A stretch of 34,977 nt of DNA from a bacterium (lineage in GTDB: Bacteria; Desulfobacterota; Deferrisomatia; Deferrisomatales; Deferrisomataceae). The position numbers were made by a program, and so were the translations under genes. Position 1 is the first letter of the stretch; every line of letters begins with the position of its first letter. Below the pieces are notes generated by a model. The model did not search any database and had not been told where the DNA came from. It was given only the letters and a program-made list of their open reading frames with translations. The DNA lies in assembly GCA_027021615.1 (NCBI GenBank), contig JALUTY010000067.1:1-34977 (forward strand), written 5' to 3'. Of this stretch, positions 1-34,977 are shown piece by piece.

Positions 1-70
1 GGGCCTGGTGGAGTGCCGCGCCCGGCCAAAGGTAGACCCCATGCCCCGCATGCAGGCCACCTTGCGGAAC
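1..70. other. Left edge, no gene seen
   Basis: No supported gene. This lies downstream of the minus-strand outer-membrane protein gene. The stretch GCCGCGCCCGGCC at about 16-28 loosely resembles one arm of the hairpin repeat found elsewhere in the window, but the match is too short to call a copy. No T-tract terminator was recognised. Confidence 0.4.
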
Positions 71-844
71 TCACCTCTGGTAGGTCAGCCCGGCGATCCA
101 GCCCCACGACAGCGCGTCCTGGGTTCCCCGGCGGCCCCCCAGGCTCAGGCGCCACCGGCCCAGCACCCAGTCGAGCACCAGACCATAGGTGGCGAAGTCC
201 CGTTTCCGGCGGATGCCGTAGGGCCCCGAGTACCCCGCCGCGTCCACGCCCACCCGGAACCGCCCCCCAACCAGGGGCAGCCGGGCACAGGCCCCCCAGG
301 TGAACACGTCATCCTGGGACCCTACCTTGGACCGGTCGCCCAGGATCCCGAGCCCCGCGTTTAACGACACGAGCACCGGCCCCATAGAGACGTCCCACAG
401 GCCGGTCAGAAACGCGTCCGTCTCGTCCGTGCCCAGCCCCCTCCGGTCCGAGGCGTTGGGCAGCTTCACCCCGAACCGGAAGCTGAACCCCTTGAGCGTG
501 TTCGGAAACAGCGACAGCTTGGTCCACAGCCGCACGTCGCCCGACTCGTACGCCGCCTCCCCTCCATCGGCCGGATCGAACCACAGAAGCTCGTACTGGG
601 CCGACACCTCCGCGTGGGGCCCCACTCCCAGGCTCGTCTCCACCTCGGGGAAGGTCCACAGCAACCCTTTCCCACCACGCAGGAGCTGGCTGTCCTGCCA
701 GGTGTGGCTCACCCCTATCGACGCGCTCCACCCGCCTTCCCTCAGGGTGGAGGCCTCCTCGGTCAGGTACGGCCACTCTGCGCGGCTCCAAACCGGAGTG
801 GCGAGCCACGCCAGAGCCAGGGCCGCCGCCACCAGCCAGCTCAT
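71..844 (-). CDS. Outer-membrane beta-barrel protein, Phenol_MetA_deg-like
   Basis: A 257-residue protein with an N-terminal signal peptide (MSWLVAAALALAWLATPVWS, cleaved near residue 20-22) followed by alternating amphipathic strands rich in Gly, Trp and Tyr and ending in an aromatic-rich strand (LTYQR). The segment with GDVRLWTKLSLF and FGVKLPNASDRRGLGTDETD resembles the MetA-pathway/transporter barrel family, in which a GD..L..K strand is followed by a KLPTGD-type turn. I infer an outer-membrane channel or barrel of unknown substrate. The chosen ATG at 844 overlaps the stop of the upstream DUF3786 gene (ATGA), so the two are probably translationally coupled; an alternative ATG lies 9 nt upstream. 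Fold assignment is by pattern only. Confidence 0.72.
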   Translation of the reverse strand: MSWLVAAALALAWLATPVWSRAEWPYLTEEASTLREGGWSASIGVSHTWQDSQLLRGGKGLLWTFPEVETSLGVGPHAEVSAQYELLWFDPADGGEAAYESGDVRLWTKLSLFPNTLKGFSFRFGVKLPNASDRRGLGTDETDAFLTGLWDVSMGPVLVSLNAGLGILGDRSKVGSQDDVFTWGACARLPLVGGRFRVGVDAAGYSGPYGIRRKRDFATYGLVLDWVLGRWRLSLGGRRGTQDALSWGWIAGLTYQR

Positions 845-1497
845 GGGGCACATCCCCGGCCGGCCCGACGGGTGAGATCGGCCACGGTCACGTTGGCCAG
901 GGCCCACAGCACGTCCAGGGCCAGGTGCAGGTGGGCCCTGGCATCCGTGAGCAGGGTGGCGGACGGAGGAAACTCGTCGGTGCCGGCCCACACCAGCACC
1001 CGCACCGGCACCCGTGGGAGAGCGGGAAGCTCCGCGGCGGCGTCCGCTCCTGCCACTGGCCGCCCCCCCACCCCCCGGGCCGCTACCGGCAGCCGGGCTG
1101 GATCCACACCGAACGCCGACTCCAACCGGGGCGTGGGCAGGGCATGGGGCCCCCGGAAGAAAGCATCCCCTCCCGGCAGGTCCCGGAACCGAACCCACTC
1201 CCCCCTCATGGGGGCCTCGAGCGCGCCAGCCAGGTAGGCCACGGCCACCAGGGCCCTCTGATATCCCACCGGGCGATCGGGCTCCCCGGCAAACCGGACG
1301 AGCCGCTTCGCCGGCACCACCTCCAGCTGCCGGCCGAGGATCGACAGGAGGAAGGCCCCGCCGTCCCATCGCACGCCGGCGGCCCGCGCCGCCTCGACCG
1401 GGTCCCGGGCCGAGAGCCGCTCCCAGTGGGCCGGATGCAGGTCCTCGGCTTTCGCGTAGCGTCGGTTCTCCTCGGGGTTCAGAGGTGCATCGGCCAT
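841..1497 (-). CDS. DUF3786 family protein
   Basis: A 218-residue soluble protein. The features that match DUF3786 are an N-terminal W..LS.RDP.EAA...GV segment, the central VRFRDLPGGDAFFRGPH segment, a FGVDPARL..AA...GG stretch, and the C-terminal PRVPVRVLVWAGTDEFPPSATLL, typical of the family's LPR.P....LW.GDEEFP signature. The function of the family is not established; it occurs mainly in anaerobes (sulfate and metal reducers, clostridia). The ATG at 1497 has a strong ribosome-binding site, GGAGGAG, 5 nt upstream. The stop overlaps the start of the outer-membrane barrel gene by 4 nt. It is divergent from the methyltransferase gene at 1580, with only 82 bp between starts. Confidence 0.8.
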   Translation of the reverse strand: MADAPLNPEENRRYAKAEDLHPAHWERLSARDPVEAARAAGVRWDGGAFLLSILGRQLEVVPAKRLVRFAGEPDRPVGYQRALVAVAYLAGALEAPMRGEWVRFRDLPGGDAFFRGPHALPTPRLESAFGVDPARLPVAARGVGGRPVAGADAAAELPALPRVPVRVLVWAGTDEFPPSATLLTDARAHLHLALDVLWALANVTVADLTRRAGRGCAP

Positions 1498-1579
1498 TGT
1501 GACTCCTCCGGGGGCAGGGTACTCTCTAGAGGATTGTAGGAGAAAAAGGCGCGCCCGAAAAACCCGACGAGGTTTCCCG

Positions 1580-2323
1580 GTGGACCCGAACCGGCTCCGA
1601 GCCCAGATTCTCGCCGTGTACGACCACACCGCCCGGGAGGGGGCCCGCCCCCCGAGCGGTCTGGGGCTCGCCGTGGGAGCCGATCTGGCCCGGCAGCTCG
1701 GGTACCCGGAAGGGGACCTGATTGGGATCCCCGAAGCGGTGTGTGGGGCGTTCGTGGGGGCCGGCTGCCTTGCGCCCGAGGTCACGGGCCCGGGCGCGGT
1801 GGCCGATCTGGGGTGCGGGGCGGGGCTCGACGCCTGGGTGCTGGCCCGTCGGGGACACCGGGTGGTGGCGCTCGACGCTTCGGAGGGCATGATGTGCCGG
1901 CTCGCCGGAGCCCTGCGGGGGGAGCCGGGTCTCCCGGTTCGGCCGGTGCGGGCGGTCCTGCCCCACCTGCCGCTGCGCTCCGGCGGGTTCCGGTGGGCGC
2001 TGCTGAACGGCGCCGCGAACCTGGTCCCCCAGAGGGACGAGCTCCTCCACGAGGTGAGCCGAGTCCTGGCCCCCGGGGGGACCGTGCTCGTGGCCGATCT
2101 GGTGGCGGTGGGGGAGATCCCCCGGGAGGTACGGGAGCAGCCCGAGGCATGGGCCTGGTGCGTGGCCGGCGCCGATCCCCCCCACCGCTGGACCGAGGGG
2201 CTGCGGAAGGCCGGCTTCTCCAAGATCCGGGTCGAGATCCTCGAGGAGTTCCCGCCCCTAGCCCGGGCCGTGATCCGTGCCCAGCGGAACGCGTGGGGGG
2301 AACCCGAGGAGCCAGGTGTGTGA
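1580..2323 (+). CDS. Class I SAM-dependent methyltransferase, ArsM-like
   Basis: A 247-residue Rossmann-fold methyltransferase. The SAM-binding motif I is VADLGCGAGLDAWVLA at about residues 73-88, followed by the acidic loop VVALDASEGM. Motif II/III occurs around LLNGAANLVPQRDELLHEVSRVLAPGG. The upstream part, LARQLGYPEGDLIGIPEAV, resembles the arsenite-methyltransferase segment (LGY....L..LPEGA) that precedes motif I, so the protein is probably an ArsM-type or related small-molecule methyltransferase. The paired cysteines usual in ArsM are not obvious, so arsenite as substrate is not supported. The start chosen is GTG at 1580, with GAGGT 7 nt upstream; an upstream in-frame ATG at 1499 would overlap the divergent DUF3786 start and its ribosome-binding site. 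Confidence 0.75.
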   Translation: MDPNRLRAQILAVYDHTAREGARPPSGLGLAVGADLARQLGYPEGDLIGIPEAVCGAFVGAGCLAPEVTGPGAVADLGCGAGLDAWVLARRGHRVVALDASEGMMCRLAGALRGEPGLPVRPVRAVLPHLPLRSGGFRWALLNGAANLVPQRDELLHEVSRVLAPGGTVLVADLVAVGEIPREVREQPEAWAWCVAGADPPHRWTEGLRKAGFSKIRVEILEEFPPLARAVIRAQRNAWGEPEEPGV

Positions 2324-2389
2324 AATCTGCCGGCCGGGCACCCCGGCGTTCGGTGTGAAATTTCGCGAACCCATCAAAACCAGGTAGAT

Positions 2390-2419
2390 TTGGGAGAATC
2401 GGCAGGTTTCTGGTAGAAT
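2390..2419 (+). promoter_or_regulatory. Putative sigma70 promoter for the CXXC/polyferredoxin operon
   Basis: TTGGGA at 2390-2395 and TAGAAT at 2414-2419, separated by 18 bp, lie in a locally AT-richer stretch 36 bp before the ATG of the small CXXC protein gene. The -10 match is good and the -35 match moderate. Confidence 0.5.
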
Positions 2420-2454
2420 GCATGCCCCCGGAGGGGGACCGCAAGGAGCGTGCC

Positions 2455-2586
2455 ATGCGCTGGACGTGGTGGACCGGTTTGGGGTTAGCGGGCGCCGCAG
2501 TGGCCCTGGGGTGGTACCTGGGTGAGGCCACCCAGGTCCTCATGAACGCGGCTACCGTGTGCCTGTCCTGCATGGGGATCGGCTGA
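2455..2586 (+). CDS. CD1871A-family small CXXC membrane protein
   Basis: A 43-residue peptide, missed by size cut-offs. It has one transmembrane helix (about residues 7-23), then GEATQVLMNAATVCLSCMGIG at the C terminus, so that it ends in a CXXC motif followed by GIG. This matches the CD1871A-type CXXC proteins of anaerobes, in which a single helix is followed by GE...VLNKA...CLEC.GIG. It has a clear ribosome-binding site (AAGGAG, 7 nt before ATG). It is separated by only 4 nt from the polyferredoxin membrane protein gene, the usual partner. The role is unknown; a redox or assembly partner of the polyferredoxin is a reasonable inference from context only. Confidence 0.85.
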   Translation: MRWTWWTGLGLAGAAVALGWYLGEATQVLMNAATVCLSCMGIG

Positions 2587-2590
2587 GGCG

Positions 2591-3475
2591 ATGCGCCAGT
2601 GGGTCCAGACCGCGGCAGCTCTCCTCCAAAACGCCTACTGGGCGTTTCCCTGGACCCGCACCCTCTATCAGGGCCCCCTCAAGAAGCTCTGCACCCCCGG
2701 CCTCAACTGCTACTCCTGCCCGGCAGCCGTGCTCGCCTGCCCATTGGGCACGATGCAGCACTTCCTGGCCGGGTGGCGACCGGCGCTCCGGTGGGGCACC
2801 TACCGGCTGGGGTTCTACGTGTTCGGGTTTCTGGCCGCCGTGGGGCTCCTGGGGGGCCGGGCCGCGTGCGGCTGGCTGTGCCCGTTCGGGTTCCTCCAAG
2901 AGGGGCTTCACCGGATTCCCTCCCCCAAGTTTCGGGTACCCCGGTTCCTCGGGGGGCTGCGCTATGCCGTGCTGGCCGTGTTCGCCGTGGGTCTTCCCCT
3001 GCTCCTCACCGGCCCGATGGGGTACGGCGAGCCCTGGTTCTGCAGGGCGGTCTGCCCGGCGGGAACCCTGGAGGCCGGCGGGTTGTTCTTCCTGATGCCC
3101 GCGCTCCAGGAGCAGATCGGGCTGTGGTTCTGGATCAAGATCGGCCTTTTGGTCGGCGTGCTGGGGTGGGCCGTGGTGGCCTTTCGCCCCTACTGCCGCA
3201 CCCTGTGCCCGCTGGGCGCCATCTACGGGATGATGAACCGGTGGAGCCTGCTCCGGGTCGATCACGACCCGGATCTCTGCACCGAATGCGGCCGCTGCGT
3301 CGAGGCCTGCCGGATCGGCCTCGACCCCCGCCGGGAGCCCGACCGAGCCTCGTGCCTGCGTTGCCTCACCTGTGCGACCCGGGCATGCCCCACCGGGGCC
3401 CTCACGGCGGCCGTGGGCTCCCGGCGGCTGGAGCGAAGGACCCCGTGCGCCCCACCTTCCACCCCCGCCTCGTAA
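2591..3475 (+). CDS. NapH/NosR-like polyferredoxin membrane protein
   Basis: A 294-residue integral membrane iron-sulfur protein. Hydrophobic helices near residues 73-92, 122-142 and 184-203 alternate with the cysteine signatures CGWLCPFG, CRAVCPAG and CRTLCPLG, the CX3CP motifs of the NapH/NosR/YccM family. The C-terminal cytoplasmic part has two ferredoxin-type motifs: CTECGRCVEAC, and CLRCLTCATRACP, whose last cluster is CX2CX2CX4CP. An N-terminal NCYSCPAAVLACPLG adds further cysteines. The family passes electrons between quinol or soluble donors and periplasmic acceptors. The physiological partner here is not shown. The gene follows the small CXXC protein by 4 nt and overlaps the next gene by 31 nt, which suggests one operon. 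Confidence 0.88.
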   Translation: MRQWVQTAAALLQNAYWAFPWTRTLYQGPLKKLCTPGLNCYSCPAAVLACPLGTMQHFLAGWRPALRWGTYRLGFYVFGFLAAVGLLGGRAACGWLCPFGFLQEGLHRIPSPKFRVPRFLGGLRYAVLAVFAVGLPLLLTGPMGYGEPWFCRAVCPAGTLEAGGLFFLMPALQEQIGLWFWIKIGLLVGVLGWAVVAFRPYCRTLCPLGAIYGMMNRWSLLRVDHDPDLCTECGRCVEACRIGLDPRREPDRASCLRCLTCATRACPTGALTAAVGSRRLERRTPCAPPSTPAS

Positions 3476-4464
3476 ACGGCCCCTTCGGCGATCCCGTGGT
3501 CCTGGTCCGGCTGCTGGGCCACGGACGCAACCTGCTCCTGGACCTGGGGGATCTCCACGGCCTCCCTGCCCGGCCCGTGCTCAAGGCCACCCACGCCTTC
3601 GTGACCCACGCCCATATGGACCACTTCTGCGGGTTGGACACGGTGGTTCGCTACAGTTTGGGCAGGGAACGGGTGTTTCGGGTGGTGGGTCCCCCGGGCA
3701 TCGCAGAGAGGGTGGAGGGAAAGCTGCGCGGATACACCTGGAACCTGGTGCACACCTATGATCAGGCGTTCCGTCTGGAGGTGCTGGAGTGGGGAAACGG
3801 CCGGGGCCGGTTGTGGGCGTTCCCCTGCCGGGAGGGGTTTCCCCGCCAAGACATGGGAACGGTGGAGCTGGCCGGGCAGGAACCCGCTCTTCGGATCGTG
3901 CACGCCGAGACCGCCTTTCGGGTCGTGGCCGCCGAGCTGGACCATCAGGTGCCCTGCCTCGCGTTCCGGCTGGAGGAGCCGGTGCACGTGAACGTGGCCC
4001 GGGATGCCCTGGACCGGCTCGGGCTCGATCCGGGGCCGTGGCTCAGGCCGGTCAAGCGGGCGGTGCAGGCCGGCCGGGGGGATGACCACCCGGTCCGGCT
4101 GCCGGACGGCCGGACCGTACCCCTGGGCGGGCTCCGGAAGGGCGGGGTGATCCGGCTCACCCGGGGTCAGAGGCTGGCCTATGTGGCCGACTGCCTGTGG
4201 CAGGAGCCCGGCCTCTCCCGGGCCGTGGCCCTGGCCAGGGACGCCCACATCCTCTACTGCGAGGCCGCGTTCCTTGCGGAGGATGCCCGACGGGCCAGGG
4301 AGCGATACCACCTCACCGCCGCCCAGGCCGGAGAGCTCGCTCGCCGGGCCGAGGTGGGGGAGCTTCGCATCTTCCACCTCTCCCCCAAGTACCGGGGCCG
4401 GGAGTCCGAGCTCCTCGCAGAAGCTGCCGAGGCCTTCGGTGGCCCGGTGGGCCTGGGGCCGTGA
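3445..4464 (+). CDS. Metallo-beta-lactamase-fold hydrolase, RNase Z-like
   Basis: A 339-residue protein of the metallo-beta-lactamase superfamily. The zinc motif is THAHMDHFCGLD (H55, H57, D59, H60), preceded by the strand LLLDLGD. The C-terminal HLSPKYRGRESEL resembles the HxSxRY end motif of ribonuclease Z (tRNA 3' processing), and YVADCLW carries the metal-ligand aspartate usually found as D in the middle of RNase Z. I infer an RNase Z-type nuclease, but the sequence diverges from the bacterial enzyme between residues 75 and 240, and an unrelated phosphodiesterase is possible. The start is GTG at 3445, preceded by AAGGA, overlapping the end of the polyferredoxin gene by 31 nt. It is convergent with pepF. 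Confidence 0.72.
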   Translation: MRPTFHPRLVNGPFGDPVVLVRLLGHGRNLLLDLGDLHGLPARPVLKATHAFVTHAHMDHFCGLDTVVRYSLGRERVFRVVGPPGIAERVEGKLRGYTWNLVHTYDQAFRLEVLEWGNGRGRLWAFPCREGFPRQDMGTVELAGQEPALRIVHAETAFRVVAAELDHQVPCLAFRLEEPVHVNVARDALDRLGLDPGPWLRPVKRAVQAGRGDDHPVRLPDGRTVPLGGLRKGGVIRLTRGQRLAYVADCLWQEPGLSRAVALARDAHILYCEAAFLAEDARRARERYHLTAAQAGELARRAEVGELRIFHLSPKYRGRESELLAEAAEAFGGPVGLGP

Positions 4465-4524
4465 GGGAGGAAACCCGGCGGTCGGGCAGCCGCACTCGGT
4501 CCCCGGGCCCGGGCATGGGCCCTG

Positions 4525-4556
4525 CTGGAGAGCCGGCGCGGTCCTCGCGTCGCCCG
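4525..4556 (-). repeat. Degenerate remnant of the hairpin repeat arm
   Basis: In the 104-bp convergent gap between the metallo-beta-lactamase-fold gene and pepF, TGGAGAGCCGGCGCGG followed by GTCGCC resembles the edge copy at 34911-34977 (TGGAGAGCCGGGCGCGG followed by GTCGCC). The match covers about 30 bp with several mismatches, so it may be a decayed copy. Confidence 0.3.
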
Positions 4557-4568
4557 AGCCCGGGCGGG

Positions 4569-6344
4569 TCAGGCCCCTCCGCCGGCCTCCAGGGCCGAGA
4601 CCATCGCCTCCAGGACCTCGTAGCCTCCCGCCCAGAACGCCGGGTCCTCCACGTTGTAGCCCAGGCCGGCCACCAACTCGCCCGGCGACCGGCTCCCGCC
4701 CGCGGCCAGCAGCTCCCGAAGCCTCGGCACGAAGGCCGCCCCCTCCTCCTGGTAGCGGCGGTACAGGGCCAGCACCAGCAGCTCGCCGAACACGTAGGCA
4801 TAGCAGTAGAACCGGGTGTGCACGAAGTGGGGGATGGCGCTCCACGCCCAACGGCTGGCCGGCACCTGCTCCACGGCGTCGCCGTAGGCCTCCTCCAGGG
4901 CCTCGAACCACAGCTCGCACAGTCGATCGTCCGACAGGTACCCGCCCTGCCGGTGAGCCCGGTACTCGAACTCCACGTAGAGGTTCTGGCGGAAGGTGGT
5001 GGCGATCACGTCCTCCACCCGCTCGGCCAGGAGGTTACGGCGCAGCACGGGGTCGAGGTCCTCGGCCTCGAGGCGGCGGGCCAGCAACAGCTCCCCGAAC
5101 ACGCTGGCGGTTTCGGCCATGGGAAGCACCGGGGAGTACTCGAGAAGCGGCTGGACCCGGGCCAGGGTGAAGTGGATGCCGTGGCCCAGCTCGTGGGCCA
5201 AGGTGGCCGCATCCCGAAGCTTGCCGGTGTAGTTCATGAGCACGTAAATCGGCAGATCGGGCGCCACGCCCATGCAAAACGCCCCTCCAGCCTTGCCGGG
5301 GCGGGGCGCGGCGTCGATGCGCCCCTCGTCGAAGAACCCCCGGGCGATCTCCTCGAACTCGTCCGCAAACCCGGCGTAGGCCTCCAGCACCCAGGCCCGG
5401 GCCCGGTCGAACGGAAGCGCCTCGGGCTCGGGCCCGGGCAACGGCGCCACCAGGTCGGTGCTCCACAGCCGGTCCACCCCGAGGGCCCGGGCCTTCCACC
5501 GGTAGTACCGCCGAGCCAGGCCGTAGTGGGCCCGGGTCACCTCCATCAGGGTCCCGACCGCCTTCGGGGTGAGCTCGTTGCGAAGGTGCACCGGCTCCAT
5601 GGGGTCCTGGTATCGCCGGAGCTCCAGGGTCTGGCGGTGGTCGAGGACCAGGGCGTTCCACACCGAGGTCAAGGTCACCCGCTGAGCCTCGTAGGCGTCG
5701 ATATAGGTTTCGTAGGCTTTGCGTCTCACCCCCCGGTCGGGATGCTTGAGCAGGGCCAGAAGCTCCGGCCCGGTCAGCTCCCGCTCCTCCCCGTCCAGCT
5801 CGAACCGGTAGCGAAACGACGAGGTGAGCTGGTCGTAGAGCTGCACGAACGCCGAGCGACCCACGAGGTCCTTGAGGGTCAGGATCTCCTCCTCGGCCTC
5901 CGACAGGCGATGGGGCCGAAAAGCCCGGCAGTGGGCCAGGTGGTGGCGGTACCGCGCCAGGCCCGGATGGGTCAGGGCCCGGGCGAACGCGGCGTCGTCG
6001 ATCCGATCAAGCTCGAGATCGAAGAACACCGTGTGCCGCTGGGCCCGGCTGGCCGCCTCCTTGACCTTCTGGAGAAGGGCCACGCTGTGGGGATCGGAGG
6101 AGTCGGCCGCGAACCGCAGGTGTGCGAACGCGTAAGGCCGCAGGGGTGCTCCCAGCGCGGCCTCGTAATCGTTCACGGCCAGGGCCAGGTCCGAGGCGCC
6201 GGCCTCCCCCACCCTGCCCCTCCAGGCCTCTCGGAAACGCAGGGCGGCGGGCTCGATGGCATCGATGTCCGCCCCAAGGGCGGGATCGTCCAGGCCGGCG
6301 TACAGGTGGTTCAGGTCCCATCGGGGAAGGTCGGTCGCACGCAT
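4569..6344 (-). CDS. pepF: M3-family oligoendopeptidase F
   Basis: A 591-residue cytoplasmic zinc metallopeptidase that would cleave short peptides. The HEXXH motif is AHELGHGIH (H384, E385, H388). The third zinc ligand region is MAETASVFGELL, some 25 residues downstream. The N-terminal WDLNHLYAGLDDPALGAD and the segment YIDAYEAQRVTLTSVWNALV are typical of PepF. The size matches the family (about 590-610 residues). The chosen ATG at 6344 gives MRATDLPRWDLNHLY with GGGAGTG 6 nt upstream; a 23-residue upstream extension (start 6413) has no family-like sequence. The gene stands alone on this strand, divergent from the DUF4911-tldD pair, and no regulator is evident. Confidence 0.93.
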   Translation of the reverse strand: MRATDLPRWDLNHLYAGLDDPALGADIDAIEPAALRFREAWRGRVGEAGASDLALAVNDYEAALGAPLRPYAFAHLRFAADSSDPHSVALLQKVKEAASRAQRHTVFFDLELDRIDDAAFARALTHPGLARYRHHLAHCRAFRPHRLSEAEEEILTLKDLVGRSAFVQLYDQLTSSFRYRFELDGEERELTGPELLALLKHPDRGVRRKAYETYIDAYEAQRVTLTSVWNALVLDHRQTLELRRYQDPMEPVHLRNELTPKAVGTLMEVTRAHYGLARRYYRWKARALGVDRLWSTDLVAPLPGPEPEALPFDRARAWVLEAYAGFADEFEEIARGFFDEGRIDAAPRPGKAGGAFCMGVAPDLPIYVLMNYTGKLRDAATLAHELGHGIHFTLARVQPLLEYSPVLPMAETASVFGELLLARRLEAEDLDPVLRRNLLAERVEDVIATTFRQNLYVEFEYRAHRQGGYLSDDRLCELWFEALEEAYGDAVEQVPASRWAWSAIPHFVHTRFYCYAYVFGELLVLALYRRYQEEGAAFVPRLRELLAAGGSRSPGELVAGLGYNVEDPAFWAGGYEVLEAMVSALEAGGGA

Positions 6345-6443
6345 CGGATCACTCCCAGTAGCTGCGGTCGTTGGTCGGGCCTTCGGCGCCACGGCATCAC
6401 GGTTCGGGATCATGGGGTCTGTTGGAGAGCCGCGGCCGGTCGG

Positions 6444-6472
6444 TTCCCGTGGGCGGGCGGATCGGCTATGCT
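6444..6472 (+). promoter_or_regulatory. Weak putative promoter for DUF4911-tldD
   Basis: TTCCCG at 6444-6449 and TATGCT at 6467-6472, 17 bp apart, lie 22 bp before the ATG at 6495. The -35 element is poor; the call rests mainly on position and on the -10 hexamer. Confidence 0.3.
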
Positions 6473-6494
6473 ACCGGCATCGAAAGGAGGAGTC

Positions 6495-6749
6495 ATGGCC
6501 CAGGTTCCCCGGGAGATCTGGGTGGAGTGCCGGGTCCCCCACGCCCACATCTACTTCGTGCGCTACACCCTGGACGCTTACGACGGCCTTTGCCTGGCGT
6601 CCACGGTGGAGGATCCCTCCGGCCGGATCCGGCTCCTCAGCACCGAGGACCGTGCCGAGGAGCTGGACCGAGTCCTCCAAACCCTGACCGAGGAGGTGCC
6701 GCTTCAGGTCGTCGGGCGGGGCACCCTCAATCCGGGAGGCACGGCATGA
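6495..6749 (+). CDS. DUF4911 family small protein
   Basis: An 84-residue soluble protein. The pattern VPHAHIYFVRYTLDAYDGLCLASTVEDPSGRIRLLST..RAEELDRVLQTLTEEV matches DUF4911, which has the arrangement .V....I.Y.RF.LE.YDGLA...T.D...G...L..P......V...L..L. Function is unknown. It has a very strong ribosome-binding site (AAAGGAGGAG, 4 nt before ATG) and its stop overlaps the tldD start (ATGA), so it is co-translated with tldD. Linkage of DUF4911 to tldD suggests a peptide-processing context, which is inference from position only. Confidence 0.8.
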   Translation: MAQVPREIWVECRVPHAHIYFVRYTLDAYDGLCLASTVEDPSGRIRLLSTEDRAEELDRVLQTLTEEVPLQVVGRGTLNPGGTA

Positions 6750-8131
6750 CGATCCCGTTCGACCCCGGCCGGGTGCTCGGCCTGGCGCTCTCCCGGGGCG
6801 GGGAGCTTGCGGAAGTGTACTGGGAGTCGGCCCGGAGCGCCACCGTGGTGCTGGAGGCCGGAAGGGTGGAAGGGGCCCGGGCCGGGCTCGCCCAGGGGGC
6901 CGGGATTCGGGTGTTCGAAGGGGAGCACGAGGTCTACGGCCACCAGACCGCGCCCGCCCCCTCGACCCTGGAGGACCTGGCCCGGGAGGTGGCCCGGCTC
7001 CGGCCCGACTCGGGACCGGCGGTGATGGTGGGAGCCGATGCCGGCGTGCCGCTGGCGGGTCCCAGCGCAGACCCTTTCGCGGGCCTCGACCTGGGCGCCC
7101 GTGCGGACCTGGCGCGCCGGATCGATCGGGTGGCCCGGGCCGCCGACCCCCGAGTGGTCCAGGTGCGGATGGTCTACCGGGATCACGCCCAGGAGGTCTG
7201 GGTCGCGCCGTCCGACGGCCCACCGGTGCGGGACCTGCGCACCGGGTTCTATCTGGGCGTGCTGGTGGTGGCGCGGGACGGTGAGGTGGTCCAGACCGGG
7301 TACGAGGCGATGGCCGCCTCGAGGGGGTGGGAGGCGTTCGATGAGCAACCGCCCGAGGAGCTGGCGCTGACCGCGGCTCGCAGGGCCGTGCGGCTCCTTT
7401 TGGCACCCCGTGCCCCGGCCGGCCGGATGCCTGTGGTGCTCGCCAGTCAGGCGGGAGGAACCATGGTGCACGAGGCCGTGGGCCACGGCCTGGAGGCCGA
7501 CCTGGTGCTCCAGGGCCACTCGGTGTACGCGGGTCGGATCGGGGAGACCGTAGCCTCGGAGCTCGTCACTGTGGTGGACGACCCCACCCTGCCCGGGCAG
7601 AGGGGCTCGTACCGGTTCGACGACGAGGGGACCCCGGCCCAACGGACCGTGCTGGTGGAGCAGGGGGTCCTCAAGGGGTTCCTCCACAGCCGCACCACGG
7701 CCCATCGCATGGGGATGCGTCCCACCGGCCACGGCCGACGGGAGTCGTTCGCCCACCGACCCATCCCCCGGATGGGGAACACCCTGATCGTTCCGGGGCC
7801 CCACGCTCCGGAGGAGATCCTGCGCGAAACCCCCACGGGTCTGTACGTGACCCGCATGGGCGGGGGCCAGGTGGACACGGTGAGCGGGGACTTCGTGTTC
7901 GAGGTGGCGGAGGGGTTCCGGATCGAGAACGGTCGGGTGGGCGAACCGGTCCGGGGCGCCACCTTGGTGGGGAACGGGCCCCGGGTGCTCCGGGAGATCG
8001 ACCGGGTCGGTTCGGACCTGGGGTTCTCGGTGGGCACCTGCGGCAAGGACGGCCAGGGGGTGCCCGTGGCCGACGCCCAACCCACCCTGCGAATCCCCGA
8101 GATGGTGGTGGGCGGTGAGGCCGGCTGTTGA
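6746..8131 (+). CDS. tldD: TldD/PmbA family metallopeptidase subunit
   Basis: A 461-residue protein of the TldD/PmbA (U62) family. The zinc signature HEXXXH is HEAVGHGLEAD, H242 to H247, within the conserved context GGTMVHEAVGHGLEADLV. Other family features are the Q/R-rich FDDEGTPAQRTVLVEQGVLKGFLHSRTTA segment, the PRMGNTLI block and the C-terminal CGKDGQGVPVADAQPTLRIPEM. The HEXXXH motif marks it as the catalytic TldD side rather than PmbA/TldE, which lacks it; no partner tldE is in the window. The TldD/E complex degrades unfolded peptides and matures some ribosomal peptides. The start is ATG at 6746, overlapping the DUF4911 stop. The stop codon is itself part of the inverted-repeat element that begins at 8128. 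Confidence 0.93.
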   Translation: MTIPFDPGRVLGLALSRGGELAEVYWESARSATVVLEAGRVEGARAGLAQGAGIRVFEGEHEVYGHQTAPAPSTLEDLAREVARLRPDSGPAVMVGADAGVPLAGPSADPFAGLDLGARADLARRIDRVARAADPRVVQVRMVYRDHAQEVWVAPSDGPPVRDLRTGFYLGVLVVARDGEVVQTGYEAMAASRGWEAFDEQPPEELALTAARRAVRLLLAPRAPAGRMPVVLASQAGGTMVHEAVGHGLEADLVLQGHSVYAGRIGETVASELVTVVDDPTLPGQRGSYRFDDEGTPAQRTVLVEQGVLKGFLHSRTTAHRMGMRPTGHGRRESFAHRPIPRMGNTLIVPGPHAPEEILRETPTGLYVTRMGGGQVDTVSGDFVFEVAEGFRIENGRVGEPVRGATLVGNGPRVLREIDRVGSDLGFSVGTCGKDGQGVPVADAQPTLRIPEMVVGGEAGC

Positions 8132-8394
8132 CCCGGCGGAGGAATAAGCGCGTTACATCGGAGAGCGGGGCAAGGGACCTGCCTCCGGCCGGACGCGAAG
8201 CCGGGCATTGGGATTCGCCGCGCAGGCACAGGACCGAAGAACTGATTTCATGACAACTCGCTGGAGTCCAAACCGTTTCGTGGTCCGAGCGTCAGAGGCG
8301 CTGCGCGGCGAGCTAAGGGCCGCGCCCGGCTCTCCGACAGGTCCCTTGCCCCTCCGAGCAGGGAGCGGTAGCGCCTGTTTATCCGCCGGGTTGA
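8128..8394. repeat. Composite inverted-repeat element, copy 1 (186-bp hairpin inside outer inverted repeats)
   Basis: The outer ends are inverted: TTGACCCGGCGGA at 8128 and TATCCGCCGGGTTGA at 8380-8394. The inner unit, 8167-8352, starts GGGGCAAGGGACCTG and ends with its perfect reverse complement CAGGTCCCTTGCCCC. Pairing continues inward as GCCGGgCGCG/CGCGCCCGGC and TCGCCGCGCAG/CTGCGCGGCGA, and more weakly as GGACC..GAA/TTC..GGTCC, so nearly the whole 186 bp can fold into one hairpin with a loop around CATGACAACTCGCTGGAGTCC's first 20 bases. Related copies occur at 11780 and 28688. The gap between tldD and the acylphosphatase gene (309 bp) contains little else. Confidence 0.85.
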
Positions 8395-8440
8395 TGGCCT
8401 CCCATCGTTCTCGCCGAAGTCATCGACGGGAGGGGTCGCC

Positions 8441-8716
8441 ATGGACGAAGTCAGGGCCCATGTGGTGGTGAGCGGGCGGGTCCAGGGGGTGTGGTTTCGA
8501 GCCAGCACCCGGGACGTGGCCCGCCGCCTCGGGTTACGCGGATGGGTCCGCAACGTGCCCAACGGCGACGTGGAGGCCGTGTTCGAGGGCCCCAGGCCCC
8601 AGGTGGAGGAGGCCATCGCCTGGTGCCGGCGGGGCCCCCCGGCCGCCCGCGTGGACCACTGTGACGTGATCTGGGAGGACCCACGGGGGGAGGGGCCGTT
8701 CGAGATGCGGTTCTAG
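8441..8716 (+). CDS. acyP: Acylphosphatase
   Basis: A 91-residue protein of the acylphosphatase family, which hydrolyses acyl phosphates such as carbamoyl phosphate. The catalytic signature VSGRVQGVWFRAST (residues 11-24) contains the phosphate-binding loop GRVQGVWFR with the essential Arg23-type residue. GWVRNVPNGDVEAVFEGP supplies the catalytic Asn at about residue 41. Size and fold pattern match the family exactly. The ATG at 8441 has GGGAGG about 7 nt upstream. It is bracketed by two inverted-repeat elements with the same TTGACCCGGCG ends (8128-8394 and 8718-8798), so it is probably transcribed on its own or by read-through. Confidence 0.92.
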   Translation: MDEVRAHVVVSGRVQGVWFRASTRDVARRLGLRGWVRNVPNGDVEAVFEGPRPQVEEAIAWCRRGPPAARVDHCDVIWEDPRGEGPFEMRF

Positions 8717-8717
8717 A

Positions 8718-8798
8718 TTGACCCGGCGAGAAAATTGGAAGGGTCACTACGTAGGGAGGGGCAAGGGAACGATCGCTCCGATTTATCCGCCGGGTTGA
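8718..8798. repeat. Short 81-bp inverted-repeat element
   Basis: It begins TTGACCCGGCG 1 nt after the acylphosphatase stop and ends ATTTATCCGCCGGGTTGA 13 nt before the cobyrinate synthase ATG. These ends match the outer ends of the element at 8128-8394. Inside is a single GGAGGGGCAAGGGA, equal to one arm end of the 186-bp hairpin. It may be an internally deleted derivative of the longer element, or the empty form into which the hairpin inserted. Confidence 0.75.
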
Positions 8799-8811
8799 CA
8801 ACAGGAGAACG

Positions 8812-10194
8812 ATGCGCAGCGCTTTCGTGATCGCGGCTCCCGGGTCGGGGTCGGGCAAGACCACGGTGACCCTGGGCATCCTGGCCGCCCTGCGGCGCAG
8901 GGGCCTGCGGGTGCAGCCGTTCAAGGTGGGGCCCGACTACATCGACCCGTCCCACCACGCCCGGATCACCGGGCGCCCCTCCCATAACCTGGACACCTGG
9001 ATGATCCCCAGGGCCGTGAACCGCCGGCTCTTCCACTCCTGGGGGGCCGATGCCGACGTCGCCGTGGTGGAGGGCGTGATGGGCCTGTTCGACGGGGTGG
9101 ACGGGCACAGGTTCGACGGCTCCACGGCGCACCTCGCCCGCATCCTGAGGCTCCCCGTAGTGCTGGTGGTGGACGCTCGGTCCATGGCCCGCAGCGCCGC
9201 CGCCGTGGTCCAGGGGTTTGCCTCGTTCACACCCAGGGTGCCCATCACTGGCGTGGTCTGGAACCGGGTGGCCAGCCCCAGCCATCGACGGATCTTGGAC
9301 GAGGCCCTGTCGCCCGCGGGGCTGCCCCCGTCCTTGGGAGCCCTTCCCCCGGAGCCCGAGTTGGCCCTGCCCGAACGGCACCTGGGTCTGGTCACCCCGG
9401 AGGACGCGGCCCTGCCATCCACATGGGAGGACCGGCTGGCGTGCTGGGTCGAGGACCATCTGGACCTGGACCGGCTCCTCGAGCGCACCCCCGCCCCCCC
9501 GGCTCCCCGGCTTCCGGCTCCCCGCCGCCGGGACGGAGCCCGCTCGGTCGCCGTGGCCCGGGACGCGGCGTTTTGCTTCTACTATGAGGAGAACATCCGG
9601 CTGCTCGAGCGGGCAGGAGCACGGATCATCGATTTCTCGCCCCTGGCGGGCGACGGAGTGCCCCCCGAGGCCGATGCAGTGTACCTGGGCGGGGGGTACC
9701 CCGAGGTCCATGCCGAGCGGCTGGCGGCCAACCAGGCCTTCCTGGACGGGCTGCGAGGCCACCACTCCCAGGGCCGCCCCATCTACGCCGAGTGCGGTGG
9801 GTTCATGGTGCTGTGCCGGTCCCTGCAGGCGCCCGGAGGAGGTCGGGTGCCCATGGCCGGGATCTTCCCGGCCCGGGCCCGGATGCGCTCGGGCCGGTTC
9901 CATCTGGGCTACCGGGAGGTGGAGGTGGAGGGGGCCGCCGGCCTGGACGGGCTCACGGCCCGGGGCCACGAGTTCCACTACTCGGAGCTGGAGGCCCCAC
10001 CCCAGGGCGTGGAGACGGTGTATCGGGTGCGCAACGCCCGGGGCGAAGAGCTCGGCCGCGAGGGGTACCGGTCGGGCTCTGCCCTGGCCGGGTACATCCA
10101 CCTCCACTTCGCGTCCTGCCCCGATCTGCCGCTCCGGTGGCTCGGGCTGTCGGGGCCCAGGCCCTGCCGAACACCCGGGAGGACCCGGCCTTGA
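8812..10194 (+). CDS. cobB: Cobyrinate a,c-diamide synthase
   Basis: A 460-residue glutamine- and ATP-dependent amidotransferase that would amidate the a and c side chains of cobyrinate in cobalamin synthesis (CobB/CbiA). The N-terminal ATPase domain has the P-loop APGSGSGKTT (residues 9-18), then FKVGPDYIDPSHH and VEGVMGLFDGVDG, all family hallmarks. The C-terminal class I glutaminase-like domain contains AVYLGGGYPEVHAERLAAN and YAECGGFMVL, whose Cys328 is the catalytic thiol, and a His near AGYIHLHF. The ATG at 8812 has AGGAG 6 nt upstream. It is the only cobalamin gene in the window. It is preceded by the 81-bp repeat and is convergent with the DUF3343 gene. Confidence 0.95.
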   Translation: MRSAFVIAAPGSGSGKTTVTLGILAALRRRGLRVQPFKVGPDYIDPSHHARITGRPSHNLDTWMIPRAVNRRLFHSWGADADVAVVEGVMGLFDGVDGHRFDGSTAHLARILRLPVVLVVDARSMARSAAAVVQGFASFTPRVPITGVVWNRVASPSHRRILDEALSPAGLPPSLGALPPEPELALPERHLGLVTPEDAALPSTWEDRLACWVEDHLDLDRLLERTPAPPAPRLPAPRRRDGARSVAVARDAAFCFYYEENIRLLERAGARIIDFSPLAGDGVPPEADAVYLGGGYPEVHAERLAANQAFLDGLRGHHSQGRPIYAECGGFMVLCRSLQAPGGGRVPMAGIFPARARMRSGRFHLGYREVEVEGAAGLDGLTARGHEFHYSELEAPPQGVETVYRVRNARGEELGREGYRSGSALAGYIHLHFASCPDLPLRWLGLSGPRPCRTPGRTRP

Positions 10195-10236
10195 GCAACA
10201 GCCGCTTGCCCGGGCCTCGTGGAGACCGGCCCCGGC

Positions 10237-10488
10237 TCAGCCGTCGAGCCGACGGTACCCCGTGCCGTCCCAGCGGTGGAGCTCCTCGTAGGGGCACCCC
10301 GCATCGGCCAGGGCCTGCTCCACGGCCTGCCGCTCGGCCATGGGGAACGTGATGGAAAGGCCGCAGTCCGAGGACAGCTGGCGGGGAACCGGCATGAGCC
10401 GCACGTTGAGGCCGGCCCCCTTCAGGACCTTCTCGGCCCGCATCACCCGATGGATGCTGTGGAAGATGAGGATTCCGTCCCGATCCAT
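10237..10488 (-). CDS. DUF3343 Se/S carrier-like protein
   Basis: An 83-residue soluble protein. ILIFHSIHRVMRAEKVLKGAGLNVRLMPVPRQLSSDCGLSITF matches DUF3343 (putative Se/S carrier protein-like), in which F.STH.AL.AEK.L...G....LIPVPR.ISS.CG.A is diagnostic; the Cys of SDCGLSI is the presumed thiol carrier. The family often co-occurs with selenium use, which fits the selenoprotein genes in this window; direct function has not been shown. The ATG at 10488 has GAGGAGA 6 nt upstream; longer readings to 11127 are not supported. It is divergent from the DciA-like gene with 30 bp between starts. Confidence 0.85.
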   Translation of the reverse strand: MDRDGILIFHSIHRVMRAEKVLKGAGLNVRLMPVPRQLSSDCGLSITFPMAERQAVEQALADAGCPYEELHRWDGTGYRRLDG

Positions 10489-10518
10489 GTGCCGTCTCCT
10501 CGCCTCCGGGGGCCGGCC

Positions 10519-11067
10519 GTGAGCCGCCCGCGGTCCCGTCCCGAACCCCTGGGCCCCGCGGTGCAGGCTCTGGTCCGCTCGGCGCGCTCGGCTCTGTCCG
10601 GCCCCACCCACCGGGTGTGGGAGGTGTGGGAAGAGGTCGTGGGCCCCGACCTGGCCGCCCGGGCCCGGCCCCTCTCGGTGCGAAGCGGCGTGCTCACCGT
10701 GGGGGTCACCTCGTCCGCCTGGGCCCAACAGCTGTCGTTCCTGCGGGCCGAGATCCTCTCCCGGCTGAACGCCCACCTGGCCGGTACCCCCCTCAAGGCC
10801 CTCCGGACCCGCGTCGTGGAACCCGGGCCCCCGCCGGCAGGCCCCCCCCCGCCGCCGGAGCGACCCGCCCCCGGGCCGGTGCCCGGATGGGCCCGAGAGC
10901 GGGTGCGTCGGGCCACCCAGGAGGTCGGCGACCGCGAGGTCCGCCGGGCCCTGGAGCGTCTCTGGCTCCGGCACCTGGAGACGAAAGGGGTCACGGAGGT
11001 CCCAGAAGACGCTCCGCCTCCGGGGAGTACCGGCGATCCCTCCCGTGAAGAACCAGGGGAGGCCTGA
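10519..11067 (+). CDS. DUF721/DciA-like protein
   Basis: A 182-residue protein. The segment VWEVWEEVVGPDLAARARPLSVRSGVLTVGVTSSAWAQQLSFLRAEILSRLN (residues about 33-84) is the DUF721/DciA domain, recognised by W..VVG...A.....P..I..G.L.V.V.S..WA..L......L. DciA loads the replicative helicase in many bacteria that lack DnaC. The C-terminal half is a Pro-rich linker (PPPAGPPPPPERPAPGPVPG) followed by a charged helix. The start is GTG at 10519, with only a weak GGGGG upstream. Its 3' end overlaps the convergent methyltransferase gene by 77 bp. An alternative start within the DUF3343 antisense region is unlikely. Confidence 0.75.
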   Translation: MSRPRSRPEPLGPAVQALVRSARSALSGPTHRVWEVWEEVVGPDLAARARPLSVRSGVLTVGVTSSAWAQQLSFLRAEILSRLNAHLAGTPLKALRTRVVEPGPPPAGPPPPPERPAPGPVPGWARERVRRATQEVGDREVRRALERLWLRHLETKGVTEVPEDAPPPGSTGDPSREEPGEA

Positions 11068-11740
11068 TCTCCAGGCCCTCCCGTCCCCCTTTGACGGCCC
11101 GGACGAGCACCCGGTGGGCCGGCTCACCGGCCCTGGGCTGCACGGGCCACAGCACCGACGGCTCCAGGCCCACCCTCCGGCACTCGCCCAGCAGGGCCGC
11201 GGCCCGGCGGGCCGGGTACACGCAGCAGAACGCCCCGCGGGCCCTCAGCTTGACCTCGGCCGCCCGGACCACGTCCGCGAGCCCGCAGGTCACCTCGTGG
11301 CACGCCGCAGCCACCTCGGGGTCGGGGCTCGTGCGGCCCTGGCCCACCGGCCGGTACGGAGGGTTCGCCACCACAAGGGGAAACCGTCCCGCCGGCAGGC
11401 TCCGGGGGTCCCGCAGGTCGGCCATCGTGAACCGGGCGCGGTCCGACAGCCCGCTCGCCCGAGCCGACCGCTTCGCCCGGTCCACCATGGCCGTGCTGAG
11501 GTCCACCCCCACCACCCCCCGGGCCCCGCCCAGGGCCAGGAGGGCGAGCCCCACCACCCCGCACCCGCACGCCAGGTCCAGGGCCTTATCTACAGGGACC
11601 TCCGAGCCGAACCGGGCCAGCAGTACGGCGTCCACGCTAAACCGGTACCCCTTCCGTGGCTGGACCAGGCGGATCGTGTTGCCCAGGGCACCGTCCAAGG
11701 TCTCGTCAGGCCCCATCGGCACCCTGTCCCGGTGGACCAT
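10991..11740 (-). CDS. TrmN6-like N6-adenine methyltransferase
   Basis: A 249-residue SAM-dependent methyltransferase of the YfiC/TrmN6 group. The N-terminal part TIRLVQPRKGYRFSVDAVLLARF is the typical family opening. Motif I is ALDLACGCGVVGLALLA (about residues 54-70). The catalytic motif IV is VVANPPYRPVGQGR, the NPPY that marks amino-group methylation of adenine. The likely substrate is A37 of tRNA1(Val), from family knowledge; a related protein or RNA target is possible. The ATG at 11740 has GAGGA 5 nt upstream; reading further upstream would run into the repeat at 11780-11964. The 3' end overlaps the DciA-like gene on the other strand. Confidence 0.85.
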   Translation of the reverse strand: MVHRDRVPMGPDETLDGALGNTIRLVQPRKGYRFSVDAVLLARFGSEVPVDKALDLACGCGVVGLALLALGGARGVVGVDLSTAMVDRAKRSARASGLSDRARFTMADLRDPRSLPAGRFPLVVANPPYRPVGQGRTSPDPEVAAACHEVTCGLADVVRAAEVKLRARGAFCCVYPARRAAALLGECRRVGLEPSVLWPVQPRAGEPAHRVLVRAVKGGREGLEIRPPLVLHGRDRRYSPEAERLLGPP

Positions 11741-11779
11741 GGCGTCCTCATACCAAAATTCTCGGCCCCCTGGGGTGGC

Positions 11780-11964
11780 GGGGCAAGGGACCTGCCTTCG
11801 GCCGGGCGCGAAGCCAGGCATGAGATTCGCCGCGCAGGCACGAGGCAGAAGAGCAGGTTTCATGACAGCTCGGTGGAACCCGACCATTTCGCGGTCCGAG
11901 CATCAGAGGCGCTGCGCGGCGAGCTAAGGGGCCGCGCCCGGCTCTCCGACAGGCCCCTTGCCCC
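11780..11964. repeat. 185-bp near-palindromic hairpin element, copy 2
   Basis: It starts GGGGCAAGGGACCTG and ends CAGGCCCCTTGCCCC. It shares with copy 1 the internal blocks GCCGGGCGCGAAGCC, TTCGCCGCGCAGGCAC, TTTCATGACA and TCAGAGGCGCTGCGCGGCGA, with scattered substitutions. It lies between the DUF1015 stop and the methyltransferase start, both on the minus strand. Its right flank TTGAAGGCAACCTGGGAT resembles the right flank of copy 3 (TTGAACGCAACCTGGTAT), so the repeat unit may be longer than the hairpin. Confidence 0.85.
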
Positions 11965-11999
11965 GCCCTGGTGGAGCTCTATTTGAAGGCAACCTGGGA

Positions 12000-13343
12000 T
12001 CAGCCCCCCGGCAGCACCTCGGCAGGATCAAACAGGAGGTGCATCACCAGCCCCGTAACCTGCTTGGGGAAGAAGTAGGTGCTCTTCTGGGGCATCCGCT
12101 CGCCGGCCAGGGCCACCTCCTTGACCTCCTCGATCCGGGTCGGGTTCATCACGAAGCCCAGCTGGACCCCGGGGTCCTCGGCCACCTGGCGCACCAGCTC
12201 GTCGGTGCCCTTTACGTACCGGAGGTTCCTCTGCTCTTCCTGGGCCTTGCGGTCAATGCCGAGAATCCGCTCGAAGATAAGGGAGTGGAGGATGGTGACG
12301 TCCAGGGTCTGCACCACCTTGGGCAGCCGGCCCCGAAGCATCCGGTGCATGACCGCGTCGTCCCTAAGCACCAGGATCCGAAACCGGGACTCGCCCTTGG
12401 CCACCAGCCCGAAGGCGTGGGCTCGGCCCCGCAGGTCCCGCAGCCGGGCCGACAGGGCCTGGGCGTCCGCCACCGGCTCCACCTCGAAGAACTCGCCCAG
12501 CTGCCGTTCCAGGGTGTCGATCCGGTCCAAGGGCACCCCGAACACGGCTCGGTGGGTGGGGAACACGGCCAGGCCGGGTGAGCTCAGGTTCGAGAAGTAC
12601 ATCATCACATAGTTCCACGGCTCGTTCCCCGTGTAACTGGGGTGACGCTCCCGCATGAGATCGCGATACCGGAGGGCTGTCTCGTAGCGGTGGTGTCCGT
12701 CGGCGATCACGAACACCTTATCGGCCATCCGCCGGGTTACCTCCCCCACGAGCCGGGGCTCGGTCACCCGCCACAGCCGAATCTCCACCCCCTCGTCGGT
12801 GTGGACCCGAATCAAGGGGGGAGTCCCTTTGGCCATAGCCTCGAGGTCGCGTAGAACAACCATCTGCGGGTCGTCGTACAGGCTGAAGATCGGGCTCAGG
12901 TTGGCCCTCACGGCCTCCATGAGCTGGAGTCGGTCGGCCTTGGGGCCGGCCAGGGTGCGCTCGTGGGGGAAGTACAGCCCGGAGTCGGGGTCCTCGAGCC
13001 GCACCTTGGCGTAGTACCCCCGCCGGGTGAGGGGCTCACCGAACTCACCTCGGTAGTCCTCCTCGGTGTAGTACACGCTCATCTCCCGGTCCTGGATCAG
13101 AACCTTCTTGCGGAGCCATTCGATCAGCGTGCGTCGCGCCCGGACGTAGCGGTTCTCCTCCCTGTTGTCGCCGGTCAGCACCTTCCCGAACTCCAGGCGT
13201 ACCACGTTGTAAGGGCTTCGGCGGTACAGATCCTCCTGCAACTCGGGGCCGATCACGTCGTAGGGCGGGCAGATCACCCGGTCGAAATCGTCCACCACCG
13301 CGGGGTTGAACCGAACCCCTCGAAATCCCAGCACCTCGGCCAT
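12000..13343 (-). CDS. DUF1015 family protein
   Basis: A 447-residue soluble protein of the DUF1015 family. The N-terminal FRGVRFNPAVVDDFDRVICPPYDVI is the clearest signature, in which the region G.R......V......PPYDVI is nearly invariant. FVIADGHHRYETALRYRD, with its GHHRYE block, is the second signature. PLTRRGYYAKVRLEDP and FPHERTLAGPKADRLQLMEAVRANLSPIFSLY are also typical. The biochemical role is unknown, although gene neighbourhoods in other bacteria suggest amino-acid or serine-related metabolism. The ATG at 13343 is preceded by GAGGGAGTG. It is divergent from the substrate-binding lipoprotein gene, with 214 bp between the starts. Confidence 0.92.
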   Translation of the reverse strand: MAEVLGFRGVRFNPAVVDDFDRVICPPYDVIGPELQEDLYRRSPYNVVRLEFGKVLTGDNREENRYVRARRTLIEWLRKKVLIQDREMSVYYTEEDYRGEFGEPLTRRGYYAKVRLEDPDSGLYFPHERTLAGPKADRLQLMEAVRANLSPIFSLYDDPQMVVLRDLEAMAKGTPPLIRVHTDEGVEIRLWRVTEPRLVGEVTRRMADKVFVIADGHHRYETALRYRDLMRERHPSYTGNEPWNYVMMYFSNLSSPGLAVFPTHRAVFGVPLDRIDTLERQLGEFFEVEPVADAQALSARLRDLRGRAHAFGLVAKGESRFRILVLRDDAVMHRMLRGRLPKVVQTLDVTILHSLIFERILGIDRKAQEEQRNLRYVKGTDELVRQVAEDPGVQLGFVMNPTRIEEVKEVALAGERMPQKSTYFFPKQVTGLVMHLLFDPAEVLPGG

Positions 13344-13557
13344 CGTCTCTCACTCCCTCGGGGAAATCATCCGAAACGCCCCCGCTCCGGGGCGGGCCCC
13401 TGCTATCACATCCCCCCGTTCCGGAGCAAGTCCGGACGCGGTTGTCGGGGTTGGAACGGCGGGTTCCGGGGTTCTCGCGTGTGCGACCAGGAGAACTTTG
13501 ATAAACTTTTTTCACGCTAGGTCCGATCGGTGCAGGGACCCTTTCCCGGATGCGCGC

Positions 13558-15168
13558 ATGGACCGTCTCGTTCCCCTGATCCTGTTGGCTCTCGTGGCCG
13601 CGTGCTCCGCGCCGGCCCCCTCCCCGGTGGATCGGTTCCGGATCGGGGGATCCGCCTCGGCGCGGGACCTGGCCGAGGCCTTGGTGGATGCGTTCCGGCT
13701 GTCCCATCCCAAGGTCGAGGTGGAGCACGCGCCTCCCACCCATTCGGGTGCGGCGGTTCGGGCGCTGAAGGCCCGGGAGATCGACGTGGCCTACCTGACC
13801 CGAGAGCCCACCGCCGACGAACGCTCCGGTCTGTTCGTGTACCCCTTCGCCCTCGATCCGTTGGTGTTCGCGGCCCACCGCACGGCCGGGGTCACCGACC
13901 TGACCACCCAACAGATCCGACGTCTCTACGACGGAACCGTCACCCGGTGGTCCCAGGTGGGTGGCGCGGACGTGCCGGTGGTGCTCCTGGACCGCCCCTC
14001 CTACACCTCTCCCCGGCGGCTCCTGAACGACACCCTACTGGCCGACCTGGACCCAGCGCCCGGGGCCACGGTGCTCGAGGGACCGGGCGACATGGACCAC
14101 GCGCTGCGCCTGTATCCGGGCGCGCTGGGGTACACCTCGCTCCGGGCCGCCCTGGACCTAGAGCCGGACGTGCGGATCCTGCGGGTGGACGGCGTGTACC
14201 CCGACCCGGATGCGGTGCGCAGCGGGCGGTACCGCCTCAACCGGCCGGTGATCTTCGCGGTCCGAGCCGAACCCCTGTCCGCGGCTCGACGGTTCCTGGA
14301 GTTCCTGAACACGCCTCCCGCCCGGCGGGTGGCCGCGTCCAGGGGCACGGTCTCGGTTCGACGCAGCCTGCGGATCGGGGTGCCCCCCATGCGAAACATC
14401 GTGGCCCTCGAGGCCAAATACGGGGGGCTCGCCCGCTACCTCCAGGCCCGGCTGGGGCTCCCGGTGGATCTGGTTCACCAGTCGAGCTACACGGATCTCA
14501 CCGAGGCGTTCCGCACCGGCCAGGTGAACGCGGCGTTCGCCGGGAGCTTCGCCTACCTGGTGGCCCACGCGGAGACCGGCGCCGAGGTGCTGGCCCGACC
14601 CGATTACGGCGGGGTGTCCCACTACCGGGGCGTCGTCTTCGTACGGAGCGACAGCCCGTTCCGATCCATTGAGGACCTGCGGGGGCGACGGGTGGTGCAC
14701 GCCGGTCCCACGACCACGGCGGGCCAGATCTTCCCAATGTACGCCCTGAAGATGCGGGGGCTGGGCCCGCCCCAGAAGTTCTTCGGCGAGTTCATCGACG
14801 CCGGCTCCCACGAGGCGGCCCTGCGACAGCTGATCGAGGGGGAGGCCGAGGGAGCCGCAGCCAAGGACCTGGTCTGGGACGAGATGGTGGAGGAGAACCC
14901 GGCGCTCAAGGGGCGCCTGCGGGAGCTGGCCGCGTCGGCTCCGGTGCCGTCCAACGGGTTCGTGGCCGGCCCCACGGTCTCTCCCGCCCTGCGGCGGCAG
15001 ATCCGTAACCTTCTGCTCTCCATGCACGAGTCTCCCCAGGGCCGCAAAGCCTTGGGGGACCTGGGCGCGGATCGGTTCCTGCCCACGACCGACGGCGACT
15101 ACCAGGCCCTGTACGAGATGGTGCAGACCCTCTCCGACGAACTCTCCGGCTATTTCCAGTACCGATGA
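13558..15168 (+). CDS. Tandem PstS-like/PhnD-like substrate-binding lipoprotein
   Basis: A 536-residue lipoprotein with lipobox VAAC (acylated Cys16). It carries two periplasmic-binding domains in one chain. Residues about 24-265 are PstS-like: FRIGGSASARDLAEALVDAF, HSGAAVRALKAREIDVAYLTREPT, PFALDPLVFAAHR and LTTQQIRRLYDGTVTRWSQVGG match the phosphate-binding PBP pattern. Residues about 271-536 are PhnD-like: LRIGVPPMRN, YLQARLGLPVDLVHQSSYTDLTEAFRTGQVNAAFAGSFAYLV and DLRGRRVVHAGPTTTAGQIFP match the phosphonate/phosphite PBP pattern. No ABC permease or ATPase is nearby. The stop overlaps the sensor kinase start (ATGA), so I infer an extracytoplasmic sensor partner. The ribosome-binding site is weak. 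Confidence 0.85.
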   Translation: MDRLVPLILLALVAACSAPAPSPVDRFRIGGSASARDLAEALVDAFRLSHPKVEVEHAPPTHSGAAVRALKAREIDVAYLTREPTADERSGLFVYPFALDPLVFAAHRTAGVTDLTTQQIRRLYDGTVTRWSQVGGADVPVVLLDRPSYTSPRRLLNDTLLADLDPAPGATVLEGPGDMDHALRLYPGALGYTSLRAALDLEPDVRILRVDGVYPDPDAVRSGRYRLNRPVIFAVRAEPLSAARRFLEFLNTPPARRVAASRGTVSVRRSLRIGVPPMRNIVALEAKYGGLARYLQARLGLPVDLVHQSSYTDLTEAFRTGQVNAAFAGSFAYLVAHAETGAEVLARPDYGGVSHYRGVVFVRSDSPFRSIEDLRGRRVVHAGPTTTAGQIFPMYALKMRGLGPPQKFFGEFIDAGSHEAALRQLIEGEAEGAAAKDLVWDEMVEENPALKGRLRELAASAPVPSNGFVAGPTVSPALRRQIRNLLLSMHESPQGRKALGDLGADRFLPTTDGDYQALYEMVQTLSDELSGYFQYR

Positions 15169-17246
15169 AGCGCCCCACCAGCCTCCGCCACCGGTTCCTC
15201 GTGTCGTTCGGGGCGCTCCTCACCGGCCTGGGCGGGCTGAGCCTTGTGGCCACCCTGATCTCGGCGGCCGTGTCCTACCGAAACAACCTGGCGCTGAAGC
15301 TCCACCAGGCGGCGGGCCGGTTCGAGAACCACCTGCGCCACGCCGAAGACTCGCTGTTCTTCCGAACCCGGATCCTCTCCGAGATCGCTCGGGTCGAGGC
15401 GTCGGGGGCGGACCCTCAGCCCCTACGCCAGCTCCAGGTCTACACTCTGCGCTGGCTCACCCAAGACGGGCTGGAGATCCTGGGCATGGGGAGCCGCCGG
15501 TACTGGAAGGAGCGGGGGAAGTGGGGGCCGCTGATGGAGAAGGCCTTCTCCGGGGTGCCGTCCGTGACCCTACAGTCCGATCCCCACAGGGGGGTGGCCC
15601 TGGTTGCGGCGAGCCCCCGGGAGAGCGAGCTCGGGGTTGAGGAGGTGATCGCGGTGGCCCTTCCCCTGGGCACGTCGATCCTGCAGGAGTGGGCCGCCCT
15701 CCTGGGCGCCGAGGTGGCGCTGCTCGGTCGGGACGGGACCCTGCTCGGATCGAGCTTGCCGGCGGCTGTCTCCCTGCCGGCCCAGGGGGCGGAGCAGGGT
15801 ACGGTTCGAGCCGACGGGACCTCGTACGCGTACTACCGGTTCCCCCTCCGGGTGGGCTCCCGGCCAGCGGGGTGGGGCATGATCCTCCTTCCAACCGGTG
15901 ACCTTCGGGCCCTGGCGGTCCGAAACGCGATGATCCAGGGCGCGATCCTCGTGCTGGGGATGATGGGCTTCTTTCTCCTCTACCGGGCGGTGGTCCGACG
16001 GGCCACCTCTGACCTGGAGAGGCTTACCGGCTGGGCCCGCGACTTCGACCCCGGAGCCCCCAGCCCTCCGCCCGCCGTGGCCAGCGGCGACGAGGTGGAC
16101 GTGCTGGCGGCCTCGTTTGGAGACCTGCTGGACCGTCTGGAGGCCGCCTTGGCCCAGGTGGCGGCGGCAAACGAGGAGCTTTCCCGCGCCAATCAGAGCC
16201 TGGAGGACCGGGTTCGGGAAAAGACCCGAGAGCTCGAGGCCGAGCGGCAGCGCCTCGACACCGTGCTAAGCGGCATGCCCCACGCGGTGTTCCTGGTGGA
16301 TGCCGCCGGGAGGGTGGTGTACGCCAACCAGGAGGCCCGTCGCCGGTTCGGTCCGGTGGAGGGCATGAGGTGCCAACGGATCCTTGGAACGAGCCAGCCC
16401 CTCCCCGAGGAAACCGAGACCGAGGCCCGCATCGGTGACCGGATCTACCTGCTGCAGCGGAGCCCGGCCGGCGACGGCCGGGCCGTGCTCGTGGCCCAGG
16501 ATGTCACCGAACGTCGGGCCCTGGAGCGCCAGCTCCAGCACGCCCAGCGCATGGAGAGCGTGGGGCGGCTCGCGGCAGGGGTGGCCCACGACTTCAACAA
16601 CATCCTCGGGGCCATGATCCCCTCCCTCGAGATGCTCAAACATCGGACCCAGGACCCCAAGGCCCTGCGGTACCTGAAGACCGTGATGAACGGTGCCGAC
16701 CGAGCCGCCGACCTGGTGCGCCAACTACTCATGTTCAGCCGGGCCGGGGAGTTCCAGCCCCACGTGATCGACCTGAACCAGGCGGTGGAGCGGGCGCTCC
16801 ACCTCGTGGAACCCAGCCTCGGGAAGGTGGAGCTGGACTGGCGTCCCCACCCCGGACTGGAACGGGTGCGCGCCGACCCCACACAGGTCCAGCAGGTGGT
16901 GTTCAACCTGGCCTTGAACGCCATGGACGCCATGGAGGGCCGAGGCACCCTCACCGTCGAGACGTTCCCCGATCCGAACACGGGGCAGATGGCACTGGCC
17001 GTTGAAGACACCGGCCCGGGCATCCCCGAGGATCAGGCCGAACGGGTGTTTGACCCCTTTTTCACCACCAAGGACCCGGGCAAGGGCACCGGCCTGGGGC
17101 TGGCCATCGTCTACGGTGTAGCCGAGCGTCACGGGGGCACAGTGCGCCTGATCCCCCCCCCGGCTGGGGGCGCCCGGTTCGAGGTTACCTTTCCGCCGGC
17201 GTCGTCCGACCGCCTCGACGAGCCCCCTTCCGCTCCCCGCACCTGA
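15165..17246 (+). CDS. Membrane sensor histidine kinase with PAS domain
   Basis: A 693-residue kinase. TM1 is at about residues 11-37 and TM2 at about 248-270; a roughly 210-residue extracytoplasmic domain, perhaps Cache-like, lies between. A HAMP-like linker and a coiled coil (VAAANEELSRANQSLEDRVREKTRELEAE's core) follow. A PAS domain lies at about 364-440 (LSGMPHAVFLVDAAGRVVYANQEA). HisKA contains GRLAAGVAHDFNNILGAM, with phosphoacceptor His475. The ATPase domain has the N box NLALNAMDAMEG, the G1 box VEDTGPGIPED and the F/G2 region FDPFFTTKDPGKGTGLGL. There is no receiver domain and no adjacent response regulator, so the partner is elsewhere. Translational coupling to the tandem binding protein suggests that protein feeds the signal. 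Confidence 0.92.
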   Translation: MKRPTSLRHRFLVSFGALLTGLGGLSLVATLISAAVSYRNNLALKLHQAAGRFENHLRHAEDSLFFRTRILSEIARVEASGADPQPLRQLQVYTLRWLTQDGLEILGMGSRRYWKERGKWGPLMEKAFSGVPSVTLQSDPHRGVALVAASPRESELGVEEVIAVALPLGTSILQEWAALLGAEVALLGRDGTLLGSSLPAAVSLPAQGAEQGTVRADGTSYAYYRFPLRVGSRPAGWGMILLPTGDLRALAVRNAMIQGAILVLGMMGFFLLYRAVVRRATSDLERLTGWARDFDPGAPSPPPAVASGDEVDVLAASFGDLLDRLEAALAQVAAANEELSRANQSLEDRVREKTRELEAERQRLDTVLSGMPHAVFLVDAAGRVVYANQEARRRFGPVEGMRCQRILGTSQPLPEETETEARIGDRIYLLQRSPAGDGRAVLVAQDVTERRALERQLQHAQRMESVGRLAAGVAHDFNNILGAMIPSLEMLKHRTQDPKALRYLKTVMNGADRAADLVRQLLMFSRAGEFQPHVIDLNQAVERALHLVEPSLGKVELDWRPHPGLERVRADPTQVQQVVFNLALNAMDAMEGRGTLTVETFPDPNTGQMALAVEDTGPGIPEDQAERVFDPFFTTKDPGKGTGLGLAIVYGVAERHGGTVRLIPPPAGGARFEVTFPPASSDRLDEPPSAPRT

Positions 17247-17334
17247 GCCGGGCCGAAGAGCCTGCCCAGGCCCGACCCCCTACCAAACGTTCGCTTGCCG
17301 CAAGAGATCAAAATTTTTTTCCGAATTCCAACCC

Positions 17335-17362
17335 TTGCGGGATAGAGCGCGGATGCTATAGT
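17335..17362 (+). promoter_or_regulatory. Putative sigma70 promoter for the formate dehydrogenase operon
   Basis: TTGCGG at 17335-17340 and TATAGT at 17357-17362 are separated by 16 bp, in a rare AT-rich stretch after the sensor kinase gene. A TGC precedes the -10 (extended -10-like). Transcription would start near 17369 and give a leader of about 400 nt before the first gene. Confidence 0.55.
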
Positions 17363-17773
17363 GCGTTCGTTCGTGGAATTCATCCATTGTTTGTTTTTGG
17401 GGTTCGCGTAGATGGGGGCTCTTCTCCGGCCGTTCCCGATCCTCGCTGCAGCCGGTCTGGCCCCGGGGGGCGGACGAAGGCCGCCCTTCGGGACACCGAC
17501 ACCGTCGCCCCGGCCCTTGACTTCCTACGGTTGTGCGGCCGGGCCCACCCCCCTCCTCCCTCGTCCCGGCGGAGCCCACCGCCCGCCCCGCGTTCGAGAG
17601 CCTGTCCTCCCGGTTGAGGGGAGGGGACGCCGTGAGACGCGTTCCGGCGGCGGGCTGGCGGGTGCTTGGGGTCCGGGGCAATGGCGGCACAATGGCAATA
17701 CCGGCTCTTCCTTCCAAGACCCTACCGAAGCAGGCCTGGTGGCGCTGTGATCCGAGCCCAAAGGAGGTGCCTC
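17363..17773 (+). other. Long GC-rich leader before the formate dehydrogenase operon
   Basis: No convincing gene in this 411-bp stretch. A perfect 6-bp hairpin with a 4-nt loop, CGAAGG-CCGC-CCTTCG, lies at 17475-17490, and other GC-rich inverted segments are present. I could not identify a known riboswitch by eye. The last bases are the ribosome-binding site AAGGAGGTG for the Tat-target peptide gene. Confidence 0.45.
17682..17697 (+). promoter_or_regulatory. Weak candidate sigma54 -24/-12 element
   Basis: TGGC at 17682-17685 and TGGCA at 17693-17697 give the GG-N10-GC spacing of sigma54 promoters (consensus TGGCAC-N5-TTGCA), 77 bp before the Tat-target peptide gene. Only the core positions match. 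Formate dehydrogenase operons are sigma54-dependent in some bacteria, so the site is recorded at low confidence. Confidence 0.3.
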
Positions 17774-17959
17774 ATGAGGATGAGACAGCAACCCGTTTCC
17801 AGCCGCAGGCGGTTTCTGGCAGGCGTCCTCGCCGGCCTGGGGGCGGCGGGCATGGCCCGGCGGGTCCGGGCCCAGGGGCGGGCTCCCCAGGAGGGAGGCG
17901 AGACCCTGTTCCGCCGAACCCGTCACGTGGAGGCTTATTACCGGACCCTGGAGGACTGA
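17774..17959 (+). CDS. Formate dehydrogenase region Tat-target peptide
   Basis: A 61-residue peptide with a twin-arginine signal (SSRRRFLAGVLAGLGAAGMA, residues about 9-28) and a short tail, ETLFRRTRHVEAYYRTLED. This matches the small 'formate dehydrogenase region TAT target' proteins, which sit directly upstream of periplasmic formate dehydrogenase genes and end in a H...YY.T pattern. It may act with assembly or export of the enzyme; its role is not established. The ribosome-binding site AAGGAGGTG precedes the ATG by 4 nt. It is 13 nt upstream of the alpha-subunit gene. A second ATG two codons later is also possible. Confidence 0.88.
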   Translation: MRMRQQPVSSRRRFLAGVLAGLGAAGMARRVRAQGRAPQEGGETLFRRTRHVEAYYRTLED

Positions 17960-17972
17960 GGGAGGTGGCGCC

Positions 17973-20744
17973 ATGAAAATCCGATCGCGCAGCAAGGGGC
18001 CGAGCCCGAGAGGGCCGGACCGCGCCCGAACCGACCGCAGGGGCTTCTTGAAGGCCGCGGCCACGGCCCTGGGGGCCGGCGCGGTGGCCGGCACCCCGGC
18101 CGGGTTTGTCCGCCGGGCCCGGGCGGGTGAGAAGAACCCCTTCCCGGATGCCAAGCAGGTCAAGACCGTGTGCACCCACTGCTCCGTCGGCTGCGGGGTG
18201 ATCGCCGAGGTGCAGAACGGGGTGTGGGTCCGCCAGGAGATGGATCTCACCCATCCCATCAGCCGGGGAGGGCTGTGCTGCAAGGGTGCGAGCCTCCGGG
18301 ACTTCGCCATGAGCGAGAAACGCCTCCGGTTCCCCCTGAAGCTCGTGGACGGCAGGTGGCAGAAGATCTCGTGGGAGAAGGCCCTGGACGAGATCGCGGA
18401 CCGGCTCCTCAAGATCCGAAAGGAGAGCGGCCCGGACAGCGTGTTCTGGATGGGCTCGGCCAAAATGTCCAACGAGCAGTGCTACCTGTTCCGGAAGATG
18501 GCCGCCATGTGGGGGACGAATAACGTGGATCACCAGGCCCGGGTTTGACACAGCACCACCGTCGCCGGTCTGGCGAACACGTGGGGCTACGGGGCCATGA
18601 CGAACCACCTGAACGACATCCGCAACGCCCGCGCCATCATCATGTTCGGGTCCAACGCGGCCGAGGCCCATCCCGTGGCCATGCAGCACATCCTGGCCGC
18701 CAAGGAGAAGAACGCGGCCCCCCTGATCGTGGTGGACCCGCGGTTCACCCGCACCGCGGCCAAGGCGGACGTGTACGTGCGGCTGCGCTCCGGCACCGAC
18801 GTGGCCCTGGTGATGGGCTTGGTGCGCGAGATCGTGAGGAACGGCTGGCACGACCGGGACTTCATCGACAAGCGCACCTTCGGGTTCGAAGAGGTCATGA
18901 AGGTGGCGGACCACTACACCCCGGAGGAGGTGCAGCGCATCACCGGCGTGGAGCCGGCGCTCCTGAAGCGGGTGGCCCGCCTTCTGGCCGACAACCGCCC
19001 CGGCACCCTGATCTGGTGCATGGGCGGCACCCAGCACTCCCACGGCAACAACATCACCCGCAGCTACTGCATTCTCCAGCTCGTGCTGGGAAACATGGGG
19101 AAGGCCGGGGGCGGGGCCAACGTGATCCGGGGCCACGACAACGTGCAGGGGGCCACGGACATGTGCATCCTGTCCAACAGCCTGCCCGGGTACTACGGCC
19201 TGTCGGACGGGGCCTTCAAGCACTGGGCCCAGGTGTGGAAGGTGGACTTCGAGTGGCTCAAGGGCCGCTTCGACCTGGCCTACGACAAGAAGCAGCACAA
19301 CAAGAAGGGCTTCACCATGGCCCGCTGGTACGAAGGCGTGCTCCAGCCCAAGGAGAAGATCGACCAGCGCGACAACATCCGGGCCTTGTTCTACTGGGGC
19401 ATCGCCATGGAGAGCCAGAGCCAGATGCACCGGGTCAAGAAGGCCCTGGAGAAGCTCGAGCTCCTGGTGCTGGTGGATCCTTTTGTGCCCAGCGCCGCGG
19501 TTGTGCCCGACCGGAAGAACGGCACGTACCTGTTGCCGGCTTCCACCCAGTTCGAGAACGAGGGGTCGGTCACGGCCACGGCCCGCCAGCTCCAGTGGCG
19601 TTACCCGGTGCTGGAGCCCCAGTACGACTCCCGACCGGACCACTGGATCATGTTCGAGCTCACCAAGCGCCTGGGGTTCGGCCAGGAGTTCGCCAAGAAC
19701 ATCAAGAAGTGGCCGGACGACTGCCTGGAGGAGTGGCGTAGTGGGCTCCAGACCATCGGGTACACCGGCCAAACCGTGGAGCGTTTGAAGCGTCAGCGGG
19801 ACAACGCCCACACCTTTGACCTGGTCACCCTCCGGGCCAACGGCGGCCCCTGCGACGGGGAGTATTACGGGCTGCCGTGGCCGTGCTGGACCACCGATCA
19901 CCCGGGCACCCCGATCCTGTACGACATGTCCAAGCCGGTGATGGAGGGAGGGCTTCCTTTCCGAGCCCGGTTCGGCACGGAGTATAAGGGCCGGCCCCTG
20001 TTGGCCGCCAAGGGGGTTACCATGCCCGGAAGCCGGGCAGATGGCGGCTACCCCGAGTTCAAGGGGGTGGTCAAGGGGACCAACTGGAAGACAGACCTCT
20101 CGGACAAGACTTTCCGGGCGGCGCTGTCCAAGGGCATGGCCCCCTTCGGCAATGCCCGGGCCCGCATGTACGTGTGGACCTTCCCGGACCCGGTTCCGAT
20201 CCACCGGGAGCCGATCCAGACACCCCGCCCCGACCTTCTGGCGGACTACCCCACGTACCCGGACAAGAAGCTCCAGTACCGGGTGGACACCGCCTTTGCG
20301 AGCGCCCAGAAGGCCGACACGAGCAAGAGCTACCCCCTCATCCTCACCACCGGGCGCATCGTGCAGCACATGGGTGGCGGCGCCGAGACCCGGGCCAACC
20401 GGTGGCTGTCGGAGCTCGCCCCCGAGATGTATGCCGAGGTTAACCCCCGCACGGCCAACGACTACGGCCTCATGGATGGCGACTGGATCTGGGTCGAAAG
20501 CCCCCAGAAGGGCCGCATCAAGGTCAAGGTGAAGGTCACCCTGCGGGTCGACCCTTACACGATCTTCCTACCCTACCATTTCGGCGGGGTGTTCGAGGGG
20601 GTGAGCCGGATCGACCGGTTCCCCGAGGGCACAGCGCCGTACGTGGTGGGAGAGTCGGGCAACGTGGTCACCAACTACGGCTACGACGTCGTGACCCAAA
20701 TGCAGGAGACCAAGACCGGCCTGTGCCAGATCCGGAAGGCTTAG
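17973..20744 (+). CDS. fdnG: Formate dehydrogenase, selenocysteine-containing alpha subunit (read through TGA at 18546-18548)
   Basis: A 923-residue molybdopterin/tungstopterin oxidoreductase that oxidises formate to CO2 in the periplasm. A Tat signal (DRRGFLKA, residues 21-28) is followed by a 4Fe-4S site C67, C70, C74, C102 (CTHCSVGC...GGLCCKG). An in-frame TGA at codon 192 falls in [14 protein letters not shown], the active-site selenocysteine position of FdnG/FdhF. Translation continues in the same frame with [13 protein letters not shown] and [10 protein letters not shown]. The C-terminal pterin-binding domain includes [23 protein letters not shown] and [18 protein letters not shown] bacterial SECIS hairpin follows the TGA. 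The gene has a GGGAGGTGG ribosome-binding site and is followed by the beta subunit after 10 nt. Plain annotation would split it into two genes. Confidence 0.96.
18546..18584 (+). promoter_or_regulatory. Bacterial SECIS element in fdnG
   Basis: TGA at 18546-18548 is followed, after 18 nt, by GGTCT at 18567-18571. The GGTCT is held in the loop of the perfect stem CGCC/GGCG (18563-18566 and 18572-18575), with CGT and ACG able to extend it. E. coli fdhF has the same arrangement, with 18 nt between UGA and the GGUCU apical loop that binds SelB. Confidence 0.9.
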
Positions 20745-20754
20745 GAGGTGCCCC

Positions 20755-21345
20755 ATGGCGAGGCTCAAGTTCCTGTGTGATGCCAACCGGTGCATCGCCT
20801 GCGATGGGTGCACCGTGATGTGCAAGAACACCAACGATGTGCCCCGGGGCACGTTTCGTCGCCGGGTGGTCACGATCAACGAAGGCCAGGACGGCGAGGC
20901 CAGCATCTCGGTGGCCTGCATGCACTGCTCCAACCCGCCGTGCGCGGCCGTGTGCCCGGTGGAGGCGTTCTACCAGCGCGACGACGGACTGGTGCTCCAC
21001 TCCAAGGACAAGTGCATCGGGTGCGGTTACTGCCTGTTCGCCTGCCCCTTCGGGGCGCCCGGGTTTCCCACCGGCACACCGTTCGGCGTCAAAGGTGCGA
21101 TGGACAAGTGTACGTACTGCGCCGGCGGCCCGGAGGAGGACCTCTCCGAGGCGGAGCGGCGCAAGTACGGGGCCAACCGGATCGCCGAGGGTAAGCTGCC
21201 GGCCTGCGCCACGGCCTGCGCCACCAAGGCCCTGCTGGCCGGGGAGGCGGACGAGATCGCCCGGATCTACCGCAGGCGCGCCATGGAGCGGGGAAGCGAG
21301 GCGAACGCCTGGGGCTGGAAACGGGCCTACGGCAAGAGCCTGTAG
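20755..21345 (+). CDS. Formate dehydrogenase iron-sulfur beta subunit
   Basis: A 196-residue four-cluster ferredoxin of the FdnH/DMSO-reductase beta type. Motifs in order are CIACDGCTVMCKN (from Cys13), CMHCSNPPCAAVCPVEAF, CIGCGYCLFACPFGAP and CTYC...CATACATKAL. It would take electrons from the alpha subunit and pass them towards the membrane. Unlike E. coli FdnH (about 294 residues) it lacks the C-terminal transmembrane anchor; here the following cytochrome c has one. No own signal peptide is seen, so it is probably exported by the alpha subunit's Tat signal. The ribosome-binding site AGGAGGTG precedes ATG by 5 nt. Confidence 0.94.
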   Translation: MARLKFLCDANRCIACDGCTVMCKNTNDVPRGTFRRRVVTINEGQDGEASISVACMHCSNPPCAAVCPVEAFYQRDDGLVLHSKDKCIGCGYCLFACPFGAPGFPTGTPFGVKGAMDKCTYCAGGPEEDLSEAERRKYGANRIAEGKLPACATACATKALLAGEADEIARIYRRRAMERGSEANAWGWKRAYGKSL

Positions 21346-21353
21346 GGCCGCCG

Positions 21354-22175
21354 ATGCGGGCCAAGCGGACCGGCCTCGTGTTGGGCCTGATCCTGGCCGC
21401 GGTCGGCGCGGCCGGGGCCGGGCCGCCGGACCTGGCGGAGGGGCGCTACCCCTATCTCGCGCCGAGCGGGGGGGCCACCCCTCTGGTGGCCCGGTGGTCG
21501 GGGCTGGCCCAGGCCATGCCCGATTGGAAGGACAGAGCCAAGGCGGCCCACTACCGGTTCCCGGCCGACAAGCCAGGTCGCCGGTGTGATCAGCCAAAGT
21601 GCCACCCGGGGTTTCGGGACGCCTACGTCCAGCGGCTCCTGGCCCTTCCCGAGGGGCCCTCCCGCCAAAACGCCCGACAGCAGAGGCTGGGGCTCGCCCG
21701 GTGCGGCGACTGCCACACCTGGGACCGGATTCGGGAGAGGACCGCGGCCTGTCGGCTCCATTTCGACCAGCCCGATCGGGTCGAGTGCACCGCCTGTCAC
21801 CTGGAGGGGCCCAAGGTGCTGGAGCCCCGTGGCGACAAGAAGACCGTGTCGGTGCGGGCCGCCGCCCCTTTGGCCTCCTGGCCCACCCATCTCCTCACCC
21901 GGGACGAGAAGGCAATCCCCTGCGACCAGACGTGTCACGTGCCCCAAAACCCCTTCGGGGTGGAGCAGGTGTGCAACGACTGCCACGGAGAGGGCAAGCT
22001 CCAGGTGGCCCGCTTGGCCGCCCCAGGGGTGCTGGTGCACGCCACCGACCCGAAGAGCCCGTGGCCCCGCCTTACCCACCGGTTCTTCCTGTGGCTCACG
22101 ACCGGGGTGAGCGGGGCCCTTCTGGCCTACATCCTCCTCGACGTGGTGCGTTCCCGGAAGGAGATGAGGGGATGA
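21354..22175 (+). CDS. Membrane-anchored multihaem cytochrome c of the formate dehydrogenase operon
   Basis: A 273-residue protein with an N-terminal signal peptide (residues about 1-22), haem motifs and a C-terminal transmembrane helix (FFLWLTTGVSGALLAYILLDVV, about 243-264). Canonical CXXCH motifs are CGDCH, CTACH and CNDCH. Two more candidates are non-canonical: CDQPKCH (CX4CH) and CDQTCH (CX3CH), giving up to five haems. It probably links the alpha/beta subunits to the cytochrome b, replacing the anchor helix of the usual beta subunit. The stop overlaps the cytochrome b start (ATGA). I do not recognise a named family beyond c-type cytochrome. Confidence 0.88.
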   Translation: MRAKRTGLVLGLILAAVGAAGAGPPDLAEGRYPYLAPSGGATPLVARWSGLAQAMPDWKDRAKAAHYRFPADKPGRRCDQPKCHPGFRDAYVQRLLALPEGPSRQNARQQRLGLARCGDCHTWDRIRERTAACRLHFDQPDRVECTACHLEGPKVLEPRGDKKTVSVRAAAPLASWPTHLLTRDEKAIPCDQTCHVPQNPFGVEQVCNDCHGEGKLQVARLAAPGVLVHATDPKSPWPRLTHRFFLWLTTGVSGALLAYILLDVVRSRKEMRG

Positions 22176-22840
22176 ACAGCCGGGAAGTCCAACGGTTCCC
22201 CCCAGGGTTCGTGTGGCAGCACGGGCTGCTCATCGTCACTTTCACCCTGCTCGCGGTGACCGGTATGCCCCTCAAGTGGCACTGGTGGGGCGTGATCCGG
22301 GTCATGGGCGGGTACGAGGTGGTCCGATGGGTCCACCGGTTCCTGGGAGCCGTCATGCTGGCTCAGGGGGTGGTCCACGTGCTCCACGCTGCTACCCGCC
22401 AGGTGCGAGCGGGCCACCCCGGGGGGCTCTGGCCAAGCCTCCGGGACGTGCGCGATCTCCTCCACGACGTTCGGTTCCTGCTGGGCCGGGAGCCCGAGCG
22501 GGCCCGGTACCCCCGGTACTCGTACATCAACAAGTTCGACTACTGGGGTGCGTTCTGGGGGGTGGCGATCATGGCCGGGTCGGGTCTGGTTCTGTGGTTC
22601 CCCCGGTCCTTCTCGGACACCGTGATCCAGATGAGCCACATCGCCCACACCGACGAGGCCCTGCTGGCGGTGATCGCCATCTTCATCTGGCACCTGTACC
22701 ACGTGCACACCTCCCACGGGCGGCCCAGGCTCAACCGGGTGTGGCTCACCGGGCGAATCCCGTTGGAGGACCTCAGGCGCGAGCACCCCGAGGAGTACGA
22801 GCAGATCGTCCGAAACAGCCACCTCGGGGAGCCTGGCTGA
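22172..22840 (+). CDS. Formate dehydrogenase cytochrome b subunit
   Basis: A 222-residue FdnI-like di-haem cytochrome b with about four membrane helices: near residues 16-36, 52-72, 128-148 and 163-183. Histidines that could ligate haem include those in VWQHGLL, WVHRFLGAVML, VVHVLHA, HIAHTDE and WHLYHVHTSHG. The protein would exchange electrons with the quinone pool. The start ATG at 22172 overlaps the cytochrome c stop and has AAGGAGATG upstream. The gene ends 3 nt before the longest reading of the next gene. Confidence 0.92.
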   Translation: MNSREVQRFPPGFVWQHGLLIVTFTLLAVTGMPLKWHWWGVIRVMGGYEVVRWVHRFLGAVMLAQGVVHVLHAATRQVRAGHPGGLWPSLRDVRDLLHDVRFLLGREPERARYPRYSYINKFDYWGAFWGVAIMAGSGLVLWFPRSFSDTVIQMSHIAHTDEALLAVIAIFIWHLYHVHTSHGRPRLNRVWLTGRIPLEDLRREHPEEYEQIVRNSHLGEPG

Positions 22841-22843
22841 ACC

Positions 22844-24763
22844 ATGCCAGCGTTCGTCCCCTGCGGGCCGAGGCCCCCCCAGACCGGCGACCGTAGACCG
22901 ATGACCGACGACCGAGGCTGCGTGGAAGCCTGGGTGTGCTCCTGCAACGGGCGGATCCCCCTGCCACGGAATCTGGGAGGGGGAGTTCGCCTGCGCACGT
23001 TCCGGACCCTATGCCTCCAGGCCCCGATACCGGCCCCCGAAGGGCCGGTGTTTCTCGGCTGCTCCCGGGGCACCGGCTCTCTCGTCGCCCGGTGGGAAGA
23101 CCAAGGCAAGCCCCCGGGGTCGGTGGTGGCGTGGGACCTGGAAGGGCTCGTCGGCGCGGCTGCTCCTGCCCGATCGGTGGCTGCGGCCGCAGGGGCTGGC
23201 GCAGCCCTGGCCGCCGCGGGCCGATCCCCGGCCCGGGTGGAGCTGCCCCCGACCCCCCGGGTGGCGGTCATGGGTCCGGGCAGCGGGGCCCTGGCCCGGG
23301 CCTTGGCCCCCCACGCAGCGGTGGTGTGGATCGATCCGGAGTCCACCCCCGGCCCTCCCCTGCGCGGATACCCGGCACGGGCCCGGGGGGTGGAAGGGCG
23401 GCTCGGGGCCTTCCGGGTGGTCCCACACCGGGGACCGCCCGTGGATCCGTGGACCTGCGTGGGATGTAACCAGTGCGCCCGCGCGTGCCCCACCGAGGCC
23501 CTGGAGCCGGGGCTCCGGTTCCACGGAGACCGGTGCGACGGGTGCGGCCGATGCGAGGAGGCCTGCGCGTCGGTCGGGGCCCTGGACCTGGGGTCTGCGC
23601 CCGGGATCCCGGCCGATCAGGTGGTGTGGGTGGGCGGCTCCGGCGCCCCTCGGCCGGGACTACACCTGCCCCCGGCTCCCTCGTCGGCGGCGGGAGCCCT
23701 GGCGGAGGTGCTCGGGCTCGTCCGGGGGGCCGAGGCCTGGGATCCGGTGGTGGACACGGATCGGCCGTGCGCCCACGGGGCCTCCGGGTTCCGGGGCTGC
23801 GACCGGTGTCTGACGGCCTGTCCGACCGGGGCCCTGCAGGAGGGGGGCCCTCGAGTCCGGCGGGACCCTTTGGTCTGCTCCGGGTGCGGGGCGTGCGTGG
23901 CCGTCTGCCCCACGGGCTCGCTGGACTCGCGGCCCCACGACCGGGAGGCCCTTGCCCGGGCACTGGAGGGCCTGGGCCGGGCGGGTGTCCCCGCCACCCT
24001 CCGGTGCCCCGGGGCCTCCGGCCCGGGACGGGACGGTGGTGTGGAGATTCCTCTGGAGCATCTGTGTGGAGTCGACCCTTGGGCCCTGGCCGGTGCTGTG
24101 CTCGCCGGCGCCCCCTGGGTGGCGGTGGAGCCGTGCCCCACCTGCGAACCGGGGGTGGGGAAGTTGGTGGATCTGGCCCGGCGGGTGCTGGACCCGCGGG
24201 ATCGCGCCCACCGGGTCCTGGCCCCGGATGTCCCTCTTTGTTTGGGCACCTCCCCGGCTGCCTCGGTCCTGCCCCCCCCGGCGCCCGCGCCGGAGGAGCC
24301 GCTGGACCGCAGAACCCGGGTCCTGGGCGCGGTCCTGCCCGTTGCAGGTACTGCTTCCCCTTTGGAGGGCCCGTTCGGCCGCCCGACGGTCGGGGCCGGC
24401 TGCACCGGGTGCGGGGCCTGCGCCGGTGTGTGCCCTGCGGGGGCCCTAATCGCCGACCCAGATGCTCCGGTCGTCCGGGTCCGGGAGGTCCGGTGCGTGG
24501 GGTGCGGGCTGTGTGCGCGGGCCTGTCCCGAAGGGGTGGTGGAGGTTGAGCCTCACCTGGTATGGGAGCCCTCGGCCTTGCAGCTCCGCGTGTTCGCCCG
24601 GGCCGAGGCCCACGCATGTCCGGCATGCGGGAGGGTGTTCGCCACCCGCCAGGCGCTGGATGCCGTCCGCGGCCGTTTGGAAGGCCGGGTGCCGTTCGAC
24701 CCCGACGTCCTGGACCTGTGCCCGGACTGCCGCGTGGTCCGGGCCGTGGAACCGATCCGGTGA
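22844..24763 (+). CDS. Large polyferredoxin of the formate dehydrogenase operon
   Basis: Up to 639 residues, with six ferredoxin-type cysteine motifs: CVGCNQCARACPTEA, CDGCGRCEEAC, C...GCDRCLTACPTGA, CSGCGACVAVCPTGS, CTGCGACAGVCPAGA and CVGCGLCARACPEG. Between motifs 4 and 5 a domain with LRCPGASG, LEHLCG and VEPCPTCEPGVG has HdrA/MvhD-like cysteine spacing. The C terminus has two CXXC pairs (CPACGR, CPDCR), a zinc-ribbon-like end. No signal peptide or helix is seen, so it is probably cytoplasmic. The start is uncertain: ATG 22844 lies upstream of a heptamer repeat, and GTG 22922 would give the more natural VEAWVCSCNGRI opening. Its stop overlaps the next gene's GTG. Confidence 0.82.
   Translation: MPAFVPCGPRPPQTGDRRPMTDDRGCVEAWVCSCNGRIPLPRNLGGGVRLRTFRTLCLQAPIPAPEGPVFLGCSRGTGSLVARWEDQGKPPGSVVAWDLEGLVGAAAPARSVAAAAGAGAALAAAGRSPARVELPPTPRVAVMGPGSGALARALAPHAAVVWIDPESTPGPPLRGYPARARGVEGRLGAFRVVPHRGPPVDPWTCVGCNQCARACPTEALEPGLRFHGDRCDGCGRCEEACASVGALDLGSAPGIPADQVVWVGGSGAPRPGLHLPPAPSSAAGALAEVLGLVRGAEAWDPVVDTDRPCAHGASGFRGCDRCLTACPTGALQEGGPRVRRDPLVCSGCGACVAVCPTGSLDSRPHDREALARALEGLGRAGVPATLRCPGASGPGRDGGVEIPLEHLCGVDPWALAGAVLAGAPWVAVEPCPTCEPGVGKLVDLARRVLDPRDRAHRVLAPDVPLCLGTSPAASVLPPPAPAPEEPLDRRTRVLGAVLPVAGTASPLEGPFGRPTVGAGCTGCGACAGVCPAGALIADPDAPVVRVREVRCVGCGLCARACPEGVVEVEPHLVWEPSALQLRVFARAEAHACPACGRVFATRQALDAVRGRLEGRVPFDPDVLDLCPDCRVVRAVEPIR
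22865..22917. repeat. Palindrome plus GACCGNN heptamer array, copy 1
   Basis: The palindrome GGGCCGAGGCCC is followed by five exact 7-bp units beginning GACCG at 22882, 22889, 22896, 22903 and 22910. The same arrangement recurs at 25356-25405. It lies in the first 75 nt of the longest reading of the polyferredoxin gene, which suggests that reading is too long. Confidence 0.8.
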
Positions 24764-25350
24764 GTGCGGACGGAGAACATAGGGAAATGGTGGGCCAGCC
24801 GGGGTTCGGTGAGTTCGCCCGTTGGCTTCTCACCCCGCCGTCCCCGGGGGAGCTAGAGGCCCTGGCTCGCCAAGGGGAGAACGGGGGCGAGGGATTGGGG
24901 GGGTACGCGCGGGAACGGGGCCCCGAACGGGGTGCCCGGGACGCGGGTGAGGCCCTGTGGCAGCTCTTGGAAACCCCCTTCGAGCCCCGGCTCGTCCCCT
25001 ATGCGAGCGTCTACCGGGACGGGGCGAGGTTCGGCCCTTCGCTCGTAGCGTTCCGGGGGTTCCTCAGGCGCTGGGACCTGGTCCCGGAGCGGGGCCGGTT
25101 CCGGGACCTGGAGGACCACGCCGGCTTCCAGTTGGACTGCCTGGCATACCTTGGAAGCCGGCCCGAGGGCCACCAGGCCTACCGGGAATGCCTGGAAGAA
25201 CATGTGCTCCCCTGGCTGCCCCGGTTCCTGAACGACCTGGGCCGGGAGGACAAAAAGCTCCCCTACGGCGGGTTTTACGGCCGCTTGGCCCGGCTCGCCC
25301 GAGGCCTGATCGAGGCCGAGGCCGCCCGCCTGGGGCTGGCCGTCCCATGA
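24760..25350 (+). CDS. TorD-family molybdoenzyme chaperone
   Basis: A 196-residue soluble, mostly helical protein. The segment ETPFEPRLVPYASVYRDGARFGPSLVAFRGFLRRWDL, followed by LEDHAGFQLDCLAYLG and ECLEEHVLPWLPRFLNDL, fits the TorD/DmsD chaperone family, in which Y.S.F..G......L...Y...G, E..DH...EL..M..L and F...HL..W are typical. Such chaperones load the cofactor and control Tat export of molybdoenzymes; by position it should serve the formate dehydrogenase alpha subunit. The start is GTG at 24760, overlapping the polyferredoxin stop (GTGA); ATG 24787 is an alternative. It is the last gene of the operon. Confidence 0.85.
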   Translation: MSADGEHREMVGQPGFGEFARWLLTPPSPGELEALARQGENGGEGLGGYARERGPERGARDAGEALWQLLETPFEPRLVPYASVYRDGARFGPSLVAFRGFLRRWDLVPERGRFRDLEDHAGFQLDCLAYLGSRPEGHQAYRECLEEHVLPWLPRFLNDLGREDKKLPYGGFYGRLARLARGLIEAEAARLGLAVP

Positions 25351-25355
25351 GCCTC

Positions 25356-25405
25356 GGGCCGAAGGCCCCAGACCGACGACCGTTGACCGTACACCGTCGA
25401 CCGAA
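25356..25405. repeat. Palindrome plus GACCGNN heptamer array, copy 2
   Basis: GGGCCGAAGGCCC is followed by 7-bp units at 25371, 25378, 25385, 25392 (CACCG variant) and 25399. It directly follows the TorD-like chaperone stop, in the same orientation as copy 1. The two copies bracket exactly the polyferredoxin and chaperone genes. The remaining convergent gap to 25441 has no clear terminator. Confidence 0.8.
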
Positions 25406-25441
25406 GTCACCGGGAGGCTGGACGCGGGGCCAGGGGTCTTC

Positions 25442-26983
<1,542 letters not shown>

Positions 26984-27012
26984 CGTGATCCTCCCTCGGC
27001 GAGTGCTACGGG

Positions 27013-27041
27013 AGTGTACTTCACAAAAACACAAAAAACAA
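27013..27041 (-). promoter_or_regulatory. Sigma70 promoter for the NifA-like gene
   Basis: On the minus strand, TTGTTT (plus 27036-27041) and TACACT (plus 27013-27018) are separated by 17 bp, in the AT-rich intergenic region about 30 bp before the GTG at 26983. Confidence 0.65.
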
Positions 27042-27047
27042 TATTGT
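27038..27047. promoter_or_regulatory. Palindrome ACAATATTGT, possible operator
   Basis: A perfect 10-bp palindrome overlaps the -35 hexamer of the NifA-like gene promoter and lies 55 bp upstream of the glnA -24 element. It could be an operator or an activator site. It does not match the NifA (TGT-N10-ACA) or NtrC consensus. Confidence 0.35.
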
Positions 27048-27101
27048 CTCTCCTGGACCGACGTAGACACTCTTTCCCGGGGCAACACGGGAAGAGCACT
27101 C

Positions 27102-27117
27102 CGGCACGAATCCTGCT
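27102..27117 (+). promoter_or_regulatory. Sigma54 promoter of glnA
   Basis: CGGCACGAATCCTGCT differs from the consensus TGGCACG-N4-TTGCW only at the first T of each half. The GG (27103-27104) and GC (27115-27116) are 10 nt apart, as required. It lies about 70 bp before the glnA ATG and downstream of a divergent sigma54-activator gene, which supports it. Confidence 0.8.
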
Positions 27118-27187
27118 AAAATTGCGCGGACCGATTTTCAATCCCAACGGGGCGCGAGCCCCCAGCCCACGTAGGAGGTGTTGCAGC

Positions 27188-28600
27188 ATGGATCCGAAAG
27201 CCGTCATGGAGTTTGCCCGGGAGAACGAGTGCGTGTTCGTGGATATCAAGTTCCTCGACTTCGTGGGGCTGTGGCAGCACTTCACGCTGCCCGTCCAGGC
27301 CTTCGACGAGTCGGCCTTCGAAGAGGGACTGGGGTTCGATGGATCGAGCATCCGGGGTTGGCAGCCGATCAACGCCTCGGACATGCTGGTGGTCCCCGAT
27401 CCGAGCACGGCCCGAATCGATCCGTTCCCCCGGGATCGGACCCTCTCGCTCATCGGGAATATCGTGGACCCGGTGACGAAGGAGCCTTACAGCCGCGACC
27501 CCCGGTACATCGCCCAGAAGGCCGAAGCGTATCTGAAGAGCACCGGCATCGGCGACACGGCCTACTTCGGACCCGAGGCCGAGTTCTTCATTTTCGACGA
27601 CGTGCGATTCGACCAGACCCGCAACAGCGCCTTCTACTTCGTGGACTCGGTGGAGGGCCGATGGAACACCGGCCGGGACGAGCAGCCCAACCTGGCCTAC
27701 AAGCCCCGGTACAAGGAGGGGTACTTCCCGGTTCCCCCCACCGACTCATTGAACGACCTGCGCAACGAGATGGTGCTCGAGCTGCTGCGCCTTGGCATCG
27801 AGGTGGAGCTTCAGCACCACGAGGTGGCCACCGGCGGCCAGGGCGAGATCGACATCAAGTACGCTTCCTTGGTCCAGCAGGGTGACAACCTGCAGTGGTT
27901 CAAGTACGTGCTGAAGAACGTGGCCCGCCGTAACGGCAAGACCCTGACCTTCATGCCCAAGCCCCTGTTCGAGGACAACGGCACCGGCATGCACACCCAC
28001 CAGTCCATCTGGAAGGACGGCCAGAACCTGTTCGCCGGCGACAAGTACGCGGGTCTGAGCCAGGTGGGGCTGTGGTACATCGGGGGGGTCCTCAAGCACG
28101 CTCGGGCCCTGTGTGCCATCTGCAACCCCTCCACCAACTCGTACCGCCGGCTGGTACCCGGGTTCGAGGCCCCGGTGAACCTGGCCTACTCCAGCCGGAA
28201 CCGGTCGGCCGCGGTGCGGATCCCCATGTACTCCACCAGTCCCAAGGCCAAACGGATCGAGTTTCGCACCCCCGACCCGTCCTGCAACGGGTACCTCGCC
28301 TTCGCCGCCATGCTGATGGCCGGGCTGGACGGTATCGAGAACAAGATCGACCCGGGCGAGCCGCTGGACAAGGACATCTACGGCCTGTCGCCCGAGGAGC
28401 TGGCCCACGTGCCCACGGCTCCCAGCTCCCTGGAGGAGGCCTTGAACGCCCTGGAGGAGGACCACGAGTTCCTGCTCAAGGGCGACGTGTTCACCGAGGA
28501 TGCGATCCAGATGTGGCTCGAGTACAAGCGCGAGAACGAGGTGGACCCCATCCGGATGCGGCCCACCCCCTGGGAGTTCGCCCTGTACTTCGACTGCTGA
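27188..28600 (+). CDS. glnA: Type I glutamine synthetase
   Basis: A 470-residue enzyme that makes glutamine from glutamate, ammonia and ATP, acting as a dodecamer in the cytoplasm. Signatures are [10 protein letters not shown] (the beta-Grasp loop), [12 protein letters not shown] (metal ligands), [20 protein letters not shown] (ATP and metal site) and NRSAAVRIP with [24 protein letters not shown]. The adenylylation site is present as [11 protein letters not shown] with Tyr398, so it is of the GSI-beta type and probably regulated by GlnE. The length matches the family. The ATG at 27188 has AGGAGGTG 7 nt upstream. It is transcribed from the sigma54 promoter and ends at an intrinsic terminator. 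Confidence 0.97.
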
Positions 28601-28625
28601 TCGCCTCCGCAGTTCGATGCGGACC

Positions 28626-28653
28626 AAGGGCCCCTTCAGGGGGCCCTTTTTTT
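28626..28653 (+). terminator. Intrinsic terminator of glnA
   Basis: A hairpin AAGGGCCCC-TTCA-GGGGGCCCTT is followed directly by a run of seven or more T, 26 nt after the glnA stop. Confidence 0.92.
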
Positions 28654-28687
28654 GTGTCTCGTGTTCCCGGGCTCGGGGGCACGGGGG

Positions 28688-28873
28688 GGCTGGGGTCTGC
28701 CTCCGGCCGGGCGCGAAGCCGGGCATTGGGATTCGCCACGTAGGCACGGGGCAGAAGCTCTGCTTCCAGACAACTCGGTGGAATCCAAGCCATTTCGCGG
28801 TCCGAGCGTCAGAGGCGCTGCGCGGCGAGCTAAGGGACCGCGCCCGGCGCTTCGGCAGACCCCTTGCCCAGCC
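28688..28873. repeat. 186-bp near-palindromic hairpin element, copy 3
   Basis: It shares with copies 1 and 2 the blocks CTCCGGCCGGGCGCGAAGCC, GCATTGGGATTCGCC, TTTCGCGGTCCGAGCG and AGAGGCGCTGCGCGGCGAGC. Its terminal stem differs in both arms together: GGGGTCTG at the left and CAGACCCC at the right, against GGGACCTG and CAGGTCCC in copy 1. Six bases of the left end (GCAAGG) are missing. It lies just after the glnA terminator. Confidence 0.85.
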
Positions 28874-28948
28874 GGTTCAGGGGTCCTGTAGCGTTGAACG
28901 CAACCTGGTATTAGGAGGCGCCCGGCCGGTCAGCGGACCGAAGGCCCC

Positions 28949-28989
28949 GGAAAAGGAACGCCCCACCGGGGCACGGGCCCGGCGGGGCG
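28949..28989 (-). terminator. Intrinsic terminator of the 18-haem cytochrome gene
   Basis: On the minus strand the hairpin CGCCCC..CCGGG-loop-CCCGG..GGGGCG (plus 28959-28989) is followed by TTCCTTTTCC (plus 28949-28958), about 40 nt after the cytochrome stop. It pairs well; the T tract is interrupted. Confidence 0.65.
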
Positions 28990-29029
28990 CAAAGGGTACG
29001 GCGGAACGCGAACGAGCCGTCCGCCTCGA

Positions 29030-31264
29030 TCAGAAGTAAGCCTCCCTCGGGAGCGTACGGATGGTGCTGTAGGCCTGCAAGGTCTTCTGGGCCTGCACCA
29101 GCAGGTTCTTCACCCGACCCAGGAGCTCCTCGGAGAACGCCAGGTTGTGGATGGGATTGCCCCGCTCGAACAGCTTCAGGTTCTTCTCCGCGTTGTTCAC
29201 CAGGTCCTGGGCGTCGTAGGTGTACTTGCCCTCACGCATGGCGGCCAGGATCTTGCGCTGGGTGTCCTGGAGCATGGTGCGCAGTGACTTGACCTCTTTC
29301 CGGAGCTCGTCGGCCTTCGCCTTCCACTGGTCCACCATGGCCCCGTAGGACTCGTCGCCGTCGTGGCACTCCACGCACGCGGCCTTGATGCCGTCCAGGG
29401 TGGTGGGCTCTCCCTCGACCACCTGAACGTGGCAGTCGCTGCACTCCACGGCGTCAGCCATGGGGTTCTTCTCGCCGCGCACATCGCAGCTCTTCTCGTC
29501 GCAGGCGTTCTGGCCGTTGTAGAGGTTGTGATTCTCGACATGACAGTCGCTGCACTCCACTGCGCCTTGGCCCTCGCCGTGGTGACAGTCGTTGCAGTTG
29601 CTGAGCCGGGTCTGGCCGTGATTCTCCCGTGGCGAGTGGCACTCCAAGCAGTCGAGCCCCTCGTCCTTCACATGGATGTCGTGGGGGAACGAGACGTTGC
29701 CGAACGGCACCGGTTTGGTCTCGATGCACTCCACGCACGAGTGGCACAGCTGGGTGCACCCCGTGGGGGGAGAGACCGGTTGGACCACATACCCTGGCTC
29801 GGCGGCGGCCTTCGCCTTCTCGGCACGCTCCTGCACGTCGGCAAGCACCTTGAGGGCGTAGTCCATGTTGTGCAGGCCCCGTCCCCGACGCACGAACGAC
29901 AGGTTTCGCTCCGCACCCTCGAGCAGGCCGGTCATCTGGGCCTTTACGTCGGCCCCCGCCTTGCGAACCTCCCCCCGTGCGTCCAGCAGGGCCTTCTCCG
30001 CCTTGTCCATCTCGCCGATCAGGAGCTTCTTCCAGTGCTTGGCCATGTCGTCATACCCGGCGCCGTGGCAATCGACACACGACTGGATCACCGCCTCGTA
30101 GTTGAGCCGAAGGGTCGAGGTCACGCCGGTGGACGTCTTCTTCACCGCTACATGACAGCTTCCGCAGTCGGCGTGGGCCAGGTACATGGGGTTGGGGGTC
30201 TGCGGCACGCCCTCGGCCCCCTTGCCCATGTACAGGTTCCGGGTGGCCTCGTGCTGGTCGAGGGTGTGGCACTTCAGACAGTCGGTGTCGTAGTGATACC
30301 CCTTGGTCCTGGGCCGCAGGGCGGCCTGGGCCATCTTCTCCAGCGCCTTGGGAGTCTCGTCGCCAGGCCGCACGATGTGGTGCTCGATCGCCGAGTGACA
30401 CCGGAGGCACTCCACCTTGTACTTGGTCACGTGGTTCCGGTGGATCTCCTCGCTGGCATACTCCCCGAACAGGATCCGGGGCTCCGAATGGCACTGCACA
30501 CAGGTGTTGTCCTTGAGGTGACCGTCCCCGAACACTACGTCAAAGTGGCACTGCTGGCATGCCACACCGTGGTCCAGGTACTTCTGGTGCACGAACGGCA
30601 TGTTCTCGTTGGCGTTGATGAACACCTTGGCACGCAGCTGAGCGTGGCACAGCTGGCATTCCCCCATCTCGGGGTTCTCCTCGCGGTTCATAAAGTGACA
30701 CACGAAGCAGGTGCTCTCGGTCACGGTGAGGTGCTCGCCCTGAACGATCTGGGAGTGACAGGTCACGCACCGCAGCTTCTTCCCCCGCCTCAGCTCCCCC
30801 AGATGGCTCCCGTGACTGAACCGCACGCCCTTGAAGGTGAGGGTCTTCTCACCCAGGTCCGCCCGGTTGTGGCACCCCTCGCGCAGGCAGCTGGCATCGC
30901 TGATCTGGGTGTGGGGCCGGCTGGGCTCCGTGCCCGTCAGCTTCATCCACAGATGCATCTGGGCCTTCCACTTGCCCCGAAGCTCGTTGAACAGGCCCGG
31001 CTCGAAGTGGCACTCGATACACGGCACGTCCCGGTGGCTCGACTCGGCCCAGGACTCGATGTAGGGCTGCATGTTATGGCACATGGCGCAGAACTTGGGG
31101 GAAGCCGAGGCCTTGAGCATCGCGAACAGACCCACCACGGCCACCACGGCCACCACCCCGAGGAACACGAGCATCCCTTTCCAGTGCCGACGCACCCCGA
31201 CGACGAGCACCCGCCCGAGGTCTCGAATAAAATCGATCATAAGAGAGAGCAGTTCCCGAATCAT
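29030..31264 (-). CDS. 18-haem NapC/NirT-type membrane-anchored cytochrome c
   Basis: A 744-residue cytochrome. One N-terminal transmembrane helix (about residues 31-50) is followed by a NapC/NirT-like start, FCAMCHNMQPY...SSH..VPCIECHFEPG. Sixteen CXXCH motifs are present, plus one CX4CH (CLREGCH) and one CX3CH (CTQLCH), suggesting 18 haems; CDEKSCD is a further pair lacking His. Two long helical regions, about residues 405-490 and 635-744, each contain a G..(L/I)HN...... segment (RGLHNMDYALKVL and NPIHNLAFSEELL) and look like a duplicated module. I infer a periplasmic electron conduit anchored in the inner membrane, with quinol as possible donor. The ATG at 31264 is preceded by GGAGGGAGG. 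It is divergent from the selenoprotein candidate. Confidence 0.93.
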   Translation of the reverse strand: MIRELLSLMIDFIRDLGRVLVVGVRRHWKGMLVFLGVVAVVAVVGLFAMLKASASPKFCAMCHNMQPYIESWAESSHRDVPCIECHFEPGLFNELRGKWKAQMHLWMKLTGTEPSRPHTQISDASCLREGCHNRADLGEKTLTFKGVRFSHGSHLGELRRGKKLRCVTCHSQIVQGEHLTVTESTCFVCHFMNREENPEMGECQLCHAQLRAKVFINANENMPFVHQKYLDHGVACQQCHFDVVFGDGHLKDNTCVQCHSEPRILFGEYASEEIHRNHVTKYKVECLRCHSAIEHHIVRPGDETPKALEKMAQAALRPRTKGYHYDTDCLKCHTLDQHEATRNLYMGKGAEGVPQTPNPMYLAHADCGSCHVAVKKTSTGVTSTLRLNYEAVIQSCVDCHGAGYDDMAKHWKKLLIGEMDKAEKALLDARGEVRKAGADVKAQMTGLLEGAERNLSFVRRGRGLHNMDYALKVLADVQERAEKAKAAAEPGYVVQPVSPPTGCTQLCHSCVECIETKPVPFGNVSFPHDIHVKDEGLDCLECHSPRENHGQTRLSNCNDCHHGEGQGAVECSDCHVENHNLYNGQNACDEKSCDVRGEKNPMADAVECSDCHVQVVEGEPTTLDGIKAACVECHDGDESYGAMVDQWKAKADELRKEVKSLRTMLQDTQRKILAAMREGKYTYDAQDLVNNAEKNLKLFERGNPIHNLAFSEELLGRVKNLLVQAQKTLQAYSTIRTLPREAYF

Positions 31265-31297
31265 GGCCTCGTACCTCCCTCCTCAATGCGCAACAGA

Positions 31298-31324
31298 CTG
31301 AAACACTCTGAAACACCTGAAACA
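31298..31324. repeat. Three phased CTGAAACA direct repeats
   Basis: CTGAAACA occurs at 31298, 31308 and 31317, about one helical turn apart. On the minus strand they read TGTTTCAG and lie 34-60 bp before the cytochrome ATG, with a degenerate fourth unit nearer the gene (TGTTGCGC). A related TTGAAACA lies at 31447-31454. They could be operator sites, or a structured leader element. No clear -35/-10 was identified for the cytochrome gene. Confidence 0.6.
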
Positions 31325-31493
31325 ATCAGAGCCTCGTCTCCTCAATCGGTGCTTGTCTGTACCATGAATGCTCTGCTCCGCGCAAGGGTGGCCCTTTACA
31401 CCCAATCCTTACCTCAATAGTCTTGTTCATTCAATCGAATTGTATATTGAAACAGCAAAGAATCGACTCCGGCTGGGAACGGGTCCTCGTATC

Positions 31494-31509
31494 TGGTACG
31501 GTACGGGCA
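31494..31509 (+). promoter_or_regulatory. Candidate sigma54 promoter of the selenoprotein candidate
   Basis: TGGTACGGTACGGGCA has the GG-N10-GC spacing and matches TGGCACG-N4-TTGCA in 9 of 12 defined positions. It lies 27 bp before the GTG at 31537, so the leader would be very short (about 17 nt) but would still contain the ribosome-binding site. Confidence 0.35.
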
Positions 31510-31536
31510 CCATCAGCAGAGGAAAGGAGGAAACCG

Positions 31537-32877
31537 GTGCGACGAGCCGTTGCGATCCTTCTCCTGCTCCTGGCCGTTGCGGCGACGTCCGCGTGGGCGA
31601 CCCGCCCAGCGTTCGTCCTGCTGTACACGGTCGACGAGCGGGGAGAGGTCCTGCCCTGCGGGTGAAAGAAAAACCCGCGAGGCGGTCTGGCCAAGCGAGC
31701 AACCTATGTGGAGTCGGTGAGGAAGCAGAGCCCTGTCCTCTTCGTGAGCGCCGGAAACTGCCTGTTCAAACGGGAGCGGATCCCGGCCCGGAAGATCCCT
31801 CAGGCCCGTGAGATCGCCCGGCTCATGGTGGACGCCTACAACGAGATGGGGCTGGCGGCAATGGGAGTGGGAGCCTACGATCTGTCGCTGGGGGTGGACT
31901 TCCTGCTGGATCTGGCCCGACGGGCGCGGTTCCCTTTCGTCTGCGCGAATCTTACGGACCCCCACGGCACCCCCTACTTCCCCGCGTACCGCATCGTGGA
32001 GGCGGGGGGCCTGCGCGTAGCCCTGGTCGGCGTGATGGACAGCCGCCTCAAGCGCGGCCACATCCCGGGGGGCCGCAAGGTGGTCGTGGCGCCTCCGCTG
32101 GAAACAGTGGCTAGGGTGATCCCTCGGGTAGCCCAGGAACGGCCCGATCTGATCGTGGTGCTGACCGACATGAGCGAGCGGCGGCGGCGGCTGCTGGCCC
32201 GAAAAGGGCTACCCGTGGATCTGGTGGTGGGCACGTCCCGCCGCAATCAACTGTCGGTGCCGTTCCATCTGAAGGGAACCCTGATCGTCGCGCTGGATCG
32301 CAGGGGCAAGACCCTGGGCCGGGTGGACGTGATTCCGAAGAAGGGCGGAGGGTACGAGCTGAGGAACAGCTTCATCCCCCTCCTCCAGAAAAGGTACCCG
32401 GATCATCCCCGGGTGGGGAAGATGGTTCGAGAGACGCTGGCCCGGATCCGGTCCCTGCAGGCCCAGGCCATTCCCGAGGTGGCGGAAGGGGGGGAAGAGG
32501 GGTGCGGCCAGGACTACGTAGGCGCCGAGACGTGCCGTCGGTGTCACGGCAGACGTTATGCCCACTGGAAACACACCCCCCATGCCCGGGCCTACGAGAC
32601 GCTTCGGGCCAAAGGAAAGGAACTCGACACCGAGTGCCTGGCCTGCCACACGGTGGCGTTCGAGTGCAGCAACGGCAAACCCGACCGCCGGAGCATGGAG
32701 CAGTTTCCCGGCGTCCAGTGCGAGTCGTGCCACGGCCCCGGTTCGGCGCACGCCGCGTCCGAGGGCCGTACCCCGGTGGAGCCCGGCCTCGTGTGCGCCA
32801 AGTGCCACACCCGCGATCGGAGCGACACCGAGCGGATCGAAGATCGGGCCTCAGAAGCCTGCGCGGAGACCGACTAA
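31537..32877 (+). CDS. Candidate selenoprotein: degenerate metallophosphatase fused to tetrahaem cytochrome c (read through TGA at 31663-31665)
   Basis: A 446-residue periplasmic protein if TGA at codon 43 is read as selenocysteine. GTG at 31537 follows a perfect AAAGGAGG and starts a signal peptide (AVAILLLLLAVAATSAWA). Then YTVDERGEVLPCG-U-KKNPRGGLAKRATYVESVRKQSP continues in one frame; relatives of this UshA-like family have PCGC..NP.GGLA.R at this place, so Sec replaces the second Cys. The phosphatase-like part (to about residue 310) lacks the normal metal motifs: GNHD is GAYD and DAGD is SAGN. The C-terminal cytochrome c554-like part has CRRCH (333), CLACH (367), CESCH (395) and CAKCH (420). 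It is divergent from the 18-haem cytochrome, a likely partner. Confidence 0.85.
31663..31700 (+). promoter_or_regulatory. Candidate bacterial SECIS element
   Basis: The TGA at 31663-31665 is followed after exactly 18 nt by GGTCT (31684-31688), as in fdnG of this window and E. coli fdhF. The loop GGTCTG is closed by GGC/GCC (31681-31683 and 31690-31692), and below an internal loop CG (31678-31679) can pair with CG (31696-31697). The stem is shorter than that of fdnG. Confidence 0.7.
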
Positions 32878-32896
32878 GGCCGCCGGCGCGTCCGGC

Positions 32897-33424
32897 TCAA
32901 GCGCCCCGCTTCTCCGAGATCCACCGCCCCATCGAGGTCACCGTGTCGGGCCAGGCGGACGAGACCCGGTTCTCGACGAACTCGCGGTACAGGGCGTCGA
33001 GCACGTCCCAGATCTCCCGAATCAACCCCGCCCGCACCAGGGCGGTTCCGTGCCACCCCTCGTCGGGGTCGCCCTCCACGGATGGCACCTTTCCGGCGGC
33101 CAGGTCCAGCGTGTCGCCCTTCAGGGTGAACTCGTACTCCCGGTCGTTCACCGCCAGCCCGAGCCGCACCTCCTGGACCTTCTTCCCAACGGCCAGGGCC
33201 GCGGCCGCCTCGGCCGAGCGGGCCACCTCGCCGTTGCGGAGGATGTTCTCCTTGCTGTCGGTCTCGAGGCTTCCCAGGGTGAGGCGCTCCTCGATCCACA
33301 GCGTGGCCGTGCCCATCCCCGGCACCGGCACCTCGCCCCCGTGTTCCTCGATCCGGTACCACAGCCAGGTCAGGAACTCATGGCCCCAAAAGGCCTTCTC
33401 CTCCAGGGTGTTGAGCACGTCCAT
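32897..33424 (-). CDS. RdgC-like pair, second protein
   Basis: A 175-residue soluble protein. It opens MDVLNTLEEKAFWGHEFLTWLWYRIEEHGGEV, the G.EFLTWLW signature that I associate with proteins encoded next to short RdgC proteins in deltaproteobacteria and with the region following the N-terminal half in full-length RdgC. A beta-rich middle (VQEVRLGLAVNDREYEFTLKGDTLDLAAGKVPS) and a helical end (IREIWDVLDALYREFVENR) follow. I infer that it completes a split RdgC with the preceding gene, but this is not proven; an independent protein is possible. Its ATG overlaps the upstream stop (TGATG). The gene is convergent with the selenoprotein candidate. Confidence 0.65.
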   Translation of the reverse strand: MDVLNTLEEKAFWGHEFLTWLWYRIEEHGGEVPVPGMGTATLWIEERLTLGSLETDSKENILRNGEVARSAEAAAALAVGKKVQEVRLGLAVNDREYEFTLKGDTLDLAAGKVPSVEGDPDEGWHGTALVRAGLIREIWDVLDALYREFVENRVSSAWPDTVTSMGRWISEKRGA

Positions 33425-34047
33425 CACGATCCTCCACCCGGCGCGAACCAGGCAGGGGCCACCCGGTCCAGCACCTCGGCGCGATCCTCTCCCAGGACCT
33501 CCAGGGCCAGGGAGTAGGGGAACAGGGGCCGCAGCCGCAGTCCAAAGGTGCGCTCGAACAGGGTGCGGAACGTCTCGTTCGCCTTCTCGGCCGTGCTCCA
33601 GAACCACGCCTCCCGGCGGTCCAGGTCCCAAACCATGTCGGTCCCCTGCACCGATGGGATCACCCGCTCCAGGAGCTCCCTGCGCACGAGGGCGGCGATC
33701 TCGTCCCGCTCGGCCCGGGTCAGGTCCTCGCGGCCTGCCTTCAGCCGCCACTCGGCCTCGCGGCGGCGGCACTGGAGCTTGAAGTACTTCGAGGGGATCC
33801 GTTTGGTGTCGACCCGCAGGGTGAGGCAGATCGTGCTCCCCACGAGCCACCGGTCCAGGGGCAGCCCCGGCTCGAACCAGTCGTTCGCCCCCACCCAGCC
33901 CGCCACCTGCTCGCGCTCGTCGTCGGACGCGAAGTCCTGGAAGGCGTGGGTCTGAATCGCCTCTTCGTACCGGTCCCGGAAGTCCGGGGGCACGTCCCCC
34001 ATCACCCGATAGCGCCGCATGCGAATCCCGCCTGACAACAGCCCCAT
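33424..34047 (-). CDS. RdgC-like recombination-associated protein, short form
   Basis: A 207-residue protein resembling the N-terminal two thirds of RdgC, a DNA-binding protein that modulates RecA. Matching features are YRVMGDVPPDFRDRYEEAI at the start, GWVGANDWF, LTLRVDTKRIPSKYFKLQCRRREAEW with the following charged helix (LTRAERDEIAALVRRELLERVIPS), and DMVWDLDRREAWFWSTAEKANETFRTLFERTFGL, which parallels the MMWID....L...CAS..KAED....L segment of E. coli RdgC (303 residues). The C-terminal third is absent and may be supplied by the next gene, whose ATG overlaps this stop by 1 nt. The start ATG at 34047 has AAAAGGAG. It is expressed from a strong promoter at 34085-34113. Confidence 0.78.
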   Translation of the reverse strand: MGLLSGGIRMRRYRVMGDVPPDFRDRYEEAIQTHAFQDFASDDEREQVAGWVGANDWFEPGLPLDRWLVGSTICLTLRVDTKRIPSKYFKLQCRRREAEWRLKAGREDLTRAERDEIAALVRRELLERVIPSVQGTDMVWDLDRREAWFWSTAEKANETFRTLFERTFGLRLRPLFPYSLALEVLGEDRAEVLDRVAPAWFAPGGGS

Positions 34048-34084
34048 CACGACTCCTTTTTCCTCGAATGCACCAGGGCCGACG

Positions 34085-34113
34085 CTTATACGCGCCGGCC
34101 CTTCGGGTGTCAA
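34085..34113 (-). promoter_or_regulatory. Near-consensus sigma70 promoter for the RdgC-like pair
   Basis: On the minus strand, TTGACA (plus 34108-34113) and TATAAG (plus 34085-34090) are separated by 17 bp; the ATG is about 38 bp further on. It is the best sigma70 promoter in the window. Confidence 0.82.
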
Positions 34114-34219
34114 CGCGCGAATGGAGACGCAGGCACGGGAGAGGGGCTCCGGCAGGGGATAGATCACCCCTGCACAGGCGCCCCCACGCCCGGCCGCCGG
34201 TCGGGGCCCGGTCGCTCGG

Positions 34220-34681
34220 TCAGGGGGAGAAGCTCTCCGAAGTGGGGGTGGCCTGCTCTTTCCGGGACTCCGCCTTTGCCCACAGCGTCCGATCCTCGGC
34301 ACTGAGACGGGGGCCGTCCGCCCCCGTCTCCTCGGGGGAGTTCCACACCACGTTGACCAGGCGGACCACCCGGCCCTCCGGGGCTCCGTTCACCTCCCCG
34401 AACAGATGCCCGGCCTCCCCCTGGCGCAGGCAAAACGACCCGCCCGTTCCCGGCCGGCCGTTCCACCGAACCGCGGTCCTCGCCCAAGCCGCCTCGTCCC
34501 GCACCGTGGCCACCCACAAGCCCGGAGCCGCCCCTCCTCCCACCCCTCCCAGAAAGACTCCCGGATCGATCCGTATCCTGATCTTCGCCAGCATCCCTGC
34601 CTTCGTGCCCGCCCAGGCCGTGCCGACCAGCGCCAGCACCGAGAGCGTTCCTGCCAAGGCCACCGCTCGTGCTCGTCCCAT
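34220..34681 (-). CDS. Secreted protein of unknown function
   Basis: A 153-residue protein that I do not recognise. It has a signal peptide (MGRARAVALAGTLSVLALVG, cleavage after TAWA near residue 24). The mature part has a glycine-rich stretch (VFLGGVGGGAAPGLW), a single cysteine (SFCLRQGEAGHLFGEVNG) and a polar C-terminal tail (ESRKEQATPTSESFSP). The segment FCLRQGEAGHLFGEVNGAPEGRVVRLVNVVW might form a small beta domain. The start ATG at 34681 has GGAGGGCGAG just upstream; a 13-residue longer reading to 34720 is less likely because it lacks a signal-peptide start. It is on the same strand as the RdgC-like pair but they have their own promoter. Confidence 0.6.
   Translation of the reverse strand: MGRARAVALAGTLSVLALVGTAWAGTKAGMLAKIRIRIDPGVFLGGVGGGAAPGLWVATVRDEAAWARTAVRWNGRPGTGGSFCLRQGEAGHLFGEVNGAPEGRVVRLVNVVWNSPEETGADGPRLSAEDRTLWAKAESRKEQATPTSESFSP
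34304..34330. repeat. Perfect 11-bp inverted repeat inside the secreted-protein gene
   Basis: GAGACGGGGGC and GCCCCCGTCTC are separated by 5 bp. There is no T-tract and it lies within the coding part near the 3' end (around EETGADGPRL), so it is not an obvious terminator. Confidence 0.6.
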
Positions 34682-34784
34682 CTCGCCCTCCAAACAGGAA
34701 GAGGTAACAGATTTCCACAAGGATACTCATCGGCACGAGCGCACCCGTACTGAAGGCCGCGCCCCCCAACCCTGACCGACGAGA

Positions 34785-34815
34785 GCCCGGCCGGAGGCAG
34801 GTCCTTTGCCCCGCC
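34785..34815 (-). repeat. Truncated end of the hairpin element
   Basis: GCCCGGCCGGAGGCAGGTCCTTTGCCCCGCC without its last bases is the reverse complement of the left end of copy 1 (GGGGCAAGGGACCTG plus CCTCCGGCCGG). Only about 31 bp are present, so it is a fragment. Between it and the edge copy lies AT-rich sequence with ATACTAATACC at 34851, similar to the right flank of copy 3 read in reverse. Confidence 0.65.
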
Positions 34816-34910
34816 CTCTGAGGTGACGCGCCTATTTTGTCGTGGGGTTCATACTAATACCAACGGAACTATTGTCAGATCCCCGGCGTTCACAAGGGAA
34901 CCAGCGGGTG

Positions 34911-34977
34911 GGGGGCTGGTGGAGAGCCGGGCGCGGCCCCTTACGTCGCCGCGCCCTCACCCGGCTTGGATCGCTTT
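34911..34977 (-). repeat. Hairpin element, copy 4, cut by the window edge
   Basis: GGGGGGCTGGTGGAGAGCCGG, shortened here to its first 20 bases, then GCGCGGCCCCTTACGTCGCCGCGC, corresponds to the reverse complement of the right arm of copies 1-3 (GAGCCGGGCGCGGCCC...TCGCCGCGC). The orientation is opposite to the other copies, and the rest lies outside the window. Confidence 0.65.

Follow-up and report, generated by a model that had tools for sequence, protein, structure and literature searches.

A UshA-like (seleno)protein with a putative Cys-Gly-Sec site and a tetrahaem domain, encoded next to a NapC/NirT-type cytochrome

Introduction

UshA-like selenoproteins have been catalogued since at least 2008. 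The GOS survey of that year reported UshA-like sequences of COG0737 with a CxU motif, 76 of them with Sec and 92 with Cys, and the part of it available to us mentions neither a haem domain nor the gene neighbourhood (PMC2398784). The family is listed as a selenoprotein in two later reviews (PMC9312934 and PMC13188914). In NCBIfam it corresponds to NF041198 (UshA_like_PCGU, "UshA-like (seleno)protein"), whose model spans the UshA-like and the C-terminal haem regions. A separate entry, NF049981, holds UshA-like (seleno)protein family 2, for which the listed motif is CxxU and not CxU (PMC13188914). ExtKL multihaem (seleno)proteins (NF040886) form another family of Sec-bearing multihaem cytochromes, while SoxB thiosulfohydrolase and UshA 5'-nucleotidase are related in fold and sequence to the UshA-like part (residues about 27-300 of the protein studied here). 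No reaction was assigned to the UshA-like (seleno)protein family in the literature that we found.

We searched 395 sampled genomes of the phylum and detected the family in 116 of them at E 1e-40; 69 passed the NF041198 cut-off. It is the function of this family that is of interest, as the protein is widespread, has lost most metal ligands and has a conserved multihaem partner. Here we add to the catalogued family a codon-controlled SECIS test, the loss of most metal ligands with PCG-U/C and GG kept, and the linkage to a NapC-anchored neighbour.

Results

The UshA-like gene and its family

We analyzed a stretch of 34,977 nucleotides (the window; contig JALUTY010000067.1 of assembly GCA_027021615.1, forward strand) from a bacterium of the Deferrisomataceae. 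An earlier note, made from the sequence alone, had joined two frames of the window into one gene for a candidate undescribed selenoprotein with Sec on a conserved Cys column. Translation reproduced its coordinates: the two frames are in the same phase and are split only by a TGA, the single one in a frame of 446 codons (Table 1). The strong ribosome-binding site that it had placed upstream of the TGA was present as well, and so was a hydrophobic N-terminus where it had read a signal peptide. Residue 43 lies in the context PCGUKKNPRGGLAKR, and the four CXXCH motifs of the protein are at residues 333, 367, 395 and 420.

Table 1. Coordinates of the features described in this study, given as positions in the window.
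Feature	Position	Strand	Basis
Conserved divergent neighbour, NapC/NirT-type membrane-anchored cytochrome, 744 aa, 16 CXXCH and one CX3CH	29030..31264	-	Pfam PF03264 and others; motifs
Ribosome-binding site, purine-rich, GGAGG, before the GTG start	31521..31531	+	Direct sequence reading, AGGAAAGGAGG
UshA-like (seleno)protein, 446 aa, stop codon included; GTG start at 31537, TAA stop ending at 32877	31537..32877	+	TGA read as Sec in translation; NF041198, 335 bits against cut-off 275
N-terminal hydrophobic export signal (putative; end approximate)	31537..31602	+	Sequence VRRAVAILLLLLAVAATSAWA; composition
UshA/SoxB-like N-terminal domain, residues about 27-289, dimetal ligands mostly lost	31615..32403	+	NF041198, SoxB and UshA matches; column counts; Foldseek to 5'-nucleotidases
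TGA, predicted selenocysteine 43 in PCGU	31663..31665	+	Column with U 39, C 17, R 1 of 57 homologues
SECIS-like hairpin, CGC-GA-GGC / GGUCUG loop / GCC-AA-GCG	31676..31697	+	Fold; family-wide synonymous-codon control
C-terminal tetrahaem cytochrome c554-like domain, four CXXCH	32530..32811	+	Pfam PF13435; motif positions

The protein scored 335.3 bits against the curated NF041198 cut-off of 275. It shares with this family the PCGU motif, the UshA-like domain and the C-terminal haem region: PCGUKKNPRGGLA, that is PCG[U/C] before GGLA, was aligned with 56 other sequences, and profile positions 350-515 matched 32359-32829. Full-length members have a segment of about 80 residues between the two regions (profile 265-350), which is missing from the window protein; otherwise nothing essential differs. 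The likeness to other families was lower. NF049981 was matched only partially, over residues 28-109 (36 bits, cut-off 140), and ExtKL by haem similarity only (13 bits, cut-off 250). The SoxB family TIGR04486 gave 46.6 bits, with a cut-off of 550.

Further, we aligned column 43 in 57 homologues, the window included. The column held Sec (TGA) in 39 of them and Cys in 17, and a single sequence had Arg. Some of the 17 Cys calls depend on where the gaps are put in motifs like EGCGCR or PCSC. The TGA therefore does fall on a column that holds Cys in other members, as had been proposed. Most family members in the 395 phylum genomes carry one TGA, dozens in total. We are highly confident that the protein belongs to NF041198 and that, judged from sequence, selenocysteine is inserted at codon 43. 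The claim of an undescribed selenoprotein did not hold, since the family is found in NF041198 and in the publications cited above. The observation is a correct rediscovery of a known family, and the reading of Sec from the letters alone was confirmed as good.

Multihaem neighbours and proposed function

The divergent neighbour of the UshA-like gene encodes a multihaem cytochrome. Homologues of this cytochrome, with 40-95% identity, were detected near a window-type UshA-like gene in 11 other loci, and in each of these loci the neighbour was more conserved in identity than the UshA-like gene. Its best NCBIfam match was NrfH, far below the cut-off, so the cytochrome looks uncatalogued in NCBIfam. 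Seven of the 11 loci (L109-L112, L114, L115 and L117) contained also a DmsE-like cytochrome of about 611 aa with 9 CXXCH, for which we detected no close counterpart in the window. In several members of the UshA-like family, the examined part was free of haem motifs; therefore the haem link is not universal.

In the interpretation that we find most likely, which is based on the gene neighbourhood and the domain content, the protein is a Sec redox protein of the periplasm that is connected to the quinone pool. The exported protein would consist of a 5'-nucleotidase/SoxB-type domain with a Cys-Gly-Sec site, fused to the tetrahaem cytochrome domain. Electrons may run between quinol, the NapC-anchored multihaem cytochrome next door, the tetrahaem domain and the Sec/Cys site. 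This site would perform a redox reaction on a periplasmic substrate, perhaps one containing sulfur or selenium. We consider it fairly probable that the haems carry electrons between the NapC-type neighbour and this site for such a reaction. Alternatively, the CGU could bind a metal or selenium instead of being a catalytic redox centre, as a Cys-x-Sec pair next to haems might serve as a metal ligand. This seems unlikely to us, because the family column counts revealed no further conserved ligand set and because the family exchanges Sec with Cys, which is typical of redox selenoproteins.

The earlier note had called the protein metallophosphatase-like. This was right with regard to the fold, which was matched by UshA and SoxB and also by 5'-nucleotidase/SoxB structures when Foldseek was run with a low-confidence AlphaFold model (built from three sequences, mean pLDDT 52, below 50 at residues 31-49 and thus too poor to place Sec). 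Most of the metal ligands, however, are gone. In the 5'-nucleotidase family GD, GNHE, SH and GGHSH hold metal ligands. In the alignment with the Thermus 5'-nucleotidase, the window protein has GN for GD, GAYD for GNHE, TD for SH and GTSRR for GGHSH, and the residues aligned with the dimetal phosphoesterase ligands (DxH, GD, GNHE, H and GHxH) were mostly lost. Compared with SoxB and UshA, the protein has gained the PCGU loop and the haem domain. Column counts showed that the ligand positions are not conserved family-wide, while PCG-U/C and the subsequent GG are. The UshA-like selenoprotein is therefore unlikely to be a phosphoesterase. A functional 5'-nucleotidase or SoxB-like hydrolase, with Sec as an accessory, would agree with the fold matches but not with the replaced motifs or with the variable ligand columns, and we regard it as very improbable.

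PCGU lies in a loop immediately ahead of the GG for which the nucleotidase has an aligned GG. By sequence, the Cys-Gly-Sec site probably lies close to the entrance of the former active site. We propose, tentatively, that the fold has lost its dimetal site and become a Cys-Gly-Sec redox enzyme, which together with the conserved NapC-anchored cytochrome of about 16 haems would reduce or oxidize a sulfur or selenium compound in the periplasm in a quinol-linked manner. If this is true, the redox enzyme and the cytochrome constitute a respiratory module whose function has not been described before.

Decoding of the TGA codon

At codon 43, SelB and tRNA-Sec would decode UGA as selenocysteine, aided by a hairpin with a GGUCU loop just downstream. 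That the host uses Sec had been claimed before, and this agrees with a formate dehydrogenase gene of the window that has an in-frame TGA and with the Sec genes that we detected by profile search in the host genome: selA (583 bits, cut-off 268), selB (337 bits, cut-off 242) and selD (356 bits, cut-off 125). A selC gene for tRNA-Sec with anticodon UCA is encoded as well, so that all three genes whose absence had been named as a threat to the proposal (selA, selB and selC) are there. The formate dehydrogenase alpha chain (18003-20744, + strand) is an ordinary selenoprotein, with its TGA at 18546-18548 in a VUHS context. The selD gene (G000:C78:237566-238486, L128) has one in-frame TGA, as expected for Sec-containing SelD.

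GGTCT is located at 31684-31688, 18 nt past the TGA, and both this position and the short stem predicted earlier were reproduced. The window hairpin was predicted at -10.8 kcal/mol, with the stems CGC/GCG and GGC/GCC around GGUCUG. On its own it was not significant (MFE z-score of the local region, -1.0), and the same score gave a weak signal across the family. No match in the window was obtained with Rfam, and near the TGA its matches were at chance level only. The SECIS test that the earlier note had called for was done family-wide with a stem-specific control, in which the codons of each gene were resampled synonymously to separate RNA constraint from protein constraint. The Sec forms had 6.03 of 8 stem pairs, where the shuffles had 4.40, and 26 of the 36 contained GGTCT, where 3.5 were expected; these counts are not independent, as the sequences are related. 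Cys and other forms did not exceed their shuffles (4.22 against 4.12 stem pairs; GGTCT in 2 against 1.4 expected). Thus, the forms in which UGA has to be read retain the hairpin, and the others do not.

The TGA was retained in G001, G002 and G003, of which two belong to the genus and one to the family. It stands at codon 43 in two relatives whose amino-acid identity along the full frame is about 90%, and dN/dS downstream of it was about 0.17; with these, the joined frame is far beyond chance. If the TGA were a true stop, the downstream frame of 389 codons, which is long and open, would be translated separately from the GTG at 31708. That part would have no export signal, even though c-type haem motifs are present in it; homologues have the first strand and PCG ahead of the TGA, Cys homologues carry both parts as one frame, and the hairpin is retained in TGA forms only. 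The conserved TGA and the dN/dS value argue strongly against a plain stop too, and we find separate translation extremely improbable compared with selenocysteine insertion. A sequencing error at the TGA, which the earlier note had recognized as a danger, or a recent pseudogene could be suspected in a draft genome of 134 contigs, but the identical TGA in G001 (a single-contig genome), G002 and G003 together with dN/dS rules out the error and leaves this explanation a negligible chance.

Other family members

One member of the family, L075 (G113:C168:34-1512; 446 bits), has PSGR instead of PCGU and has lost both Cys and Sec; it is perhaps a decayed or repurposed copy. The genome that contains the window encodes also a second UshA-like selenoprotein paralogue with a TGA (C4:46515-47852; L122, G000:C4:38500-56000). 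We observed this paralogue in a different neighbourhood, with a response regulator, glnE and a LysM protein.
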